Positions 1-64,000 of a stretch of DNA of 64,000 nucleotides are shown piece after piece (within the stretch, counting starts at the first letter, position 1; each line of letters begins with the position of its first letter). The stretch covers positions 3,460,001 through 3,524,000 of the forward strand of contig NZ_AP023439.1 of NCBI RefSeq assembly GCF_014701095.1. Direction: 5' to 3'. The notes under the pieces are model-generated. The model was given only the letters and a program-made list of their open reading frames with translations, ran no database searches and was not told where the DNA came from. The position numbers were made by a program, and so were the translations under genes. This stretch comes from Streptomyces tuirus. GTDB lineage: Bacteria > Actinomycetota > Actinomycetes > Streptomycetales > Streptomycetaceae.

Positions 1-362
1 GACTCCGAGGTCAGCGTGAAGACGTCCAGGGTCACCTCGGGCTGCTCGAATGCCTCGCCGATGAGCGGGCCGAGCGTGACCATGCGGTCGGGCCGTTTAC
101 TGCTCGTCGGCGAGTGGATCTGCTGGGTCTTGATCACCCGGGATCCGCTCCCCTGGCGCGACTCGATCCAGCCCTCGCTCTTCAGCTCCCTGAGGACCCT
201 CTGCACGGTGTCGCGGGAGACGCTGAACTCGTCGGCCAGTTCGCGCTGCGGCGGGAGCAACGCGTGGAGGGGGTACCGCCCGTCGGCCATACGCGCCCGC
301 AGCTCACCCGCGACGCGCTCGAATGACCTGCCGCCGCCCTCGCCGGTGTGCCCCTCACTCAC
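1..362 (-). CDS. GntR-family transcriptional regulator, C-terminus cut off by window edge
   Basis: The first ~120 residues are present. After a short Gly-rich leader comes a winged helix-turn-helix typical of GntR regulators (FERVAGELRARMADG..., then LPPQRELADEFSVSRDTVQ and LRELKSEGWIESRQGSGSRV). The GTG at 362 is the first usable in-frame start and gives MSEGHTGEG. The effector domain lies outside the window, so the ligand and subfamily cannot be told. The downstream part (DVFTLTSES) resembles the segment following the DNA-binding domain in the two GntR genes at 1493-2377 and 2756-3661, so this may be a third, more diverged member of the same local family. It is divergent from the small membrane gene at 533, an arrangement repeated for devA. 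Confidence 0.85.
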   Translation of the reverse strand, partial: MSEGHTGEGGGRSFERVAGELRARMADGRYPLHALLPPQRELADEFSVSRDTVQRVLRELKSEGWIESRQGSGSRVIKTQQIHSPTSSKRPDRMVTLGPLIGEAFEQPEVTLDVFTLTSE

Positions 363-478
363 ACCGCGACCGTACCTCTTCGCACGGACAGCCAAACCAG
401 TTTCAGTCAACTCTGCGGCAAACTTGACGGCCGGTTAAGGGATCAACAGCCCGGGGCAGAACCACATTGCGACAACCA

Positions 479-490
479 GTCCAATTGGAC
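479..490. promoter_or_regulatory. 12-bp palindrome between divergent GntR gene and small membrane gene
   Basis: GTCCAATTGGAC is a perfect palindrome 43 bp upstream of the ATG at 533 and about 117 bp upstream of the GntR start at 362. It is followed by GCAAGTTGATCGCTTAAC, which contains an AAGTTG half-site like those in the devA and devE operators. It is a candidate binding site for the GntR protein encoded to the left. This is inference from position and symmetry only. Confidence 0.35.
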
Positions 491-532
491 CGCAAGTTGA
501 TCGCTTAACGGGAAGTGGTAGCTGGGGGCGCC

Positions 533-715
533 ATGAAACTCGTCCAACTGATGTCCGTGCTGTTCGGCATGACCTTCACCCGCCTGCTCGAGGCGCGCTA
601 CGGCTCGTCCGGCGTGCTGTGCCTGTTCCTCCTGGGAGTCGGCGTCAGAACCCGCAACCCCACGTGCCTGACCATCGCCGCCGTTCTCCTGGGTCTCCTG
701 CTGGCCCAGGACTAG
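533..715 (+). CDS. Small membrane protein (60 aa), paralogue of the product of 2531-2719
   Basis: A 60-residue hydrophobic protein starting MKLVQLMSVLFGMTF and ending LLGLLLAQD. It is predicted to have two short membrane segments around an ARYGSSGVLCLFLLGVGV core. The ATG at 533 is preferred to the GTG at 515 because that GTG lies directly on its own possible ribosome-binding site. The gene is divergent from a GntR gene and convergent with devB (35-bp gap). The protein at 2531-2719 has the same length and pattern (E.-.Y GP/SS G ...GL/CL.LL.VGV). No function is known to me; presence, size and duplication are seen, membrane location is inferred. Confidence 0.7.
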   Translation: MKLVQLMSVLFGMTFTRLLEARYGSSGVLCLFLLGVGVRTRNPTCLTIAAVLLGLLLAQD

Positions 716-749
716 CGGTCCCCGGTCAGCGGCCCGCCCCGTTCCTCGC

Positions 750-1493
750 TCACCCGCGCAGCACCCGCAGCAACGTCTCCAGGGACCCCACGACCGACTC
801 CGCCCCGGCTGCCAGCAGGAGCTTCGCCTTCCGCTCGTTGCGGGCGTAGCCCAGGAAGGGCACTCCGGCCCGCTCGGCCGCCTCGTGGTCCGTGGGGGCG
901 TCGCCGATCATCAACGCGTCCCCCGGCGCGGCGCCCATCGCCCGCAGCGCCCGGTTCAGGCAGTGCGGGTCGGGCTTCAGGTGGTGGAGTTCCTGGGTGC
1001 GGCCGTAGACGTGGGGGGCGAAGCAGTCGGCGAGGCCGCGTCCCGCGAGGTACGTGCGGACCACCCGTGGCGAGTTGTTCGTGGTGATCGCCAGGCGTGA
1101 TCCCACCGCCGTCCAGGTGCGGATCAGCGGATCGGCGTACGGGGTCGGCATCGCCGAGGACGCGGCCCGCAGCTCCTCCTGGGTGAGGCGTTCCTCCAGC
1201 TCGGCGACGAGGTCGCTGCCGGGGTGCCGGCGGTCCACGGCGCGCAGGACCGCGTGCGGGTCGAGCGACTCGCGCTCGGTCTCCGTGAGCAGGCCGTGCA
1301 GCCCACGGCCCTCCAGCCAGGACACCAAATCGCCCGAGACCCGCTCCGCCGAGTGCCCGGCGAACAGGCGGCAGATGGGCCCGTCGAAGTCCCACAGCAC
1401 GACATGGGCACGTCCGATGCGCTCGCGGAGTCGGTCCGGATCGTTCTCGGTCGGGATGTGCACCGCACCAGTCTGCTTCGTATCAGAAGTCAC
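750..1493 (-). CDS. devB: HAD-superfamily hydrolase DevB
   Basis: A 247-residue haloacid dehalogenase-like hydrolase with all four motifs: VLWDFDGPI near residue 33 (nucleophile Asp and acid/base Asp), TTNNS (motif II Thr), HLKPDP (motif III Lys) and MIGDAPTD (motif IV acids). It is likely a small-molecule phosphatase. The GTG start at 1493 overlaps the TAG stop of devA by one base (TAGTG), so translation is coupled. The ORF stays open upstream inside devA, but that part is out-of-frame devA sequence. In S. coelicolor the devA-devB pair is known to be co-transcribed and needed for aerial development; that identity rests on my recall of the family and on gene order. The substrate is unknown. 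Confidence 0.85.
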   Translation of the reverse strand: MTSDTKQTGAVHIPTENDPDRLRERIGRAHVVLWDFDGPICRLFAGHSAERVSGDLVSWLEGRGLHGLLTETERESLDPHAVLRAVDRRHPGSDLVAELEERLTQEELRAASSAMPTPYADPLIRTWTAVGSRLAITTNNSPRVVRTYLAGRGLADCFAPHVYGRTQELHHLKPDPHCLNRALRAMGAAPGDALMIGDAPTDHEAAERAGVPFLGYARNERKAKLLLAAGAESVVGSLETLLRVLRG

Positions 1494-2377
1494 TAGGAGA
1501 GTGTCAGGTCCGACGTGATGGTTTCCCAGAGGGCGTTGAACCACTTCTGGGATTCCTTCACGAACGCCTCGTCCCGGCGGCCCGTGCGCTTCACGAAGGA
1601 GAACAGGAGGGACTGGGAGCCGAGGACGTCGTACATGTCCAGGGTCTGGCTGCCCCACTCCTCCTCGCGCCTGGTCAGCATGTAGTAGCCGATCAGGGCC
1701 TCCTCCTCGTTGAGGAGGTACAGCTTCACCGGCGGGGTGAACGGCAGCGCGCGGAAGGTGACGTGGACGTCGATGCCGTGCGTCGAGCGCAGCGCCTTCA
1801 GGTTGTGCTGGAGGACCTGCCCCTGGGCGTTGCGCATCGCCAGCCAGCGCTGGTGGACCGGGTTGTCGTCGCCGTGGGCCTCGACCGGGACCGGGAAGGC
1901 CAGCTCGATGTCCCGGGAGGGGACCAGGATGCGGACGTCGATCGACTCGGGACGGATGCGGCCCTCGTGGATCAGGCGCAGCGGCTCACCGATGGCGACC
2001 ATCAGCGTCTCCGCGGTGTGGCAGACCACGTCGACGCGTACGTGCGGCGCCGAGAAGGCCTCCGTCAGTCGGGGGGCGAGGCCCACCATCGTCGGCTGGG
2101 GCTCCCCCCGGACCGGCTCCGGGGCCGCGATCCGCGGTGGGCTGCCCTTGCTGACGTTGGTGAGGAGGCCGTCCTCCTGGAGGGCGCGCAGGGCCTGGCG
2201 GACGGCGCCGCGCTCCACGCCGAACTCCTCCGCGAGTTCGGCCTGGGTGGGCAGGCGATCCCCCGGCTTGAGCTCACCGGCCCGGATGCGTTGCCGCAGG
2301 ATGTCGGCGATCTCCTGGGGCGAGGGCCTTCTGCTGCCGTTCACTGCCACGTTCTCCGCCACGCTCTCCTGGGTCAC
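1493..2377 (-). CDS. devA: GntR-like developmental regulator DevA
   Basis: A regulator of about 294 residues. The N-terminal winged HTH (IADILRQRIRAGELKPGDRLPT, AELAEEFGVERGAVRQALRAL) is followed by a large C-terminal domain (VDVRILVPSRDIELAFPVPVE..., ALPFTPPVKLYLLN). That domain is shared almost unchanged with the protein at 2756-3661 but is not a standard FadR/HutC effector domain; it resembles a phospholipase-D-like regulatory fold. The open frame begins at a TTG (2383); GTG at 2377 is the first standard start, and GTGs further in cannot be excluded. Homologues in S. coelicolor (DevA) are required for normal aerial hyphae and sporulation. It overlaps devB and is divergent from the small membrane gene at 2531, with a palindromic operator between them. 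Confidence 0.85.
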   Translation of the reverse strand: MTQESVAENVAVNGSRRPSPQEIADILRQRIRAGELKPGDRLPTQAELAEEFGVERGAVRQALRALQEDGLLTNVSKGSPPRIAAPEPVRGEPQPTMVGLAPRLTEAFSAPHVRVDVVCHTAETLMVAIGEPLRLIHEGRIRPESIDVRILVPSRDIELAFPVPVEAHGDDNPVHQRWLAMRNAQGQVLQHNLKALRSTHGIDVHVTFRALPFTPPVKLYLLNEEEALIGYYMLTRREEEWGSQTLDMYDVLGSQSLLFSFVKRTGRRDEAFVKESQKWFNALWETITSDLTLS

Positions 2378-2462
2378 GACCAAACGCTACAACTCTGATC
2401 CATCTGGCGGGAGTTGTTTGGAAGTTGTTTATGACTAGGGGCCAAGTGGGGACAACTTAATC

Positions 2463-2481
2463 AGAGTTGGTTGCCAACTTC
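2463..2481. promoter_or_regulatory. Candidate DevA/DevE operator (inverted repeat)
   Basis: AGAGTTGGTTGCCAACTTC has arms GAGTTGG and CCAACTT(C) around a 3-bp centre. It lies 86 bp upstream of devA and 50 bp before the small membrane gene at 2531. The same 19-bp pattern recurs upstream of devE at 3744-3762. Further GAGTTG/GAAGTTG half-sites surround it between 2410 and 2500. Binding by DevA and/or DevE is inferred from the shared site and near-identical DNA-binding domains. Confidence 0.55.
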
Positions 2482-2530
2482 TCGGAGTTGGCGGAAGTTT
2501 TGCTTCCGGACTTCCGAAGGGGGAACACCG

Positions 2531-2719
2531 ATGCCCGCCCTCGCTCTCCTCTCCGCCGCCTTCGTCGTCGCCTTCGAACAGCTCGTCCAGTGGAAGTACG
2601 GTCCGGCCGGCCTCGTCGGCCTGATCCTGCTCACCGTGGGCGTCAAGGCCAAGAGCCCGGCCGTCAGCTCCGCGGGAGCGGTCGTGCTCGCGCTGCTGAT
2701 GACGGGGCCCGCCCGATGA
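2531..2719 (+). CDS. Small membrane protein (62 aa) next to devA/devE
   Basis: A 62-residue protein starting MPALALLSAAFVVAF, with a WKYGPAGLVGLILLTVGVK core and a second hydrophobic stretch VVLALLMTG; probably two membrane segments. AAGGGGG seven bases before the ATG is a good ribosome-binding site. It is a paralogue of the 60-residue protein at 533-715, and both sit divergent to a GntR gene. It is convergent with devE (36-bp gap) and divergent from devA, so the operator at 2463 probably controls it. Function unknown; coupling to the Dev regulators is inferred from the repeated arrangement. Confidence 0.75.
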   Translation: MPALALLSAAFVVAFEQLVQWKYGPAGLVGLILLTVGVKAKSPAVSSAGAVVLALLMTGPAR

Positions 2720-2755
2720 ACCACCGCACCGCCCCGGAACGACCCGTGGGAGACG

Positions 2756-3661
2756 TCAGATCGTGAGCACCAGCTCCGAACTGATCGTCTCCCACAGTGC
2801 GTTGAACCACAGATGTGACTGCTCCACGAACGTCGTGTCGCGCAGCCCGGCGCCCTGCTCGAAGGAGAACAGCATCGACCGGGTGCCCTGGGCGTCGTAC
2901 AACGCCGGCTGTTCGTGATCGGCCTCGGCCTCCCGGCGCGTCAGCGTGTAGTAGGCGAACAGCGCCTCCGTGCCGTTGAGCAGGTACAGCTTCACCGGCG
3001 GGGTGAAGGGCAGCGCCCGGAACGTCACGTGCACGTCGATGCCGTGGGTGGCGCGCAGGGCCAGCAGGTTGTGCTGGAGGACCTGCCCCTGGGCGTTGCG
3101 CATCGCCAGCCACCGCTCGTGCACCCAGTCGTCGCCGCCCCCCTCGACCGGCACCGGGAAGGCCAGGTCGATGTCCCGGCTGGGCAGCAGCACCCGGACG
3201 TCGACCTTGGCCGGTTTCAGCCGTCCGGCGTGGATCTGGCGCAGCGGCTCACCGATGGCGAGCGTGAGGGAGATGGACGTCAGGCACACGGCGTCGATCT
3301 CGACGTGCTCCGCGCCGAACGCCGCCGCTATCCGGGGGGCGAGGGCCACCGTCGTGGGCAGCGGAGGAGCCTCCGGGCCGGTCAGCGGCCCGACGGGGTC
3401 GGGGGCGACGGTCGCCGGACTGCCCTTGGACACGTTGGTGAGCAGCCGCTCGGACTGCAGGATGCGCAGCGCCTGCCGCACCGCCCCGCGCTCGACACCG
3501 AACTCGTGGGCCAGCTGGGCCTGGGTGGGCATGCGCGCACCCGGCCGCAGCGCCCCCGACCTGATCCGGGCACGCAGCTCCTCGGCCACCTCGTGATGTG
3601 TTCTCTGTGGCCGCTGCGACCTCTTCCGTCCAGTGACGGAGTCGTGTTCCGGGTCCACCAC
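2756..3661 (-). CDS. devE: GntR-like regulator DevE, paralogue of DevA
   Basis: About 301 residues, same architecture as DevA: winged HTH (LRARIRSGALRPGARMPT, QLAHEFGVERGAVRQALRIL) then the shared C-terminal domain, with long identical blocks such as RWLAMRNAQGQVLQHN and FRALPFTPPVKLYLLN. The frame opens at a TTG (3673); GTG at 3661 is preferred, with GTG 3658 possible. Its promoter region carries the perfect palindrome at 3744-3762. Identity with S. coelicolor devE is by recall and position (one small gene away from devA). Its distinct role is not evident from sequence. The near-identical recognition helices suggest that DevA and DevE can bind the same sites. Confidence 0.78.
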   Translation of the reverse strand: MVDPEHDSVTGRKRSQRPQRTHHEVAEELRARIRSGALRPGARMPTQAQLAHEFGVERGAVRQALRILQSERLLTNVSKGSPATVAPDPVGPLTGPEAPPLPTTVALAPRIAAAFGAEHVEIDAVCLTSISLTLAIGEPLRQIHAGRLKPAKVDVRVLLPSRDIDLAFPVPVEGGGDDWVHERWLAMRNAQGQVLQHNLLALRATHGIDVHVTFRALPFTPPVKLYLLNGTEALFAYYTLTRREAEADHEQPALYDAQGTRSMLFSFEQGAGLRDTTFVEQSHLWFNALWETISSELVLTI

Positions 3662-3743
3662 TGCACAGTACAACTTCCCGCCATCTTTGGGCAGTTCAAG
3701 GAAAGGTGGTTATGAGCCGCTTCCAAGCGGAGATAAGTACAGT

Positions 3744-3762
3744 GAAGTTGGTCGCCAACTTC
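3744..3762. promoter_or_regulatory. Perfect 8-3-8 palindrome upstream of devE
   Basis: GAAGTTGGTCGCCAACTTC consists of two 8-bp arms, GAAGTTGG and CCAACTTC, around TCG. It lies 82 bp upstream of the chosen devE start and closely matches the devA site at 2463-2481. This fits a dimeric GntR operator, giving auto- or cross-regulation. The remaining bases to the next gene (3763-3920) show no gene. Confidence 0.6.
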
Positions 3763-3920
3763 GGGCACATGGTCAGACCTTCAGGGGGTTGGCCACCCGC
3801 CAGGGACTCCCTTCCGGAGGGGAGCCGGGAGTCCCGCCCGGCCGGCACGGCCGCACGACAACCACAACAGAACAGCTCGCTACGGATGCGGGTCCCAGCA
3901 CACCGGCAGGAGGGAGCGGC

Positions 3921-5183
3921 TCAGAACAGGTCCGGGCACCAAGGCCGCCTGGACGTACGCAGCAGGGCGTCGGCCTTCCGGGCGGCGCCCGCTCGTTCTT
4001 CGCGCACCCGGCCCAGCGCCGCCAGCCGCACCGCCGACTCGTCCCCGAGCCACAGTGCCCCCAACTCGCCCAGTCCCAGCTCGAGTTCCGCGCTCTCGCC
4101 GGTCGGCGTGCAGGACGCCCCCTCGGGCGAGGCCTCCAGCCGGTAGCGCCCGCCGGTCAGCCCGTCCACACCGGCGACCTCCAGCACCAGCGCCCCCGTG
4201 CCCTCGTACGTCCGCGCCTCCAGCGCCCGTTCGACGTCCAGGACGCGCACCCACAGCCAGTCGGCCAGCGAAGTGATCCTGGCCGCCCGCGGATCGGGCA
4301 GGAGGTGCGGGAGCAGATCGTCGGGCGCCCGCTGGCCGCTCTTCACCGTCACGACCCAGTCGACGGAGCAGACGTACTCCCACAGCGCGCGTTCCGCGGC
4401 CGGTGTCACTCCGGTGAGCCACCGCACGGTCGCCGTGTTCAACGGCTGCTTGGCGTCACCCCAGTTGTCGTCCACCTCGTAGGCGGCCATTCCCTCGACC
4501 TCGCCGGACGCCGAGCGGTACACGGCGAAGAAGGGCGGCTTCCACGAACTGTCCCACGGCAGGGCCCCGGTCTGCGCCCGCCACCAGAACTCGGAGCGGT
4601 CGATCGCGCCGGGCCGGCCGCGGCGCAGCCGCTCGTGCAGCTCGGGGCCGAGCTTGCGGACGTCCTCGCCCTCCACCAGGTCGACCCGCCCGCCGTCCGC
4701 CGGGCCCGCCCAGCGGGCGTCGAGGCCGGCGCGCGGCACGTCGACCGTCCACTCCGCCATCCAGGTCGCGGGCCCGAAGCCGTAGCGGCCGTAGATCGGG
4801 TACTCGGCGGCGATCAGCGTCGCGGCCACGTCCCCGCGCTCCTTCGCGGCTGCCAGGTCCCGCGCCATCATGCGGCTGAGCAGCCCGCGACGACGGTGGG
4901 TGGCGGTGACGGTGACCCCCGAGATCGCGTCGGCCGCGACGCTCGCGCCGCCCACGGCCGTGAGCTCCTGGTCGAAGGACCGGAAGGTCGCCACACACCT
5001 GCCGCGGTCGAAGGCTCCGAGGCAGCGGCCTTCCACGAACCGCTCGCGCCGGCCCTCGACCTCCTCGTCGGTCACAGGAGCCGCCCGCAGAAAGCCGGTG
5101 TTCACGGCACGCAGCCAGTCGGCGAACTCGGATTCCGCGATCGGGCGTACGTCGATGTCGTCGGCGCCGGGTATGGGGGTCAT
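3921..5183 (-). CDS. Eis-family GNAT N-acetyltransferase
   Basis: A 420-residue protein with the three-part Eis layout: an N-terminal GNAT domain with acetyl-CoA motif [17 protein letters not shown] (about residues 90-106), a second GNAT-like fold with WWRAQTG...YEVDDNW, and a C-terminal SCP2-like domain ending in CPDLF. The terminal Phe carboxylate is the catalytic base in mycobacterial Eis. Family members acetylate amines on aminoglycosides, peptides or polyamines with acetyl-CoA; the natural substrate here is unknown. ATG at 5183 gives the usual family length. It stands alone; rsiG starts further upstream on the same strand. Confidence 0.85.
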
Positions 5184-5270
5184 GAACTCACGCTAGGCGG
5201 AGGGCCGGTCGGTGTCGCGCCAATATCCGACCGCCGGCCCTCCCACATCGCGTCCCTGCCCTGGGACGGA

Positions 5271-5903
5271 TCAGACCAGCAGGTCCTCGACCTGCGCCTC
5301 CCCCTCGCGGTAGCGGCGCGCGATCTCCGCGCTGCACTCGTCGGCCGTGCGCTGGAGCCGCTGGCGGCGCCGGGAGACCTGCTGCTCGTGGCGCTCCAGC
5401 CGCCCCATCGCCGCGCTCAGCTCCAGGTCCGTACGCGCGCCGAGGTCGGACAGCTCCACCTCGGCGAGCATCTCGGCGGCCAGCCGCCGGTACTCCTCGC
5501 CCTGCGGGGTGCCCAGGGTGACGTGACGGGCGGAGGAGCGGTGCCGTGCCGGGGCGTCCCGCAGGATCTCCGCCAGCCGCTCCACCACCGAGGCCTCCTC
5601 GGACACCGCCACGGAAGCCCCGCCCGCCGGCGTACGCCGGTCCACCTCCGCGCGCAGGATGTCGATCCGCCCCTGGAGCAGCCGCCGCAGATAGCTGAGG
5701 TCGGCCTCGTCGCGCTGGGCCTCGCGGCGCAGCGTGCGCAGCTCGGGCAGGCTCAGCGCGGGCATCTCCGGTCCGGGGGCGTCCGAGGGCAGCCGCGGGC
5801 TGTCCGTGCGCTGTGTGGGCGGCCGGTGGTACTCCGACGCGCCCCTCCCCGTGTACGTCGACCAGACAGCCGCCTGCTGCTGTCCGGTGCTTGATGTGCT
5901 CAT
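5271..5903 (-). CDS. rsiG: RsiG, c-di-GMP-dependent anti-sigma factor for WhiG
   Basis: A 210-residue, largely alpha-helical protein containing two copies of the c-di-GMP-binding signature E(X)3S(X)2R(X)3Q(X)3D: E66-S70-R73-Q77-D81 and E173-S177-R180-Q184-D188, each on a predicted coiled-coil helix. This twin signature is diagnostic of RsiG, which binds a c-di-GMP dimer and then sequesters the sporulation sigma factor WhiG. Residues 1-45 are low-complexity and probably disordered. ATG at 5903 has GAGG upstream; the frame stays open further upstream, but that stretch lacks family similarity. The intergenic region to dtd (5904-6114) holds the divergent promoters. Confidence 0.9.
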   Translation of the reverse strand: MSTSSTGQQQAAVWSTYTGRGASEYHRPPTQRTDSPRLPSDAPGPEMPALSLPELRTLRREAQRDEADLSYLRRLLQGRIDILRAEVDRRTPAGGASVAVSEEASVVERLAEILRDAPARHRSSARHVTLGTPQGEEYRRLAAEMLAEVELSDLGARTDLELSAAMGRLERHEQQVSRRRQRLQRTADECSAEIARRYREGEAQVEDLLV

Positions 5904-6114
5904 GTGCCTCAACCGTCCCCTCGACCGGTGTGTGCAAGCATCGTGCCACCCCAAGTGGCCGCTATGGGAACGAGTGCCCCCGATAGACCCCAGATGGGCG
6001 GTATAGCAGCAAAATACGTCCGTGCAGGGGCTGTTGGCGCCCGCGCAAACCACCCTTTCGGTGCATCCGCCGACCACCCGCGGCGCCGATGTCACCGCCC
6101 TGCATGATGGACGT

Positions 6115-6540
6115 ATGCGAGCAGTGGTGCAGAGGGTGGACGGCGCGAGCGTCGTCGTGGACGGCGAGACCGTGGGCGCGATCGAGGGCGAGGGGCTGTG
6201 CGTCCTCGTCGGCGTCACCCACGAGGACACCAAGGAGAAGGCGGCCCAGCTGGCCCGCAAGCTCTGGTCGATCCGCATGCTGCACGACGAGAAGTCGTGC
6301 AGCGACATCGACGCCCCGCTCCTGGTGATCAGCCAGTTCACCCTCTACGGCGACGCCCGCAAGGGCCGCCGCCCCACCTGGAACGCCGCGGCCCCCGGCG
6401 ACGTGGCCGAACCCCTCGTCGACGAGGTGGTCGCCCAGCTGCGCTCCCTGGGCGCGACGGTGGCCACGGGCCGCTTCGGGGCGGCGATGCGCGTATCACT
6501 GACGAACGACGGCCCGTTCACCGTGCAGATCGAAATCTGA
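6115..6540 (+). CDS. dtd: D-aminoacyl-tRNA deacylase
   Basis: A 141-residue DTD-family enzyme that hydrolyses D-amino acids wrongly attached to tRNA. Diagnostic elements are present: MRAVVQRV start, SQFTLYGD (active-site SQFT) and the TNDGPFT Gly-cis-Pro motif near the C-terminus. The length is normal for the family. ATG at 6115 starts the conserved N-terminus. No Shine-Dalgarno is visible, and a CATGAT -10-like hexamer ends 6 bp upstream, so the mRNA may be leaderless. It is divergent from rsiG and convergent with ygfZ. Confidence 0.92.
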
Positions 6541-6589
6541 CCCGAAAGATCTACAAGCGTCGGCCGGGCCGGAGATCCACCAGGAGGGT

Positions 6590-7555
6590 CTACGGCTGGA
6601 CGACGACTTCCTGGGCCGCCGCCGTGTCCCCCGCCACCAGCGGGGCGTCCACCGCCACGTTCCGCTTCACCAGGGCGAGGGCGACCGGGCCCAGCTCGTG
6701 GTGACGGGCGGACGTCGTGACGAAGCCGACCTTGCGGCCGTCGGGACCGTCGTCCGCGAGCCGGAGCTCCGTGCCGGCCACGGGCAGATGGACCTCGCTG
6801 CCGTCCAGGTGCAGGAAGACCAGCCGGCGCGGCGGCTTGCCCAGGTTCTGCACCCGGGCGACCGTCTCCTGCCCCCGGTAGCAGCCCTTCTGCAGATGCA
6901 CCGCCGAGCCGATCCAGCCCAGCTCGTGCGGGATGGTGCGGTGGTCGGTCTCGAAACCGAGCCGGGGCCGGTACTGCTCCACGCGCAGCGCCTCGTAGGC
7001 GAGGATCCCGGCGGGCGGCCCGGCCTGCTCGGCGAACGCCTCCAGGTCGGCACGCGGCAGGAACAGGTCCCGGCCGTGCGGCGTCTCCCGTACGACGACG
7101 TCCTCGGGGACCGGGGCGATGGAGCCGGCCGGGAGGTGCACGACCGCGATGTCGGCCGTGCGGTCGGCGACCTCGACCTTGTAGAAGAACTTCATCGACT
7201 CCAGGTAGGCGATCAGCGCCTCCTGGGTGCCCGGCTCCACATGGGCCCAGACCGTCGCGCCGTCGTCGACGAGGTACAGGGCGTGCTCGATGTGGCCGTT
7301 CGCGGAGAGGATCAGCGCCTCGGTCGCCTGACCCGCCGGGAGATCGCTGACGTGCTGGGTGAGCAGCAGGTGCAGCCAGGCGAGCCGGTCCTCGCCGGTG
7401 ACGGCGACGACCCCCCGGTGCGAGAGGTCCACGAATCCGGTGCCGTCGGCGAGGGCGCGCTGCTCACGGAACAGATCGCCGTAGTGGGCGGCGACACCTT
7501 CGTCCACGCCCTCGGCGGGGACGGCGCCGGGCAGGGTCAGCAGGGGGCTCTTCAT
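6590..7555 (-). CDS. ygfZ: YgfZ/GcvT-like folate-binding protein
   Basis: 321 residues with the signature KGCYRGQE (about residues 222-229) that defines the YgfZ family, related to the glycine-cleavage T protein. The Cys in this motif is the conserved functional residue. Family members bind tetrahydrofolate and support maintenance of Fe-S enzymes such as MiaB. ATG at 7555 begins MKSPLLTLPG. It follows nur on the same strand (10-bp gap) and may be co-transcribed. The link to iron-sulfur repair is family knowledge. Confidence 0.88.
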   Translation of the reverse strand: MKSPLLTLPGAVPAEGVDEGVAAHYGDLFREQRALADGTGFVDLSHRGVVAVTGEDRLAWLHLLLTQHVSDLPAGQATEALILSANGHIEHALYLVDDGATVWAHVEPGTQEALIAYLESMKFFYKVEVADRTADIAVVHLPAGSIAPVPEDVVVRETPHGRDLFLPRADLEAFAEQAGPPAGILAYEALRVEQYRPRLGFETDHRTIPHELGWIGSAVHLQKGCYRGQETVARVQNLGKPPRRLVFLHLDGSEVHLPVAGTELRLADDGPDGRKVGFVTTSARHHELGPVALALVKRNVAVDAPLVAGDTAAAQEVVVQP

Positions 7556-7565
7556 ATCCGTAAGC

Positions 7566-8003
7566 CTACGACTCGGTAGTTGAAGCCTTGAGCGTGCAGT
7601 CCTCGCACCGGCCGAAGATCGCGAAGTGCTTCATGTCGGTGTCGAATCCGAAGGTCTGCCGCAGCTTGGCGGTGAACTCGGCGGCCACCGAGACGTCCGC
7701 CTCGATCACGTTCTGGCAGTCCCGGCAGACCAGGTGGATGTGATGGTGCCGGTCCGCGAGGTGGTACGTCGGTGCCCCGTGCCCCAGATGCGCGTGGCTG
7801 ACCAGACCGAGCTCCTCCAGGAGCTCCAGCGTCCGGTACACCGTCGAAATGTTGACCCCCGACGCCGTCTTCCTCACTTCCACGAGGATGTCGTCGGGGG
7901 TCGCGTGCTCAAGGGTGTCCACGGCTTCGAGCACGAGTTGCCGCTGCGGGGTCAGCCGGTAGCCGCGCTGCCGCAGATCGCTCTTCCAGTCGGTGCTCAC
8001 CAC
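7566..8003 (-). CDS. nur: Nur, nickel-responsive Fur-family repressor
   Basis: A 145-residue Fur-family protein: N-terminal winged helix (DLRQRGYRLTPQRQLVLEAV, VNISTVYRTLELLEELGLV) and C-terminal dimerisation domain with the His cluster ADRHHHIHLVC and two Cys pairs (CRDC, CEDC). The sequence closely matches my memory of S. coelicolor Nur. Nur binds Ni(II) and represses sodF and nickel uptake genes. Two adjacent GTG codons (8003, 8000) are possible; 8003 gives MVSTDWKSD, the expected start. A TTG two codons upstream of it (8009) is less likely. Its targets do not lie in this window. Confidence 0.92.
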   Translation of the reverse strand: MVSTDWKSDLRQRGYRLTPQRQLVLEAVDTLEHATPDDILVEVRKTASGVNISTVYRTLELLEELGLVSHAHLGHGAPTYHLADRHHHIHLVCRDCQNVIEADVSVAAEFTAKLRQTFGFDTDMKHFAIFGRCEDCTLKASTTES

Positions 8004-8054
8004 ACCCAAGAGTCTAGGTGCACTCGCGTGCGACCGGTCGAGGAAGGCGGGGGC

Positions 8055-8630
8055 TCACTTGAAGAAGGCGATGCCGTCGTCCGGCATGTCGTCGGGCAGG
8101 GCCTTGGCCCAGCGCTCGACCTCCTCCGGGGTGACGACCTTCTTCAGATGGGCCGACATGTAGGGGCGCAGCTCGACCTCGGGGGTCTGCTTCTCGCCGA
8201 CCCACATCAGGTCGCTCTTGACGTAGCCGTACAGCCGCTTGCCGCCGGTGTAGGGCTGGGAGGCGGCCGTACGGGCCACCGCGTCCGTCACGAGGTCGAT
8301 CTGCGGCTTCTTGTCGGCCAGCTCGCCGTACCAGATCTCGATGACACCGTCGTGGCGGGTCATCGTCACCTCGACCTTGCGGGCGCCGTCGATCCGCCAG
8401 AAGCCGTGCTCGGACTCCAGGGGGCGGACCTTGTTGCCGTCCTTGTCCAGGACCCAGCTGTGGGACTGGTACTCCAGGAAATCCCGGCCGTCATGGGTGA
8501 AGGTGACCTCCTGCCCGAAGTTGCACTTCTCGGAGCCGGGGAAGTCGTGCACGCCCGCGCCCGCCCAGGTGCCGAGCAGGAAGGCGAGCGGGACGAGGTC
8601 CTTGTGAAGGTCGGACGGGATCTCGATCAT
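8055..8630 (-). CDS. Nitrobindin-like heme-binding beta-barrel protein (FABP family)
   Basis: 191 residues with the nitrobindin hallmarks: GTWAGAG near residue 20, a FW-containing strand (GFWRI), and a C-terminal MSAHLKK whose His is in the position of the heme axial ligand. Such proteins form a ten-stranded barrel that binds ferric heme and can react with NO or peroxynitrite. GGAAG lies five bases before the ATG. A 32-residue membrane peptide gene lies 20 bp upstream on the same strand, so the two are probably one transcript. Heme binding is inferred from family features. Confidence 0.85.
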   Translation of the reverse strand: MIEIPSDLHKDLVPLAFLLGTWAGAGVHDFPGSEKCNFGQEVTFTHDGRDFLEYQSHSWVLDKDGNKVRPLESEHGFWRIDGARKVEVTMTRHDGVIEIWYGELADKKPQIDLVTDAVARTAASQPYTGGKRLYGYVKSDLMWVGEKQTPEVELRPYMSAHLKKVVTPEEVERWAKALPDDMPDDGIAFFK

Positions 8631-8650
8631 GGGAACTTCCTAGACGTGGG

Positions 8651-8749
8651 TCAGCGCTGGCCCTGGTACAGCTTCTTCACGGTCAGTCCGGCGAAGGCGA
8701 GGACGCCGACGGCGACCAGGACCAACAGGATTTCGAAGAAGATCTCCAC
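8651..8749 (-). CDS. 32-residue single-pass membrane peptide
   Basis: A GTG-initiated micro-gene preceded by an excellent AAGGAG ribosome-binding site 6 bases upstream. The product (MEIFFEILLVLVAVGVLA, then FAGLTVKKLYQGQR) is a single hydrophobic helix followed by a short basic tail, with no charged residue inside the helix. The stop lies 20 bp before the nitrobindin start, so it is likely the first gene of that transcript. The strong ribosome-binding site and the clean helix argue that it is real. Function unknown. Confidence 0.75.
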   Translation of the reverse strand: MEIFFEILLVLVAVGVLAFAGLTVKKLYQGQR

Positions 8750-8848
8750 GGGGTGCTCCTTGAGCGGGGTGCGAATGGGTGCACAGGGCCGAGCCCAGCT
8801 TACGCGGCCGGGTTCCGGGCCTCATGGTGAGGTGCGCCCGCGCTGACG

Positions 8849-9697
8849 TCAGCCGAGCAGCTGGCTCTGCAGCGTCACCGTCTGCCGGAAGGGCACGGCC
8901 CTCGCGCCGCCCTCGCGGGACTGCACGACCAGCGCGAGGGTGTCACCGGCGGCGAGGTAGGCGTGGCGGACCTGTTCGCCGCCGTACGGCCTGGCCTCGT
9001 CGTAGACCACGCGCTGGACGCCCTCCACCAGGGCGTCCTGGGGAAACGTCTCGTCGTTGGCGGATGTCGCGGCCCCGCGCAGCGGGAACTTCGGCGCGCT
9101 GTAGGGGGCGAGGTAGGGCCCGAGCAGCGCGTCCACGACCGCCGCGGTGTCGAACTGGAGCAGATAGATCCGCGTACGCGTACCGTCCGGCATGCTCCAG
9201 CCGCGAGCGGCGATGTGCCGCAGCCCGTGATCGGTGAGGTGCTGCCCGAGTTCCGCGCGGTCGTCCTTCGCGGCGTACTCCGCCAGGAAGTCCTTCCGCG
9301 GCAGCCAGCCGTCCTTGCCCCGCAGCGCCCGGTCGTCCTCGGCACCGGCGGGAGCGGGCAGGGGAAGGGACCGCAGATCGGCGTGGTGCGTGCCGGCCGT
9401 GTTGGCCTCGGCGAAGGGGCCCGGGCTGCCGGACGGCAGCGGCGGCCTGGCGAGCACCGGGTACTCCCAGCGCCCGTCCGGCTGAGTCGAGAGCCCGGGC
9501 ACGTCGGTCCGCTCCAGCCGGGTGATGCCGTACGCCGTGGCCGCGCCGACCGCCGCGAAGACGACCACGGCGGTCGTCCAGCGCAGGGCGGCCGGCAGGA
9601 CCCCGCGGGCCTTGCGGTCGTCGTGCACGGGCACCGGGGGTGCCTCCGGCAGCGCCTTCTCCGCGGGTCGCACGGAGATCTGCTGCTTCTCGGTCAT
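8849..9697 (-). CDS. Membrane-anchored extracytoplasmic protein, last gene of paralogous triplet
   Basis: 282 residues: cytoplasmic N-terminus (1-37), one membrane helix (WTTAVVVFAAVGAATAYGI, about 40-58) and an extracytoplasmic domain. The outer domain carries RGKDGWLPRKDFLAEY, a motif shared with both upstream products (TDGWVPGPDLGEYG and EDGWLDLADYAEFY). ATG 9697 overlaps the stop of the preceding gene (ATGA). I do not recognise the domain. Each product has a different loop between the shared motif and a final hydrophobic strand (TLALVVQS). Confidence 0.8.
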   Translation of the reverse strand: MTEKQQISVRPAEKALPEAPPVPVHDDRKARGVLPAALRWTTAVVVFAAVGAATAYGITRLERTDVPGLSTQPDGRWEYPVLARPPLPSGSPGPFAEANTAGTHHADLRSLPLPAPAGAEDDRALRGKDGWLPRKDFLAEYAAKDDRAELGQHLTDHGLRHIAARGWSMPDGTRTRIYLLQFDTAAVVDALLGPYLAPYSAPKFPLRGAATSANDETFPQDALVEGVQRVVYDEARPYGGEQVRHAYLAAGDTLALVVQSREGGARAVPFRQTVTLQSQLLG

Positions 9698-10575
9698 ATC
9701 GCCTTCCCCGGCTCGGTGATGCGGTCGAGCTGCTCGCGGAACAGCGTCGCGGTCGCTTTGGTATCGAGTGGCTTCGCGGCGTCCGCGACGAGTGTGACCA
9801 GGACGTTCCCGACGTACGCGAAGCAGAGCATCGACTCCAGCTTTTCGTCGTCGTCCTTCGGCGGCAGGAAGCAGGAGGCGTTCTTGTGGCCCTTGATCTT
9901 CGGACCCGCGCGGAAAACGTCCAGGGCGTCGAAGAACGCGCCGCGCAGCCGCGAGGCCTCCCGGACGGCGTCCCGGTTCTCCATCCGGGAGAGCTCGACG
10001 CGCACGGCGACGGCCTCGTCCGTGAAGTCGCCGGAGTGCTTCGCGGTGCTGTGGTAGCTGCGCATGGCGATGCCCGTGATGCGCTGCTGGTCGACCACCT
10101 TCTCCAGCCGCTTGCGCTGCGTGCGCGGCAGGCCGCTCAGGGCCTCCTTGCGCAGGGACGTGGCCTGCTGCCCGCTCAGCTCGGTGTCCGAGCCGTACTC
10201 GCCGAGGTCCGGGCCCGGCACCCAGCCGTCGGTCCCGTACGGCACGAGCATGCCGGCGAGCCCCTTGGGGGCGGCGGCCTTCTTCTCCGCCTCCGACTCG
10301 CTCCTGGCCTCGGGGAACTCCCAGACCGGCGCACCCGCGTCCCGGTCGGCGTCGTTCACGGCCACGACGGTGTACCCCGCGCCGCCGAGGACGGCGACCG
10401 CCAGCAGCGCGGACGCGGCGACGGCGGCGACCCGGGCACGGCGTGCGGGCTTCTCAGGGAGCTCGAGGGGGTCGGGGAGCTCGGGGAGCTCGGGGAGCTC
10501 GGGGACGGGCCGGGAGACGGTCTCCGCCCCCACTGGCTCCACCGGGTCCACCGGGTCCACCTGGTTGTCACTCAC
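9694..10575 (-). CDS. Membrane-anchored extracytoplasmic protein, middle gene of paralogous triplet
   Basis: 293 residues. The acidic N-terminal tail contains an imperfect repeat of ELPELPELP and VDPVDPVEPV, followed by a membrane helix (VAAVAASALLAVAVLGGAGY, about 48-67) and an outer domain with TDGWVPGPDLGEYG. The GTG at 10575 overlaps the upstream stop (GTGA), and the stop overlaps the next start, so all three genes are translationally coupled. The open frame extends upstream only as a shadow of the preceding gene. Function unknown; it may form a hetero-complex with its paralogues. Confidence 0.8.
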   Translation of the reverse strand: MSDNQVDPVDPVEPVGAETVSRPVPELPELPELPDPLELPEKPARRARVAAVAASALLAVAVLGGAGYTVVAVNDADRDAGAPVWEFPEARSESEAEKKAAAPKGLAGMLVPYGTDGWVPGPDLGEYGSDTELSGQQATSLRKEALSGLPRTQRKRLEKVVDQQRITGIAMRSYHSTAKHSGDFTDEAVAVRVELSRMENRDAVREASRLRGAFFDALDVFRAGPKIKGHKNASCFLPPKDDDEKLESMLCFAYVGNVLVTLVADAAKPLDTKATATLFREQLDRITEPGKAI

Positions 10576-11318
10576 AGCCGCTCCATCTGCCGCTCGGCCA
10601 GGTCCATGATCTTCGCCTTGGGAATCGGCTTGGTGTCCGTGATCCACATCTCCACGGCGATGTCGCCGCGCCAGGCGTGTGCCTCGGCGGTGTACAGGGG
10701 CACGTACCCGGGCTTGGTGTCGGGCCGCGCGTGGACGTAGACCCGCCCGTTTCCGGTGCCGGGGATCGCCCAGCTGTCGGTGCCTTCCTCGTCCCCGACC
10801 CAGTACTGGGTGTTGTCCACGTTCTCGGCGGCGGCGAGCGTCTCCTCCTGCCGGAACTGCACCAAGCGGATCTCGACCTCGTAGGTGCGGCCGACCAGCC
10901 AGCCGGTGGTGGCCGCGCGCCGGAACTCGTCGCGGACGATCTCGCCGAACATCTCGCCCGGCTTGTCGTAGAACTCCGCGTAGTCCGCCAGGTCCAGCCA
11001 ACCGTCCTCACCCATCAGGTACGCGGCGTCCCGGGCCCCACGCGGCTTCTCAAGCAGAAGCTTGCGCAGGTCGCCGTCGGTCTTCACCCGCCGGTCCCGC
11101 GCGGCCGACAGCGGCTCGGGGCCCTCCCCCCTGGCCTGCGCGAGCGCAGGCTGCGAGAGCGAGGGCAGCTTCGTGGGCGCGCGGTGCACCTGCACGAGGT
11201 AGCCGACGCAACCGCCGACGACCAGCCCCAGCACGGCGGCGGCACCGATCATCACGGCCGTACGCCGCCGACGCCGACGCGGCCGGGGCTCGGCGGTCAC
11301 TTCTTCGTCTGCTTCCAA
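10572..11318 (-). CDS. Membrane-anchored extracytoplasmic protein, first gene of paralogous triplet
   Basis: About 248 residues: basic Arg-rich segment RPRRRRRR, a membrane helix (TAVMIGAAAVLGLVVGGCVGYLV), and an outer domain with GEDGWLDLADYAEFYD, then a mixed strand region (TYEVEIRLVQF, GDIAVEMWIT). The start is uncertain: TTG 11318 has GGGGGGA four bases upstream, and GTG 11300 lies six codons further in; the long upstream open frame runs into dsrE antisense and is not credible. It leads the three-gene operon. Confidence 0.75.
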   Translation of the reverse strand: MEADEEVTAEPRPRRRRRRTAVMIGAAAVLGLVVGGCVGYLVQVHRAPTKLPSLSQPALAQARGEGPEPLSAARDRRVKTDGDLRKLLLEKPRGARDAAYLMGEDGWLDLADYAEFYDKPGEMFGEIVRDEFRRAATTGWLVGRTYEVEIRLVQFRQEETLAAAENVDNTQYWVGDEEGTDSWAIPGTGNGRVYVHARPDTKPGYVPLYTAEAHAWRGDIAVEMWITDTKPIPKAKIMDLAERQMERL

Positions 11319-11420
11319 GACGTCCCCCCACAGAACGTGAGTCGCGCATTCCGTATGCGCGCGCACAGGAGACCCTCGGTCGACGCCCGCGGTTGCACGG
11401 GCGTTGATTACGATTCGGCT

Positions 11421-11783
11421 ATGGCGAAGAAGCTGGTGATCAAGGTGACGGCGGGGGCCGATGCTCCCGAGCGGTGCTCTCAGGCGTTCACGGTGGCGGC
11501 GGTGGCCGTGGCCAGTGGTGTCGACGTCTCCCTGTGGCTGACCGGCGAGTCCGCCTGGTTCGCGCTGCCCGGCCGCGCCGCCGAGTTCGAGCTGCCGCAC
11601 GCCGCCCCCCTGCCCGACCTGCTGGACTCCCTCCTCGCGGGCGGCCGCGTCACCCTGTGCACGCAGTGCGCGGCGCGCCGCGAGATCACGGAGCAGGACG
11701 TCATCAAGGGCGTCCGCATCGCCGGGGCGCAGGTCTTCGTGCAGGAAGCGATGGCGGACGAGACGCAGGCGCTCGTCTACTGA
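11421..11783 (+). CDS. DsrE/DsrF-like small protein
   Basis: 120 residues with the DsrE-like alpha/beta pattern: KLVIKVTAGADAPERCSQAF, then VDVSLWLTGES, LAGGRVTLCTQCAARREI and IKGVRIAGAQVFVQEAM. A conserved CTQC pair lies near residue 76. DsrE-family proteins often act in sulfur relay, but members of this actinobacterial type are uncharacterised. No Shine-Dalgarno is seen; a TACGAT -10-like hexamer ends 6 bp before the ATG, so translation is probably leaderless. Its 3' end overlaps the convergent VOC gene by 7 bp. Confidence 0.8.
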   Translation: MAKKLVIKVTAGADAPERCSQAFTVAAVAVASGVDVSLWLTGESAWFALPGRAAEFELPHAAPLPDLLDSLLAGGRVTLCTQCAARREITEQDVIKGVRIAGAQVFVQEAMADETQALVY

Positions 11784-12157
11784 GGCGCTCGCCGAGGACT
11801 TTCCGTGTAGAGGCAGAACGGGTGCCCTGCCGGATCCAGCAGCACCCGGACGTGGTCCTGCGGCTGGTGCCCCGCCGGCCGCGCCCCGGCGGCGACGGCC
11901 CGCGCGGTCTCCCGCTCCAGGTCGTCGACCTCGATGTCGAGGTGCATCATCATCCGCGGCCGGCCCGGCTCGCTCGGCCAGACCGGCGGCCGGTAGCCGG
12001 GCTCCGTCTGGAAGGACAGCCCCGTGCCGCCGTCCGGGGGCCGGATGTGCACCCAGTCAGGGCCGTCCTCGCCCCGCCACACGCCCCAGCCGGGCAGCAG
12101 ACGCAGGTAGAAGCGCGCGAGCTCCGGGGCGTCCAGCACGGCTGCTGTGAGTCTCAT
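11777..12157 (-). CDS. VOC-family (glyoxalase/bleomycin-resistance-like) protein
   Basis: 126 residues with two beta-alpha-beta-beta-beta units of the vicinal oxygen chelate fold: VLDAPELARFYLRLLPGWGV in the first, and MMMHLDIEVDDLERETARAVAAGA then VLLDPAGHPFCLY in the second. The HLDIEV His and the terminal PAGHPF motif are usual for this family. ATG at 12157 gives a compact single-domain protein. The substrate is unknown. The 180 bases upstream (12158-12336) contain no gene. Confidence 0.8.
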   Translation of the reverse strand: MRLTAAVLDAPELARFYLRLLPGWGVWRGEDGPDWVHIRPPDGGTGLSFQTEPGYRPPVWPSEPGRPRMMMHLDIEVDDLERETARAVAAGARPAGHQPQDHVRVLLDPAGHPFCLYTESPRRAPQ

Positions 12158-12336
12158 GGGCCGCGGATACCCCGGACGGGCGGGAAGGACGCCGGTCAGC
12201 AAGCGCGAGCGGACGCCGCTCAGCGCGGGCGAGCGAAGCAGGCGCCACTCAACCCGGACTGGCGGGGCGTACGCCGCTCCGTGGGGGCGGGCGAGGCAGG
12301 CGCCGCCCAGCACGGGCGCGCAGGGGCGGGCGGCGG

Positions 12337-12597
12337 TCAGTGGGGGCGTTTCTTGCCGTCCAGTTCGTCCCACCATTCGTCGGACTGGGGATCGCCGGAC
12401 GGGTCGTCCCACCACCGGTCCTCCGGTCCGCGCCGGTTCGCGACCATGGCCGCCACGGGCGGGATGACCATGGCGACGACACACATCCCGACGGCGACGG
12501 GAACGGACCACAGCCGCACGACACCCCAGGCCAGCACGAAGAGGCCGATGCAGAGGCCCATCATCGCGAAGTACGTGTGACGCCGGCGTGCGTACAT
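12337..12597 (-). CDS. DUF3099 family membrane protein
   Basis: 86 residues beginning MYARRRHTYFAMMGLC, with two membrane helices (CIGLFVLAWGVVRLW and VAVGMCVVAMVIPPVAAMVA) and a strongly conserved acidic/Trp tail (RWWDDPSGDPQSDEWWDELD). This is the DUF3099 family, widespread in actinobacteria and of unknown function. ATG 12597 is the conserved start; an upstream extension is not family-like. Confidence 0.85.
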   Translation of the reverse strand: MYARRRHTYFAMMGLCIGLFVLAWGVVRLWSVPVAVGMCVVAMVIPPVAAMVANRRGPEDRWWDDPSGDPQSDEWWDELDGKKRPH

Positions 12598-12621
12598 ACG
12601 TCCAGCGTAGGTCCGGGCACG

Positions 12622-12670
12622 CCGAAGGGCCGCACCCCAGGTGTCCAACCCGCGGGGTGCGGCCCTTCGG
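12622..12670 (-). terminator. Strong hairpin terminator after DUF1416 gene
   Basis: A 17-bp perfect stem, CCGAAGGGCCGCACCCC pairing with GGGGTGCGGCCCTTCGG, with a 15-base loop. It lies 14 bp beyond the DUF1416 stop. There is no T-run, as is common for Streptomyces terminators. It probably ends the sulfurtransferase/DUF1416 transcript before the DUF3099 gene. Confidence 0.8.
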
Positions 12671-12683
12671 AATACGGTCGCCG

Positions 12684-12971
12684 TCAGACGGCGATCGCGA
12701 CCTCCGCCAGGCCGCCCTGCTGGGCGACGACCGTGCGGTCGGCGGTGGCGCCGGGCACGAGGGCACGGACGGTCCAGGTGCCCTCGGCCGCGTAGAAGCG
12801 GAACTGTCCGGTCGCCGAGGTCGGCACCTCGGCCGTGAACTCGCCGGTCGAGTCCAGCAGACGGACGTAACCCACCACGGGCTCGCCGTCCTTGGTCACC
12901 TGACCCTGGATGGTGGTCTCACCGGGCTTGATCGTCGAGGCGTCGGGGCCGCCGGCCTTCGCACCGCACAT
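12684..12971 (-). CDS. DUF1416 family protein, sulfur locus
   Basis: 95 residues beginning MCGAKAGGPDASTIKPGETT; an immunoglobulin/carboxypeptidase-regulatory-like beta domain (TTIQGQVTKDGEPVVGYVRL, FRFYAAEGTWTVRAL). DUF1416 genes are regularly found directly downstream of thiosulfate sulfurtransferase genes in actinobacteria, as here (42-bp gap, same strand). The conserved Cys2 could take part in sulfur transfer, but this is conjecture. Confidence 0.85.
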   Translation of the reverse strand: MCGAKAGGPDASTIKPGETTIQGQVTKDGEPVVGYVRLLDSTGEFTAEVPTSATGQFRFYAAEGTWTVRALVPGATADRTVVAQQGGLAEVAIAV

Positions 12972-13013
12972 GTCTTACTCCTGAAGGGGTCTGGAAAGGT
13001 CGGTCGGGTGGGG

Positions 13014-13859
13014 TTACTTGCCGGCGCCGAGCTCGATCGGCACGCCCACGAGGGAGCCGTACTCGGTCCAGGAGCCGTCGTAGTTCTTGACGTTCTCCAC
13101 GCCGAGCAGCTCGTGCAGCACGAACCAGGACAGCGCGGAGCGCTCACCGATGCGGCACAGGGCGATGGTGTCCTTGGACAGGTCGATCTCCTCGTCCTCG
13201 TAGAGCTTCTTGAGCTCCTCGTCGGACTTGAAGGTGCCGTCGTCGTTGGCGTTCTTCGACCACGGGATGTTGCGGGAGGTCGGCACGTGGCCGGGGCGCT
13301 GCGACTGCTCCTGCGGCAGGTGGGCCGGGGCGAGCAGCTTGCCGGCGAACTCGTCGGGCGAGCGCACGTCGACGATGTTCTGCTTGCCGATGGCGTCCAC
13401 GACCTCGTCGCGGAAGGCGCGGATGGACGTGTCCTGCGGCTTGGCCTTGTACTCCGTCTTCGGACGCTCCGGCACCTCGTCGCCGCCGACCAGCTCGCGG
13501 GCGTCGAGCTCCCACTTCTTGCGACCGCCGTCGAGAAGCTTGACGCTGTCGTGGCCGTACAGCTTGAAGTACCAGTAGGCGTAGGAGGCGAACCAGTTGT
13601 TGTTGCCGCCGTAGAGAACCACGGTGTGGTCGTTGCCGATGCCCTTGTCGGACAGGAGCTTCTCGAAGCCCTCCTGGTCGACGAAGTCACGGCGGACCGG
13701 GTCCTGGAGGTCCTGCGTCCAGTCGATCCGGATGGCGTTGCGGATGTGGTTCTTCTCGTAGGCGGACGTGTCCTCGTCCACCTCGACGATGGCGATGGTC
13801 GGGTCGTCCAGGTGCTCCTGGAGCCAGTCGGCGTCAACCAGGACGTCGTTGCGGCTCAT
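13014..13859 (-). CDS. sseA: Thiosulfate/3-mercaptopyruvate sulfurtransferase (rhodanese)
   Basis: 281 residues, two rhodanese domains. The C-terminal domain has active-site loop ALCRIGERSALSW, whose Cys carries the persulfide; the N-terminal domain lacks it (VVLYGGNNNWFASY), as normal for tandem rhodaneses. The enzyme moves sulfane sulfur from thiosulfate (or mercaptopyruvate) to cyanide or thiol acceptors. The gene is preceded by a Cys-containing leader peptide (13997-14077) and followed by DUF1416, making a sulfur-responsive unit. It is also annotated cysA in some actinobacteria. Confidence 0.9.
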   Translation of the reverse strand: MSRNDVLVDADWLQEHLDDPTIAIVEVDEDTSAYEKNHIRNAIRIDWTQDLQDPVRRDFVDQEGFEKLLSDKGIGNDHTVVLYGGNNNWFASYAYWYFKLYGHDSVKLLDGGRKKWELDARELVGGDEVPERPKTEYKAKPQDTSIRAFRDEVVDAIGKQNIVDVRSPDEFAGKLLAPAHLPQEQSQRPGHVPTSRNIPWSKNANDDGTFKSDEELKKLYEDEEIDLSKDTIALCRIGERSALSWFVLHELLGVENVKNYDGSWTEYGSLVGVPIELGAGK

Positions 13860-13996
13860 GCTTCTTCTCCTCCGGGGCAGTTACGGCGGGGCGTGCGAGG
13901 TATGGAGGGCGCGCCCTTGAGGCAGGGCGGCGCACAGGTGCCCGTGATGCGGGGCTGCGGGGATGCGCGCGCCGGCGCGACTGCCGACGCGATCGC

Positions 13997-14077
13997 TCAG
14001 AAGGTGCGACAGAGCATGGCGGCGACGCGGCACAGGTCTACTGCCCGCCGCTTCGTGAGATCCGCCTGTCGCTTCAT
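13997..14077 (-). CDS. 26-residue Cys-containing leader peptide upstream of sulfurtransferase
   Basis: The ATG-initiated micro-ORF encodes 26 residues with a C-terminal LCRVAAMLCR motif containing two cysteines. This motif is typical of the putative leader peptides found before sulfur-assimilation genes across actinobacteria, which sense cysteinyl-tRNA supply by ribosome stalling. It starts immediately after a promoter (GTGACA-18 bp-TACGAT), so it is probably leaderless. It ends 137 bp before sseA. I could not define a clear terminator/antiterminator pair in that gap by eye. Confidence 0.8.
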   Translation of the reverse strand: MKRQADLTKRRAVDLCRVAAMLCRTF

Positions 14078-14084
14078 AGCCTCG

Positions 14085-14114
14085 ATCGTAGGGACGGTCG
14101 GGCGGGCATGTCAC
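14085..14114 (-). promoter_or_regulatory. Promoter of the leader peptide-sseA-DUF1416 transcript
   Basis: On the minus strand, GTGACA (-35, five of six consensus bases) is separated by 18 bp from TACGAT (-10). The predicted start falls at about 14078, at the leader-peptide ATG. This matches a housekeeping-type promoter with a leaderless first ORF. Confidence 0.65.
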
Positions 14115-14280
14115 CGGCGTGTCGCATGCTGAGACGAGACAATCCGCCATATGGGATCGAGAGGCCGCCAGGGCGCTCCCCGCACGGCGTCCGGCCGACC
14201 GTATCCCCCGTCACAGCTACGCTGCGGACATCGCCGTCTCGCCCACCGGACAGCGCAGGTCGGACCCGCCGAGCGACTGC

Positions 14281-15018
14281 CTACCCGGCCAGACGGACGT
14301 CGGAACCCTTCACCGTGATCTCGACGCCGTCCGGGGCGGCCTGGACGGTGTCCAGCTCGATGCCGCCGGGCAGGCCGTCGATCTTCTGCTGGAAGTCGGT
14401 GATCGCCCGGACACGGTTCTCGGCGATGTCGACGCCGCCGAACTTGGGCAGGCCGTCGGCGTGCACGCGGACCGTGCCGTCGTCCACCTTCACCGAGCTC
14501 AGCACGGAGACCGGCTCCGGCAGCTTGGTGCCGAGGACCGTGGCCTCGACGGTCACCTTGATCTTGCCGTTGCCGCCGTCGGAGAGACCGACGACGTTCG
14601 CGGTGACGCCCGGGGCGACCTGGGTGGGCTCGGACTTCGCCGTCTTCAGCAGCTCGTCGTAGGCGATGGTCGCGGTGCCGGTGGCGGTGGAGGCGGTGGC
14701 GGAGCTGTAGTCGCCGGAGAACTCGACGCCCTTCATGTCCGCCCGGAGGTCGTCGATGCGGATCTTCTGGCCGTCGTTGCCCGCGGCGGCCTCGTAGTCC
14801 TTGATGCCGACCTCGATGTCGTCCAGGGAACCGCCGGCGACCTGGGTGAGGAACGGGAAGCCCTTGATGGACACATCGGGCGTCGCCGACAGGTTCTCCG
14901 TCGTCTTCAGCCGCTCGGCGGCCTCGTCCTCGGCGAAGCCGACCGCCACACGGTCGGCGATCACGAAGAGCCCGCCCAGGATCACGACGAAGATCAGCAG
15001 TATTCGCAGTGCGCGCAT
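14281..15018 (-). CDS. LmeA-like DUF2993 envelope protein
   Basis: 245 residues: an N-terminal membrane/signal helix (ILLIFVVILGGLFVIADRVAV) followed by a DUF2993 domain (GFPFLTQVAGGSLDDIEVGI, with a tail ending VEITVKGSDVRLAG). The mycobacterial DUF2993 protein LmeA is a periplasmic phosphoinositide-binding protein involved in lipomannan maturation; Streptomyces homologues are uncharacterised. ATG 15018 starts just before the signal helix. A second DUF2993 gene lies at 24084-25295. Confidence 0.8.
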   Translation of the reverse strand: MRALRILLIFVVILGGLFVIADRVAVGFAEDEAAERLKTTENLSATPDVSIKGFPFLTQVAGGSLDDIEVGIKDYEAAAGNDGQKIRIDDLRADMKGVEFSGDYSSATASTATGTATIAYDELLKTAKSEPTQVAPGVTANVVGLSDGGNGKIKVTVEATVLGTKLPEPVSVLSSVKVDDGTVRVHADGLPKFGGVDIAENRVRAITDFQQKIDGLPGGIELDTVQAAPDGVEITVKGSDVRLAG

Positions 15019-15169
15019 GCGGTGTGTCCCCCACCCAGTCGGTTAGACGGCGGTGCCTGACGACCGGGTGGCCGTCCCTTGCGTGAGAGTAACCCCGCGG
15101 GGAAGGGGGACCGCGGGATTGTTGATCATCTGTGACAGGGCCGGGGCGCGGTGTCCCGCCCGGCCGGAT

Positions 15170-16285
15170 CTACGCCAGCGCCCTGCCCAGGACGTACACC
15201 GCGGGGGCCGCGGCGGCCAGCGGCAGGGCCACGCCCGCCGTGAAGTGGACGAAGCGGGAGGGGTAGTCGTAGCTCGCGACCCGGTGGCCGATCAGGGCGC
15301 AGACGGCGGCGCCCGCGCCGAGGAGGGCGCCCGACGCGCCGAGGTCCGTGACCGAGCCCATCGCGATGCCCGCACCCGCCGCGGCGAGCAGGGACACCAC
15401 CACCGAGGCCGGGGTCGGCAGCGGCAGCGCGCGGGCCAGGACGGCGACCGCGACGGCCACCGCGCCGACCGTGACCGCGTCCGCGGCGGCCGCGAGGTAC
15501 CCGCCGGCCACGATCGCCAGCGCCGACGCCGCGACCGTCGCCATCAGGCCGTACATCCGCTCGTCCGGATCGGCGTGCGACCGCAGTTGCAGGACCAGCG
15601 CGAGCAGCACCCACACCCCGATCGTGCCGAGGATCGCCGACGGCGAGCCGCCCGAGACCAGCAGCGCCGCGTCGGCGGCCAGCGCGCCCGCGAAGCCCAG
15701 CGCGATGCCCTGCCGGGCCGGCCACATCCCGTTCAGCCGGAACCAGCCCGCCGCGGTGACGGCCTGGAGGATCACCAGCGGCACGAGCAGCGCGTAGGTC
15801 CCGATCGCCGCGGCACCGGCCAGCAGCAGCCCGAGCAGCGCCGTCAGCGCCGCCGGCTGCATGCCGGGCTCGATGATCGGCGAGCGACCCTCCGCGCGGG
15901 CCCGCTGCGCGTCGGTGACGCGCGCGTTCCCGCCGACGGTGGCGGGGCCGTAGCCGCCGGCGGAGGCGTCGGCGTCGGTCGCGGCCGGGGCCGCGGGTTC
16001 CTGCGGCGTCCGGGGGCTACGGGGCTCCTGGGACGACTGGGGCGGCCGGGGCGACTGCGGGGTCAGAATCGCCGTCTCCGGATCCGGCGCCTGCGCGGAC
16101 ACCGCCTGGTGGTTCTGCGTCTCCCAGGTCTGCCCCTGCCACTGCTGCGTGTACTGCTGAGCGGCGTGCGGGTCCTCATACCCCTGGTACCCCTGCCCGG
16201 GCCACGCCTGCGGCTGCTGCCCGTAGGGGCCGTAGGGGTCGTACGGCTGGTTCTGCTGATGCGGCTGGTTCGGCTGGTTGGTCAT
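15170..16285 (-). CDS. Multi-pass membrane protein with Gln/Pro/Tyr-rich N-terminus
   Basis: 371 residues. The first ~65 are a low-complexity cytoplasmic tail rich in Q, P, Y and G (NQPNQPHQQNQPYDPYGPYG), and 66-125 is a Pro/Thr-rich linker. From about residue 134 there are roughly ten membrane helices (ALTALLGLLLAGAAAIGTYA, VWVLLALVLQL, VTVGAVAVAVAVLARAL and others). I recognise no transporter motif. The ribosome-binding site overlaps the diglycine codons of the upstream MoaD-like gene (3-bp gap), so the two are co-expressed. Confidence 0.75.
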   Translation of the reverse strand: MTNQPNQPHQQNQPYDPYGPYGQQPQAWPGQGYQGYEDPHAAQQYTQQWQGQTWETQNHQAVSAQAPDPETAILTPQSPRPPQSSQEPRSPRTPQEPAAPAATDADASAGGYGPATVGGNARVTDAQRARAEGRSPIIEPGMQPAALTALLGLLLAGAAAIGTYALLVPLVILQAVTAAGWFRLNGMWPARQGIALGFAGALAADAALLVSGGSPSAILGTIGVWVLLALVLQLRSHADPDERMYGLMATVAASALAIVAGGYLAAAADAVTVGAVAVAVAVLARALPLPTPASVVVSLLAAAGAGIAMGSVTDLGASGALLGAGAAVCALIGHRVASYDYPSRFVHFTAGVALPLAAAAPAVYVLGRALA

Positions 16286-16288
16286 CGC

Positions 16289-16543
16289 TCATCCTCCTGC
16301 GAACGGCGGGAGCACCTCGACCGTGCCGCCGTCGGCCAGCCGTACCGTCTCATGTCCGCGGGTGCCCACGGGGTCGCCGTCCACCAGGAACGAGCACCGG
16401 CGCAGGACGCGCTCGAGCTCGCCGGGGTGCCGCTCGCGCACTCCGTCGAGCGCCTCGGCGAGGGTGGCCGCCTCGTACGGCTCCTCGGCCACCCCGGCCG
16501 CGGCCTTGGCGGCGGCCCAGTAGCGCACCGTGACCTTTGGCAT
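16289..16543 (-). CDS. MoaD/ThiS-family sulfur-carrier protein
   Basis: 84 residues with the beta-grasp fold pattern (VTVRYWAAAKAAAG at the start, ETVRLADGGTVEVLPPFAGG at the end) and the C-terminal GG that is thiocarboxylated in sulfur-carrier proteins. GAGGAAG sits five bases before the ATG at 16543. No moeB-, moaE- or thiF-like gene lies nearby, so its partner (molybdopterin, thiamine or another pathway) cannot be inferred. The codons of the GG tail supply the AGGAGG ribosome-binding site for the next gene. Confidence 0.85.
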   Translation of the reverse strand: MPKVTVRYWAAAKAAAGVAEEPYEAATLAEALDGVRERHPGELERVLRRCSFLVDGDPVGTRGHETVRLADGGTVEVLPPFAGG

Positions 16544-16581
16544 CTGCTTCCTCAATGAATTCGGCGATGAACCCCGTCAGG

Positions 16582-17433
16582 CTAGCCCGCCCGGGCCGCG
16601 ACCCACTCCCCGATCCGGGCCAGCAACGCCTCGCCGGCCGCGTGCTCGGCATGCCCCATCCCCGGCTCCAGCCAGAGTTCACCCTGGTCACCGGCGGCGG
16701 CGGCCAGCATCCGCGGGTGGTCGACGGGGAAGTAGCCGTCGGCCTCGCCGTGCACGATCAGCAGCGGGGTGGGGGCGATCCTCGGCACCGCCTCCACCGG
16801 GGAGAGCGGGACCGGGTCCCAGTCACGGTGGTGGATGCGGGTCCCGAAGCCGTACCGGCCGACGATCCGCCCCTCCGGCCGCGTCACCATCCAGTGCAGC
16901 CGCCGCATCGGGGCGGTCCCCCGGTAGTACCAGCGGGCCGGGGCGCTGACCGACACCACCGCGTCGGTCTCGCGGGGGTGCAGCGCCGCGTGCCGCAGCA
17001 CCACCGAGCCGCCCATCGAGAACCCGACCGTCCCCACGCGCGCGTGCCCGAGCTCCCGCGCCCACCGCACCGCCGCCGCCAGGTCGAGCACCTCCCGGTC
17101 CCCGACCGTGGACCGCCCGCCGGACGCACCGTGGCCCCGGAAGGAGAACGTGACGACCGCCCCGTAACGCGCGAAGACCTGCGCCACCCTTCGTACATGC
17201 GGCCGGTCCACGGCCCCGGTGAAACCGTGGGCGACGACGAACACGGGAGGACCGGAAGGCGTCCGCGAGGCGTCGTGCACCGCGGTGCCGGGGTCGTACA
17301 GGGCGTCGATCGTCACCCCGTCGGCCGTACGCAGAAACGTCCTCGACGGCCTCCGTACACGCGTTCCCGCGGGCGTCTCGGAGTGTGGACGATCGGTGGA
17401 ACGCGCCACATGACCTGCCGGACCAGAGCTCAT
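16582..17433 (-). CDS. Alpha/beta-hydrolase fold protein
   Basis: About 283 residues. Catalytic elements are visible: oxyanion loop VVAHGFTG, nucleophile elbow VGFSMGGS (Ser), the acid in HGEADGYFP and the general base in GMGHAEH. The N-terminal 35 residues are basic and not part of the fold. ATG 17433 is taken as start; starts inside the basic segment are possible. The substrate is unknown; similar proteins are esterases or lipases. It is divergent from glnR. Confidence 0.82.
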   Translation of the reverse strand: MSSGPAGHVARSTDRPHSETPAGTRVRRPSRTFLRTADGVTIDALYDPGTAVHDASRTPSGPPVFVVAHGFTGAVDRPHVRRVAQVFARYGAVVTFSFRGHGASGGRSTVGDREVLDLAAAVRWARELGHARVGTVGFSMGGSVVLRHAALHPRETDAVVSVSAPARWYYRGTAPMRRLHWMVTRPEGRIVGRYGFGTRIHHRDWDPVPLSPVEAVPRIAPTPLLIVHGEADGYFPVDHPRMLAAAAGDQGELWLEPGMGHAEHAAGEALLARIGEWVAARAG

Positions 17434-17455
17434 GTGGGCTATTCTGCTGGGCATA

Positions 17456-17487
17456 GGACTCGGGCAGCGAAGCCCCCGGGTCCTTTT
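17456..17487 (+). terminator. Hairpin with T-run in the glnR upstream region
   Basis: GGACTCGGG pairs with CCCGGGTCC and is followed by TTTT on the plus strand, about 125 bp before the glnR ATG. No plus-strand gene ends here. It could be an attenuator in the glnR leader, the end of a short RNA, or a barrier to read-through. A TATTCT hexamer at 17440-17445 lies just upstream. Confidence 0.5.
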
Positions 17488-17609
17488 GTGCTTTCGGAAG
17501 CGTTGTATACGAAGCGGGAAACCGCAGGTGTACGGGGCCTTCGGGATCGCAGACAGAGCGGTGCTGTACCAACAAGCGTCCTCGCAGGGACCGAGGAGGA
17601 ACCAGACGT

Positions 17610-18398
17610 ATGAGTTCTCTGCTGCTCCTGACCAACGCCCTCCAGCCCTCGACGGAGGTGCTCCCCGCCCTCGGCCTGCTCCTGCACACCGTGCGCGTGG
17701 CCCCCGCGGAGGGCCCCGCCCTCGTCGACACCCCCGGTGCCGACGTCATCCTCATCGACGGCCGGCGCGATCTGCCGCAGGTGCGCAGCCTCTGTCAGCT
17801 GCTGCGCTCCACCGGGCCGGGCTGCCCGCTCGTCCTCGTCGTCACCGAGGGCGGCCTCGCCGCCGTCACCGCCGACTGGGGCATCGACGACGTCCTGCTC
17901 GACACCGCCGGCCCGGCCGAGGTCGAGGCCCGGCTGCGGCTGGCCATGGGCCGGCAGCAGATCGTCAGCGACGACTCCCCCATGGAGATCCGCAACGGCG
18001 ACCTGTCGGTCGACGAGGCGACGTACTCGGCCAAGCTCAAGGGCCGCGTCCTCGACCTCACCTTCAAGGAGTTCGAGCTCCTGAAGTACCTCGCCCAGCA
18101 CCCCGGCCGCGTCTTCACCCGCGCCCAGCTGCTCCAGGAGGTCTGGGGCTACGACTACTTCGGCGGTACGCGCACGGTCGACGTGCACGTACGGCGGCTG
18201 CGCGCCAAGCTCGGCCCCGAGCACGAGTCGCTGATCGGCACCGTCCGGAACGTCGGTTATCGATTTGTTACGCCGGAGAAGCCGGAGAAGATGGACCGCC
18301 TCACCGAGGAAGCGAAGGCCAAGGCGGCCAAGGCAAAGCCGGACACCGCGGACAACTCGGCCGCCCTGAACGCGACCGAGGCCCGCGCGAAGGCGTAA
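17610..18398 (+). CDS. glnR: GlnR, global nitrogen regulator (OmpR-type orphan response regulator)
   Basis: 262 residues. An atypical receiver domain (1-115; [14 protein letters not shown] in place of the usual acceptor pocket) is followed by an OmpR winged helix ([40 protein letters not shown]). The sequence matches actinomycete GlnR almost word for word by recall. It activates glnA, amtB, nirB and other nitrogen genes under limitation and has no cognate kinase. The C-terminal tail after VTPEK is Lys/Ala-rich and longer than in most orthologues. GAGGAGGA nine bases before the ATG is a strong ribosome-binding site. Confidence 0.95.
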
Positions 18399-18420
18399 AG
18401 AGGCGTATTGCGGCGCCGGC

Positions 18421-18451
18421 CCGGGCATCGCTTCCCGCACGGGATGCCCGG
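18421..18451 (+). terminator. Hairpin terminator after glnR
   Basis: CCGGGCATC pairs with GATGCCCGG around a 13-base loop, starting 22 bp beyond the glnR stop. It separates glnR from the LacI-type gene. Confidence 0.65.
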
Positions 18452-18513
18452 ACGGCGGTCGGGATATCGTACGGAACCTCCTTTACGCCCTGCCCAGAGC
18501 CGGTATATCCGCG

Positions 18514-18528
18514 TAGACTCCGCGCGTG
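18514..18528 (+). promoter_or_regulatory. -10 element and leaderless start of the LacI-type gene
   Basis: TAGACT ends 6 bp before the GTG start codon, with no Shine-Dalgarno in between, so the mRNA probably begins at the start codon. The -35 (TGCCCA, 17 bp upstream) is weak. Confidence 0.5.
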
Positions 18529-19548
18529 GCCAAGGTGACTCGGGATGATGTGGCGCGGCTGGCAGGGACTTCCACTGCCGTGGTCAGTTATGTCATCAAC
18601 AACGGACCCCGGCCGGTCGCCCCGGCCACGCGCGAGCGTGTCCTCGCCGCGATCAAGGAACTGGGGTACCGGCCCGACCGGGTGGCCCAGGCCATGGCGT
18701 CCCGGCGCACGGACCTCATAGGCCTGATCATCCCGGACGCCCGCCAGCCCTTCTTCGGGGAGATGGCGCACGCGGTCGAGCAGGCCGCCTCCGAGCGCGG
18801 AAAGATGGTCCTCGTCGGCAACACCGACTACGTCGGCGAACGCGAGGTCCACTACCTGCGCGCCTTCCTGGGGATGCGGGTCTCCGGACTCATCCTCGTC
18901 AGCCACGCGCTCAACGACCTCGCCGCCGCCGAGATCGAGGCCTGGGACGCCCGGGTCGTGCTGCTGCACGAACGGCCCGAGGCCATCGACGACGTCGCCG
19001 TCACCACGGACGACCTGGGCGGCGCCGAGCTCGCCGTCCGGCACCTGCTGGAGCACGGCCACGAGTACGTCGCCTGTATGGGCGGCATAGCCGAGACCCC
19101 CGCGGTCGGCGACCCGGTCTCCGACCACGTCGAGGGCTGGCGCCGCGCGATGGACGAGGCCGGGATCTCCACGGAGGGCCGCCTCTTCGAGGTCCTCTAC
19201 AACCGCTACGACGCCTACCAGGCCGCCCTGAAGATCCTCTCCGGCCCCCAGCGCCCCCCGGCGATCTTCTGCTCCACCGACGACCAGGCGATCGGCCTGC
19301 TGCGCGCGGCGCGCGAACTGCGCATCGACGTGCCCGGCGAGCTGGCGGTGGCCGGCTTCGACGACATCAAGGAGGCGGCGCTCACGGACCCGCCCCTCAC
19401 GACGATCGCGTCCGACCGCCCGGCCATGGCCCGCGCGGCGGTGGACCTCGTCCTCGACGACGGGCTGCGGGTGGCGGGGGCCCGGCGGGAGCGGCTGAAG
19501 GTGTTCCCGTCGCGGCTGGTGACCCGGCAGTCCTGCGGCTGCGCGTAG
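18526..19548 (+). CDS. LacI-family transcriptional regulator
   Basis: 340 residues. The N-terminal LacI HTH plus hinge ([38 protein letters not shown]) is followed by a periplasmic-binding-protein-like sensor domain ([60 protein letters not shown]). It probably responds to a sugar or related small molecule. No sugar-catabolic gene is adjacent, so targets lie elsewhere. The GTG start is supported by the HTH beginning at residue 4. Confidence 0.88.
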
Positions 19549-19647
19549 CCTCCGAAGGCCGGGGCGGCGGGCCCCTCTCTGTCGAGGCGGCGGACCTCGA
19601 GACCGCAGGCCTCTTTATATCGGGCATACGAGGTTCTGTCGGGCTTT

Positions 19648-19669
19648 TCAGGGAGCACTCAGGAAGCTC
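19648..19669. promoter_or_regulatory. Tandem 11-bp direct repeat upstream of the HtrA-like protease
   Basis: TCAGGGAGCAC is followed directly by TCAGGAAGCTC (nine of 11 identical), with a weaker third unit TCATGG at 19670. They lie 27-48 bp before the protease ATG. Tandem 11-bp repeats are the usual footprint of OmpR-type response regulators. The regulator encoded at 20996-21733 is the obvious candidate, by inference. Confidence 0.5.
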
Positions 19670-19696
19670 TCATGGTCGGGCGACAAGCTCTGTTCC

Positions 19697-20695
<999 letters not shown>

Positions 20696-20728
20696 GTCCG
20701 GGCGACCGAGAGAGCGAGGAGTACGGCG

Positions 20729-20908
20729 ATGATCGAGCAGATGGTGCACACGGAACCGGGCGCGGACCCGGCGGCGATCGGCCTGGCCCTGGCGGTGGCG
20801 TCCGCCCTGCACGCGCCGACGGGCCGGGCGGCGGAGACGGCACCGGCCCCGGCGACCCGCAGGGCGAGCCGCGCCGGGAAGGCCCGGCGCCGGGCGCTGC
20901 GGGGCTGA
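20729..20908 (+). CDS. 59-residue basic protein between the protease and its two-component system
   Basis: ATG 20729 has GAGGAG about eight bases upstream. The product starts MIEQMVHTEPGADPAAIGLA, has a short Ala-rich helix and ends in a very basic stretch (TRRASRAGKARRRALRG). It may bind nucleic acid or acidic lipid. No family recognised. Position and ribosome-binding site support translation, but the composition could also fit a chance high-GC ORF. Confidence 0.5.
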   Translation: MIEQMVHTEPGADPAAIGLALAVASALHAPTGRAAETAPAPATRRASRAGKARRRALRG

Positions 20909-20995
20909 CGTTCCCGCCGGCTCGCGCCTGCGACGTGCGACGCTGAGAGCGTCAGAGCACCCCCGTCCCCCTTCACCTCCGAGGACCCCCGACCC

Positions 20996-21733
20996 ATGAG
21001 CCCCGCAGACGGCGACCGTGACCCGCAGCGCATCCTGATCGTCGACGACGAGCCGGCCGTACGCGAAGCACTCCAGCGCAGCCTCGCGTTCGAGGGGTAC
21101 GGGACCGAGGTCGCCGTCGACGGCGCCGACGCGCTCGAGAAGGCGGCGACCTACCGGCCCGACCTGGTGGTCCTCGACATCCAGATGCCGCGCATGGACG
21201 GCCTGACGGCGGCGCGCCGCATCCGTGCCACGGGCGACACCACGCCGATCCTGATGCTCACGGCCCGCGACACGGTCGGCGACCGCGTCACCGGCCTCGA
21301 CGCGGGCGCCGACGACTACCTGGTCAAGCCGTTCGAACTCGACGAACTCTTCGCCCGCATCCGCGCGCTGCTGCGCCGCAGCTCCTACGCGGCGGCCGTG
21401 GGCGCGGCCGACCCGGCCGACGAGGACGCGCTCACCTTCGCCGACCTGCGCATGGACCTCGCGACACGGGAGGTCACGCGGGGCGGGCGCCCGGTGGAGC
21501 TGACCCGCACCGAGTTCACGCTCCTGGAGATGTTCATGGCACACCCGCGCCAGGTCCTCACCCGGGAGCAGATCCTCAAGGCCGTCTGGGGCTTCGACTT
21601 CGAGCCGTCGTCGAACTCCCTCGACGTGTACGTCATGTACCTGCGCCGCAAGACCGAGGCGGGCGGCGAACCGCGCCTCGTCCACACGGTCCGGGGCGTC
21701 GGATACGTGTTGCGGCAGGGCGGCGCGGAGTGA
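20996..21733 (+). CDS. OmpR-family response regulator (MprA/CutR-like)
   Basis: 245 residues: receiver domain with [14 protein letters not shown] acidic pocket, phosphoacceptor Asp in [13 protein letters not shown], Thr in MLTARD and Lys in [15 protein letters not shown] winged-helix output domain follows ([45 protein letters not shown]). The stop overlaps the kinase GTG by four bases. Together with the kinase and the upstream protease it resembles the mprA-mprB-pepD stress system, so envelope stress is a plausible input. Confidence 0.9.
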
Positions 21734-23202
21734 GTCCCCGCACGGTCGTACGGCGCTTCCGCTCCCTGCCGATCCGCTCCCGCCTTGCGCTGCTGGTGGC
21801 GGCGGCGGTGGCGTTCGCGGTGGCGGCGGTGTCGGTGACGTGCTGGTTCATCGTGCAGGGGAAGTTGTACGACGAGATCGACAACGACCTGAAGTCGTCG
21901 GTCGGGCCGCTGCGTCCGGACGACTTCCAGAGCCTCACGGACAACTGCCGCCAGACGCCGTCCGACACGCTGGGCATGGGGACCCGGCCCAAGAGCTACG
22001 GGCAGCTGGTCCGGGCCGACGGCAAGGTGTGCCTCTTCCCGAGTTCCACGGCCCAGGTACAGGTCCGCGGCGAGGACAAGGCCGTGGCCAAGGACCCCGT
22101 CCCGAACCAGGGCCAGATCCGCGACGGCACGGACAACGACGGCAACAAGCTCCGCGTCCTGGCCACGGCGGTCGTCATCAAGGACGGGCCCCTGACGCAG
22201 GGTGTGGCCGCGGACTACTCCCTCGTCGTCGCCCTGCCGCTCAAGGGAACCCAGTCCACGCTCAACGAGCTCGCCCTGATCCTCCTTCTCGTCTCCGGCG
22301 TCGGAGTGCTGGGTGCCGGAGCCGCCGGCCTGGCCGTCGCCCGGGCCGGGCTGCGCCCCGTGGACAAGCTGACCGAGGCCGTCGAGCACGTGGCCCGTAC
22401 GGAGGATCTGCACATCCGCATCCCCGTGGCGGACGACAGCGAGGACGAGATCGCCCGGCTGTCCCGGTCCTTCAACTCGATGACGTCGGCGCTGGCCAGC
22501 TCCCAGGAGCTGCAACAGCAACTGATCGCGGACGCCGGCCATGAACTCCGCACGCCGCTCACGTCCCTGCGCACCAACATCGAACTCCTCACCCGCAGCG
22601 AGGAAACGGGCCGCCCCATCCCCGAGGCGGACCGCAAGGCGCTGCTCGCGTCGGTGAAGGCGCAGATGACGGAACTGGCCGCGCTCATCGGCGACCTCCA
22701 GGAGCTGTCCCGCCCGGACACGGGCCAGCACGCGGGCCGGACACAGATCGTCGCCTGGCACGACACGGTCGAGTCGGCGCTGCGGCGGGCCCGGCTGCGG
22801 GGCCCGGAGCTCACGATCACGGCGGACGTCCAGCCGTGGTTCGTCCGGGCGGAACCCTCCGCCCTGGAACGGGCGGTGGTCAACATCCTCGACAACGCGG
22901 TGAAGTTCAGCCCGGCGGGCGGCACGATCGAGGTCTGCCTGGCCTCGGGCACCCTCACGGTCCGCGACCACGGCCCGGGCATCCTCGCCGACGAACTCCC
23001 CCACGTCTTCGACCGCTTCTGGCGCTCCCCGAGCGCACGCGCACTGCCGGGCTCGGGCCTGGGCCTGTCGATCGTGGCGCGTACGGTGCAGCAGGCCGGG
23101 GGCGAGGTCTCCTTGTCCCGGGCGGAGAACGGCGGCACGGTGGCGACAGTACGACTGCCCGGGGCGGCGGTCCCCCCACCGGAGGATCTGCCCCTTCCCT
23201 GA
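21730..23202 (+). CDS. Sensor histidine kinase paired with the regulator at 20996
   Basis: 490 residues: membrane helix 1 ([20 protein letters not shown]), an extracytoplasmic sensor of about 150 residues with two Cys (DNC, KVC), membrane helix 2 ([20 protein letters not shown]), HAMP, then HisKA with [15 protein letters not shown] (phospho-His) and an HATPase with N box [12 protein letters not shown]1 RDHGPGI and G2 GSGLGLSIV. The GTG start overlaps the regulator stop. Layout is that of MprB/CutS-type kinases. The ligand is unknown. Confidence 0.9.
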
Positions 23203-23241
23203 GGTAGGTCAGGACTGGATCGACCACCCCCCGTCGAAGGA

Positions 23242-23914
23242 AACTGTCGGGGCCGCCCGCTTCTTTGGCAGTGCCGTGCTTCCACGGCCTGCATCAAGGG
23301 CGCTTCGCGTCGCCTTCGGCGATCGGCCTGCGGCCGACCCTTGACCCAGGCCGTTCCAGCACGGGAGAGAAGCGAGCGAGCGGCCCGAAGAGCGGGTGGC
23401 CAGGGCAGACGCCCCACCGGTCGCCTTTCCGGCCGCTCGGCGACGTAGGGCGCATCGGGCAGGGGGCGGCACGCCGGGCGGTCTCAGCGGCTTGCGGTGG
23501 GGTGGGGTGGTCAGCCGGCCACTCGGGAGGGGCAGCGCAAGGAACTGGAGCGTTTGCGCCACGCCTGCCCCTGCCTGCCAGGGCCCATGCACTCCCCACT
23601 GGTCCGAAACGCTCCACTCACCACCTCAACCCCCCTCCCAGCGCCCACCCACCCACCGATCGCCGCTTAGCCCACCTGGCGTGCGGGCGAGGCGCGGTCG
23701 CGCACGTGGACGCCGCTGAGCGAGGCAACGGGCCGAAGATCGCAGGCAGGCTCGGCCACCCGCCTTTCCGGGCCGCTCGCTCGCTTCTCTCCCGTGCTGG
23801 AACGGCCTGGGTCAAGGGTGGCCCGCAGGGCCATCGCCTAAGGCGACGCGAAGCGCCCTTGAGGCAGGCCGTGGAAGCACGACACTGCCAAAGAAGCGGG
23901 CGGCCCCGACAGTT
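23242..23914. repeat. 673-bp element with ~161-bp inverted-repeat ends (MITE-like)
   Basis: The left arm (23242-23402) and the right arm (23753-23914, read on the other strand) match almost base for base. Shared blocks include CTGTCGGGGCCGCCCGCTTC, CAAGGGCGCTTCGCGTCGCC and GGGAGAGAAGCGAGCGAGCG. The 350-bp centre is C-rich, and I find no transposase or credible gene in it. It looks like a non-autonomous mobile or palindromic repeat. The right end touches a decapitated DUF397 coding remnant, which suggests that insertion or recombination occurred here. Confidence 0.85.
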
Positions 23915-24083
23915 ACTTCTTGACGTACGTTACGAAGGACGCCCAGGCGCCCGACCCGAACACGAGCACGGGACCATCCGACCGCTTGCTGTCTCGAACG
24001 GGGACTGTGCCGGGGCAGTTGTCGGCGACCTCTGCACAGTTGTTGGCTCCCCCGTCGCTGTAGCTCGACTTGCGCCCTGACCG
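23913..24083 (-). pseudogene. DUF397 protein remnant lacking its N-terminus
   Basis: The frame reads RKSSYSDGGANNC, then EVADNCPGTVPVRDSKR and VLVFGSGAWASFVTYVKK followed by TAA: a complete DUF397 domain. The codons before it (CGG TCA GGG CGC) run straight back into the TGA of the upstream DUF2993 gene with no ATG, GTG or TTG. The normal start and first ~10 residues are therefore missing. DUF397 proteins are usually paired with an XRE-family HTH partner, which is absent here. The stop codon falls exactly at the outer end of the inverted-repeat element. Confidence 0.75.
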
Positions 24084-25295
24084 TCACCGCCCCACCGTCA
24101 GCCCCGATCCCGACACCCGCACACGGATGCCGTCCTCCTCCACCCGTACCTCCTGCAACCGCACGTCTCCCTGGTCCGGTTCGGGCAGTTCGAACGCCAG
24201 GGACAGTCGGTCGGCCAGGGCCGGGCGGGTCAGGTCCGACAGGGAGTCGAGCAGGTTGGGGTCCAGGCCCAGGCGGCGCATGACCTCGGGGTTCTCCAGG
24301 GCCAGGTCGATGAGGTTGAGGCCGGCGGCCTGGCGGGCGAAGCGCGGGGAGCCGGTCAGCTCGGCGAGTTTGCCGTCGTCGGCCAGGGCCTCGCGCACGG
24401 TCGCCTCGGGCACGCCCATCCGCCGCACGATGGCCGGGACCGACAGCAGCGCCTTGGCCTTGCGGGTCTCCCGGGCGAGGTCGGCGGTGCCCTTGGCCGT
24501 CAGATGCAGGCCCTCCGAGGCGCGGGTGCCGGGGCGGTAGGTGGCCAGGTCGCCGATGTCCAGGCGCATCTTGCCGATCTCCGTGGCGATGCCCCGCTCC
24601 CCCTGCCGCTGGATCCGGGCCTCGGCGCGCAGCCGGAGGTTGTGCCCGGCGACCGGCAGGGTGCCGTTCGCCCGGACCCGGTCGCGGCCCTCGCCGGTGA
24701 ACGTCACCTGGGAGGCGCCGAGTTCGCGGTTGAGGTCGGCGAAGGTGAGCTGGACGTCCCCGTCGAAGCGGGGGACGTGGGCGCCGCGCACGGAGGTGAG
24801 GCCGTCGGCGTTCAGCGTCACGTCGTGGGCCGTGGCCGACACCTTGGCCAGGGAGACCCGGTCGGCGGCGACGTCCGGGACGGTCACCTTCACCGAGTCC
24901 AGCCGCTTGTCGGCGAGTTGGGTGAGGAAGGGGAAGCCGCCGATCTCCACCTCGGGCGCCGCGGCCAGGCCGAGGCGGTCCTTGAGGGTGTCGGCGGCCC
25001 GGTGCTCGGCGTACAGCACGGCCCAGCGGTCGCCGAGGGCGGCGAACGAGGCGAGGACGGCCAGGCCGACCACCGCCTTCACCGCGAGCGGCAAGCCAGC
25101 GAAACGATTCTTCCTGCGCCGCTTGCCGCCGCGGCGGTGGTCCGGCGGGGCCCAGGCGTCCTCGGCGCCCGCATCGCGTTCCTCCGTGAGGAACTCCTCC
25201 AGAGGGGTCTCCTCCAGAGGCCCGTCATCGAGGGCGGCGAGCTCCTCGTACGGGTTCGGTCGGGGATGCGCATCTAGGTGGTGGGGGGTACGCAT
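24084..25295 (-). CDS. Long DUF2993 (LmeA-like) membrane protein
   Basis: 403 residues. The acidic N-terminal cytoplasmic region (1-52) precedes a basic stop-transfer cluster GGKRRRKNRF, a membrane helix (VKAVVGLAVLASFAALGDRW) and an extracytoplasmic DUF2993 domain (GGFPFLTQLADKRLDSVKVT, VRVSGSGLTVGR at the end). The IGGFPFLTQLADKRLDSVKV block mirrors IKGFPFLTQVAGGSLDDIEV of the shorter protein at 14281-15018. Family function is linked to envelope lipids or glycans in mycobacteria; here unknown. Confidence 0.8.
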   Translation of the reverse strand: MRTPHHLDAHPRPNPYEELAALDDGPLEETPLEEFLTEERDAGAEDAWAPPDHRRGGKRRRKNRFAGLPLAVKAVVGLAVLASFAALGDRWAVLYAEHRAADTLKDRLGLAAAPEVEIGGFPFLTQLADKRLDSVKVTVPDVAADRVSLAKVSATAHDVTLNADGLTSVRGAHVPRFDGDVQLTFADLNRELGASQVTFTGEGRDRVRANGTLPVAGHNLRLRAEARIQRQGERGIATEIGKMRLDIGDLATYRPGTRASEGLHLTAKGTADLARETRKAKALLSVPAIVRRMGVPEATVREALADDGKLAELTGSPRFARQAAGLNLIDLALENPEVMRRLGLDPNLLDSLSDLTRPALADRLSLAFELPEPDQGDVRLQEVRVEEDGIRVRVSGSGLTVGR

Positions 25296-25353
25296 CGATC
25301 CATCCGATCACGCGTACCTCCCCCACCCGCAACCTGTACCCCGGGTATGCGAC

Positions 25354-27168
25354 TTACTTCACGATCGTGATGCGGTCCGCCTTCGGCGGCGCGATCGGGT
25401 TCGACGCCGAGGAGTTGGCCGTCAGGTACTGCTCCAGAGCCGTCAGGTCGTCGCTGCCGACCACGTCGTTCGTGCCCTGCCCGAGGGTCGGGAATCCGTC
25501 GCCGCCGCCCGCGAGGAAGCTGTTCGTCGCGACGCGGTAGGTGGCGGCCGGGTCGATGGCCGAGCCGTTCAGCCTGATGCTGTCCGTGACCACCCGGTCG
25601 GCACCGGACTTGGTGAGGTCCAGCGTGTAGGTGAGGCCGGACGAGACCTGGAGGACCTTCGGGGCCGCCGCGTTCGGGCCGGACACCTGCTCCTTGAGCA
25701 CCTGGATGACCTGCGCTCCCGTGAAGTCCTGGAGGTTCACGGTGTTCGCGAACGGCTGGACCGTGAAGCCCTCGGCGTAGGTGACGACCCCGTCGCCCTC
25801 ACCGGCCTTGGCGGCGTAGGTCAGCGGGGCGCGGATACCGCCCGGGTTCATCAGCGCCAGGTCGGTCTCCGGGTCGAGCTGCTTGCCGTGGGCGAGCTGG
25901 GCGTCGGCGATGAGGTCGCCGAGCGGGGACTCGCTGCCGGTGTTGCCGATGTCGCCGGAGATGTAGCCGATCGGCTTGTTGCCGATGGGCGCGGCCAGGG
26001 CGTTCCACTTGCTGATCAGCTCGGTCATGTCGGGCGCCTTGGGGACGTCCCGGGTGACCACGCGGTTCGCGGACTTCACGGCCGTACGGGCGATGTCGCC
26101 GGTCTTCCGGTCGTAGGTCAGCGTGGTGTCGGTGTAGAGGCGGCCGAAGGACGCGGCCGAGGTGACCATGCGGGGCTTGCCCGCCGGGTCGGCGATGCTG
26201 CACACGTACGCGTTGTGGGTGTGGCCGGTGACCAGCGCGTCCACCTGCGGCGTGACGTTCTTGGCGATGTCGACGATCGGGCCGGAGATGCCGTCGCCGG
26301 CGCCCGGGGAGTCACAGTCGTAGTTGTACGACGTCGACGCCGGGAAGCCGCCCTCGTGGAGGAGGGCGACGATCGACTTCACGCCCTGCTTCTGCAGCAC
26401 CTTGGCGTACTTGTTGATCGTCTCGACCTCGTCCTTGAAGGACAGGCCCTTGACGCCCTCGGCGGAGACGATGTCCGGGGTGCCCTCCAGGGTCACTCCG
26501 ATGAAGCCGACCTTGACGCCGTTCTTCTTCCACACCCAGTAGGGCTTGAGGATCGGCCTCTCGGTCTTCTCGTCGAGGACGTTGGCCGCCAGGTAGGGGA
26601 AGTCGGCGCCCTTGAACTTCTCGTCCGCGTAGCAGCCGTCCTTCGGGTGGCAGCCGCCGTTCTGCAGGCGGGCCAGCTCCTTGGCCCCCTCGTCGAACTC
26701 GTGGTTGCCGACGGAGGTGACGTCGAGGTCGAGCTTGTTCAGCGCCTCGATGGCCGGCTCGTCGTGGAACAGCCCGGAGATCAGCGGGGAGGCGCCGACC
26801 ATGTCGCCGCCGGCCGCCGTGATGGAGTACTTCTCGCCCTTGCGGGCCTGCCGCAGATGCGTGGCGAGGTACTCGACACCACCGGCGTCGATGGTCTTCG
26901 TCGTCCCGTCGGCCTGCGTCTCGGTGACCCGGCCGGAGGAACCGGCCGGCGGCTCGAGGTTGCCGTGCAGGTCGTTGAACGACAGCAGCTGCACGTCCTG
27001 GTAGCGGCCGTACCCGCCCTTGTGCTCCTCGCCGGCACTGGCCGAACCGGGCAGCGCCGCGGCGGCCAGCGCGCCGACGGTGACGACACCGGCGGTGAGA
27101 GCGACGAAACGGTTCGTACGACGTCTGCGGCGCTCCTGGTGCGCCGACGCCGGTGAAGTGGCTGGCAT
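25354..27168 (-). CDS. Secreted 5'-nucleotidase / 2',3'-cyclic phosphodiesterase
   Basis: 604 residues. A signal peptide with an Arg-rich n-region (RRRRRTNRF) ends near ALPGSASA. The metallophosphatase domain has the dinuclear metal motifs NDLHGNLEP, GGDMVGASP, GNHEFDEG, LLHEGG and GHTHNAY. The C-terminal substrate-binding domain has LMNPGGIRAPL and TNSFLAGGGDGFP. It releases phosphate from extracellular nucleotides, consistent with the phosphate genes further right. No LPXTG anchor is present. ATG 27168 is chosen because it places the basic n-region at the start; the frame is open far upstream but overlaps mshD. Confidence 0.92.
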   Translation of the reverse strand: MPATSPASAHQERRRRRTNRFVALTAGVVTVGALAAAALPGSASAGEEHKGGYGRYQDVQLLSFNDLHGNLEPPAGSSGRVTETQADGTTKTIDAGGVEYLATHLRQARKGEKYSITAAGGDMVGASPLISGLFHDEPAIEALNKLDLDVTSVGNHEFDEGAKELARLQNGGCHPKDGCYADEKFKGADFPYLAANVLDEKTERPILKPYWVWKKNGVKVGFIGVTLEGTPDIVSAEGVKGLSFKDEVETINKYAKVLQKQGVKSIVALLHEGGFPASTSYNYDCDSPGAGDGISGPIVDIAKNVTPQVDALVTGHTHNAYVCSIADPAGKPRMVTSAASFGRLYTDTTLTYDRKTGDIARTAVKSANRVVTRDVPKAPDMTELISKWNALAAPIGNKPIGYISGDIGNTGSESPLGDLIADAQLAHGKQLDPETDLALMNPGGIRAPLTYAAKAGEGDGVVTYAEGFTVQPFANTVNLQDFTGAQVIQVLKEQVSGPNAAAPKVLQVSSGLTYTLDLTKSGADRVVTDSIRLNGSAIDPAATYRVATNSFLAGGGDGFPTLGQGTNDVVGSDDLTALEQYLTANSSASNPIAPPKADRITIVK

Positions 27169-27324
27169 ACGCCCCCCTGTGGGTCTGCTGTCGGTTTTGC
27201 TCGGACGGTGTTGCCGTCCGGCGCAGCCTAGAGTCAACGCGCGTAGCGCGACAGGGGTTTCGTGGTTACGTCTGGGTTGCTTCTTGCCGCCGATTTGCCG
27301 GTGGCGCCCCGTACCCTCGTACGC

Positions 27325-28251
27325 ATGACCAGCGACGACACCGTACGACCCGGACGCCCCCGCTCGATCGAGACCCTGACCGCGCTCTCCACGGAGCAGA
27401 CCGAGGCCGTGCTCGGACTGCTCGACGAGGCGGCCGGGGCCGACGGGCAGCAGGCGGTGTCCGAACAGGGCCGGTTGCAGTTGCGCGGCGGGGAGCGGGA
27501 GGGCGTGTCCCATCTGCTGCTCACCGTCGGCGGGGAACTTGTCGGTTACGCCCAGCTGGAGGACACGGACCTGGTGGAGCCGCCGGCCGCCGAGCTGGTC
27601 GTGCACCCCGGGCACCGCGGGCACGGGCACGGGCGGGCGCTCGGCTCGGCGCTGCTGGCGGCCTCCGGCAAGCGGCTGCGGGTGTGGGCGCACGGCGGGC
27701 ACTCCGCCGCCCGGCATCTCGCGCAGGTCCTCGGCCTGACCCTCTTCCGTGAACTGCGCCAGATGAGGAGGCCGTTGACCGGCTTCGACGCACCCGAGCC
27801 GGTGCTCCCCGAGGGCGTCACCGTCCGCACCTTCGTCCCCGGCAAGGACGACGCGGCCTGGCTCGCGGTGAACGCCGCCGCCTTCGCCCACCACCCCGAG
27901 CAGGGCTCCCTCACCCAGCGCGACCTCGACGACCGCAAGGCCGAGCCGTGGTTCGACCCGGAGGGCTTCTTCCTCGCCTTCCGCGGCGGCGAACTCGTGG
28001 GCTTCCACTGGACCAAGGTGCACGCCGAGGAGGGCCTGGGCGAGGTCTACGTCCTCGGCGTCGGCCCCGGCGCGCAGGGCGGCGGCCTCGGCAAGTCCCT
28101 GACCACGATCGGGCTGCGGCACCTGGCGGGGCGGGGGCTGCCGACGGCGATGCTGTACGTCGACGCCGACAACAAGGCGGCGGTGTCGGTGTACGAGCGG
28201 CTGGGCTTCACCACGCACGAGGTGGACCTGATGTACCGGACGGAGACCTGA
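27325..28251 (+). CDS. mshD: Mycothiol synthase
   Basis: 308 residues with two tandem GNAT domains. The C-terminal one has the acetyl-CoA loop VLGVGPGAQGGGLGKSLTTI and ends in LGFTTHEVDLMYR, typical of MshD. It acetylates Cys-GlcN-Ins with acetyl-CoA to complete mycothiol, the actinobacterial redox buffer. ATG 27325 matches the usual N-terminus; an upstream ATG-free extension is not credible. It is divergent from the 5'-nucleotidase gene (about 156-bp intergenic). Confidence 0.92.
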   Translation: MTSDDTVRPGRPRSIETLTALSTEQTEAVLGLLDEAAGADGQQAVSEQGRLQLRGGEREGVSHLLLTVGGELVGYAQLEDTDLVEPPAAELVVHPGHRGHGHGRALGSALLAASGKRLRVWAHGGHSAARHLAQVLGLTLFRELRQMRRPLTGFDAPEPVLPEGVTVRTFVPGKDDAAWLAVNAAAFAHHPEQGSLTQRDLDDRKAEPWFDPEGFFLAFRGGELVGFHWTKVHAEEGLGEVYVLGVGPGAQGGGLGKSLTTIGLRHLAGRGLPTAMLYVDADNKAAVSVYERLGFTTHEVDLMYRTET

Positions 28252-28261
28252 CCTCTCCCGC

Positions 28262-28555
28262 GATGCCGGCCGGTGTGTCCGCCCGGCCGCCGCATCCGGC
28301 CTCGCCGCCCTGGTCCGGCTCCGCGACGACGCCGCCCGCTGGATGCCGGCCCGGGGCGTCACCGGGCAGTGGCGGCCGGGGGAGCTGGACGAGGAACACT
28401 TGCGTGATGGTGGACCGGGCCGCCGCCCCGCCGGGGACGGGGCGGGTGCTGCCGACGGCCGGGGAACGCAGCGTGGCCGAGGCGGGGCTGACCTGGACGC
28501 GTCCGGACTGCCTGGCGGGCGACGCGCAGCTCGACGCCTATGACCGGATGCGCCG
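28262..28555 (+). pseudogene. Decayed GNAT acetyltransferase N-terminal fragment
   Basis: The stretch encodes pieces of a GNAT N-terminus: IRP in one frame, then LAALVRLRDDAARW and QWRPGELDEEHLR in another, after which similarity stops. A third frame near the end reads WTRPDCLAGDAQLDAYDRMR, which may be debris of another protein. Frame changes and the lack of an acetyl-CoA motif show that it is not a working gene. It fills the space between mshD and the ABC operon. The family assignment is from memory of the N-terminal pattern. Confidence 0.5.
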
Positions 28556-28556
28556 C

Positions 28557-29183
28557 CTATGACCGGCTGCGCCGCCGCAGTGGCTCCACCGCGCATACCG
28601 CGCCCAGGATCACGGCCCCGGCCAGCACCACGCCCCAGCGGTCGTGGGCCGCGGCCCACCGTTCGTCCTCGACGGGCACGAACAGCGCCCAGCGCCCGGG
28701 CTGGAACAGCATCGCCAGGAGGGCCGTGGTCAGCAGGCCGATCGCGACCGGGAGTCCGGGCCGGGCGACCTCGCTGAAGCGCACCGCGGCCGCCGCGCCG
28801 GTCACCGCCAGGGCGCAGGCGGCCCCGGCTTCGAGGGTGATGTCGCCGACCGGGGGCCGTACGTACGGCGGCACGAGCAGCAGGGCCACCGTCCACCAGG
28901 CCGCCGCGGCCGGGGCGGCCAGGGCGACGCGCAGGGCGGTCCGGACCGGGCGGGGGGTCGGTACGGCGGCGGTGGTGTGCCGGGCCGGGTCGTCCAGGAG
29001 GAAGGCCAGGCCCACCGCGAAGGCGAGGATCGCGGCCCGCAGCAGGTACAGGGAGAGCCGTTCCGCGCTCTCACCGGTCCGGGTCAGCGCGGTGAGCAGC
29101 CATCCCGCCGCCCCGGCCGCGCCGACCGCTCCCCACGGCAGTGTCCGGTGGACGGGGAGCACCAGGTGCCGGGTCAGGAGCAC
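28557..29183 (-). CDS. Integral membrane protein, last gene of the ECF/ABC operon
   Basis: 208 residues with about six membrane helices (WGAVGAAGAAGWLLTAL, YLLRAAILAFAVGLAFLL, VALAAPAAAAWWTVALLLV, GLLTTALLAMLF, and a final WGVVLAGAVILGAVCAVEPL). It begins at a GTG inside the end of the preceding permease gene (10-bp overlap) and is therefore translationally coupled. It is probably a membrane subunit of the ABC exporter encoded upstream. Confidence 0.75.
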   Translation of the reverse strand: MLLTRHLVLPVHRTLPWGAVGAAGAAGWLLTALTRTGESAERLSLYLLRAAILAFAVGLAFLLDDPARHTTAAVPTPRPVRTALRVALAAPAAAAWWTVALLLVPPYVRPPVGDITLEAGAACALAVTGAAAAVRFSEVARPGLPVAIGLLTTALLAMLFQPGRWALFVPVEDERWAAAHDRWGVVLAGAVILGAVCAVEPLRRRSRS

Positions 29184-30685
29184 TTGTCCTCCCCGTCGGG
29201 CTCGGGCAGGTCCAGCAGCTCGGCGGCCCGGGCGGCGGTGATCTTCGGCGCGGTCAGTTCGCGCCACCGGTCCTTGACCCGTGCGCCGGCCTCGCCCCGG
29301 GGCAGGTCGAGCAGTGCGCGCAGCACCTCGGTCTGGGCCACGGTCATGGACAGCCCGTCCGTGGGCTGGAGCACCATGGCGGAGCCGGTGATGCTGTCGT
29401 CGAGCCGGACGCGGCGCAGCGCGTCGAGCGGGTCCGGCTCCCAGCCCACGGCCAGCCACATCAGGGGGACGATGCGGGCGTCGCAGATCGAGGTCGCGGC
29501 CTTCTCGTCGCCCGCGATCAGCACACCGGCCACGGCGGCGGAGAACTCGGGAACGCGGTTGCCGCCCCACTGGGTGCCCACCGTCACCTCGTGCGGACGC
29601 TCCAGCGGCATCAGGGCGCCGTCGCCGGAGAGGCCGTAGCGCGCCTCGACCCGCTGCCGTACGACGACGTCCTGCTCGTGGGCGGCGCCCCCGGCCAGGG
29701 AGCGGACCCGGTCCACCACCGCGGCCCAGTCGGCGACCCGTGGCCCCCACTCGGGGAACGCGCAGTAGGTGGAGCCGTCCCGGCGGACGCAGGACTGCAG
29801 CTGCTCGGGGTGCACGGTGGCGCGTTCGCGTGCCTCGACCAGCCGGGGGGAGTCGCCGCCCGACTGGGCCACTGCGCCGACCAGCGTCATGGCGAGCGCT
29901 CCGGCGGTACCGGCCAGGACGGCCGGCTTGCGGCCACCGGCGGCCAGGACCGCCACCAGGCCGAGGAGCAGGGCCAGTCCGGCGAGGTACAGGGCGTGCC
30001 AGCCGGCGGGCCGGCCCATCAGGTCGGAGGGCAGCGTGTTGCTCGTGAACTCGCCGACGGCCGGCAGCAGCCAGCGGCTCGCGTCGTCGCTCATGCCCCA
30101 GAAGGCGAACAGGAAGAGCCCGAACACGACCAGCAGCGGGGCCGCGAGGACCGATCTCACCAGCCCGGCCATGAGCAGCCCGGCCAGTCCGAGCAGCAGC
30201 ACCGTCAGCGGCCCGACGAGCAGTTCGCCCACCGACCCCTGCCCGATCGCCCCGGGCCGCAGTGCCTCCCGGCCGAACTGCCCGGCCACGCACACGGCGG
30301 TGACCAGGGCCGGGGCCAGGACCGACAGGGCGTGGGCGACCGTGCGGCACCAGTGCGGGAGCGGCAGCACCGCGAAGTGCCGCTCCGTGCCGTGCCGTCG
30401 GGAGCGCAGGGCGGCCTGGTTGACGGACAGCAGGACGGCGAGGCCGACCAGCATCGGGGCGTCCTGGGTGGCGCGGTCCGCGTCCTGGAGGGCCGGGTAG
30501 TCGCCCCAGGCCCTGCCGGCCCGCCACACGGTCCAGCCGACGTAGGCGGCGAAGGCGAGCAGCACCGGAATCCGGGTCAGCAGCCGGCGGGACTCGAACA
30601 GGGCAAGGGCGAGCACGGCCTGGAAGGGCCCGCCGGGCTCGTTCCGTGTCCCGGGAGCGAGCGGCTTCTCCACGACCGTGGTCAT
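29174..30685 (-). CDS. ABC-2-like transporter membrane protein
   Basis: 503 residues. The N-terminal half has six or so membrane helices arranged as in ABC-2 permeases (ESRRLLTRIPVLLAFAAYVG, then AVLLSVNQAALRSRRHGTER). The C-terminal ~200 residues are a soluble, probably external domain (VHPEQLQSCVRRDGSTYCAF with two Cys). ATG 30685 overlaps the stop of the ATPase gene by four bases. The unusual C-terminal extension sets it apart from simple six-helix permeases. Substrate unknown. Confidence 0.8.
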   Translation of the reverse strand: MTTVVEKPLAPGTRNEPGGPFQAVLALALFESRRLLTRIPVLLAFAAYVGWTVWRAGRAWGDYPALQDADRATQDAPMLVGLAVLLSVNQAALRSRRHGTERHFAVLPLPHWCRTVAHALSVLAPALVTAVCVAGQFGREALRPGAIGQGSVGELLVGPLTVLLLGLAGLLMAGLVRSVLAAPLLVVFGLFLFAFWGMSDDASRWLLPAVGEFTSNTLPSDLMGRPAGWHALYLAGLALLLGLVAVLAAGGRKPAVLAGTAGALAMTLVGAVAQSGGDSPRLVEARERATVHPEQLQSCVRRDGSTYCAFPEWGPRVADWAAVVDRVRSLAGGAAHEQDVVVRQRVEARYGLSGDGALMPLERPHEVTVGTQWGGNRVPEFSAAVAGVLIAGDEKAATSICDARIVPLMWLAVGWEPDPLDALRRVRLDDSITGSAMVLQPTDGLSMTVAQTEVLRALLDLPRGEAGARVKDRWRELTAPKITAARAAELLDLPEPDGEDKCS

Positions 30686-31542
30686 GCCGCCACCTCCGCT
30701 CCGGCGTCGTCGAGCGTGAGCAGGTAGCCGTCCTCCAGGGTGGGTTCGAGCAGGTCGGCGCCGGACGGCGGGTCCCCCACGTTGCGGAAGGTCCCGGTGC
30801 CGGTGCGCCAGCCCGCCTTCGCGCCCGGGTCCCGCTCGGTGCTGCTCCACACGCGCCCGGCGGCCCGCGCGGTCAGCTCGGCCGGGGTGCCCTCGAAGCG
30901 CACGCGCCCTCCGGCCATGACGATGACGCGGTGGCAGAGCATCGCCACGTCCTCCGTCTGGTGGGTGGACAGCAGGACCGTCCGCCCCTCACCCGCTGTG
31001 GCGATCAACTCCCGGAAGCGCATGCGCTGTTCGGGGTCCAGCCCCACGGTCGGCTCGTCGAGGACCAGGAACCCGGGCCCGCCGACCAGGGCGGCCCCCA
31101 GGGCGACGCGCTGCCGCATCCCGCCGGACAGCTTGCGGATCCGCTTGCCCCGCACGTCCGCCAGGCCGACCTCGTCGAGCACCCGCCGCACCTCCCGGTG
31201 CCGGGCGCCCCGGTCGGTCATCTCCTTGAGGATCGCCACGTAGTCGACGAACTCGAAGGCGGTGAAGTCCGGGTGGAAGCCCGGCGTCTGCGGCAGATAG
31301 CCCAGCCGGCGCCGCACCTCCTGGCGGCCGCGGGCGGTGCCCGGGTCGTGCCCGAGGACGGTGAAGGCCCCCCGGTCGGCGGGCAGGGCCGTGGCGAGCA
31401 CCCGCAGCAGCGTGGTCTTTCCGGCGCCGTTGGGGCCGAGCAGCCCGGTGACGCCGGCGGTCAGCCGCAGCGACACGTCGTCGAGGGCCCGGGTGCCGCC
31501 GTAGCGGAGGCTCAGCCCGGAGGCGGACACGGTCGGGGTCAT
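30682..31542 (-). CDS. ABC transporter ATP-binding protein of the ECF-controlled operon
   Basis: 286 residues with Walker A GPNGAGKTTLL, signature KLSGGMRQRVALGAALVG, Walker B FLVLDEPTVGLDPEQ and the switch His in LLSTHQTEDV. The layout matches exporter-type ATPases of the drug/lantibiotic family, with a C-terminal extension after residue 220. Both ends overlap neighbouring genes by four bases. It pairs with the membrane proteins encoded downstream. Confidence 0.9.
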   Translation of the reverse strand: MTPTVSASGLSLRYGGTRALDDVSLRLTAGVTGLLGPNGAGKTTLLRVLATALPADRGAFTVLGHDPGTARGRQEVRRRLGYLPQTPGFHPDFTAFEFVDYVAILKEMTDRGARHREVRRVLDEVGLADVRGKRIRKLSGGMRQRVALGAALVGGPGFLVLDEPTVGLDPEQRMRFRELIATAGEGRTVLLSTHQTEDVAMLCHRVIVMAGGRVRFEGTPAELTARAAGRVWSSTERDPGAKAGWRTGTGTFRNVGDPPSGADLLEPTLEDGYLLTLDDAGAEVAA

Positions 31543-32375
31543 ACGGCACGTCCCTGGAAGAGGTCGAATCGGTCACGGAGCAGGAAGAGCAGCCCGGCGG
31601 CGAGCGCGGCGACCACCGCCGCCACGCCCTGCCCGGCCGGGGTGAACGGCGCGAGCGGCACGTCGGCGCCCGTCCGCACCGCGTCGGCGGTCAGCAGCAG
31701 CCCGACCCACGCCCCGCCGACCAGGGACGGTGCGAGCACCGGCCCGAGCCGGGGCGTCAGCGCGAGCCCGGTCGCGGTGAGCGCCAGCGCGGGCAGCAGC
31801 CAGGCCAGGCCGCGCAGTCCGTAGGCGGGCAGGGCGAGGGTCGCCAGCCCGTTCAGACCCAGCGCCACACCCAGCACGGCCACCGTCCGGATCATCAGCA
31901 GCCGGAACCCGTGCATCGGCGCGACGACGGTCATCTCGTACGTCGGGTCCAGCGCGGGTCCGTACGACAAGGCCACCCCCGCCAGCGGCAGCAGCGGCGC
32001 GAGGGCCAGGAACAGGGTGGGGAACTCCCCGCCGCGCACGGCGTGCCCGGCCCCCACGCTCAGGAGCAGCACGGCGACGACGGCCCCGAGCCAGGACCGG
32101 CGCAGCACGGGCGTCGCCGCCAGCAGCCGCGCGGTGTGCCCGGCGACCCCGATCCGCACCAGCAGCCGCTCCAGGAGCCCCGTCCGGGGGGCGTCCAGCT
32201 CGGCGTCGAGCCTCTCCCACCCGGCGTCGAGGGCGACGGGGTCGCTGACCTCGGCCAGTGCCGCCCGGCACCGGGCGCAGGAGGCCAGATGCGTATCGGC
32301 GGACCAGAGCAGAGGGGCTGCCAGCGCCCCGTGCGCGTAGGCGCGCAGATCCTTCTCGGACACGTGCCAGCTCAT
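31539..32375 (-). CDS. Zinc-finger anti-sigma factor with multi-pass membrane domain
   Basis: 278 residues. The N-terminal cytoplasmic region holds HLASCARC, the H-X3-C-X2-C core of the zinc-binding anti-sigma (ZAS) domain. After about residue 95 there are six predicted membrane helices (LGAVVAVLLLSVGAGHAV, TLFLALAPLLPLAGVALSYG and others). It is encoded between the ECF sigma factor and the ATPase with 4-bp overlaps, so it probably restrains that sigma factor and may sense the transporter or the membrane. Confidence 0.82.
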   Translation of the reverse strand: MSWHVSEKDLRAYAHGALAAPLLWSADTHLASCARCRAALAEVSDPVALDAGWERLDAELDAPRTGLLERLLVRIGVAGHTARLLAATPVLRRSWLGAVVAVLLLSVGAGHAVRGGEFPTLFLALAPLLPLAGVALSYGPALDPTYEMTVVAPMHGFRLLMIRTVAVLGVALGLNGLATLALPAYGLRGLAWLLPALALTATGLALTPRLGPVLAPSLVGGAWVGLLLTADAVRTGADVPLAPFTPAGQGVAAVVAALAAGLLFLLRDRFDLFQGRAV

Positions 32376-32914
32376 GCCAACGCCTCCCGCAACTGCTTGC
32401 GGGCCCGCATCGCCCGCGTCTTGACCGTCCCTGGCGGAATCCCGAGCAGCACGGCCGCCTCACGGGTCGTCAGCCCGTCGATGACGGTCGCCTGCAGCAC
32501 CGCCCGCAGCTCCGGCGACAGCCGGACCAGGGCCCCGGCGAGGTCCCCGTGCTCCACCCCCGCGAGCACGCGTTCCTCCGCCGAGACCTCGTCCCGGTGC
32601 CGCAACCGCGCCAGGGCCTGCCGCAGCCGCCCGCGCGCCCCGTCGCCCCGCAGCGCGTCCACCAGCCGCCGCGACCCGATGCGCCACAGCCACCCGGCCG
32701 CGTCACCGTCCTCCCGGTAGCGGGCGGTGCCCCGCCACACCGCGAGGAAGGTCTCCTGCACGACGTCGTCGACGACCCCGAGGTCGGCGCACCGCCCGCG
32801 CAACCGGGCCCGGAGCCAGGGCGCGTAGCGCCGGTACAGCTCCTCGAAGGCGCGCCGGTCGGCGTCCGCGGCGATGGCCCGCAGCAGCTCCCCGTCGCTT
32901 CTCGTATCGCTCAC
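32372..32914 (-). CDS. ECF (sigma-70 family) RNA polymerase sigma factor
   Basis: 180 residues: region 2 (AFEELYRRYAPWLRARLRGR, VVDDVVQETFLAVWRG) and region 4 (LRAVLQATVIDGLTTREAAV, LGIPPGTVKTRAMRARKQLR). GTG start at 32914. It heads the five-gene operon with its anti-sigma factor next, as usual for ECF systems. Autoregulation is likely, but I could not assign its own promoter in the 33-nt-plus leader with confidence. Confidence 0.9.
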   Translation of the reverse strand: MSDTRSDGELLRAIAADADRRAFEELYRRYAPWLRARLRGRCADLGVVDDVVQETFLAVWRGTARYREDGDAAGWLWRIGSRRLVDALRGDGARGRLRQALARLRHRDEVSAEERVLAGVEHGDLAGALVRLSPELRAVLQATVIDGLTTREAAVLLGIPPGTVKTRAMRARKQLREALA

Positions 32915-32983
32915 GTCTCCTCATCGGGCGGCCCGGTGCGAACGGTTCACGAAAGCACGGTTGACTTTCCGGCCCTCCTTCCA

Positions 32984-33017
32984 CCACCCTTTCACTACTC
33001 AATTAGTGAAAGGGTGG
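32984..33017. promoter_or_regulatory. Perfect 14-bp inverted repeat, operator of the YtrA-type GntR operon
   Basis: CCACCCTTTCACTA and TAGTGAAAGGGTGG are perfect inverted arms separated by six bases. The site ends 8 bp before the GTG of the GntR gene and lies 70 bp from the divergent ECF sigma start. A TTGACT -35-like element is at 32961. Auto-repression by the GntR protein is the natural reading, possibly affecting the ECF operon too. Confidence 0.75.
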
Positions 33018-33025
33018 TTCAAGCA

Positions 33026-33418
33026 GTGGTCGAGTACCGCATCGACCGGCGCAGCGGTGTGGCCACCTACGTCCAGATCGTCCAGCAGACCAAACAGGCC
33101 CTGCGCCTGGGCCTGCTGGAGCCGGGCGACAGGCTTCCCACCGCCCGCGAGGTCGTGGAGGCCACCGCCATCAACCCGAACACGGTGCTCAAGGCCTACC
33201 GGGAGCTGGAGCGCGAGGGCCTGGTCGAGGCCCGCCGGGGACTGGGCACGTTCGTCCGCAAGTCCCTGAGCACCGCCCCCGCCGACTCCCCGCTCCGCGC
33301 GGAACTGGACGCCTGGGCGCTCCGGGCGCGCGAGGCCGGCCTGGAGCGCGAGGACGTGGCCGCCCTCTTCACTTCCGTACTCGACACGCACTTCGCAGAA
33401 TCCAAGGGGGACGCATGA
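33026..33418 (+). CDS. YtrA-subfamily GntR repressor
   Basis: 130 residues: a GntR winged helix (VQIVQQTKQALRLGLLEPGD, LPTAREVVEATAINPNTVLK, YRELEREGLVEARRGLGTFV) followed by only about 50 residues of helical dimerisation tail, as in the YtrA subfamily. YtrA regulators typically control linked ABC exporters, and here the next three genes are an ATPase and two permeases with ATGA overlaps. GTG 33026 gives the conserved VEYRIDRRSG N-terminus; GTG 33014 lies inside the operator. Confidence 0.87.
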   Translation: MVEYRIDRRSGVATYVQIVQQTKQALRLGLLEPGDRLPTAREVVEATAINPNTVLKAYRELEREGLVEARRGLGTFVRKSLSTAPADSPLRAELDAWALRAREAGLEREDVAALFTSVLDTHFAESKGDA

Positions 33419-34299
33419 CCGACACCGCCATCGAGGCGGCGGGGCTGAGCAAGAGGTTCGGGCGACGCCGCGGGCCCGCGCTGGACGGCTGCGCCTTCCG
33501 GCTCCCCGCGGGCAGCGTCTGCGCCGTCACCGGCCCCAACGGCGCCGGCAAGTCCACCCTGCTCGCCCTCGCGGCCGGCCTGCTCCGCCCCACCGAGGGC
33601 ACGATCACCGTGCTCGGCACCACCCCGGCCGCGGCCCGCGAACGGCTCGCCTACGTCGCCCAGAACAAGCCGCTGCACCCCCAGCTCACCGTCGCCGGCA
33701 CCCTGCGGCTGGGCCGCGACCTCAACCCCCGCCGCTGGGACGCCGGGGCCGCCGAGCGGATCGTCGCGGAGGGCGGCCTCGACCCGGACACCAAGATCCG
33801 CGCGCTCTCCGGCGGCCAGCGCACCCGCGTCGCGCTCGCCCTCGCCCTCGGCAAACGCCCCGAACTGCTGCTCCTGGACGAGCCGATGGCCGACCTCGAC
33901 CCGCTCGCCCGCCACCAGCTGACGGCCACACTGATGGCCGACGCCGCCGACCGCGGCACCACGGTTGTCATGTCCTCGCATGTCGTGGCGGAGCTGGAAG
34001 GCTCCTGCGACCACCTGCTGCTGCTCGGCTCGGGCCACGTCCGGCTCGCCGGGCCGCTGGACGACCTGCTCGCCGCGCACACCCTGGTCACGGGCCGGGC
34101 GGGCGAATCCCTGGACCCGCACACCGTGGTCGAGTCCCGCACCACCGGCCGCCAACTGACCGCCCTGGTCCGGCCCTCGGGCCCCCTCGGCGACGGACTC
34201 CAGGGCGACCGGCCCTCCCTGGAGGAGGTCGTCCTGGCCCACCTGCGCTCGCCGGACGCCCCGCCGCTGCGGCTCGATGCGCGGGGGGTCGCCGTATGA
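33415..34299 (+). CDS. ABC transporter ATP-binding protein (YtrA-linked)
   Basis: 294 residues with Walker A GPNGAGKSTLL, signature ALSGGQRTRVALALALG, Walker B LLLLDEPMADLDP and the switch His in VMSSHVVAELE. The Q-loop is YVAQNKPL. A C-terminal domain after residue 220 is typical for ABC-2 exporter ATPases. Overlaps with the GntR gene and permease 1 (ATGA) indicate a coupled operon. Confidence 0.9.
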   Translation: MTDTAIEAAGLSKRFGRRRGPALDGCAFRLPAGSVCAVTGPNGAGKSTLLALAAGLLRPTEGTITVLGTTPAAARERLAYVAQNKPLHPQLTVAGTLRLGRDLNPRRWDAGAAERIVAEGGLDPDTKIRALSGGQRTRVALALALGKRPELLLLDEPMADLDPLARHQLTATLMADAADRGTTVVMSSHVVAELEGSCDHLLLLGSGHVRLAGPLDDLLAAHTLVTGRAGESLDPHTVVESRTTGRQLTALVRPSGPLGDGLQGDRPSLEEVVLAHLRSPDAPPLRLDARGVAV

Positions 34300-35165
34300 C
34301 CGCCGTGACGGGCGAGGCGCCCGTCGCCGCCCTCCGGTCCCCGGGGCCGCGCGGCCTGTTCCTCGCCATGGTGCGGGTGCACCGCACGGCGCTGCTGTTC
34401 TGGATCGGGCTGGTGGCGCTGGACTGCGTGGCACTGCTCTGGGCACTCGGCCCGGGCGCGGATGCCGCGTGGGCCGAGCACCGGGCCATGGGCTGCCACA
34501 GCGGCAGCCCGAACCTGGGCTGCGACATGCCCGGGCCCGCGATGCTCCGGTACGAGACGGTCGCCACGCTCGCCACCGGCCTCCTCTCCCTGCTGCCGGT
34601 CCTCACCGGGGCCTGGGCGGGCGGGGCGCTCATCGGACGCGAACTGGAGGACGGCACCGCCCAGCTGGCCTGGACCCAGTCGGTCACCCCGGCCCGCTGG
34701 CTCGCCGCCAAGCTGGCCGTCCCGGCACTGCTGCTGGTACCGGGCACCCTCGCGGTGACCCTGCTGCACCGCGCTGTGTGGTCCGCGCACGGCGATCTGG
34801 CCCGCGCCATGGGCTGGCGCTCATGGCACGACGACAGCATCTTCGAGGCCAACGGCACCCTCGCCACCGTCCACCCCCTGACCGCCTTGGCCCTCGGCGT
34901 CCTGGCGGGCGTGCTGCTGCGCCGCGCCCTGCCCGCCCTCGGCGTCGCCGTCCTGGGCGTGTCGTTCATGATCTGGGAACTCGACGAGCTGCGCCCGCGC
35001 CTGTGGCCGACCCCGCCCGGGACGCCTTCCCTCATGCACAAGCACCCTCCGTCCCACTTCTGGCCCCTCCAGCTCGTCGAGACCGGCATCGTGCTGGCCG
35101 TCGCCGCGCTGGCGACCGCGACCGCGTTCCTCGTCCTGCGCCGCCGCACGGGAGCCGCCGTATGA
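34296..35165 (+). CDS. ABC-2 permease 1 of the YtrA-linked exporter
   Basis: 289 residues with about six membrane helices. The central block GRELEDGTAQLAWTQSVTPA is repeated nearly unchanged in the next gene (GRELENGTARLAWTQSVTPV), as is HFWPLQLVETGIVLAVA. These are tandem duplicates forming a heterodimeric permease. An external loop between helices 1 and 2 contains CHSGSPNLGCDMPG with two Cys. Substrate unknown. Confidence 0.85.
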   Translation: MTAVTGEAPVAALRSPGPRGLFLAMVRVHRTALLFWIGLVALDCVALLWALGPGADAAWAEHRAMGCHSGSPNLGCDMPGPAMLRYETVATLATGLLSLLPVLTGAWAGGALIGRELEDGTAQLAWTQSVTPARWLAAKLAVPALLLVPGTLAVTLLHRAVWSAHGDLARAMGWRSWHDDSIFEANGTLATVHPLTALALGVLAGVLLRRALPALGVAVLGVSFMIWELDELRPRLWPTPPGTPSLMHKHPPSHFWPLQLVETGIVLAVAALATATAFLVLRRRTGAAV

Positions 35166-36091
35166 CCGCCCCCGCCACAGCCGCCCCCGCCGCGGCCGCC
35201 GCGCCTGGCATCCGGCCGGGCGGCCTCCTGCGGGCTGTCGGCAGGACGCACCGCGCCGCCCTCGTCCTGTCACTCCTGGCCCTGGCCGCCGCCGCGGTCG
35301 CGCTGGTCTGGCTGCACTCCCTCGGCGACGAGGCCCGGGCGGGCGTGAGCGCCTGCGCCACACCCCCCACCGGCGGGCTCCCCTCCTGCGCGGCGGTCGA
35401 TGCGATCACCGCCGACGAGACCTACCGGGACGGCCTGTCCGCACTCGCGACCTCCCTGTCCTGGCTGATGTTCCCCGTGGCCGCCTGGGCGGGCGGCGCC
35501 CTGACCGGCCGCGAGCTGGAGAACGGCACCGCCCGGCTGGCCTGGACCCAGTCGGTCACCCCGGTCCGCTGGCTGGCCGTGAAACTGGCCGCCCCGGCCG
35601 CCCTGCTCACCGCCGGCACCGGCGGGCTCCTCCTGCTGAACGCCTGGGCCCGCGGGGACGGCAACCCCAATCTGGCCGGCGACTGGCACTACCCGGACGT
35701 GTTCGTCTCGACGGGCCCGGTGGCCGTCGCCTACGCCCTGGCCGGTCTCGCCCTCGGGGCCCTGGCCGGCCTGGTCTGGCGCCGGGCCCTGCCCGCCACG
35801 GGCGTGGCCCTCGCGACCTCCCTGCTCCTGCACGGCGTCCTGGAGCGGTACCGGGAGAACCTCTGGCCGCCCGTCACGCGCACCGAGGCCGGCGACTTCG
35901 AACTGCCCCGCTCCGCCCTCCAGGTCGCCTGGGCCGACTCTCCCGTGAACGGCGTCCCGCTCACCCGCGCGACCTTCCACCCCGAGTCACACTTCTGGCC
36001 GCTCCAGTACGTGGAGAGCGGCCTCCTGCTGGCCGTGGCCGGCACCGCGACGGCCGCCGCCTTCCTCCTCCTGGCCCGCCGCCTCCCCTGA
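35162..36091 (+). CDS. ABC-2 permease 2 of the YtrA-linked exporter
   Basis: 309 residues, about six membrane helices, paralogous to permease 1 throughout. The first external loop has two Cys (VSACATPPTGGLPSCAAVDA) in the same position as in permease 1. The N-terminus is Ala/Pro-rich (TAPATAAPAAAAAPG). ATG 35162 overlaps the upstream stop. A strong terminator follows four bases after the stop. Confidence 0.85.
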   Translation: MTAPATAAPAAAAAPGIRPGGLLRAVGRTHRAALVLSLLALAAAAVALVWLHSLGDEARAGVSACATPPTGGLPSCAAVDAITADETYRDGLSALATSLSWLMFPVAAWAGGALTGRELENGTARLAWTQSVTPVRWLAVKLAAPAALLTAGTGGLLLLNAWARGDGNPNLAGDWHYPDVFVSTGPVAVAYALAGLALGALAGLVWRRALPATGVALATSLLLHGVLERYRENLWPPVTRTEAGDFELPRSALQVAWADSPVNGVPLTRATFHPESHFWPLQYVESGLLLAVAGTATAAAFLLLARRLP

Positions 36092-36095
36092 ACCC

Positions 36096-36135
36096 GGGCC
36101 GCGCGTCCTTCCACGGGGGGATGGACGCGCGGCCC
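36096..36135 (+). terminator. Terminator of the YtrA/ABC operon
   Basis: GGGCCGCGCGTCC pairs perfectly with GGACGCGCGGCCC over a 14-base loop, directly after the permease 2 stop. A CCCTTT stretch follows. Confidence 0.8.
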
Positions 36136-36138
36136 GCC

Positions 36139-36507
36139 CTTTGGTGACTTCCGGGGGCGATGACCCTTCCGGGACACTCCGGGGCGACGGTCCTACCAGG
36201 AACACTCCGGGCGTACGGTGTCGCCGAGCGCCCGTCCACAGCCTGTGGGCAACCGTGGGCAACCGCACCGACCCCTCCCCCGGCCCCGTGGACGCCCGCG
36301 AGCCGCTCCCCGATATCCCGCACGTCATGTCTCCGTAACCATCGATTCAGACGAGCTTGCGAAGCTCGGCCAATGAATCCCGCCGTGCCAGAGCCTCCCC
36401 CGCCCCGCGAGGGTCCCGAGGGAAACGGGAGCACTCATGTGACACCCCCGCTCCCGCCCGCGCTGTCCGACGCGCTCGTGACGCTCGCGGCGCGGAAGAA
36501 TGGGTCC
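36139..36507 (+). promoter_or_regulatory. Upstream region of ppk with short direct repeats
   Basis: No credible gene lies in these 369 bases, although an upstream ATG in frame with ppk exists at 36373. Two copies of an ACACTCCGGG-containing unit occur near 36172 and 36200. A tandem 10-bp repeat (TGTGGGCAAC, CGTGGGCAAC) occupies 36244-36263. I find no clear GTTCACC-type PHO box by eye. The ppk promoter must be here. Confidence 0.45.
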
Positions 36508-38739
36508 ATGAGCCAGCCGAACACCCAGGCACAGGTCCAGCACGCGCAGCCCTCAGTGGGCTCCATAGCAGCCCACCGCCCGCACACGGTGGCGGCGGCC
36601 GTCTCCGATCTGGAGCCGGACATCGACGCCGACCTCGACGCCTACGAGGAGTCGCCGTACGACGGGCCCCAGCTGCCCCAGGGGCGTTTCCTCGACCGGG
36701 AACGCAGTTGGCTCGCGTTCAACGAGCGCGTGCTCGAACTCGCCGAGGACCCGAACACGCCCCTGCTGGAGCGGGCCAACTTCCTCGCGATCTTCGCCAG
36801 CAACCTGGACGAGTTCTTCATGGTCCGGGTGGCCGGTCTGAAGCGCCGTATCGCCACCGGCGTGGCCACCCGCTCCGCCTCCGGCCTCCAGCCCCGCGAG
36901 GTGCTGGAGATGATCTGGGCCCGCTCCCGCGAACTCATGGCCCGGCACGCCGCCTGCTACCACGAGGACGTCGCCCCCGCACTCGCGGAGGAGGGCATCC
37001 ACCTGGTCCGCTGGAACGAGCTCCACGAGAAGGAGCAGGCCCGCCTGTTCACCCTGTTCAGGCACCAGATCTTCCCCGTGCTGACCCCGCTGGCGGTCGA
37101 CCCGGCGCACCCCTTCCCGTACATCTCGGGCCTCTCCCTGAACCTGGCCGTGGTCGTACGGAACCCGGTCACAGGGCACAAGCACTTCGCCCGGGTGAAG
37201 GTGCCGCCGCTGCTGTCCCGCTTCCTGGAGAGCTCCCCGGGCCGCTACGTCCCCATCGAGGACGTCATCGCCGCCCACCTGGAGGAGCTGTTCCCGGGCA
37301 TGGAGGTGCTGGAGCACCACGCCTTCCGCCTGACCAGGAACGAGGACCTGGAGGTCGAGGAGGACGACGCGGAGAACCTGCTCCAGGCCCTGGAAAAGGA
37401 GCTCATGCGGCGCCGCTTCGGCCCGCCGGTGCGCCTGGAGGTCGAGGAGTCCATCGACCGCGAGGTCCTGGACCTGCTGGTGCGCGAACTGAAGATCAGC
37501 GAGGCCGAGGTGTACCCGCTGCCGGGCCCGCTGGACCTCACGGGCCTCTTCCGCATCGCCTCCCTGGACCGGCCGGAGCTGAAGTACCGCAAGTTCGTCG
37601 CCGGCACCCACCGCGACCTCGCCGAGGTCGAGTCGGCCTCCGCGCCGGACATCTTCGCCGCGCTGCGCGAGCGGGACGTGCTGCTGCACCACCCCTACGA
37701 CTCGTTCTCCACCTCCGTCCAGGCCTTCCTGGAGCAGGCGGCCGGCGACCCGGACGTCCTCGCGATCAAGCAGACCCTGTACCGGACCTCCGGCGACTCC
37801 CCGATAGTCGACGCGCTCATCGAGGCCGCCGAGTCCGGCAAGCAGGTCCTGGTCCTGGTCGAGATCAAGGCCCGCTTCGACGAGCACGCCAACATCAAGT
37901 GGGCGCGCAAGCTGGAGGAGGCCGGCTGCCACGTGGTCTACGGCCTGGTCGGCCTGAAGACCCACTGCAAGCTGTCGCTGGTGGTCCGCCAGGAGGGCGA
38001 GACGCTGCGCCGCTACAGCCACGTCGGCACCGGCAACTACCACCCGAAGACGGCCCGCCTCTACGAGGACCTCGGCCTGCTCACCGCCGACCCGCAGGTC
38101 GGCGCGGACCTCTCGGACCTCTTCAACCGCCTCTCCGGCTACTCGCGCCGGGAGACCTACCGCCGTCTCCTGGTCGCCCCCAAGTCGCTGCGCGACGGCC
38201 TGGTCTCGCGGATCGCCAAGGAGGTCCAGCACCACCGAGCCGGACGCCCCGCGCACGTCCGCATCAAGGTCAACTCGATGGTCGACGAGGCCGTCATCGA
38301 CGCCTGCTACCGCGCGTCCCAGGCGGGCGTGCCGGTGGACATCTGGGTGCGCGGCATCTGCGCGGTGCGCCCGGGCGTGGCCGGCCTGTCGGAGAACATC
38401 CGGGTCCGCTCGATCCTCGGCCGCTTCCTGGAGCACTCCCGGGTCTTCGGCTTCGGCAACGGCGGTGAGCCCGAGGTGTGGATCGGCAGCGCCGACATGA
38501 TGCACCGCAACCTCGACCGCCGGATAGAGGCCCTGGTCCGGGTCACCGACCCGGCCCACCGGGCAGCCCTCAACCGGCTGCTGGAGACCGGCATGTCCGA
38601 CTCCACCGCCTCCTGGCACCTCGGCCCGGACGGCGACTGGACCCGGCATGCGACCGACGCGGACGGACAGCCCCTGCGCAACGTCCAGGAGATGCTCATA
38701 GACGCCCGGAGGCGCCGGCGTGGCACAGCAACACCTTGA
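36508..38739 (+). CDS. ppk: Polyphosphate kinase
   Basis: 743 residues from the chosen ATG, with the complete Ppk1 fold: N domain ([20 protein letters not shown]), head domain, and two PLD-like catalytic domains containing the autophosphorylated His in [20 protein letters not shown] and the second conserved His in [11 protein letters not shown]. It makes polyphosphate from ATP reversibly and, in Streptomyces, restrains antibiotic production under phosphate limitation. ATG 36508 has GGAAG ten bases upstream; an in-frame ATG at 36373 would add 45 residues, and orthologues of both lengths are annotated. A CHAD-domain gene overlaps the 3' end. Confidence 0.93.
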
Positions 38740-39886
38740 CCCCACGAACCCCCTGGCCGGGCCCGCCCCCACCGGTGACGCCCTCGCGGGCTATCTGCGG
38801 GCCCAGGCCACGGAGTTCCTCCGAGCGCTGCGCCTGCACCGGGAGACGGGGTCGGGTGCGAACGGCTCGGAGGGGTCCGCCGAGGCGGCCCGCGCCCTGC
38901 GCCGCTCGGCCCGGCGCATCAGCGCCGGCCTGCACACGTTCCAGCCGCTCCTCGACCCAGACTGGTGCGAGTCGATGCGCCCCGAACTGGCCTGGGTGTC
39001 GGGGACGTTGGCGATGGAGCACGCGTACACGGCCCGTCTGGAACGCCTGCTGACGGCGCTGCACCGGCTGTCGGGGTCGACGGCGCTGCCGGGGCAGGCG
39101 GCCGGCGCCGTCGCCGCCGGCCGCGCGGAGGCTCCGGCGGGCGCGCGCGCCGACGCGGCCGCGGGCGGTCGTGCCGCCGCTGCCGCGTCCGTCCCGCAGC
39201 GAGCGGCGGCCCGCGACGCCGGGCTGCGCAACCCCCCGCCCGCGGCGCCGGAACGCGGCAACCTCACGGTCGGAGCGGCGAAGGCGGGGGCGCTGCTGGA
39301 CCGCCAGCTGACCCTCGCCCGCACCCGGGCCCACTCCACGGCCCTGCAGGCCCTGGGCAGCAGCCGTTTCCACGCCGTCGCGGACAAGGTCGCCGTCCTG
39401 GCCAGCGAGGTCCCGCTCAGCAGGGCGGCCGGCAGCACCGACCTGCGCCCCCTCGCCGACGCCGCCCGGGGCCGGCTCACCGACGCCGTGAGTGCCCTCC
39501 CCCTCGTCACCGCGGGAAGCCCGTACAACGCCGCGGCCCTCGTCCACGGCCTGTCCCCGGACACGGTCCCGCACCCGCAGGACGCCCCCTGGCACCAGGT
39601 CCGCCTGCTGCTGCGCCTGCACCGCTACGCACGCGAGGCCGTCAACGGCCCCCAGGGCAACGCCGTGGTCGATCTGCGTCTGCTGTCCGCGGGGCGGGCC
39701 CTGAACCGGCACCGGGACGCCTCGGAGGCGGCGGCAGCGGCGGCCCAGGCGGCCCGCACCCCGCGCATCGCCCCGGCCACGGCGTACGCCCTCGGCGTGC
39801 TCCACGCCGACCAGCGGCACGAGGTGGAGGCGGCGCGCTTCGCGTTCCAGCAGTGCTGGCAGAAGGAGACCGTCCGCACGTCATGA
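38720..39886 (+). CDS. CHAD-domain protein coupled to ppk
   Basis: 388 residues with CHAD pattern: conserved His and basic residues on helices ([58 protein letters not shown]). CHAD domains bind polyphosphate through these basic surfaces. The GTG start lies inside the last codons of ppk (20-bp overlap). An Ala/Gly/Arg-rich linker (about 126-170) splits the domain in two. Binding of the product of its operon partner is a strong inference. Confidence 0.85.
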
Positions 39887-39935
39887 CCGGCCGGCCCGGC
39901 AGGTCCGGCCACGGCACCAGGAGGCGGTGAACCCG

Positions 39936-40370
39936 GTGAGCACTCCGAAGGACAACACGGTCCAGGCGGCGGGCTGCGTCCTGTGGCGCCGCTCCCCCAG
40001 CACCGGCGAGCCCGAGCTGTGCCTCGTGCACCGGCCGAAATACGACGACTGGTCGTGGCCGAAGGGGAAACTGAAGCGCGGCGAGGCGGCCCTCGACGGC
40101 GCGCTGCGCGAGGTGGCGGAGGAGACGGGCTGCCGGGCCGAGCCCGGGCCGGAGCTCTCCACCCTGCGCTATGCGGCGGGCGGCCGCCCGAAGCAGGTCC
40201 GCTACTGGGCGGCCGAGGCCGTGTCCTGCGCGTTCTCCCCGACGGATGAGGTGGACCGGATCGTGTGGCTGACTCCCGACGCCGCCCGGGACCGTCTCAC
40301 CCAGCCCCACGACCGGCCGCTGGTCGACGAGCTGCTCGCCGTGCTGCACCTTCCGCGGACGGCCCGCTGA
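39936..40370 (+). CDS. mutT: Nudix hydrolase (MutT-like)
   Basis: About 144 residues with a full Nudix box, GKLKRGEAALDGALREVAEE followed by TG, and an upstream substrate strand KYDDWSWPKGK. Such enzymes hydrolyse nucleoside diphosphates linked to X, here unspecified; related mycobacterial MutT1-type proteins act on 8-oxo-dGTP or diadenosine polyphosphates. AGGAGG lies 11 bases before GTG 39936; the earlier GTG 39927 is only two bases from it. A role in (poly)phosphate metabolism is suggested by location only. Confidence 0.87.
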   Translation: MSTPKDNTVQAAGCVLWRRSPSTGEPELCLVHRPKYDDWSWPKGKLKRGEAALDGALREVAEETGCRAEPGPELSTLRYAAGGRPKQVRYWAAEAVSCAFSPTDEVDRIVWLTPDAARDRLTQPHDRPLVDELLAVLHLPRTAR

Positions 40371-40458
40371 CCGGAGCGTCCGATTTTGTCCGCAAAAGCG
40401 GAATGACGACGTGCTCTCCCCGTAAGCATTCCGTGACCTCACCAGGCCTTAGGCAGGG

Positions 40459-40480
40459 GTTCACCCCTCGTTCATTTGCG
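40459..40480 (+). promoter_or_regulatory. PHO box upstream of pstS (two 11-bp direct repeats)
   Basis: GTTCACCCCTC is followed immediately by GTTCATTTGCG, the tandem direct-repeat units bound by the response regulator PhoP in Streptomyces. A third, weaker CTTCACC occurs at 40492. The box lies 136 bp before the pstS start. PhoP activation of the pst operon under phosphate starvation is well established. Confidence 0.88.
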
Positions 40481-40616
40481 GCCATCGGCGGCTTCACCTG
40501 ATCTGCCTAATTTCAGCCTTACCGACGCGAGCCGCGCCCACCGAGTGCGACCGCGTCCGCGTCACTCAGACTTCGCACGCCGCCGATCAGGACGGCGGCT
40601 CCTGGAAGGAACTCAA

Positions 40617-41741
40617 GTGAAGCTTCAGCGCATGAACCGGCGGGCCCTCGCTCTCGGTGCTCTCGCCGTCTCCGGCGCCCTGGCCCTCACGGCGTGCGGC
40701 TCCGACGAAACCGGCGGCAACGGCAACGGCGGCGGTTCCTCCAACGCCGCGCCGAGCAACGTCAAGTGCGACGACGCTTCGGGCCAGGTGCTCGCCGACG
40801 GCTCCTCCGCGCAGAAGAACGCGGTCGACGCGTGGGTCAAGCAGTTCTCGGCCGCCTGCAAGGTGGAGATCAACTACAAGGCCGGCGGTTCCGGGGCCGG
40901 TGTCACCGCGTTCACGCAGGGCCAGGTCCCGTGGGCCGGCTCGGACTCGGCCCTGAAGCCCGAAGAGGTCGCGGCCTCCAAGAAGATCTGCAAGGGCGGC
41001 CAGGGCATCGACCTGCCGATGGTCGGCGGTCCGATCGCCGTCGGCTACAACGTCCCGGGTGTCGACAACCTCGTCCTCGACGCCCCGACGATCGCCAAGA
41101 TCTTCGACAGCAAGATCACCAACTGGAACGACCCGGCGATCGCGAAGCTCAACCCCGACGCCAAGCTGCCGAACCTCAAGATCCAGGCGTTCCACCGCTC
41201 GGACGAGTCCGGCACCACGGACAACTTCACCAAGTACCTGATCGCCACCGCCAAGAAGGACTTCCCCTACGAGGGCGGCAAGGCCTGGCAGGCCAAGGGC
41301 GGCCAGTCCGCTCCGCAGTCCTCCGGGGTGGCCGCGCAGGTCAAGCAGACCTCCGGCGCGATCGGCTACTTCGAGCTGTCGTACGCCAAGGACGGCATCA
41401 AGACCGTCGCCATCGACACCGGCGCCGGCAAGCCGGTCGAGGCGACCGTCGACAACGCCACCAAGGCCATCGCCGACGCCAAGATCGTCGGCACCGGCAA
41501 GGACCTCTCGCTGGACCTGAACTACGCGACCAAGGCCGAGGGCGCCTACCCGATGGTCCTGGTGACGTACGAGATCGTCTGCGACAAGGGCAACAAGGCC
41601 GACACCCTGCCCGCCGTCAAGGCGTTCCTGCGCTACGCGGCCTCGGAGGACGGCCAGAAGGTCCTCGCCGAGAACGACTACGCGCCCATGCCCGACGACA
41701 TCATCGCCAAGGTTCGCACGACCGTCGAGAGCCTGAGCTGA
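40617..41741 (+). CDS. pstS: Phosphate-binding lipoprotein PstS
   Basis: 374 residues. A lipoprotein signal ends in LTAC27, then a Gly/Asn/Ser linker (GGNGNGGGSSN). The mature protein has phosphate-contact motifs: ADGSSAQ, AGSDSAL, RSDESGTTDNF and QTSGAIGYFE. GGAAGGA six bases before GTG 40617 fixes the start. It captures inorganic phosphate for PstC/PstA/PstB. The gene is typically among the most strongly induced under phosphate limitation, through the PHO box upstream. Confidence 0.96.
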   Translation: MKLQRMNRRALALGALAVSGALALTACGSDETGGNGNGGGSSNAAPSNVKCDDASGQVLADGSSAQKNAVDAWVKQFSAACKVEINYKAGGSGAGVTAFTQGQVPWAGSDSALKPEEVAASKKICKGGQGIDLPMVGGPIAVGYNVPGVDNLVLDAPTIAKIFDSKITNWNDPAIAKLNPDAKLPNLKIQAFHRSDESGTTDNFTKYLIATAKKDFPYEGGKAWQAKGGQSAPQSSGVAAQVKQTSGAIGYFELSYAKDGIKTVAIDTGAGKPVEATVDNATKAIADAKIVGTGKDLSLDLNYATKAEGAYPMVLVTYEIVCDKGNKADTLPAVKAFLRYAASEDGQKVLAENDYAPMPDDIIAKVRTTVESLS

Positions 41742-41845
41742 CCCGAGTGCGGTCCGGTCTCCCCAGCGGGAACCGGACCGCACCGTCCGGTGCACCGCCG
41801 CCAAGAGCCGCGCAGACCGTGCGGTTCCGCAGACCGGAGAACCCG

Positions 41846-42847
41846 ATGGACACTACACAGATAGCTGACGCACCACCCCCCGCCCAGCCCTCCGCACCCG
41901 AACAGAAGCGCGCGGCCCGCGGGGCCACCCGGCCCGGAGACCGGATCTTCCTCGGTCTCTCCCGTGGCTCGGGCATTCTGCTGCTGGTGATCATGGCCGC
42001 GATCGCGGGCTTCCTCACCTACCGCGCGGTCCTCGCCATCAGCGAGGACGACGGCAACTTCCTCACCACCTTCGAATGGAACACCGGTGTCAACCCGCCG
42101 GTCTTCGGCATCGCGGTGCTGGCCTACGGCACGATCGTCTCCTCGGTCATCGCCATGATCATCGCGGTCCCGATCTCGGTCGCCATCGCGCTGTTCCTCA
42201 CGCACTACGCCCCGCGCCGGCTGCGCGGCCCGATCGCCTATGTGATCGACCTGCTCGCCGCGGTGCCGTCCATCGTCTACGGCCTCTGGGGCGCCCTCGT
42301 CCTCGTGCCGCACATGAGCGGCCTCTTCGGCTGGCTGAACGACTACCTCGGCTGGACCGGCATCTTCTCCTGGCAGGGCGGCGCCGCACGCTCCATGCTC
42401 ACCGTGGGCATCCTGCTCGCGATCATGATCCTGCCGATCATCACCAACGTGAGCCGTGAAGTCTTCCGCCAGGTGCCGCAGATGCACGAGGAAGCCGCCC
42501 TGGCGCTCGGCGCCACCCGCTGGGAGGTGATCCGCATGGCGGTCATCCCCTTCGGCCGCTCCGGCGTCATCTCCGCGTCGATGCTCGGCCTCGGCCGCGC
42601 CCTCGGCGAGACGATGGCCGTCGCCACCGTGCTCTCCCCCGACTTCCTGATCCACACCAGCCTGCTCGACCCGGGTGGCGGCACCTTCGCCCAGAACATC
42701 GCCAGCAAGTTCAGCGAGGCCACCGAGTTCGGCCGTGACGCGCTGATCGCCTCCGGCCTGGTCCTGTTCGTCATCACCCTGCTGGTCAACGGCGCGGCCC
42801 GCGCGATCATCGCCCGCCGCAAGGAGTACTCGGGGGCCAACGCATGA
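41846..42847 (+). CDS. pstC: Phosphate ABC transporter permease PstC
   Basis: 333 residues with six membrane helices and the permease EAA motif EEAALALGATRWEVIRMAVI. The N-terminal ~30 residues are Pro/Ala-rich and cytoplasmic. Typical PstC blocks are seen: AAVPSIVYGLWGALVLVP and LGRALGETMAVATVL. It follows pstS by 104 bp and overlaps pstA by four bases. Confidence 0.94.
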   Translation: MDTTQIADAPPPAQPSAPEQKRAARGATRPGDRIFLGLSRGSGILLLVIMAAIAGFLTYRAVLAISEDDGNFLTTFEWNTGVNPPVFGIAVLAYGTIVSSVIAMIIAVPISVAIALFLTHYAPRRLRGPIAYVIDLLAAVPSIVYGLWGALVLVPHMSGLFGWLNDYLGWTGIFSWQGGAARSMLTVGILLAIMILPIITNVSREVFRQVPQMHEEAALALGATRWEVIRMAVIPFGRSGVISASMLGLGRALGETMAVATVLSPDFLIHTSLLDPGGGTFAQNIASKFSEATEFGRDALIASGLVLFVITLLVNGAARAIIARRKEYSGANA

Positions 42848-43899
42848 GCACCTCAACCATCGCCCCGAAGCACCGCAGCACCCTGCGCGGCGGCCGTCTG
42901 CCCAAGTGGGCTCCGTGGGCCATCGCCGCCGGATCCGTCGCTGCCGGCCTCGGCATCAGCGCCGCCGCCGGCCTGCACAGCAGCATCCAGTGGGCCCTGA
43001 TCGCCGCGATCCTCTACGTCCTCGGTACGTACGTCATCGCGGCCCGGGTCGAGAACCGCCGCCAGGCCAAGGACCGTGTGGTCACCTCGCTGGTGTGGGT
43101 CGCGTTCCTGCTCGCCGTGGTGCCGCTGGCCTCGCTGGTGTGGTCGACCGTCCAGCGCGGCGTGAAGGTCCTGGACGTCTACTTCCTGACCCACTCGATG
43201 GGCGTGGTCGCCGACTCGGAGACGGGCGGCGGCATCTACCACGCCATCCTCGGCACGCTGGAGCAGGTCGGCCTCGCCACGCTGATCGCCGCGCCGGTCG
43301 GCGTGCTCACCGCGATCTACCTGGTGGAGTACGGGCGCGGCAGCCTCGCCCGGGCCGTCACCTTCTTCGTCGACGTCATGACGGGCATCCCGTCGATCGT
43401 CGCCGGCCTGTTCATCCTCAGCCTCATGCTGATGTTCGAGATGGAGCCCTTCGGCTTCGCCGGCTCGCTCGCCCTCGCGATCCTGATGATGCCGGTGGTC
43501 GTCCGCTCCACGGAGGAGATGCTCAAGCTCGTCCCGAACGAGCTGCGCGAAGCCTCCCTGGCGCTCGGCGTGCCCAAGTGGCGCACCATCCTGAAGGTGG
43601 TCCTGCCGACCTCGCTCGGCGGCATCACCACCGGCATCATGCTGTCGATCGCCCGTATCGCCGGTGAGACCGCGCCCGTGCTGCTGCTGGTGTTCGGCAG
43701 CAAATTCATCAACGCCAACCCCTTCGAGGGTGCGCAGGCGTCGCTGCCGCTGTACATCTACCAGCAGTACGGATCGGGCGAGGTCACGGCGTACGACCGG
43801 GCCTGGGCGGCGTCCCTCACGCTGATCGCCTTCGTGATGATCCTCAACCTGGTGGCCCGCGGCATCGCCCGCTGGAAGGCCCCGAAGACCGGTCGCTGA
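42844..43899 (+). CDS. pstA: Phosphate ABC transporter permease PstA
   Basis: 351 residues. Two extra N-terminal hydrophobic segments (WAIAAGSVAAGLGISAAAG, IQWALIAAILYVLGTYVI) precede the six-helix PstA core with MTGIPSIVAGLFILSLMLMF and the EAA motif REASLALGVPKWRTILKVVL. IARIAGETAPVLLLVFGS is characteristic. It forms the channel with PstC. Confidence 0.94.
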   Translation: MSTSTIAPKHRSTLRGGRLPKWAPWAIAAGSVAAGLGISAAAGLHSSIQWALIAAILYVLGTYVIAARVENRRQAKDRVVTSLVWVAFLLAVVPLASLVWSTVQRGVKVLDVYFLTHSMGVVADSETGGGIYHAILGTLEQVGLATLIAAPVGVLTAIYLVEYGRGSLARAVTFFVDVMTGIPSIVAGLFILSLMLMFEMEPFGFAGSLALAILMMPVVVRSTEEMLKLVPNELREASLALGVPKWRTILKVVLPTSLGGITTGIMLSIARIAGETAPVLLLVFGSKFINANPFEGAQASLPLYIYQQYGSGEVTAYDRAWAASLTLIAFVMILNLVARGIARWKAPKTGR

Positions 43900-43971
43900 C
43901 GCGACAATCTGCGGCTACCGCCGCGCGGGGCCACACAGCGACCCCCCAGACTTTTTGGAAGTGAAGTAGTC

Positions 43972-44748
43972 ATGGCCAAGCGAATCGACGTAAGCGGACT
44001 GACCGCCTACTACGGCTCCCACAAGGCGATCGAGGACATCTCGATGACCGTCGAGCCGCGCTCGGTGACGGCGTTCATCGGCCCGTCCGGCTGCGGCAAG
44101 TCGACGTTCCTGCGCACGCTGAACCGGATGCACGAGGTCACCTCGGGCGGCCGCGTCGAGGGCAAGGTGCTCCTCGACGACGAGGACCTCTACGGCACGG
44201 GCATCGACCCGGTGTCGGTCCGCCGTGAGGTCGGCATGGTGTTCCAGCGCCCGAACCCGTTCCCCACGATGTCGATCTTCGACAACGTGGCGGCGGGCCT
44301 GCGGCTGAACGGCAACTACAAGAAGACCGAGCTGGCGGACATCGTCGAGCGCTCCCTCAAGGGCGCGAACCTCTGGAACGAGGTCAAGGACCGCCTGAAC
44401 AAGCCCGGCTCGGGCCTCTCCGGTGGTCAGCAGCAGCGTCTGTGCATCGCGCGGGCGATCGCGGTCGAGCCGAACGTCCTGCTCATGGACGAGCCCTGCT
44501 CGGCCCTGGACCCGATCTCCACCCTCGCCATCGAGGACCTGATCGGCGAGCTGAAGGAACGGTTCACGATCGTCATCGTGACGCACAACATGCAGCAGGC
44601 GGCCCGCGTCTCCGACCGCACGGCGTTCTTCAACCTCGCGGCGGTCGGCCAGCCCGGCAGGCTCATCGAGATCGACGACACGGAGCGGATCTTCTCCAAC
44701 CCGTCGGTCCAGGCCACGGAGGACTACATCTCCGGCCGCTTCGGCTGA
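43972..44748 (+). CDS. pstB: Phosphate ABC transporter ATPase PstB
   Basis: 258 residues with Walker [13 protein letters not shown], signature [17 protein letters not shown], Walker [16 protein letters not shown] and switch His [11 protein letters not shown]. The PstB-specific [16 protein letters not shown] is present. It powers phosphate import. It is the last gene of pstSCAB, followed by a bidirectional terminator shared with pit. No phoU lies directly downstream; the DUF47 gene beyond pit is the nearest relative. Confidence 0.96.
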
Positions 44749-44802
44749 TCCGTCCCGCCGAGTCTCCTCGCGGTGCTGCATGGCGGTGCCACCGCGAGGC
44801 CG

Positions 44803-44840
44803 AAAAAAGGCCCGCCCCTCTCCCAGGGGCGGGCCTTTTC
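44803..44840. terminator. Bidirectional terminator between pstB and pit
   Basis: GGCCCGCCCCT pairs with AGGGGCGGGCC; AAAAAA precedes and TTTT follows, so it can act on both strands. A second hairpin (CCTCGCGGTG / CACCGCGAGG, 44766-44799) lies just before it on the pstB side. Confidence 0.88.
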
Positions 44841-44890
44841 ACGTACAGAGCGGCGGGCAGGCGCACCGCCCCCACCACAGACCCGCTGAG

Positions 44891-45889
44891 CTACAGAAAC
44901 GCCAGATTCACAATCCCGAAGGACGCCGCGGCCACGATCGCCGCGGCCGGCATCGTGATGAACCACCCCAGGATGATGTTCTTGGCGACACCCCACCGCA
45001 CGGCGTTCACCCGCTTCGTCGCACCGACGCCCATGATCGCGGAGGTGATGACATGCGTCGTCGAGATCGGCGCCTTGAACAGGAACGCCGTCGTGAACAT
45101 GATCGACGCACCCGTCGTCTCCGCCGCGAACCCCTGCGGCGGATCCAGCTCGATGATCTTCCGCCCCAGCGTCCGCATGATCCGCCATCCACCGGCGTAC
45201 GTGCCCAGCGACAGCATCACCGCACAGGCGATCTTGACCCACACCGGGATCGGATCGCCGTAGTCCTCGACATCGGCGATGACCAGCGCCATCACCACGA
45301 TGCCCATGGTCTTCTGCGCGTCCTGCAGACCGTGCCCCAGCGCCATGCCGGCCGCCGAGACGGTCTGCGCTATGCGGAAACCCCTCTTGGCCTTGTGCGG
45401 GTTGGCCTTCCGGAAGATCCACATGATCGCGGTCATCACCAGATAGCCGGCCAGCAGACCGACCACCGGGGAGATGAACATGGGGATGACGACCTTCTCC
45501 AGCACCCCGCTCCAGTAGACGGTCGTCCCGCCGGCCAGAGCCGCGCCGACCATCCCGCCGAACAGCGCGTGCGAGGACGAGGACGGCAGCCCGAAGTACC
45601 AGGTGATGAGGTTCCAGACGATGGCGCCCACCAGCGCGGCGAAGAGGATCCCCATCCCCTTCGACCCCGTCGGTGTCTGGATCAGGCCCTCACTGACGGT
45701 CTTGGCGACCCCGGAGCCCATGAAGGCACCGGCGAGGTTCATCACCGCGGCCATGGCCAGCGCGGCCCTCGGCGTCAGCGCCCGCGTCGAGACGGACGTG
45801 GCGATCGCGTTGGCCGAATCGTGAAAGCCGTTGGTGTACGTGAAGAAGAGCGCGACCCCGATGGTCACGACCAGAGCAAGGGTGTCCAT
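44891..45889 (-). CDS. pitH1: Low-affinity inorganic phosphate transporter (PiT family)
   Basis: 332 residues, about ten membrane helices, with the two PiT signature repeats: GFHDSANAIATSVSTRAL near the N-terminus and KAPISTTHVITSAIMGVG near the C-terminus. ALFGGMVGAALAG lies between. It imports phosphate (or metal-phosphate) with protons. It follows a DUF47 gene by seven bases and is convergent with pstB. The symbol follows the S. coelicolor name from recall. Confidence 0.93.
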   Translation of the reverse strand: MDTLALVVTIGVALFFTYTNGFHDSANAIATSVSTRALTPRAALAMAAVMNLAGAFMGSGVAKTVSEGLIQTPTGSKGMGILFAALVGAIVWNLITWYFGLPSSSSHALFGGMVGAALAGGTTVYWSGVLEKVVIPMFISPVVGLLAGYLVMTAIMWIFRKANPHKAKRGFRIAQTVSAAGMALGHGLQDAQKTMGIVVMALVIADVEDYGDPIPVWVKIACAVMLSLGTYAGGWRIMRTLGRKIIELDPPQGFAAETTGASIMFTTAFLFKAPISTTHVITSAIMGVGATKRVNAVRWGVAKNIILGWFITMPAAAIVAAASFGIVNLAFL

Positions 45890-45896
45890 GAAGGGC

Positions 45897-46517
45897 TCAG
45901 GACTCCTTGACGGCGATGGTCTCCACCGTGTTCGCCACGTGCTCGAAGGCGTCCGCCGCTTCCTCCAGGACGTCCACGATCTGCTTGAGCTTCAGCACGT
46001 CCATGGCGTCGTACTTGCCGTTGAAGAGGTGCGCCAGCAGCTTGCGGTGGATCTGGTCGGCCTGGTTCTCCAGCCGGTTGACCTCGATCCAGTACTCGGT
46101 GAGGTTCTCCATGGTGCGCAGATGCGGCATGGCCTCGGCCGTCAGCTCGGCGGCGCGCGCCAGGACCTCGATCTGCTGCTCGACGCCCTTGGGCAGTTCC
46201 TCGACGTTGTAGAGGACGACCAGGTCGACGGCCTCCTCCATGAAGTCCATGATGTCGTCGAGGGACGACGCGAGGGAGTAGATGTCCTCGCGGTCGAACG
46301 GCGTGATGAAGGAGGAGTTCAGCTGGTGGAAGATCGCGTGCGTGGCATCGTCACCTGCGTGTTCCGCTGCCCGCATACGCTCTGCGATCTCGGCCCGGGC
46401 GGGTGAGTCCGCCCCGAGCAGTTCCATCAGGAGCTTCGAGCCCGTGACGATGTTGTCCGCGGAGGCGGCGAACATGTCGTAGAAGCTCGTCTCCCTGGGG
46501 GTCAGACGAAAGCGCAC
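45897..46517 (-). CDS. DUF47 (PhoU-like) protein, Pit accessory
   Basis: 206 residues, all-helical, with conserved acidic stretches (LEDI-type: DREDIYSLASSLDDIMDFME, EEAADAFEHVANTVETIAV) that place metal clusters in the PhoU/DUF47 fold. Genes of this type (often called pap, Pit accessory protein) are regularly the first gene of a pit operon, as here. GTG start at 46517. It probably regulates or assembles the adjacent transporter. Confidence 0.9.
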   Translation of the reverse strand: MRFRLTPRETSFYDMFAASADNIVTGSKLLMELLGADSPARAEIAERMRAAEHAGDDATHAIFHQLNSSFITPFDREDIYSLASSLDDIMDFMEEAVDLVVLYNVEELPKGVEQQIEVLARAAELTAEAMPHLRTMENLTEYWIEVNRLENQADQIHRKLLAHLFNGKYDAMDVLKLKQIVDVLEEAADAFEHVANTVETIAVKES

Positions 46518-46673
46518 GTGGGGTCCTCGGGGGTGCTTCGGTTTCGGTCAGGCTGATGCTAGGCGCAACATCCGGCCACGGCTATCGGGCCGCCCACCAG
46601 TGTCGCCCATCGGCCACGCCGATGAGCACGGGGGCGGTTCTCAGGGCCGTGTACCCGGCGAAGTTCGGTACCA

Positions 46674-46692
46674 TATACCCACTAGGGGTATA
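46674..46692. promoter_or_regulatory. CsoR copper operator
   Basis: TATACCCACTAGGGGTATA is the pseudo-palindromic CsoR box (TACCC...GGGTA type) found before copper-responsive genes. It ends 30 bp before the csoR ATG, in the position for auto-repression relieved by Cu(I). Confidence 0.88.
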
Positions 46693-46722
46693 AGTCGGCC
46701 CACTGCCCACCAGGAGGAAGCG

Positions 46723-47100
46723 ATGACGGACGTGACCGACGCAACAGATGTCGCACATGTCACCCCCGGCACCGCCGACACCGCCGGTGCGGACGGGACA
46801 GCCGATCACGACCACGGTGTGCACGGGTACCACAAGCAGAAGGACGAACACCTCAAGCGGCTGCGCCGTATCGAGGGCCAGATCCGCGGCCTGCAACGCA
46901 TGGTCGACGAGGACGTCTACTGCATCGACATACTCACGCAGGTCTCCGCCTCCACCAAGGCCCTGCAGTCCTTCGCCCTGCAACTGCTCGAGGAGCACCT
47001 GCGGCACTGCGTCGCCGACGCGGCCGTCAAGGGGGGCGACGAGATCGACGCGAAGGTGAAGGAGGCGACCCAGGCGATCGCCCGCATGCTGCGGACGTGA
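46723..47100 (+). CDS. csoR: CsoR, copper-sensing repressor
   Basis: 125 residues with the CsoR four-helix pattern (HKQKDEHLKRLRRIEGQIRG, LQRMVDEDVYCIDILTQVSA) and the Cu(I) ligands C67, H92 and C96 (VYC, EEHLRHC). The acidic, His-containing N-terminal 30 residues are a common extension. AGGAGG sits seven bases before ATG 46723. It represses copper efflux genes until Cu(I) binds. No copZ or copA gene is adjacent, so it acts on its own promoter and in trans. Confidence 0.94.
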   Translation: MTDVTDATDVAHVTPGTADTAGADGTADHDHGVHGYHKQKDEHLKRLRRIEGQIRGLQRMVDEDVYCIDILTQVSASTKALQSFALQLLEEHLRHCVADAAVKGGDEIDAKVKEATQAIARMLRT

Positions 47101-47121
47101 GCCGGGTCCCGCGGCCCGCGG

Positions 47122-47295
47122 TCAGCGCCCGGAGGAGTCCCGCTCCTCGGCCACCTTCAGCACCTCGTCGATGCTCTCCAGGCTGAGCCGCTCCTGGGCG
47201 GCCGAAGCCGCGATGATCAGCTCTCCGCACAGCTCGATCTCGGCGAGGGCCACGTGGTCCTGAACTGCCGTACCGCCGACCGGAGCCACGTGCAT
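47122..47295 (-). CDS. 57-residue acidic conserved protein
   Basis: ATG 47295 gives a protein starting MHVAPVGGTAVQDH, with two helices (VALAEIELCGELIIAASAAQ, LSLESIDEVLKVAEERDSSG). It is acidic, regular and free of the rare-codon look of chance ORFs. I recall similar small proteins beside csoR in other Streptomyces, but cannot check. A single Cys is present. It lies convergent with csoR (22-bp gap). Confidence 0.65.
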   Translation of the reverse strand: MHVAPVGGTAVQDHVALAEIELCGELIIAASAAQERLSLESIDEVLKVAEERDSSGR

Positions 47296-47380
47296 CACCT
47301 CATCTCTGCCGTTACCGACTTCCTAGAGTAGGGAGCGGCCTACACACCGCGCATGGCACGGACGGGCTAGTTCACGCCGG

Positions 47381-48232
47381 TCACTCTTCGGCGATCTTGC
47401 CCGCGTAGATGTCCTCGGTCCGGGGCAGCCGTACGCGCACCGAGGCCCCGAAATCGTAGAGCAGCGTGGTCGAGGCGACGGCGACCGGGCTCTTCTCCCG
47501 GCCGTTCAGGAAGCTGAAGCGGTGCCTGATCTTGCGGATGCGCCCCTCGTCGTCGAGATACGCGTCGAACGGCACCTCGGCGGTGGCGAACCCGCCGGCC
47601 GCCGCCTTCAGGGGCCCCTTGTTCCCGGCGGTGGCCCGCCGGGCCGCGTCACCCAGGTGCGCCGTCCCCCGGTAGTGCCGCACCTGCGTTCCCGCGACCT
47701 TCGTCCTGCCCAGGTAGGTAGCCGTACGCGTCCCGAGCAGCACCTCGGCCGCCGTGAACGGATCGGTGGCCCCGCCGGTGACGAGGTTCCCGTCGGACAG
47801 GGTCCGCGTGTCCACCCGCACCCATTTGTCGGCCGGTACACCGGCGCCCCGGTTCTTCATGAACAGCGCACCCGGCGCGAGCAGTTCGGTGATCGGCCGG
47901 CGCTCGGCGACCCCCGCGGGATCCTGCGGCAGCAGCACCTTCAGCTGCCCCATCCGCTTGCGGTAGTCGTACACCCCGGCGCCCCGGATGGTCACCCGGG
48001 TCCCGCCGGCCGCCATCTCCATCGACGTACGGGCCTTCGAACTCCCCGCGCCGACCAGCCGGTCGGCCGCCTTCCGCAACGTGAGGACCGCGTCGCCGCC
48101 GCGGGAGTCCCCGGCGACCGCGTCACTCCCGGAGCACCCCGCTGCCCCCAGCCCCGCCCCCGCCAGGAGCCCGGCCGCGGCGACCGCCGCGGCCGCCCGC
48201 CTGCGCCGCCGTTCCCGCTGCCGTCCAGTCAT
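47381..48232 (-). CDS. Secreted lipoprotein, LolA/LppX-like fold probable
   Basis: 283 residues. An Arg-rich n-region and hydrophobic core end in the lipobox GAAGC (Cys near residue 33), so it is anchored to the outer face of the membrane. The mature part (LRKAADRLVGAGSSKARTSM, YDYRKRMGQLKVLLP, VPFDAYLDDEGRIRKIRHRF) resembles the half-barrel lipid-carrier lipoproteins of the LppX/LprG type. The lipid-carrier role is inference. ATG 48232. Confidence 0.75.
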   Translation of the reverse strand: MTGRQRERRRRRAAAAVAAAGLLAGAGLGAAGCSGSDAVAGDSRGGDAVLTLRKAADRLVGAGSSKARTSMEMAAGGTRVTIRGAGVYDYRKRMGQLKVLLPQDPAGVAERRPITELLAPGALFMKNRGAGVPADKWVRVDTRTLSDGNLVTGGATDPFTAAEVLLGTRTATYLGRTKVAGTQVRHYRGTAHLGDAARRATAGNKGPLKAAAGGFATAEVPFDAYLDDEGRIRKIRHRFSFLNGREKSPVAVASTTLLYDFGASVRVRLPRTEDIYAGKIAEE

Positions 48233-48365
48233 CGCCTGCCTACCCCCGGTACGTCCGTCACGGGCCCCTCGTTGTCCCGGTTAACGACGGGTTTGTGCCC
48301 TCGTCACGCGCGCCCGCGCCGACCGGCATACGCACCCTTTACCCGCGCTGGGTACCGTTGGCGGT

Positions 48366-48536
48366 GTGGCGCAGCAGGACGGGCTGGAAACTCCCCCCAA
48401 CCTCCCGGAACACCGCACGACGACCTTGGAGAAGGGCCGTTTCTGCATGGCCCGCTGCATCTGCGGCTGGCGCGGCCCGGCCCGCAGAGCGAGAAGCCAG
48501 GCGCGCACGGACGCGGAGAAGCACGCGATGGGCTGA
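48366..48536 (+). CDS. 56-residue Cys-containing small protein
   Basis: GTG 48366 starts MAQQDGLETPPNLPEH; the C-terminal half has CMARCICGWRGPARRARSQA, a compact C-X3-C-X-C cluster followed by a basic segment. The pattern suggests a zinc- or redox-sensitive nucleic-acid-binding peptide, but I know no function. TACCGT ends seven bases before the GTG, so translation may be leaderless. It is divergent from the lipoprotein gene. Confidence 0.65.
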   Translation: MAQQDGLETPPNLPEHRTTTLEKGRFCMARCICGWRGPARRARSQARTDAEKHAMG

Positions 48537-48630
48537 GACCCCCGACGGACGCCGTACAGTCGCCGCCGGACCGGTGGAACCCCCACCCCCCGTCACCCCG
48601 TCTCCCAGGGCGGAACCACCGGGAGGCCCC

Positions 48631-50187
48631 ATGGAACGGCGCACGATCATCACAGCCGGCACGGCGGCGGCCGCCGCGGCCGCGACCCCCTTCACCACCG
48701 CCTGCACCCGGTCGGGCACCCGCTCCGGGGCCACGGCCACCAACGCCGCGCGCACCACCACCACCACGTCGAAATCCGCCGCCGCCAACTGGTCCGCCCT
48801 GGCACGCGACCTCGACGGCCCCCTGATACGCCCGGGTGACGCCAACTGGCCCGCGGCCCGGCAGCTGTACAACACCCGCTTCGACAACCTGAAGCCCGCC
48901 GCCGTCGCGTACGTGTCCCACCCGGACGACATCCGCACGACCCTGGCCTACGCCCGCGCCCACGCCCTGCGCGTGGCGATCCGCAACGGCGGCCACTCCT
49001 ACGCCGGCTGGTCCTCCGGCGACGGCCGCCTGATCGTCGACGTCTCGAAGCTCAACCGCGTCCGGGCCTCCGGCACCACCGCGGTGGTCGGCGCCGGCGC
49101 CAAACTCATCGACGTCTACCGCGCCCTCGCCGCGAAGGGCGTCACGATCCCCGCCGGTTCCTGCCCGACCGTCGGCGTCTCGGGCCTCACCCTCGGCGGC
49201 GGCCACGGCGTGGTCTCCCGGGCGTACGGCCTGACCTGCGACAGCCTCACCCGGGCCACGCTGATCACCGCGGCCGGCAAGCAGCTCAGCGCCGACGCCC
49301 GCGAGCACAAGGACCTGTTCTGGGCGCTGCGCGGCGCCGGCAACGGCAACTTCGGCGTGGTCACCGAGCTGCACTTCAAGACCCACCCCGCCCCGCAGGG
49401 CGTCTCGGCGTATCTGTCCTGGCCCTGGTCGAAGGCGGCCGCGGTGGTGAAGGCCTGGCAGGAGTGGGGCCCGTCGCAGCCCGACGAGATCTGGTCGTCC
49501 CTGCACCTGGCGAGCGCGGCGGGCGGCACTCCGACGGTCTCGGTGGCGGCGTTCTCCCTCGGCACCCACGGCGAACTCAAGAACGCCGTCGACCGCCTGG
49601 CCGACCGCGTCGGCGCCCCGGCCCGCAGCGTCTCCCTGAAGCGCCGCTCGGACGAGGAGTCGATGGAGGTGTACGCGGGCTGCTCCTCGTTCCCGACGGA
49701 CGCGCAGTGCCATCTGCCCGGCGCGACCCCGGGCCGCTCCCCGAAGGGCGCGCTGGGCCGTGAGACGTACGCGGCGGCGTCGGACTTCTTCGACCGCTCC
49801 CTCTCCACGGCCGGCATCCGCATGCTGCTTTCGCAGATCGGTTCGGTGCGCGGCGGTTCGGGCAGCATCGCGCTGACCGCCCTCGGCGGAGCGGTCAACC
49901 GCGTCTCTCCCACGGAAACGGCGTTCGTCCACCGCCGCTCGCGGATGCTGGCCCAGTACATCGGGGCGTGGCGGGCCGGCACGAGCGGTGCGACGTCCCG
50001 CGACTGGCTGGCGTCGGCCCACGAGGCCATGCGCCCGTACGCCTCGGGGGCGGCCTACCAGAACTACACGGACCCGACCCTGACCGACTGGCGCAAGGCG
50101 TACTACGGAGACGCGGCGACCCGCCTGGCCAAGCTGAAGAAGCAGTACGACCCCGACCGCTTCTTCACGTATCCCCAGGCGCTGTAA
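48631..50187 (+). CDS. BBE-type FAD-linked oxidoreductase with Tat/lipoprotein-like signal
   Basis: 518 residues. The N-terminus MERRTIITAGTAAAAAAATP, followed by TTAC, combines twin arginines and a possible lipobox. The FAD_binding_4 domain has NGGHSYAGWS (His for 8-alpha-histidyl linkage) and GSCPTVGVSGLTLGGGHG, whose Cys is at the position of the 6-S-cysteinyl linkage in bicovalent berberine-bridge-enzyme relatives. The C-terminal BBE domain ends YDPDRFFTYPQAL. It probably oxidises a sugar or natural product outside the cell. GGGAGG is seven bases before ATG 48631. Confidence 0.87.
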   Translation: MERRTIITAGTAAAAAAATPFTTACTRSGTRSGATATNAARTTTTTSKSAAANWSALARDLDGPLIRPGDANWPAARQLYNTRFDNLKPAAVAYVSHPDDIRTTLAYARAHALRVAIRNGGHSYAGWSSGDGRLIVDVSKLNRVRASGTTAVVGAGAKLIDVYRALAAKGVTIPAGSCPTVGVSGLTLGGGHGVVSRAYGLTCDSLTRATLITAAGKQLSADAREHKDLFWALRGAGNGNFGVVTELHFKTHPAPQGVSAYLSWPWSKAAAVVKAWQEWGPSQPDEIWSSLHLASAAGGTPTVSVAAFSLGTHGELKNAVDRLADRVGAPARSVSLKRRSDEESMEVYAGCSSFPTDAQCHLPGATPGRSPKGALGRETYAAASDFFDRSLSTAGIRMLLSQIGSVRGGSGSIALTALGGAVNRVSPTETAFVHRRSRMLAQYIGAWRAGTSGATSRDWLASAHEAMRPYASGAAYQNYTDPTLTDWRKAYYGDAATRLAKLKKQYDPDRFFTYPQAL

Positions 50188-50192
50188 GGCCC

Positions 50193-50891
50193 TTACGCGG
50201 CGAGGTCCCGCTCCGAGGTCCGATCGCTGCGGGCCTCGGGGATCACCGCGTCGTCCCGGTCCGCCCGCCCTCTGCCGCGCACAAGCCATCCCAGCCGGGG
50301 CGAGCGCTCAACGGCCTTCACCACGGGCGTCAGCAGGGCCATGGCGAGCGGCGACAGCAGCAGCGCCACAGCCGTCCCCAGCGCGAACCCGCCCACGACG
50401 TCGGTCGGGTAGTGCACGCCCATGTAGACGCGGATGAACCCGCCGAACAACGCCAGCACGAGCGCGACGAGGCCGAACCTGCGGTGGGCGACGAACAGGC
50501 CGACGGCCATCGCCATGACGATCGTCGCGTGGTCGCTGACGAACGAGTAGTCGGTCTTGCCCTGGACGAGCACCTCGAGCCCCTGGTGGTCCAGGAACGG
50601 CCGGGGCCGCTCCACGAAACCCCGTATGGGCACGTTCACCAGTACGGCGATCCCGGCGGCCAACGGGGCCCAGACCAACGCGGCGACGGTGGACGCCGCG
50701 TCGTCGTCGCCCCGGCGCCGCACGGACCACCAGCACCACATCACGAGCAGGACGATGGCGAGCAGCAGCCCGTACTCACCGACGTACTCCATGACGCGGT
50801 CGAACCAGCCCGGCGCATCCTTGGCCAGGCCATTGATGTCGTACAGCAGGTCGACGTCAGGGTTCGACCCGGAATCGGCGAGTCCAGCCAT
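50193..50891 (-). CDS. PAP2-family membrane phosphatase
   Basis: 232 residues, about five membrane helices, with the acid-phosphatase triplet: FVERPRPFLDH (motif 1), YSFVSDHAT (motif 2, with SDH instead of SGH) and RVYMGVHYPTDVVGG (motif 3). The SDH variant is seen in BcrC-type undecaprenyl-pyrophosphate phosphatases, suggesting lipid-carrier recycling. ATG 50891. Its terminus is six bases from the convergent flavoprotein stop. Confidence 0.87.
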   Translation of the reverse strand: MAGLADSGSNPDVDLLYDINGLAKDAPGWFDRVMEYVGEYGLLLAIVLLVMWCWWSVRRRGDDDAASTVAALVWAPLAAGIAVLVNVPIRGFVERPRPFLDHQGLEVLVQGKTDYSFVSDHATIVMAMAVGLFVAHRRFGLVALVLALFGGFIRVYMGVHYPTDVVGGFALGTAVALLLSPLAMALLTPVVKAVERSPRLGWLVRGRGRADRDDAVIPEARSDRTSERDLAA

Positions 50892-51137
50892 GGCGCTGCG
50901 GCCCCTTCGTCGTCTCTCCCGGCGCACCTGTGCGTGCGCCGCTCCTGCCACCCCCGTGGTTGTAGATCCGCTTCCGCCGCACGCGTGCGTGACACGTGCC
51001 GAATGAACGTCTGCTCGGCTACGTCAACAGGAACGCACGGTCCCCGTCGATACGTTCCACACTCCACCGAATGATCACGCAGACGTTATCGAAGAGAGAC
51101 ACGTCTTCGCAGCTCAGGGGGTGGGTTAACACAGGGT

Positions 51138-52139
51138 TCACACCGTTGTGGGCAGCGCTTTCGCGCCATCTTCGGTGACGCGGGTGGCTCCGAAGTAGTC
51201 GGGGGTGTCGATCGGGTCGAATCGGATGACGGCACCGGTCCGGGGCGCGTCGATCATGTACCCGCCTCCGACATAAATGCCGACATGCCGGATGGCTCGG
51301 GAATTTGTCAGGTCGTCCGAGAAGAACACCAGGTCGCCGGGGAGCAGTTCGTCCCGCGAGGGGTGCGGACCGGCGTTGTACTGGTCGTTGGCGACACGCG
51401 GCAGCTTGATGCCCACGGTCTCGTAGGCGGCCTGGGTCAGACCCGAGCAGTCGAAGCGTCCGCCCTGCTCAGCGGTGCCGGTGCCGCCCCAGAGGTAGGG
51501 CGTGCCCAGCTTCTTCTGCGCGTAATCGATCGCGGCGGCGGCCTGCTCGGAAGGGTCGACCCGCCCGACCGGCGCCGCGAAACTCTCCGAGAGCGTCGTG
51601 ATCCGCTTCACGTAGTTGCGGGTCTCGCTGTACGGCGGCACGCCCCCGTACTTGATCACCGCGTAGGCGCCCGCGTTGTAGGCGGCCAGCATGTTTTCGG
51701 TCGCATTCCCGCCAACCTTCTTCACGTACGACGCGAGTTCGCAGTCGTAGGAGGCGGCCGAGGGAATCGCGTCCTTCGGGTCCCACACATCACGGTCGCC
51801 GTCACCGTCGCCGTCGATGCCGTGACTGGCCCAGGTGCCGGGGATGAACTGCGCTATCCCCTGCGCGGCGGCGTGGCTCTGCGCCCGGGGGTTGAAGCCG
51901 CTCTCCTGATAGAGCTGGGCGGCGAGCAGGGCCGGGCTGATGGCGGGGCAGAGGTTGCCCCACTTCTGCACGAGGGCCGCGTACGCGGCGGGCACCGACC
52001 CCTTGGCCAGCGATTTCGCCCCACCGCCCACACCGTTGACCAGGTTCCCCGCGACGAGATAGACCCCGACGACGAGCAGCATCACGAAGGCCAGGGCGGA
52101 ACTGATCGCAACACCCGCCACGATCCATGCCTTACGCAC
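51138..52139 (-). CDS. Bifunctional SLT lytic transglycosylase / NlpC-P60 endopeptidase, VirB1-like
   Basis: 333 residues. Membrane helix 4-30; an SLT domain with catalytic E79 (LYQESGFNPRA) and the AAQGIAQFIPGTW motif; a Ca-loop-like DGDGDGDRDVWD at 110-121; and an NlpC/P60 domain with C231 (RFDCSGLTQ) and H285 (RHVGIYVG). It cuts glycan strands and peptides of peptidoglycan. This domain pair is typical of the wall hydrolase (VirB1/TcpG-like) of Gram-positive type IV secretion systems, and a T4SS-like operon lies 2.6 kb away. GTG 52139 has GAGGGG nine bases upstream; TTG 52145 is the alternative. Confidence 0.9.
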   Translation of the reverse strand: MRKAWIVAGVAISSALAFVMLLVVGVYLVAGNLVNGVGGGAKSLAKGSVPAAYAALVQKWGNLCPAISPALLAAQLYQESGFNPRAQSHAAAQGIAQFIPGTWASHGIDGDGDGDRDVWDPKDAIPSAASYDCELASYVKKVGGNATENMLAAYNAGAYAVIKYGGVPPYSETRNYVKRITTLSESFAAPVGRVDPSEQAAAAIDYAQKKLGTPYLWGGTGTAEQGGRFDCSGLTQAAYETVGIKLPRVANDQYNAGPHPSRDELLPGDLVFFSDDLTNSRAIRHVGIYVGGGYMIDAPRTGAVIRFDPIDTPDYFGATRVTEDGAKALPTTV

Positions 52140-52279
52140 CGTCAACCGCCCCTCGCCGCCCAGGAGTCCGTTGGTCAGTGTAGAGGCGGCCGGTGCGCCC
52201 GGGAATGATCAAAGGGAGGAGAGTCGGGGCGGACGGAGGAACGGGGCACGACACGGGCAGCACGACCGAAGCACGACGA

Positions 52280-52502
52280 CTCCGACCGGCGCACGGAGTC
52301 GCGGCACATCACGGCCGCCCCGCGGCTCGCGGGCAAACCCGCCGGGCCTCCGTGCTCCGACCGGCGCACGGGACCGCGACACATCACGGACGCCCCGCCG
52401 CTCCCAAGTACAGCCGCCGGGCCCCCGCGCTCCGACCGGCGCACGGGACCGCGGCACATCACGGACGCCCTACCGCTCGCGGATGCGCCCGCAGGGCCTC
52501 CG
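52280..52502. repeat. Minisatellite: three tandem ~75-bp repeats
   Basis: Copies at 52280-52354, 52355-52429 and 52430-52502 each start CTCCGACCGGCGCACGG and contain ACATCACGG. A partial fourth unit (CTCCGAGG) begins at 52503. Because 75 is a multiple of three, frames stay open on both strands with periodic 25-residue peptides, but no ribosome-binding site or family similarity supports coding. The rest of 52140-52590 shows nothing recognisable. Confidence 0.85.
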
Positions 52503-52590
52503 CTCCGAGGACCACGCTCCAGGAGCAGCCGACCTCCCCGTCGCACACCCGCGCATTCACCGGACGCCGCATCGGACGCCGACCTGCTCG

Positions 52591-53523
52591 TCAGACACCC
52601 GCCTCTTCACCCCGCGGCAGCGGAAAGTGCGTCCCTGTCAGCTCCTCCGAGACCCGCCACAGCCGCCGGGCGGTCAGCGGGTCGCCGGCCGCGCGGGAGC
52701 GGCCCACGAGGGTCGGCTTGCCGCGCATCTCGCCGAAGCCGTCGGGACCCACGTAGCTCGCCCCGGGGAGGTCCTCGGTGGCGGCGTAGAGGGTGGGGAG
52801 GGCGCCCGCGCGGTCGTCCTGTGCGAAGAACCGGTTGCCGAGGCTCATGAGGGCGCGCAGCACCGGGTTGGCGGCATGACTCTGGAGGTTGGTCGCCGCG
52901 TAGCCGGGGTGCGCGGCCAGGGCGCGGACCGGGGACCCCGACTCGGTGAGCCGGCGCTGAAGCTCCAGGGTGAACAGGAGGTTGGCCAGCTTGGACTGGG
53001 CGTATGCGCGCTGCGGGGTGTAGTTCGCCGCCATGTCCAGGTCGTCGAAGCCGATCCTCGCGCCACCCCAGCGGTGGGCGCCGGAGGAGACCGTGACGAC
53101 GCGGCCGGTGATCTGCGGCAGCAGCAGGTTCGTCAGGGCGAAGTGCCCGAGATGGTTCGTGCCGAACTGCATCTCGAAGCCGTCCTTGGTGCGCTGCCGG
53201 GGGAGCATCATCACCCCGGCGTTGTTGACGAGAAGGTGCAGTGGCTCCTTCCAGGCGTCGGCGAACGCCCGCACGGAGGCCAGGTCCGCCAGGTCCAGCC
53301 GGCGCACCTCGGTGCTGCCCGGCACGGTCGCCGCCGCGGCCCGCCCGCGCTCGGTGTCCCGCACGGCGAGGACGACGTGCGCCCCCGCCCGGGCCAGCGC
53401 GTGGGTCGCGGTGAGACCGATGCCGCTGTTGGCGCCGGTGACGACGACGGTCCTCCCGTCGAGGCCCGGGAGCCGGTCCGCGCTCCACGTCTCGCTGTTC
53501 TGGGTCTTCGTCTGCTCAGCCAT
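52591..53523 (-). CDS. Short-chain dehydrogenase/reductase
   Basis: 310 residues. Rossmann motif VVVTGANSGIG near residue 27, NNAG motif (LLVNNAGVMML) and active-site YAQSK (Tyr-X3-Lys) with upstream Ser (VVTVSSGAHRW). It resembles retinol/protochlorophyllide-reductase-type SDRs that act on lipophilic carbonyls with NADP(H). ATG 53523 has CGGAGG upstream and a consensus promoter. It is divergent from a TetR gene that probably represses it. Confidence 0.9.
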   Translation of the reverse strand: MAEQTKTQNSETWSADRLPGLDGRTVVVTGANSGIGLTATHALARAGAHVVLAVRDTERGRAAAATVPGSTEVRRLDLADLASVRAFADAWKEPLHLLVNNAGVMMLPRQRTKDGFEMQFGTNHLGHFALTNLLLPQITGRVVTVSSGAHRWGGARIGFDDLDMAANYTPQRAYAQSKLANLLFTLELQRRLTESGSPVRALAAHPGYAATNLQSHAANPVLRALMSLGNRFFAQDDRAGALPTLYAATEDLPGASYVGPDGFGEMRGKPTLVGRSRAAGDPLTARRLWRVSEELTGTHFPLPRGEEAGV

Positions 53524-53530
53524 GCCTCCG

Positions 53531-53559
53531 AATGTAGGCGGTGCCAACAATGCTGTCAA
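53531..53559 (-). promoter_or_regulatory. Consensus promoter of the SDR gene
   Basis: On the minus strand TTGACA and TACATT are separated by exactly 17 bp. The -35 overlaps one arm of the TetR operator, which fits repression by occlusion. Confidence 0.8.
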
Positions 53560-53577
53560 TGACAACAATGATGTCAT
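53559..53577. promoter_or_regulatory. Candidate TetR operator in the SDR/TetR divergent region
   Basis: ATGACA and TGTCAT form an inverted repeat with a 7-bp centre (19 bp in all). The same region is also a direct repeat of 18-bp units (53545-53562 and 53563-53580) starting CAACAATG. The site overlaps the SDR -35 and lies 28 bp before the tetR start. Confidence 0.65.
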
Positions 53578-53604
53578 CGCCAACATCGGGATACGATGGT
53601 CCGC

Positions 53605-54216
53605 ATGCCAGCAAGCCGCCCCGCCCCGGAGAGCCGCCCCTACCACCATGGGGACCTGCGCTCCACCCTGCTCGCCGGCGCGGAACGCACCCTGCGGGAG
53701 AAGGGGGTCGGCGCACTCTCGCTGCGCGAACTCGCCAGGGAGGCAGGGGTGAGTCACGCCGCACCCGGCCGCCACTTCAAGGACAAGCAGGCCCTGCTCA
53801 ACGCCCTGGCACTCGTCGGCTACGACCGGCTGGGCCAGGCCCTGGAGGGCGCCGACGACCCCGCTCTCCCGCTGGAGCAGCGGCTCACCGCGCTCGCCCG
53901 GGCCTATCTCGCCTTCTCGATCGACAACGCCGAGCTGCTGGAGCTCATGTACGCCCGCAAGCACGAGCCCGACGCGTCCGAGCAGCTGGCCGCGGCCGTG
54001 GACCGGACGGTCGGCTCCCTGGAGCGGGTCATCGCCGACGCCCAGGAGCGCGGCGAGATCATCGCGGGCGACCCGCAGTACCTCACCCTGGTGACCGGCG
54101 CGACCCTCCAGGGCATCGCCTCCTTCGCGGCGGGCGGCATGCTCGCCCCCGAGGCGGCCCTCGACGGCACCGAGGAGTTCGTCCACCTCCTCCTGCACGG
54201 CCTCAAGCCCCGCTGA
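53605..54216 (+). CDS. TetR/AcrR-family repressor
   Basis: 203 residues. N-terminal HTH (RSTLLAGAERTLREKGVGAL, LRELAREAGVSHAAPGRHFK) and a C-terminal ligand domain of the WHG type (GYDRLGQALEGADD...ARAYLAFSIDNAELLELMYA). TACGAT ends seven bases before ATG 53605, so this ATG rather than 53596 (which lies inside the -10) is likely the leaderless start. It probably controls the divergent SDR gene. Confidence 0.87.
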   Translation: MPASRPAPESRPYHHGDLRSTLLAGAERTLREKGVGALSLRELAREAGVSHAAPGRHFKDKQALLNALALVGYDRLGQALEGADDPALPLEQRLTALARAYLAFSIDNAELLELMYARKHEPDASEQLAAAVDRTVGSLERVIADAQERGEIIAGDPQYLTLVTGATLQGIASFAAGGMLAPEAALDGTEEFVHLLLHGLKPR

Positions 54217-54736
54217 TCCCCCCCCCGAAGGGGCCGCGGCGCCTTCACCGGCTGACGCCCCCCCACCCGGTGACAGACCGTCACCGAGCAACGCCGTCCA
54301 GGACTGTGGGGGCCACAAGGGCGGCCGGGGAACACAGGGCCCGCGGCAACCCAGCCGCGACCCCTTCCCCGTGCCCGGTAGCCTTCACCCGGAGAACACC
54401 GGCGCGACCACTCACCCGACCAGCCGTCAGAAACAGCCCCCAAAGGTGAGAAAGGCCGCAAGAGGGCACAACGACGGAACCGCATCCCAGGTTCCGCTCA
54501 GGCCTCATTGCCCGGGGTTACCTGCCGTGATACACAGAGTGACCATACGATCCTTCGTACACCGCCCGTCCGCACCCCTAGGGACCGGAGCGGAACGGTG
54601 GCAAGGTATTCGTACGAAACCCGCCAATCAATGACGCCAAGTCGACATACGACAGCATCATTGTCGGCGAGAATGAGGCCTGACCTCTGCACGACCGCAG
54701 AGGGCGCGGAACTACCCAACAGGGGCGGTGACTTAC
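54217..54736 (+). promoter_or_regulatory. Upstream region of the T4SS-like operon, no gene seen
   Basis: In these 520 bases I see no credible gene. A small hairpin, CCTCTGC / GCAGAGG (54684-54703), lies 34 bp before the first gene of the operon and would sit in its leader. AT-richer patches with TACGAT (54545) and TCGTACGA (54612) are promoter or operator candidates, but I cannot pair a -35 with confidence. Confidence 0.4.
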
Positions 54737-55045
54737 ATGCTCTTTGCGGCCGACAAGGGAGACATCAACACCATCATCGGTGGGATCGCTCCGGACTGGG
54801 GCCCCTTCGGCAGCCTGGGCAACGAGGCGAAGGTGATGATCGAGGTCGTGATGGCGGTGGCCATCCTGCTCTGCCTCGGCATCGCCATCTGGGGCGCCGC
54901 CAAGCAGCGCATCGGAGCCACCGCACTGCGCGACACCTTCAGCGCGGAGCAGGGCAAGGGCCTCATCATCGCGGGCCTGACGGGAGTCTTCATCATCGGC
55001 TCACTCGGGACGCTGTTCACCATCGTGTACGGCATGGCCGTGTAG
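54737..55045 (+). CDS. Small two-helix membrane protein, VirB2/pilin-like candidate
   Basis: 102 residues: a short polar N-terminus (MLFAADKGDINTIIGG), helix 1 (VMIEVVMAVAILLCLGIAIW), a basic cytoplasmic loop (AAKQRIGATALRDTFSAEQG) and helix 2 (IIAGLTGVFIIGSLGTLFTI). GGCGGTGA five bases before ATG 54737 is a good ribosome-binding site and overrides GTG 54728. Size, topology and first position in a T4SS-like operon resemble VirB2/TrbC subunits, but sequence alone does not prove this. Confidence 0.7.
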   Translation: MLFAADKGDINTIIGGIAPDWGPFGSLGNEAKVMIEVVMAVAILLCLGIAIWGAAKQRIGATALRDTFSAEQGKGLIIAGLTGVFIIGSLGTLFTIVYGMAV

Positions 55046-55134
55046 CCCGGGCACCACTCGCCCGGCCGGGCCCGCCCGGCCCCCCTCCATCCCACCCGCC
55101 CGTCGTGCCCACCGGCTGAGGTTGCGTTTCCCTG

Positions 55135-55257
55135 ATGTCGAGTCACCACACCGCGCCCGCGCGGGAACCAGCACGGCTACCGTCGTACGAGGAGTATGAG
55201 AAGTACGACCGGTACGAAGTGTTTCCGCACGACGTCGAGGGGGCGTACGCGGCATGA
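55135..55257 (+). CDS. 40-residue Tyr/Glu-rich micro-protein coupled to the next gene
   Basis: ATG 55135 opens a frame ending TGA at 55257, which overlaps the next ATG (ATGA). The peptide contains PSYEEYEKYDRYEVFPHDVE, an acidic Tyr-rich stretch unlike background GC-rich frames. No close Shine-Dalgarno is seen (GAGG 12 bases upstream). It may be a real subunit, or a translated coupling ORF that sets expression of the VirB8-like gene. Confidence 0.5.
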   Translation: MSSHHTAPAREPARLPSYEEYEKYDRYEVFPHDVEGAYAA

Positions 55258-56081
55258 CTCTCGGTGACGACCACGAGTCCTCCGGTGGCTACGCCGGCAC
55301 GGGCCAGACCCGCACCCGCCTGCCCGACTCCGGCGACGCCTTCGGCGACCCCCGCCGCCGCTCCTCCTCCCGCAGCCTGGTCACCGTGGTCGGCGTGGTG
55401 GTCCTCCTGATCGCAGCAATCGCCTTCGCGAACCGGGGGGACGGCGACAGTTCCTCTTCGACGAACGGCTCCTCCGGCACGCCTGACGCAGCGGCGACGG
55501 CGCCCTCCGGCCAACGCCCCGTCAAGTCCAAGTCCGCCGCCGGCATCCCGTCGGGCTTCGCCCAGGACCAGGAGGGGGCGGAGAGCGCCGCGGCGAACTA
55601 CGCCGTCGTCCTCGTCTCCGCCGACATCCTCAAGCCCGCGCGGCGACCCGAGATCGTCCGTCAGGTGTTCGACGCCGGCCGGGTCTCCGAGCTGGAGAGA
55701 AACCTCGACCGGGTCTACAGCAAGACGTTCCTGGAGAAGGTCGGCCTGGACGAGAACGGCGAAGCCCCCAAGGGCAGCACCTACGTCTCCCGCACCATGC
55801 CGGTCGGCACCAAGGTCACCGACTTCTCCGGCAGCACCGCCACCGTCGAGGTCTGGTGCACGGGCGTGTTCGGCATGACCGGGGAGACCTCGCAGAACCC
55901 GGTCACCAACGACTGGTTCACCATGACCCTCCAGCTGCGCTGGACCGACGGCGACTGGAAGGTCGACAGCTTCTCCCAGAAGGACGGCCCCGCGCCGGTC
56001 AACGGCGACAACAAGGTGTCGACCTCGGAAGACATCTCCAAGGCCGTCGAGGAGTTCGGAGGGTTCACGTATGCCCGGTAA
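55254..56081 (+). CDS. Single-pass membrane protein, VirB8/TcpC-like candidate
   Basis: 275 residues: cytoplasmic 1-38, membrane helix about 39-58 (LVTVVGVVVLLIAAIAFANR), a Ser/Gly/Thr-rich linker and an extracytoplasmic domain from about 95. The outer domain (EGAESAAANYAVVLVSADIL, TATVEVWCTGVFGMTGETSQ, TMTLQLRWTDGDWKVDSFSQ) has the alpha+beta NTF2-like strand pattern of VirB8/TcpC proteins. ATG 55254 overlaps the upstream micro-ORF stop; its own stop lies 11 bp inside the next gene. The family call is structural inference. Confidence 0.75.
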   Translation: MTLGDDHESSGGYAGTGQTRTRLPDSGDAFGDPRRRSSSRSLVTVVGVVVLLIAAIAFANRGDGDSSSSTNGSSGTPDAAATAPSGQRPVKSKSAAGIPSGFAQDQEGAESAAANYAVVLVSADILKPARRPEIVRQVFDAGRVSELERNLDRVYSKTFLEKVGLDENGEAPKGSTYVSRTMPVGTKVTDFSGSTATVEVWCTGVFGMTGETSQNPVTNDWFTMTLQLRWTDGDWKVDSFSQKDGPAPVNGDNKVSTSEDISKAVEEFGGFTYAR

Positions 56082-57402
56082 CCCGCGCCGCGCCGTCAAG
56101 GTCGCTGCAACCCTCACCGCCGTACAGACCACCCTGGTCCTGTTCGCCGCCCGGGCCACAGCCGCACCCACACCGTCGCCCAGCCCCAGCAACGACAACT
56201 GCTCCCTGCTCTCCGGCAGGGCACGCGAAATCTGCGAAGGCGACACCGGCAGCGGAGGCGGCGGCGGTGGAACGTCCCGCCTCGACCCCACCTCCACCCT
56301 CGACCCCCTCTCCTCCCTCGCCAAGGGCTGCGCCGACGCCGCCTCCTGGACCGTCGACAAGCTCAGCGACGCCGTGAAGGAGACCGCCGAGGTCGACTTC
56401 ACCAACCCCAAGTTCCTCCAGCAGTACGCCGTCGTCTTCGCCGCGTCGACGATCCTCACGCTCCTGCTCTGGCTCCTGGCCGTCGCCAAACGAGCCGTCC
56501 GCGGCGTCCCGCTGACCACCGCCCTGTCCGAAGCGATCGGCTTCCTCTGGCTGACCGTCCTCGCCTCCGCCTTCACCCCCCTGATCCTCTACACCGTCGT
56601 CTCCGCCACCGACGGCGTCACCGAGGTCCTCGCCAAAGCCACCGGCGACCAGACCGACGCGTTCTTCGGCACCTTCTCCGAGGCCCTCAAGAAGGGCGAG
56701 GACATCGGCGGCGGCCCGATCATGCTGATCGTCGTCTCCCTGGTCAGCATCCTCGCCGCCGGCGTCCTCTGGCTGGAGCTCGTCATCAGGGCCGCGCTCC
56801 TCTACGTCGGCGCCCTCCTCGGCACCGTCGTCTACGCCGGCCTCGTCGACAAGAACCTGTGGGGCCACGTCCGCCGCTGGGCCGGCATCATGATCGCGGT
56901 CATCCTCATCAAACCGGTGATCGTCATCGTCCTCGGCCTCGCCGGCGCACTCTCCGCCGACGACGGCCCGAACGCCTTCTCCGCCGTCGTCTCCGGCCTC
57001 GCCATCATCCTGCTCGCCATCTTCGCCAGCGCGATGATCTACCGCTTCGTCCCCGGCTTCGGCGACGAGATCGCCGGCTCCCGCAACAACCGCCTGATGC
57101 AGGGCGCCGAAGGCAAGGCCGCCGCCGTCATCAGCTCCCCGGCGTCCCTCGTCGCGCAGGGCATCAAGACCCACAGCACCCGCGCCGACAACAACGGCGG
57201 AGGCAGCCAGTCCTCCGCCCCCCGCCCCAGCAACCCCGCCTCCGGCGGAGTCGCCGCGCACAGTGCGCGCACCTCGAACGGCGGCGGCGGATCTGTCCCC
57301 TCCGCCGCACCCGCCCCCCGTTCGAGCAGCCCCGTCAACACTCCCCACGCCAGCAACACCCGCAACAGCAGTACCAATCGCACGGGAGGTGAAGGGCGTT
57401 GA
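56071..57402 (+). CDS. Polytopic membrane protein, VirB6/TrbL-like
   Basis: 443 residues. Signal peptide (1-31), an external Gly-rich segment, then about six membrane helices from residue 110 (YAVVFAASTILTLLLWLLAV, EAIGFLWLTVLASAFTPLIL, IMLIVVSLVSILAAGVLWLE, ALLYVGALLGTVVYAGLV, IMIAVILIKPVIVIVLGL, LAIILLAIFASAMIYRFVPG). The C-terminal ~90 residues are Ser/Asn/Gly-rich and disordered. This is the layout of VirB6/TrbL inner-membrane channel components. Confidence 0.8.
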   Translation: MPGNPRRAVKVAATLTAVQTTLVLFAARATAAPTPSPSPSNDNCSLLSGRAREICEGDTGSGGGGGGTSRLDPTSTLDPLSSLAKGCADAASWTVDKLSDAVKETAEVDFTNPKFLQQYAVVFAASTILTLLLWLLAVAKRAVRGVPLTTALSEAIGFLWLTVLASAFTPLILYTVVSATDGVTEVLAKATGDQTDAFFGTFSEALKKGEDIGGGPIMLIVVSLVSILAAGVLWLELVIRAALLYVGALLGTVVYAGLVDKNLWGHVRRWAGIMIAVILIKPVIVIVLGLAGALSADDGPNAFSAVVSGLAIILLAIFASAMIYRFVPGFGDEIAGSRNNRLMQGAEGKAAAVISSPASLVAQGIKTHSTRADNNGGGSQSSAPRPSNPASGGVAAHSARTSNGGGGSVPSAAPAPRSSSPVNTPHASNTRNSSTNRTGGEGR

Positions 57403-58955
57403 CGACCGAGTCCCACGTGTCCCATCCGGTCACGCCCCGCCGGACATATCTGATCGGCCGCGCCCGGCCGAACGCGATCATCGGCCGCAACCGCGAGACC
57501 GGCGAGATCGCCCTGATCGTCGTGGGCGCGTTCCTCGGCATGATGTGCGGGCTCCTCGTCCCGGTGCTGAGCCTGCGCATCGTGCTGCTCGCCGGCTTCC
57601 CCATGCTCGCGCTGTCCGCGGTCTACGTGCCGTACAAGCACCGCACGTTCTACAAGTGGTTCGAGATCAACCGCAGCTACAAGCGGACCCTCAAACAGGG
57701 CACCGCCTACCGCTCCGCCGTCATCGAGGCCGGCACCCGGCTCGACGGCCGCGAGGTCGAGATCGGCCCGCCCCCCGGCATCGGCCGCATCACCTGGCTG
57801 GCCGCCCCCTTCGGCCCCGACGAGATCGCCGTGCTCCTGCACGCCGACCGCAAGACCGTCACCGCCGCCATCGAGATCGAGGGCCCCGGCGTCGGCCTGC
57901 GCGACAGCGAGGACCAGGAAGCCCTCGTCGACCGCTTCGGCACCCTGCTCAAGCACGTCGCCAACGGCGACGGCTTCGTCACCCGCATCCAGATGCTGGC
58001 CCGCACCCTCCCCGCCGACCCGGACGCCCACGCCAAGGACGTCGCCGTCCGCGGCGACGAAAGGGCCCTGCCCTGGCTCCAGGAGTCCTACGACCAGCTC
58101 CAGTCGATGGTGTCCACCAGCAGCGAGCAGCACCGCGCCTACCTCGTCGCCTGCATGCACTACACGCGCGACCTCGCCGCCGAGGCCAACGCCATGGCCC
58201 GCGCCGCCCGCGCCCACGGCGGCAAGGTCGACCGCGACGCCGGACTCGCCGTCGTCATGGCCCGCGAGCTCACCGACATCTGCTCGCGCCTCCAGGAAGC
58301 CGACATCCGGGTACGCCAGCCCCTCGGCCAGAGCCGGCTGTCCTCCCTGATCCACTCCATGTACGACCCGGACCACCCGATCGACCACATCCAGGCGATG
58401 ACCAAGCGCAACGCCTGGCCGGCCGAACTGGACGCCATGGAGCCCACCTACCTCCAGGCCAAGACCCGCGAGTCCTCCACCCGCGCCCCCTGGTGCCACG
58501 CCACGGCCTGGGTGAAGGAGTGGCCGATGACCCCCGTCGGCGTCAACTTCCTCGCCCCGCTGCTCGTCCACACCCCGGACGTCATCCGCACCGTCGCCGT
58601 CACCATGGACCTCGAACCCACCGAGGTCGCCATCGAGCGCATGCTCACCGAGAAGACCAACGACGAGGCCGAGGCGTCCCGCGCCGCCAAGATGAACCGC
58701 ACCGTCGACCCCCGCGACATCGCCGCGCACTCCCGCCTCGACCAGCGCGGCGAGGACCTCGCCAGCGGCGCCGCCGGCGTCAACCTCGTCGGCTACATCA
58801 CCGTCTCCTCCCGCTCACCCGACTCCCTCGCCCGCGACAAGCGGACGATAAGGGCCTCGGCCGGAAAGTCGTACCTGAAGCTGGAATGGTGCGACCGCGA
58901 GCACCACCGCGCCTTCGTGAACACCCTTCCCTTCGCCACCGGCATTCGGAGGTAG
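57399..58955 (+). CDS. VirB3/PrgI-like membrane region fused to VirB4 N-terminal-like domain (SCO6880 family)
   Basis: 518 residues. Two membrane helices near 38-76 (IALIVVGAFLGMMCGLLVPV, IVLLAGFPMLALSAVYVPYK) follow a basic N-terminus, as in VirB3/PrgI. The remaining ~440 residues are soluble and match the non-ATPase N-terminal half of VirB4-type proteins; no Walker motif is present. TTG 57399 is the start: GGGAGGTGA lies seven bases upstream and TTGA overlaps the previous stop. The next gene supplies the ATPase half. I recall this as the SCO6880 family of Streptomyces. Confidence 0.78.
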   Translation: MTTESHVSHPVTPRRTYLIGRARPNAIIGRNRETGEIALIVVGAFLGMMCGLLVPVLSLRIVLLAGFPMLALSAVYVPYKHRTFYKWFEINRSYKRTLKQGTAYRSAVIEAGTRLDGREVEIGPPPGIGRITWLAAPFGPDEIAVLLHADRKTVTAAIEIEGPGVGLRDSEDQEALVDRFGTLLKHVANGDGFVTRIQMLARTLPADPDAHAKDVAVRGDERALPWLQESYDQLQSMVSTSSEQHRAYLVACMHYTRDLAAEANAMARAARAHGGKVDRDAGLAVVMARELTDICSRLQEADIRVRQPLGQSRLSSLIHSMYDPDHPIDHIQAMTKRNAWPAELDAMEPTYLQAKTRESSTRAPWCHATAWVKEWPMTPVGVNFLAPLLVHTPDVIRTVAVTMDLEPTEVAIERMLTEKTNDEAEASRAAKMNRTVDPRDIAAHSRLDQRGEDLASGAAGVNLVGYITVSSRSPDSLARDKRTIRASAGKSYLKLEWCDREHHRAFVNTLPFATGIRR

Positions 58956-58961
58956 GACCTG

Positions 58962-60371
58962 ATGCGGGACCCGCTGTCCGTCCTCACCGACGCCTTCACC
59001 TCCTTCCTCTTCGGGAAGGTCGAGACGACCAGGCTCCCGGTGCGCACGTCCACGGGCCAGGCCCAGGCGGTCTACCTCCCGACCGCCGCCCCCGGCCTCG
59101 GCGACTCCGGCGTCATCATCGGCCGCGAGGTGTACTCCGGAAAGGGCTACATCTACGACCCCTTCCAGCTCTACGGCCAGCAACTCCCCGCCCCCCACTG
59201 GCTGGTCCTCGGCGAGTCCGGCAACGGCAAGTCGGCGCTGGAAAAAACGTACGTCCTGCGCCAGCTCCGCTTCCGCGACCGCCAGGTCGTCGTCCTGGAC
59301 GCCCAGGGCGAGGACGGCGTCGGCGAGTGGAACCTCATCGCGCAGGAGCTGGGCATAACTCCCATCCGCCTGGACCCGACAGCGGCCCTGGACATGGGAA
59401 TCCGCCTCAACCCGCTCGACCCCGCGATCACCACCACGGGCCAGCTCGCCCTGCTCCGGACGATCATCGAGGTCGCCATGGGGCACGGCCTCGACGAACG
59501 CTCGGGCTTCGCCCTCAAGGTCGCCCACGCCTACGTCAACGAGACCATCGTCGACCGCCAGCCGGTCCTGACCGACATCGTCGAGCAGCTGCGCCACCCC
59601 GAACCCAAGTCCGCCGAGGCGATGAACGTCGCCATAGACGACGTACGGGCCTGGGGCCTCGACGTCGCCCTGGTCCTGGACCGCCTGGTCGACGGTGACC
59701 TGCGCGGCATGTTCGACGGCCCCACCACGGTCGGCATCGACCTGGACGCCCCGCTCATCGTCTTCGACCTGTCCCACATCGACCGCAACTCCATCGCCAT
59801 GCCCATCCTCATGGCGATCGTCGGCGTGTGGCTGGAGCACACCTGGATCCGCCCCGACCGGAAGAAGCGCATCTTCCTGGTCGAGGAGGCCTGGCACATC
59901 ATCAACAGCCCCTTCGTCGCCCAGCTGTTCCAGCGCCTGCTGAAGTTCGGCCGACGCCTGGGCCTGTCCTTCGTGGCGGTCGTCCACCACCTCTCCGACG
60001 TCGTCGACGGCGCGGCCGCCAAGGAGGCCGCGGCCATCCTGAAGATGGCCTCGACCAGGACGATCTACGCGCAGAAGGCGGACGAGGCGAGGGCGACGGG
60101 CCGCGTCCTGGGCCTCCCCCGCTGGGCGGTGGAGATCATCCCGACGCTCACCCCCGGCATCGCCGTCTGGGACGTCAACGGCAACGTCCAGGTCGTCAAA
60201 CACCTGGTCACGGAGACCGAACGCCCCCTGGTCTTCACCGACCGCGCGATGACCGAGGCCTCCACCGACCTCACGGACGACGCCCTGCACGCCGCCGAAC
60301 TCGAGGCGGAGGAACGCGCCGCGGCCTTCGTGGAGCACCACCTGGGCGACTCCGAATCGACGGTGGCGTAG
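58962..60371 (+). CDS. VirB4/TraC-type ATPase domain protein
   Basis: 469 residues with Walker A GESGNGKSA (84-92), QVVVLDAQGED, Walker B IFLVEEAW (304-311) and downstream VVHHLSDV, the RecA-like core of VirB4. It lacks the long N-terminal half usual for VirB4; that half appears to be the separate product of the preceding gene (6-bp gap). GGAGGTAGG precedes ATG 58962. It probably energises assembly or transport by the membrane complex. Confidence 0.88.
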   Translation: MRDPLSVLTDAFTSFLFGKVETTRLPVRTSTGQAQAVYLPTAAPGLGDSGVIIGREVYSGKGYIYDPFQLYGQQLPAPHWLVLGESGNGKSALEKTYVLRQLRFRDRQVVVLDAQGEDGVGEWNLIAQELGITPIRLDPTAALDMGIRLNPLDPAITTTGQLALLRTIIEVAMGHGLDERSGFALKVAHAYVNETIVDRQPVLTDIVEQLRHPEPKSAEAMNVAIDDVRAWGLDVALVLDRLVDGDLRGMFDGPTTVGIDLDAPLIVFDLSHIDRNSIAMPILMAIVGVWLEHTWIRPDRKKRIFLVEEAWHIINSPFVAQLFQRLLKFGRRLGLSFVAVVHHLSDVVDGAAAKEAAAILKMASTRTIYAQKADEARATGRVLGLPRWAVEIIPTLTPGIAVWDVNGNVQVVKHLVTETERPLVFTDRAMTEASTDLTDDALHAAELEAEERAAAFVEHHLGDSESTVA

Positions 60372-60387
60372 GCACAGGGGAGGACGC

Positions 60388-61980
60388 GTGAGACCGGACG
60401 ACCGTCACGACCGGCGGGCCGCCCAGGGAGGCATCCCCGACGGCCTGCTGGTCGGCATACTGGCGTTCCTCCTCGGCATGACCGTGCTGGCGTGGACGGC
60501 CACGGGCCTGGCCGCCCTGTTCGCCCACGGCTCCTGGCCCTCCGGCGTCACCTTCGCCCGGACACCGCTCGCCATGCGCGGCCTCATCGCCCAGCCCCAC
60601 GACATCCCCGGCGCCTGGCCCGACACACCCCCCGGTGAACTCTCCGGCTACGGCCTCTTCTGGGGCCTGTTCATCGGCCAGCTGATGATCCTGGTCGTCC
60701 TGACGGTGTTCGTCATGGGCACCCTGGCCCGATGGCGGGCGGTCCGGGCCAGACGCCGGGAGGAGAGAATCCTGGCGGCGGAGGAACGGCCGGCACCGAC
60801 GCCGCACGAGGTACCGGCGGCGGCGCGGGAGCAGGCATCCACAGCTGCGCGGCACGAGGTACCGGCGGCACAGGAGCCCGCATCCACAGCCGTACAGCAC
60901 GAGGTTCCGACACCGCGCCGCTCGGCCCCCGATCCCGCGAGCCCCCCAGCAAGCCCTGCCGACCTCCCACACTCGACGGCAACCGCCACCCCAGCCCCGG
61001 CGACCGTCCCCGCGACCCCGGCGTCCCTCTTCGCCCAGCCATGGACGGGCGGTTGGGAAAAGGTCCTGGTAGCCCCGAGGGAAACCCGCCAGACCACCGC
61101 CACCCAGGCCGTACGCGACGCGGAAGGCCCAGCCCTCATCGTCACGTCGAACCCCCTCCTCTGGCAGGACACCAAGGACGCCAGAGCCAAACTGGGCCCC
61201 ACCCACCTCTACGACCCCACCCACCTCTGCGACACCCCGTCCCGCCTCCACTGGTCCCCCACCACCGGCTGCGAGGACAAGGACACGGCAACCCGACGGG
61301 CCACCGCCCTCCTCACCCCCGTACGCCCCACCGCCAAACTCGACCAGGCCCTCACCGACACGGCCACCACACTCCTGCGCAGCTACCTGCACGCCGCCGC
61401 GATCGACGGCCGCACCATCCGCCACGTCCACCGCTGGTCCCAGGGCACCCAGATCCAGGACGCCGTACGCATCCTCCGCACCAACCCCAAGGCCGCCCCC
61501 GGCTCCGCGGGTGAACTCGAGGGTGCCCTCACGGCCCACCCCGAACGCCGCGACATGGCCCAGCAGTTGACCACCCGCGCCCTCGCGGCCCTCTCCACGG
61601 TCAATATCCGCGAGGCCTGCACTCCCAACCGAACTGATGCCCTCGCCTTGGATTCCTTCGTCCACGAAGGGGGCACGCTTTACGTGGTGGGGGAATCCAT
61701 CGAGGACCCCAGGACACACCCGGGCGCCATGCCCCTCCTGACGGCCCTCGTCTCGAGCGTGGTCGAGCGCGGCCGGCACATGGCCGAACGGTCATCGGCC
61801 GGTCGCCTCGACCCACCAATGACGCTCGTCCTGGACGACGTCGCGGCCGTGGCCCCGCTTCCCCAACTCCCGGAGCTGCTGGCCACCGGAGCGGACCGGG
61901 GCATGCCGACCCTGGCCCTGCTCCGGTCCCGCGAACAGGGCCGAGCCCGCTGGCCGCACGACGAACTGCCGGTCCAGTAA
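60388..61980 (+). CDS. VirD4/TraG-like coupling protein with degenerate Walker A
   Basis: 530 residues: two membrane helices (about 18-45 and 92-112), a Pro/Ala-rich linker (130-210) with repeated HEVPA, then a TraG-like domain. VirD4 landmarks after the P-loop are clear: EGPALIVTSNPLLWQDTKDA, HLYDPTHLCDTP, LHWSPTTGCEDKDTA, and Walker B LVLDDVAAVAPLPQLPELLA. In place of the P-loop stands VAPRETRQTTA (228-238), with no GK(S/T), and the protein ends soon after QGRARW, so C-terminal motifs are missing. It may be a non-catalytic adaptor. GTG 60388. Confidence 0.82.
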   Translation: MRPDDRHDRRAAQGGIPDGLLVGILAFLLGMTVLAWTATGLAALFAHGSWPSGVTFARTPLAMRGLIAQPHDIPGAWPDTPPGELSGYGLFWGLFIGQLMILVVLTVFVMGTLARWRAVRARRREERILAAEERPAPTPHEVPAAAREQASTAARHEVPAAQEPASTAVQHEVPTPRRSAPDPASPPASPADLPHSTATATPAPATVPATPASLFAQPWTGGWEKVLVAPRETRQTTATQAVRDAEGPALIVTSNPLLWQDTKDARAKLGPTHLYDPTHLCDTPSRLHWSPTTGCEDKDTATRRATALLTPVRPTAKLDQALTDTATTLLRSYLHAAAIDGRTIRHVHRWSQGTQIQDAVRILRTNPKAAPGSAGELEGALTAHPERRDMAQQLTTRALAALSTVNIREACTPNRTDALALDSFVHEGGTLYVVGESIEDPRTHPGAMPLLTALVSSVVERGRHMAERSSAGRLDPPMTLVLDDVAAVAPLPQLPELLATGADRGMPTLALLRSREQGRARWPHDELPVQ

Positions 61981-62003
61981 CCCGGCCAGACCCATCGAGG
62001 CCC

Positions 62004-62546
62004 CTACTCCCGCTCGAGGACGAACTCCAACTCCCGCTCCCCCGCGTCCCCCAACGGCACGACCACGCCACTCGGCAGGAACCCCACCCGCCGGTAGAAC
62101 CGCTGCGCCCGCCCGTTCTCCTCGTGCACGATGAGCCGCACCCGCTCCAGACCCTGCGCCCACGACCACTCCAGCGCCGCGTCGAACAGCACCTCGGTCA
62201 GCCCGCTCCCGCGCTCCTCGGGCCGTACGAACACACCGACCACATGCCCCTGCTTCCGCTCCACCGGAAACCCGGCCCAGTCGGTCGTCCCGGGCTCCTC
62301 CACGAGCACGGTCAGCGTCCCCACCCACCGCCCGTCCGGCCCCTCGGCGATGATCTGCTGCGCCTTGTCCGCCCCTTCGGCAGCCCCCGCGGTCCGCTCC
62401 TGCCAGAAGGAGTCCGGTCTGGCCGCGGCCTCCTCGTACGTCTCCAGGAAGGCCAGATGCGCCACCGGATCCCGCAGCGCCGCGAGCCGCAGCTCCTTCG
62501 CCGCGACCCACTCACCAGCACGGACGGACCTGATCACATAGCTCAT
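62004..62546 (-). CDS. GNAT-family N-acetyltransferase
   Basis: 180 residues with the GNAT core: acetyl-CoA loop VVGVFVRPEERGSGLTEVLF and C-terminal strand LIVHEENGRAQRFYRRVGFL. ATG 62546 begins MSYVIRSVRAGEWVAAKELR, the natural start of the fold; the frame remains open upstream without similarity. Substrate unknown. It is convergent with the T4SS-like operon (23-bp gap). Confidence 0.88.
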   Translation of the reverse strand: MSYVIRSVRAGEWVAAKELRLAALRDPVAHLAFLETYEEAAARPDSFWQERTAGAAEGADKAQQIIAEGPDGRWVGTLTVLVEEPGTTDWAGFPVERKQGHVVGVFVRPEERGSGLTEVLFDAALEWSWAQGLERVRLIVHEENGRAQRFYRRVGFLPSGVVVPLGDAGERELEFVLERE

Positions 62547-62779
62547 ACGGCCACGGTAGTACCCGGGTACGACACCGCTCACCCCGATTTCCCCACCGGC
62601 CCGACGCCCACCACCCCCGCACACGCGAGCATCGAAGCCTGCCGCCGGCACACGAACCCACCCATCGCCACGGCCACGTGGACGACGCGTCCGCCCCCGC
62701 GCAGACGCCTGCCACCCGGCACCGGAATCCCGCACGGTGGCCCCCGTGACGGACAACCGGGCGCCGGAGCCCCTCTGGG

Positions 62780-62890
62780 ACCCGCCGCATCACCGCCGCC
62801 GGCGACCGCGCCCGCATCCTGATCGTCACCACCTTCGACCTGGACGAATACGCCTACGCGGGCCTCCGCGCGGGCGCCCGCCTTCAATGA
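62780..62890 (+). pseudogene. Fragment of a NarL/FixJ response-regulator receiver domain
   Basis: The frame TRRITAAGDRARILIVTT, then FDLDEYAYAGLRAGA, is the middle of a NarL-type receiver (normally GIEATRRI...TTFDLDEYVYAGLRAGASGF). It is cut on both sides, and the frame closes with RLQ and a TGA. No start codon, phosphoacceptor Asp or HTH remains. It sits between the GNAT gene and the rRNA operon end. The 230 bases before it contain nothing I can name. Confidence 0.7.
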
Positions 62891-62907
62891 ATTGGCTCTG
62901 AACGCAG

Positions 62908-62939
62908 AAAACCCCCGCATCCGAAGATGCGGGGGTTTT
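62908..62939 (-). terminator. Terminator of the rRNA operon
   Basis: CCCCCGCATC pairs with GATGCGGGGG around a CGAA tetraloop, flanked by AAAA and TTTT. On the minus strand it follows the 5S gene by about 10 bp. It would also stop transcription coming from the left. Confidence 0.9.
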
Positions 62940-62948
62940 CCCAAAAAT

Positions 62949-63068
62949 TGTTCGGCGGCGTCCTACTCTCCCACAGGGTCCCCCCTGCAGTACCATCGGC
63001 GCTGTAAGGCTTAGCTTCCGGGTTCGGAATGTAACCGGGCGTTTCCCCTACGCTATAACCACCGAAAC
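62949..63068 (-). rRNA. rrf: 5S ribosomal RNA
   Basis: About 120 nt. On the minus strand it begins GTTTCGGTGGTTATAGCG, contains CCGAACCCGGAAGCTAAGCC and CGATGGTACTGCAGGGGGGA, and ends with GACGCCGCCGAAC, matching Streptomyces 5S. It lies about 70 bp after the 23S gene in the usual 16S-23S-5S order. Ends are accurate to a few bases. Confidence 0.95.
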
Positions 63069-63139
63069 ACTATGAAACTGACAACCGGCACTTTGGTTGT
63101 TCGTGGTTTCAGAACCAACACAGTGGACGCGAGCAACTG

Positions 63140-64000
<861 letters not shown>

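Follow-up and report, generated by a model that had tools for sequence, protein, structure and literature searches.

MITEs are small, non-coding elements with inverted ends that lie dispersed in intergenic DNA. In mobile insertion cassettes, of the MIC231 type, the ends of an IS enclose passenger genes but no transposase. REP/BIME systems are built from palindromic units of 20–40 nt, and in integrons the attC recombination site folds as single-stranded DNA, the cargo consisting of diverse small enzymes and regulators. PMC2266710 lists MIC231 among its references and describes IS4-family elements as having short terminal repeats and generating target duplications. For the Tap-bound palindromes of Streptomyces telomeres, PMC4513846 describes GCA loops with sheared G.A closing pairs. 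In the 64,000-nt stretch of Streptomyces tuirus DNA analyzed here (the window; contig NZ_AP023439.1, positions 3,460,001 to 3,524,000 of the forward strand), two long inverted arms flank a short interior. With a probability of about 0.55, we read this locus as a small copy, empty of cargo, of a mobile cassette that has hairpin ends and is non-autonomous, and all movement of which we infer from sequence. The element itself is widespread, structured, paired and dispersed, and encloses genes in some relatives. It was not found described in the open-licence PMC literature, which is weak evidence of absence from print.

The Streptomyces tuirus locus and its counterparts

An inverted-repeat search places the arms at 23242–23392 and 23764–23914, both of 151 nt, 94% complementary and separated by a gap of 371 nt, and blast lengthens the arm-to-arm alignment to 161 nt at 93.8% identity (Table 1), in agreement with the long, nearly identical inverted ends described in the first-pass annotation. 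The C-rich centre without transposase noted there is likewise found: the interior has a composition of A.14, C.39, G.36 and T.11, its ORFs lack Streptomyces-type codon bias, and transposase is absent from it. This centre is not unique DNA, as the inverted pair of sub-terminal boxes that it contains is also found next to arms in other genomes, where the boxes recur in arrays at ~75–93 bp spacing; several interiors elsewhere are inverted arrays of this ~75–93 bp box, of which the window element has one per side. The genes for the kinase and the LmeA-like protein converge on the element, and the DUF397 fragment is probably host sequence outside it. An Rfam scan of 22800–24400 returns a sole, sub-threshold match (mir-6511, E 0.2).

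Table 1. Features of the window element and its surroundings (window coordinates).
Feature	Position	Strand	Remarks
Sensor histidine kinase gene (HAMP, HisKA, HATPase_c)	21730..23202	+	3' end toward left arm
Left arm, ~150-nt palindromic cloverleaf	23242..23394	-	Outer end 23242; covariance model hits 23250-23388 on minus strand
Interior, 369 nt, C- and G-rich	23395..23763	.	Without convincing gene
Left sub-terminal box (GGCACGCCGGG...AGCGGCTTGCGG type)	23468..23503	-	Single copy; limits set by eye
Right sub-terminal box, inverted copy of left box	23653..23702	+	Limits set by eye
Right arm, ~150-nt palindromic cloverleaf	23764..23914	+	Outer end 23914 on DUF397 stop codon; covariance model hits 23768-23906 on plus strand
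DUF397 gene fragment, 5'-truncated	23913..24075	-	Pfam match 23919-24074, positions 4-55 of 55; TAA stop at right arm outer end
LmeA-like gene	24084..25295	-	3' end toward right arm, past DUF397 fragment

A search of the S. tuirus genome for arms, in line with the copy count proposed at first pass, finds the two arms described here and one solo arm at 2,750,541. None of 80 loci from relatives, found via the kinase, carries an arm by blast, although two of them say little, L166 stopping before the kinase stop and L115 ending 88 nt past it. Since arms are not found at this site in the relatives and are present elsewhere, the situation that had been put forward as arguing against mobility, an element at the same site in all relatives and nowhere else, is not the one found. 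In eight of the loci the kinase and DUF397 3' ends lie no more than about 55 nt apart with no arm in between: the ends overlap in L107, L109, L111 and L131, a partial match overlaps in L115, and the DUF397 match begins 37–54 nt off in L112, L136 and L161, the calls for L115, L136 and L161 being based on nucleotide matches only. The 3' flank of the kinase varies in type among relatives. S. violaceus (L110) retains an arm remnant of about 35 nt at this site, and the element would thus have arrived beside DUF397 before the split of S. violaceus and S. tuirus. The kinase–DUF397 gap of S. violaceus (L110:5440-6300) also holds two small genes, toxin-antitoxin-like by eye, beside the remnant.

A base-exact empty site was obtained neither here nor at groEL or thiG. 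A partial arm is present in G126, the closest relative identified for the groEL site. Among 29 fetched thiG loci, both arms are present in L282, matches of 46–48 nt that the arm-model search does not report occur in L280 and L281, and 26 loci have none; the thiG junction is not exactly readable, partly because inverted similarity extends beyond the arms in L258.

Fold and strand of the arm

A single window arm is an imperfect palindrome of ~150 nt with three mini-hairpins at its tip. Its predicted fold, calculated with RNA parameters, has an energy of -84.6 kcal/mol (z -4.6), and 0 of 200 shuffles are equally stable. A covariance model of 139 positions and 43 pairs was built from 29 arms and used to align 109, of which 105 are distinct. 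Across these 105 arms, 97.8% of the 4515 pair cells are standard, 253 cells carry double-sided changes (68 ± 11 in shuffles), and 16 pairs vary on both sides, while pairing falls to 39–47% when partner columns are slid by 1–3. One of the five covariation measures is weak, with 41 further pair types against 37.2 in shuffles, a value reached by 10 of 500. Because this alignment was fitted to the structure, its figures lean toward the structure; in an unfitted alignment (A1), 14 of the 43 pairs show double changes. What is conserved is the cloverleaf within each arm and not the pairing of one arm with the other, which makes the very large cruciform envisaged at first pass a less apt description.

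The non-Watson-Crick cells of the 105 arms are distributed unevenly on the outward-reading strand (G.T 221, A.C 21, others 78), and since G.T and A.C trade places on the opposite strand, the outward strand is the constrained one. The first tip loop is GNA in all 105 distinct arms, the second is GNA in 94, GNNA in nine and different in two, one of these being the right window arm (TAA), and the third is GNA where short and expanded in many arms. An internal loop places GGA opposite GGA (99 and 103 of 105 arms). DNA forms GNA loops of unusual stability, and GGA/GGA is a DNA zipper motif. The G.T excess on the outward strand, the two motifs and the likeness to telomeres favor an arm that acts as folded single-stranded DNA, in the form of its 3'-outward strand; an RNA read outward would fit the covariation too.

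Dispersal, cargo and genomic position

The arm model finds matches in 71 of 199 Streptomyces genomes (E 1e-3), and across the class in 57 of 394 genomes and 16 of 137 genera (E 1e-4); the numbers of arms in these surveys are lower bounds, given that at most 16 candidates per genome were scored in the first and at most eight in the second. Whole-element DNA matches occur in 18 of 61 genomes, and outside Streptomyces the structural-model matches are weaker, up to 69 bits, part of which may be convergent. Arms that neighbor each other at less than 4 kb are almost without exception back to back: in 14 genomes, 72 of 73 such neighbors are in (-,+) order (41 of 42 in eight genomes, 31 of 31 in the other six), one is (+,+) and none is (+,-) or (-,-), with spacings within pairs of 0.4–3.7 kb. 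Genome G092 has 15 arms forming seven pairs and one solo, and G125 has 18, as seven pairs and four others. Solo arms are common among genomes with listed arms, and to this extent the proposal that the locus is a remnant of two opposed repeats has something to it. Movement is suggested by G092, where the element at L092 recurs reversed at L097 over 1,529 bp at 97.4% identity between flanks without similarity, all four ends of the homology falling at the CAC of CCCAAC(GT/GG/CC)(T/G)CAC; these copies probably reflect a recent event. Several arms also occupy one site in two or more species, and many copies are therefore old and vertically kept. A restriction to the central chromosome, suggested by G092 (0.31–0.56 of the chromosome) and G125, is contradicted by G339, whose ~7.8 Mb carry copies at 0.77 and 7.64 Mb. 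Two loci of G006 (L272 and L273) represent a subfamily with long symmetric interiors, free of gene calls and containing by eye further large hairpins.

The DNA between the arms ranges from non-coding to gene-bearing. Gene calls, for neighbors and cargo alike, come from a codon-position heuristic that misses short genes and in some cases overlaps the arms (distances to -492). Among the 33 pairs of the nearer group, which take in L232, truncated in its second arm where the contig stops, and L234, with "arms" 44 nt apart, a gene call lies inside four. In this group, L086 and L041 give HIT and bPH_6 matches below the Pfam cut-offs (17.2 bits against 21.5, and 16.9 against 22), L103 holds NUDIX and Aminoglyc_resit, the latter at 29.9 bits (cut-off 21), and L089 carries an IS256-type (Mutator) transposase gene within the element (2321-3559, minus). 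The window element and 29 of the 33 nearer pairs have terminal inverted repeats without a called gene between them, which is not the case for 12 of 20 pairs from distant subfamilies. These 20 were hand-picked from the listed arms, and nine come from one genome: genes are called in 9 of 9 pairs of G197, 2 of 2 of G078, 1 of 3 of G158, and 0 of 6 from G062, G006, G208 and G071. Their cargo includes GDSL/GGACT, GntR-UTRA (twice), HAD (twice), CYTH, GNAT, NmrA, AraC/GyrI, SnoaL, aldo-keto reductase, TetR, NsdA-family regulators (twice) and, in L256, an NF041680 transposase. The latter gene and the IS256-type gene of L089 look like separate insertions and not like the elements' own transposases. 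Because genes are so few in the nearer pairs, one being the IS256-type transposase while HIT and bPH_6 stay below cut-off, the term cassette rests mainly on the picked distant subfamilies.

At one clean orthologous site in two species, L262 and L268, the cargo differs: flanks and arms align over ~1.1 kb per side at 73–75%, and the interiors, with NmrA in one and SnoaL in the other, share no match at E 1e-3. For L264 and L269, right-flank similarity is 87% and the interiors again have nothing in common; the case is weaker, as in L269 flank and arm are separated by an additional ~300 and ~400 nt. The comparison of L258, which holds genes, with L282 (695 nt compared) was rejected as a cargo difference, one 49-nt interior stretch being common to both, twice. 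A recurrent protein of ~84 residues is present in five of the nine fetched G197 elements (L257, L258, L260, L261 and L263); NCBIfam gives no match for any of the five, and Pfam none for the two searched against it.

The arms lie preferentially past the ends of genes. Among 96 arms, 65 face the 3' end and 25 the 5' end of the neighboring gene (p = 3e-5; the six arms without a called neighbor are left out of this ratio, and orthologous sites are counted separately), with a median distance of 47 nt from 3' end to arm core. DUF397 and HATPase_c_2 are each found in five and DUF5753 in two of the 80 neighbors scanned, out of 86 called proteins; these three are components of whiJ-like clusters. The remaining families, among the 25 of 86 families listed, are varied. 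Such positions, together with the very stable fold and the retention of arms at the same site in several species, would be expected of a bidirectional terminator or insulator, that is, a structured intergenic element selected at convergent 3' ends and occasionally copied without being mobile. This reading is nonetheless unlikely, since the strand of a read-through transcript is not the conserved one, and the 221 wobble cells would turn into A.C mismatches on it. Moreover, a terminator has no need for 97.4% identical copies at unrelated sites, for cargo genes or for strict back-to-back order, and at the groEL site of G205 a terminator-like hairpin, as judged by eye, is retained next to the arm.

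The target-site duplications whose search was proposed at first pass were sought in 27 pairs and not found (mean longest match 3.37 nt, against 3.38 in shuffled pairs), the lone candidate being one of 11 nt at L033. The flanks beyond the arms do show inverted similarity, with a mean of 0.486 over 24 nt in 29 pairs against 0.409 ± 0.015 when permuted (0 of 2000), although the permutation was run across genomes, a design in which part of the excess could also come from a preference for similar targets. The signal is driven by L223 (0.96), L088 (0.88), L034 and L099 (0.79 each), and L222 and L221 (0.71 each), and includes gene tails; the mean without L034, L088 and L099 is 0.447, and the window pair itself has 0.33. 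This suggests that inverted copying, or a symmetric target, is involved in some copies. If every pair arose in this manner, an arm would stall replication and a template switch would copy arm and flank in reverse, such that pairs form in place, which is in line with the frequent solo arms and with similarity that reaches gene tails. As a general explanation this is hard to credit, given the low values above, and it leaves unexplained the sharply bounded 1,529-bp copy at a new site, the differing cargo at one site and the lack of face-to-face arms.

Plasmids, candidate enzymes and likeness to known systems

Occurrences of the element on plasmids are leads to the moving enzyme, not proof of it. 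The linear plasmid NZ_CP109028.1 (132,838 bp) carries a half-element of box plus arm at each end (L237:539-683 and L236:543-700; arm-model scores 153 and 125 bits), inside its terminal inverted repeats and about 540–700 nt from the ends, which are 81.6% alike over 800 nt; the outer end of the arm points inward and the box side toward the telomere. Two Micromonospora plasmids typed MOBP contain the cloverleaf core (L238:3001-3068 and L239:3001-3067; 51 and 50 bits) ~210 bp upstream of two successive genes, the first annotated as MobC in L239 and the second as relaxase in L238, where it is possibly an oriT structure. From these cases it could be argued that the cloverleaf belongs to plasmids, as an oriT or a telomere-associated structure, and that the chromosomal copies are debris or mimics. 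We consider this improbable, as the window's arm has matches in only 5 of 72,556 plasmid records (two more match other arms) and in 0 of 50,697 phage records, most listed copies lie on chromosomes at a distance from the ends, and the Micromonospora match is mainly to the core and could be convergent. In a narrow test with one exact 33-letter pattern, viral contigs gave no match either. Short arm-like matches are also seen on two large Streptomyces plasmids (NZ_CP108294.1:334152-334224, ~4 kb from the record end, and NZ_CP108163.1:168603-168686).

A plausible transposase of its own was not detected in any element, and no parent transposon was found among the families tested, Y1_Tnp and NF041680. 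Y1_Tnp (RAYT) is disfavored as a partner, being present in 17 of the 40 strong-arm genomes (best arm E below 1e-15 in the 199-genome survey) and in 50 of the 159 others (Fisher p 0.20), and absent from the arm-rich G026, G205 and G177 (9–10 arm matches each at E 1e-8). The NF041680 transposase is likewise disfavored: 4 of 16 genomes lack a match to it, and only one of its 30 loci is flanked by arms.

In the model that we propose, the outward-3' strand of each arm would fold as single-stranded DNA, and a candidate enzyme supplied in trans would recognize the GNA-loop cloverleaf and move or copy the unit, landing preferentially just past gene stop codons. Where two cassettes have near-identical arms, these could serve as substrates of homologous recombination that swaps the cargo, and inverted copying via the hairpin would keep the arms alike, at times taking along a little host flank. 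A more far-reaching version is that these elements represent a categorically new class of bacterial mobile element, in which cassettes delimited by two outward single-stranded DNA cloverleafs, combining GNA loops and a zipper of GGA/GGA, are docking sites for cargo exchange, moved by an unrecognized enzyme that is possibly related to the machinery of telomeres or plasmid transfer; we put this forward as a tentative and rather doubtful idea. Streptomyces is the main source of natural antibiotics, and if the model is true, the genus would possess a system, overlooked so far, by which single genes are placed and exchanged at safe positions past stop codons, the cassette ends being composed of motifs characteristic of folded DNA. 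For following this up, the arm provides a search model, L262/L268 an orthologous site with different cargo, and the folded outward strand may serve as bait for the missing enzyme.

In comparison with known systems, the element shares with MITEs its small size, inverted ends, dispersal and intergenic position and, in the window copy and most nearer pairs, the lack of a called gene. The first-pass suggestion of a Streptomyces MITE is sustained as to MITE-like mobility, the arms being dispersed without a transposase here, but not as to the class itself: target duplication and parent transposon are missing from what was found, the ends are internally palindromic, and some relatives hold genes between the arms. 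REP/BIME systems, associated with the RAYT (Y1) transposase, have in common with it palindromic units, inverted pairs and a location at gene 3' ends. The unit described here is several times longer, however, with a three-hairpin tip and its own wide spacing, and several arm-rich genomes have no Y1_Tnp. The element fails such tests of MITE and REP membership as were feasible. The telomere hairpins of Streptomyces (Tap/Tpg), as described in PMC4513846, resemble the arm in their GCA-type triloops, sheared G.A pairing and 3'-outward strand, a likeness at the level of described motifs, whereas most listed arm copies are internal on chromosomes. Integron cassettes share the single-strand-folding site and a cargo of diverse small enzymes and regulators, but here the cargo lies between two inverted arms and not beside one attC, the copies are scattered and form no array, and no integrase is linked to them. 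Mobile insertion cassettes carry genes between inverted ends, lack their own transposase and are dispersed, as do 12 of the 20 distant pairs in enclosing a called gene, one of them (L256) together with a transposase gene, although the window's own copy is without a gene. They differ in their ends, which in the present element are ~150-nt folded palindromes with no duplication found and no parent IS known, and the element would resemble a mobile insertion cassette in its working without necessarily being one.
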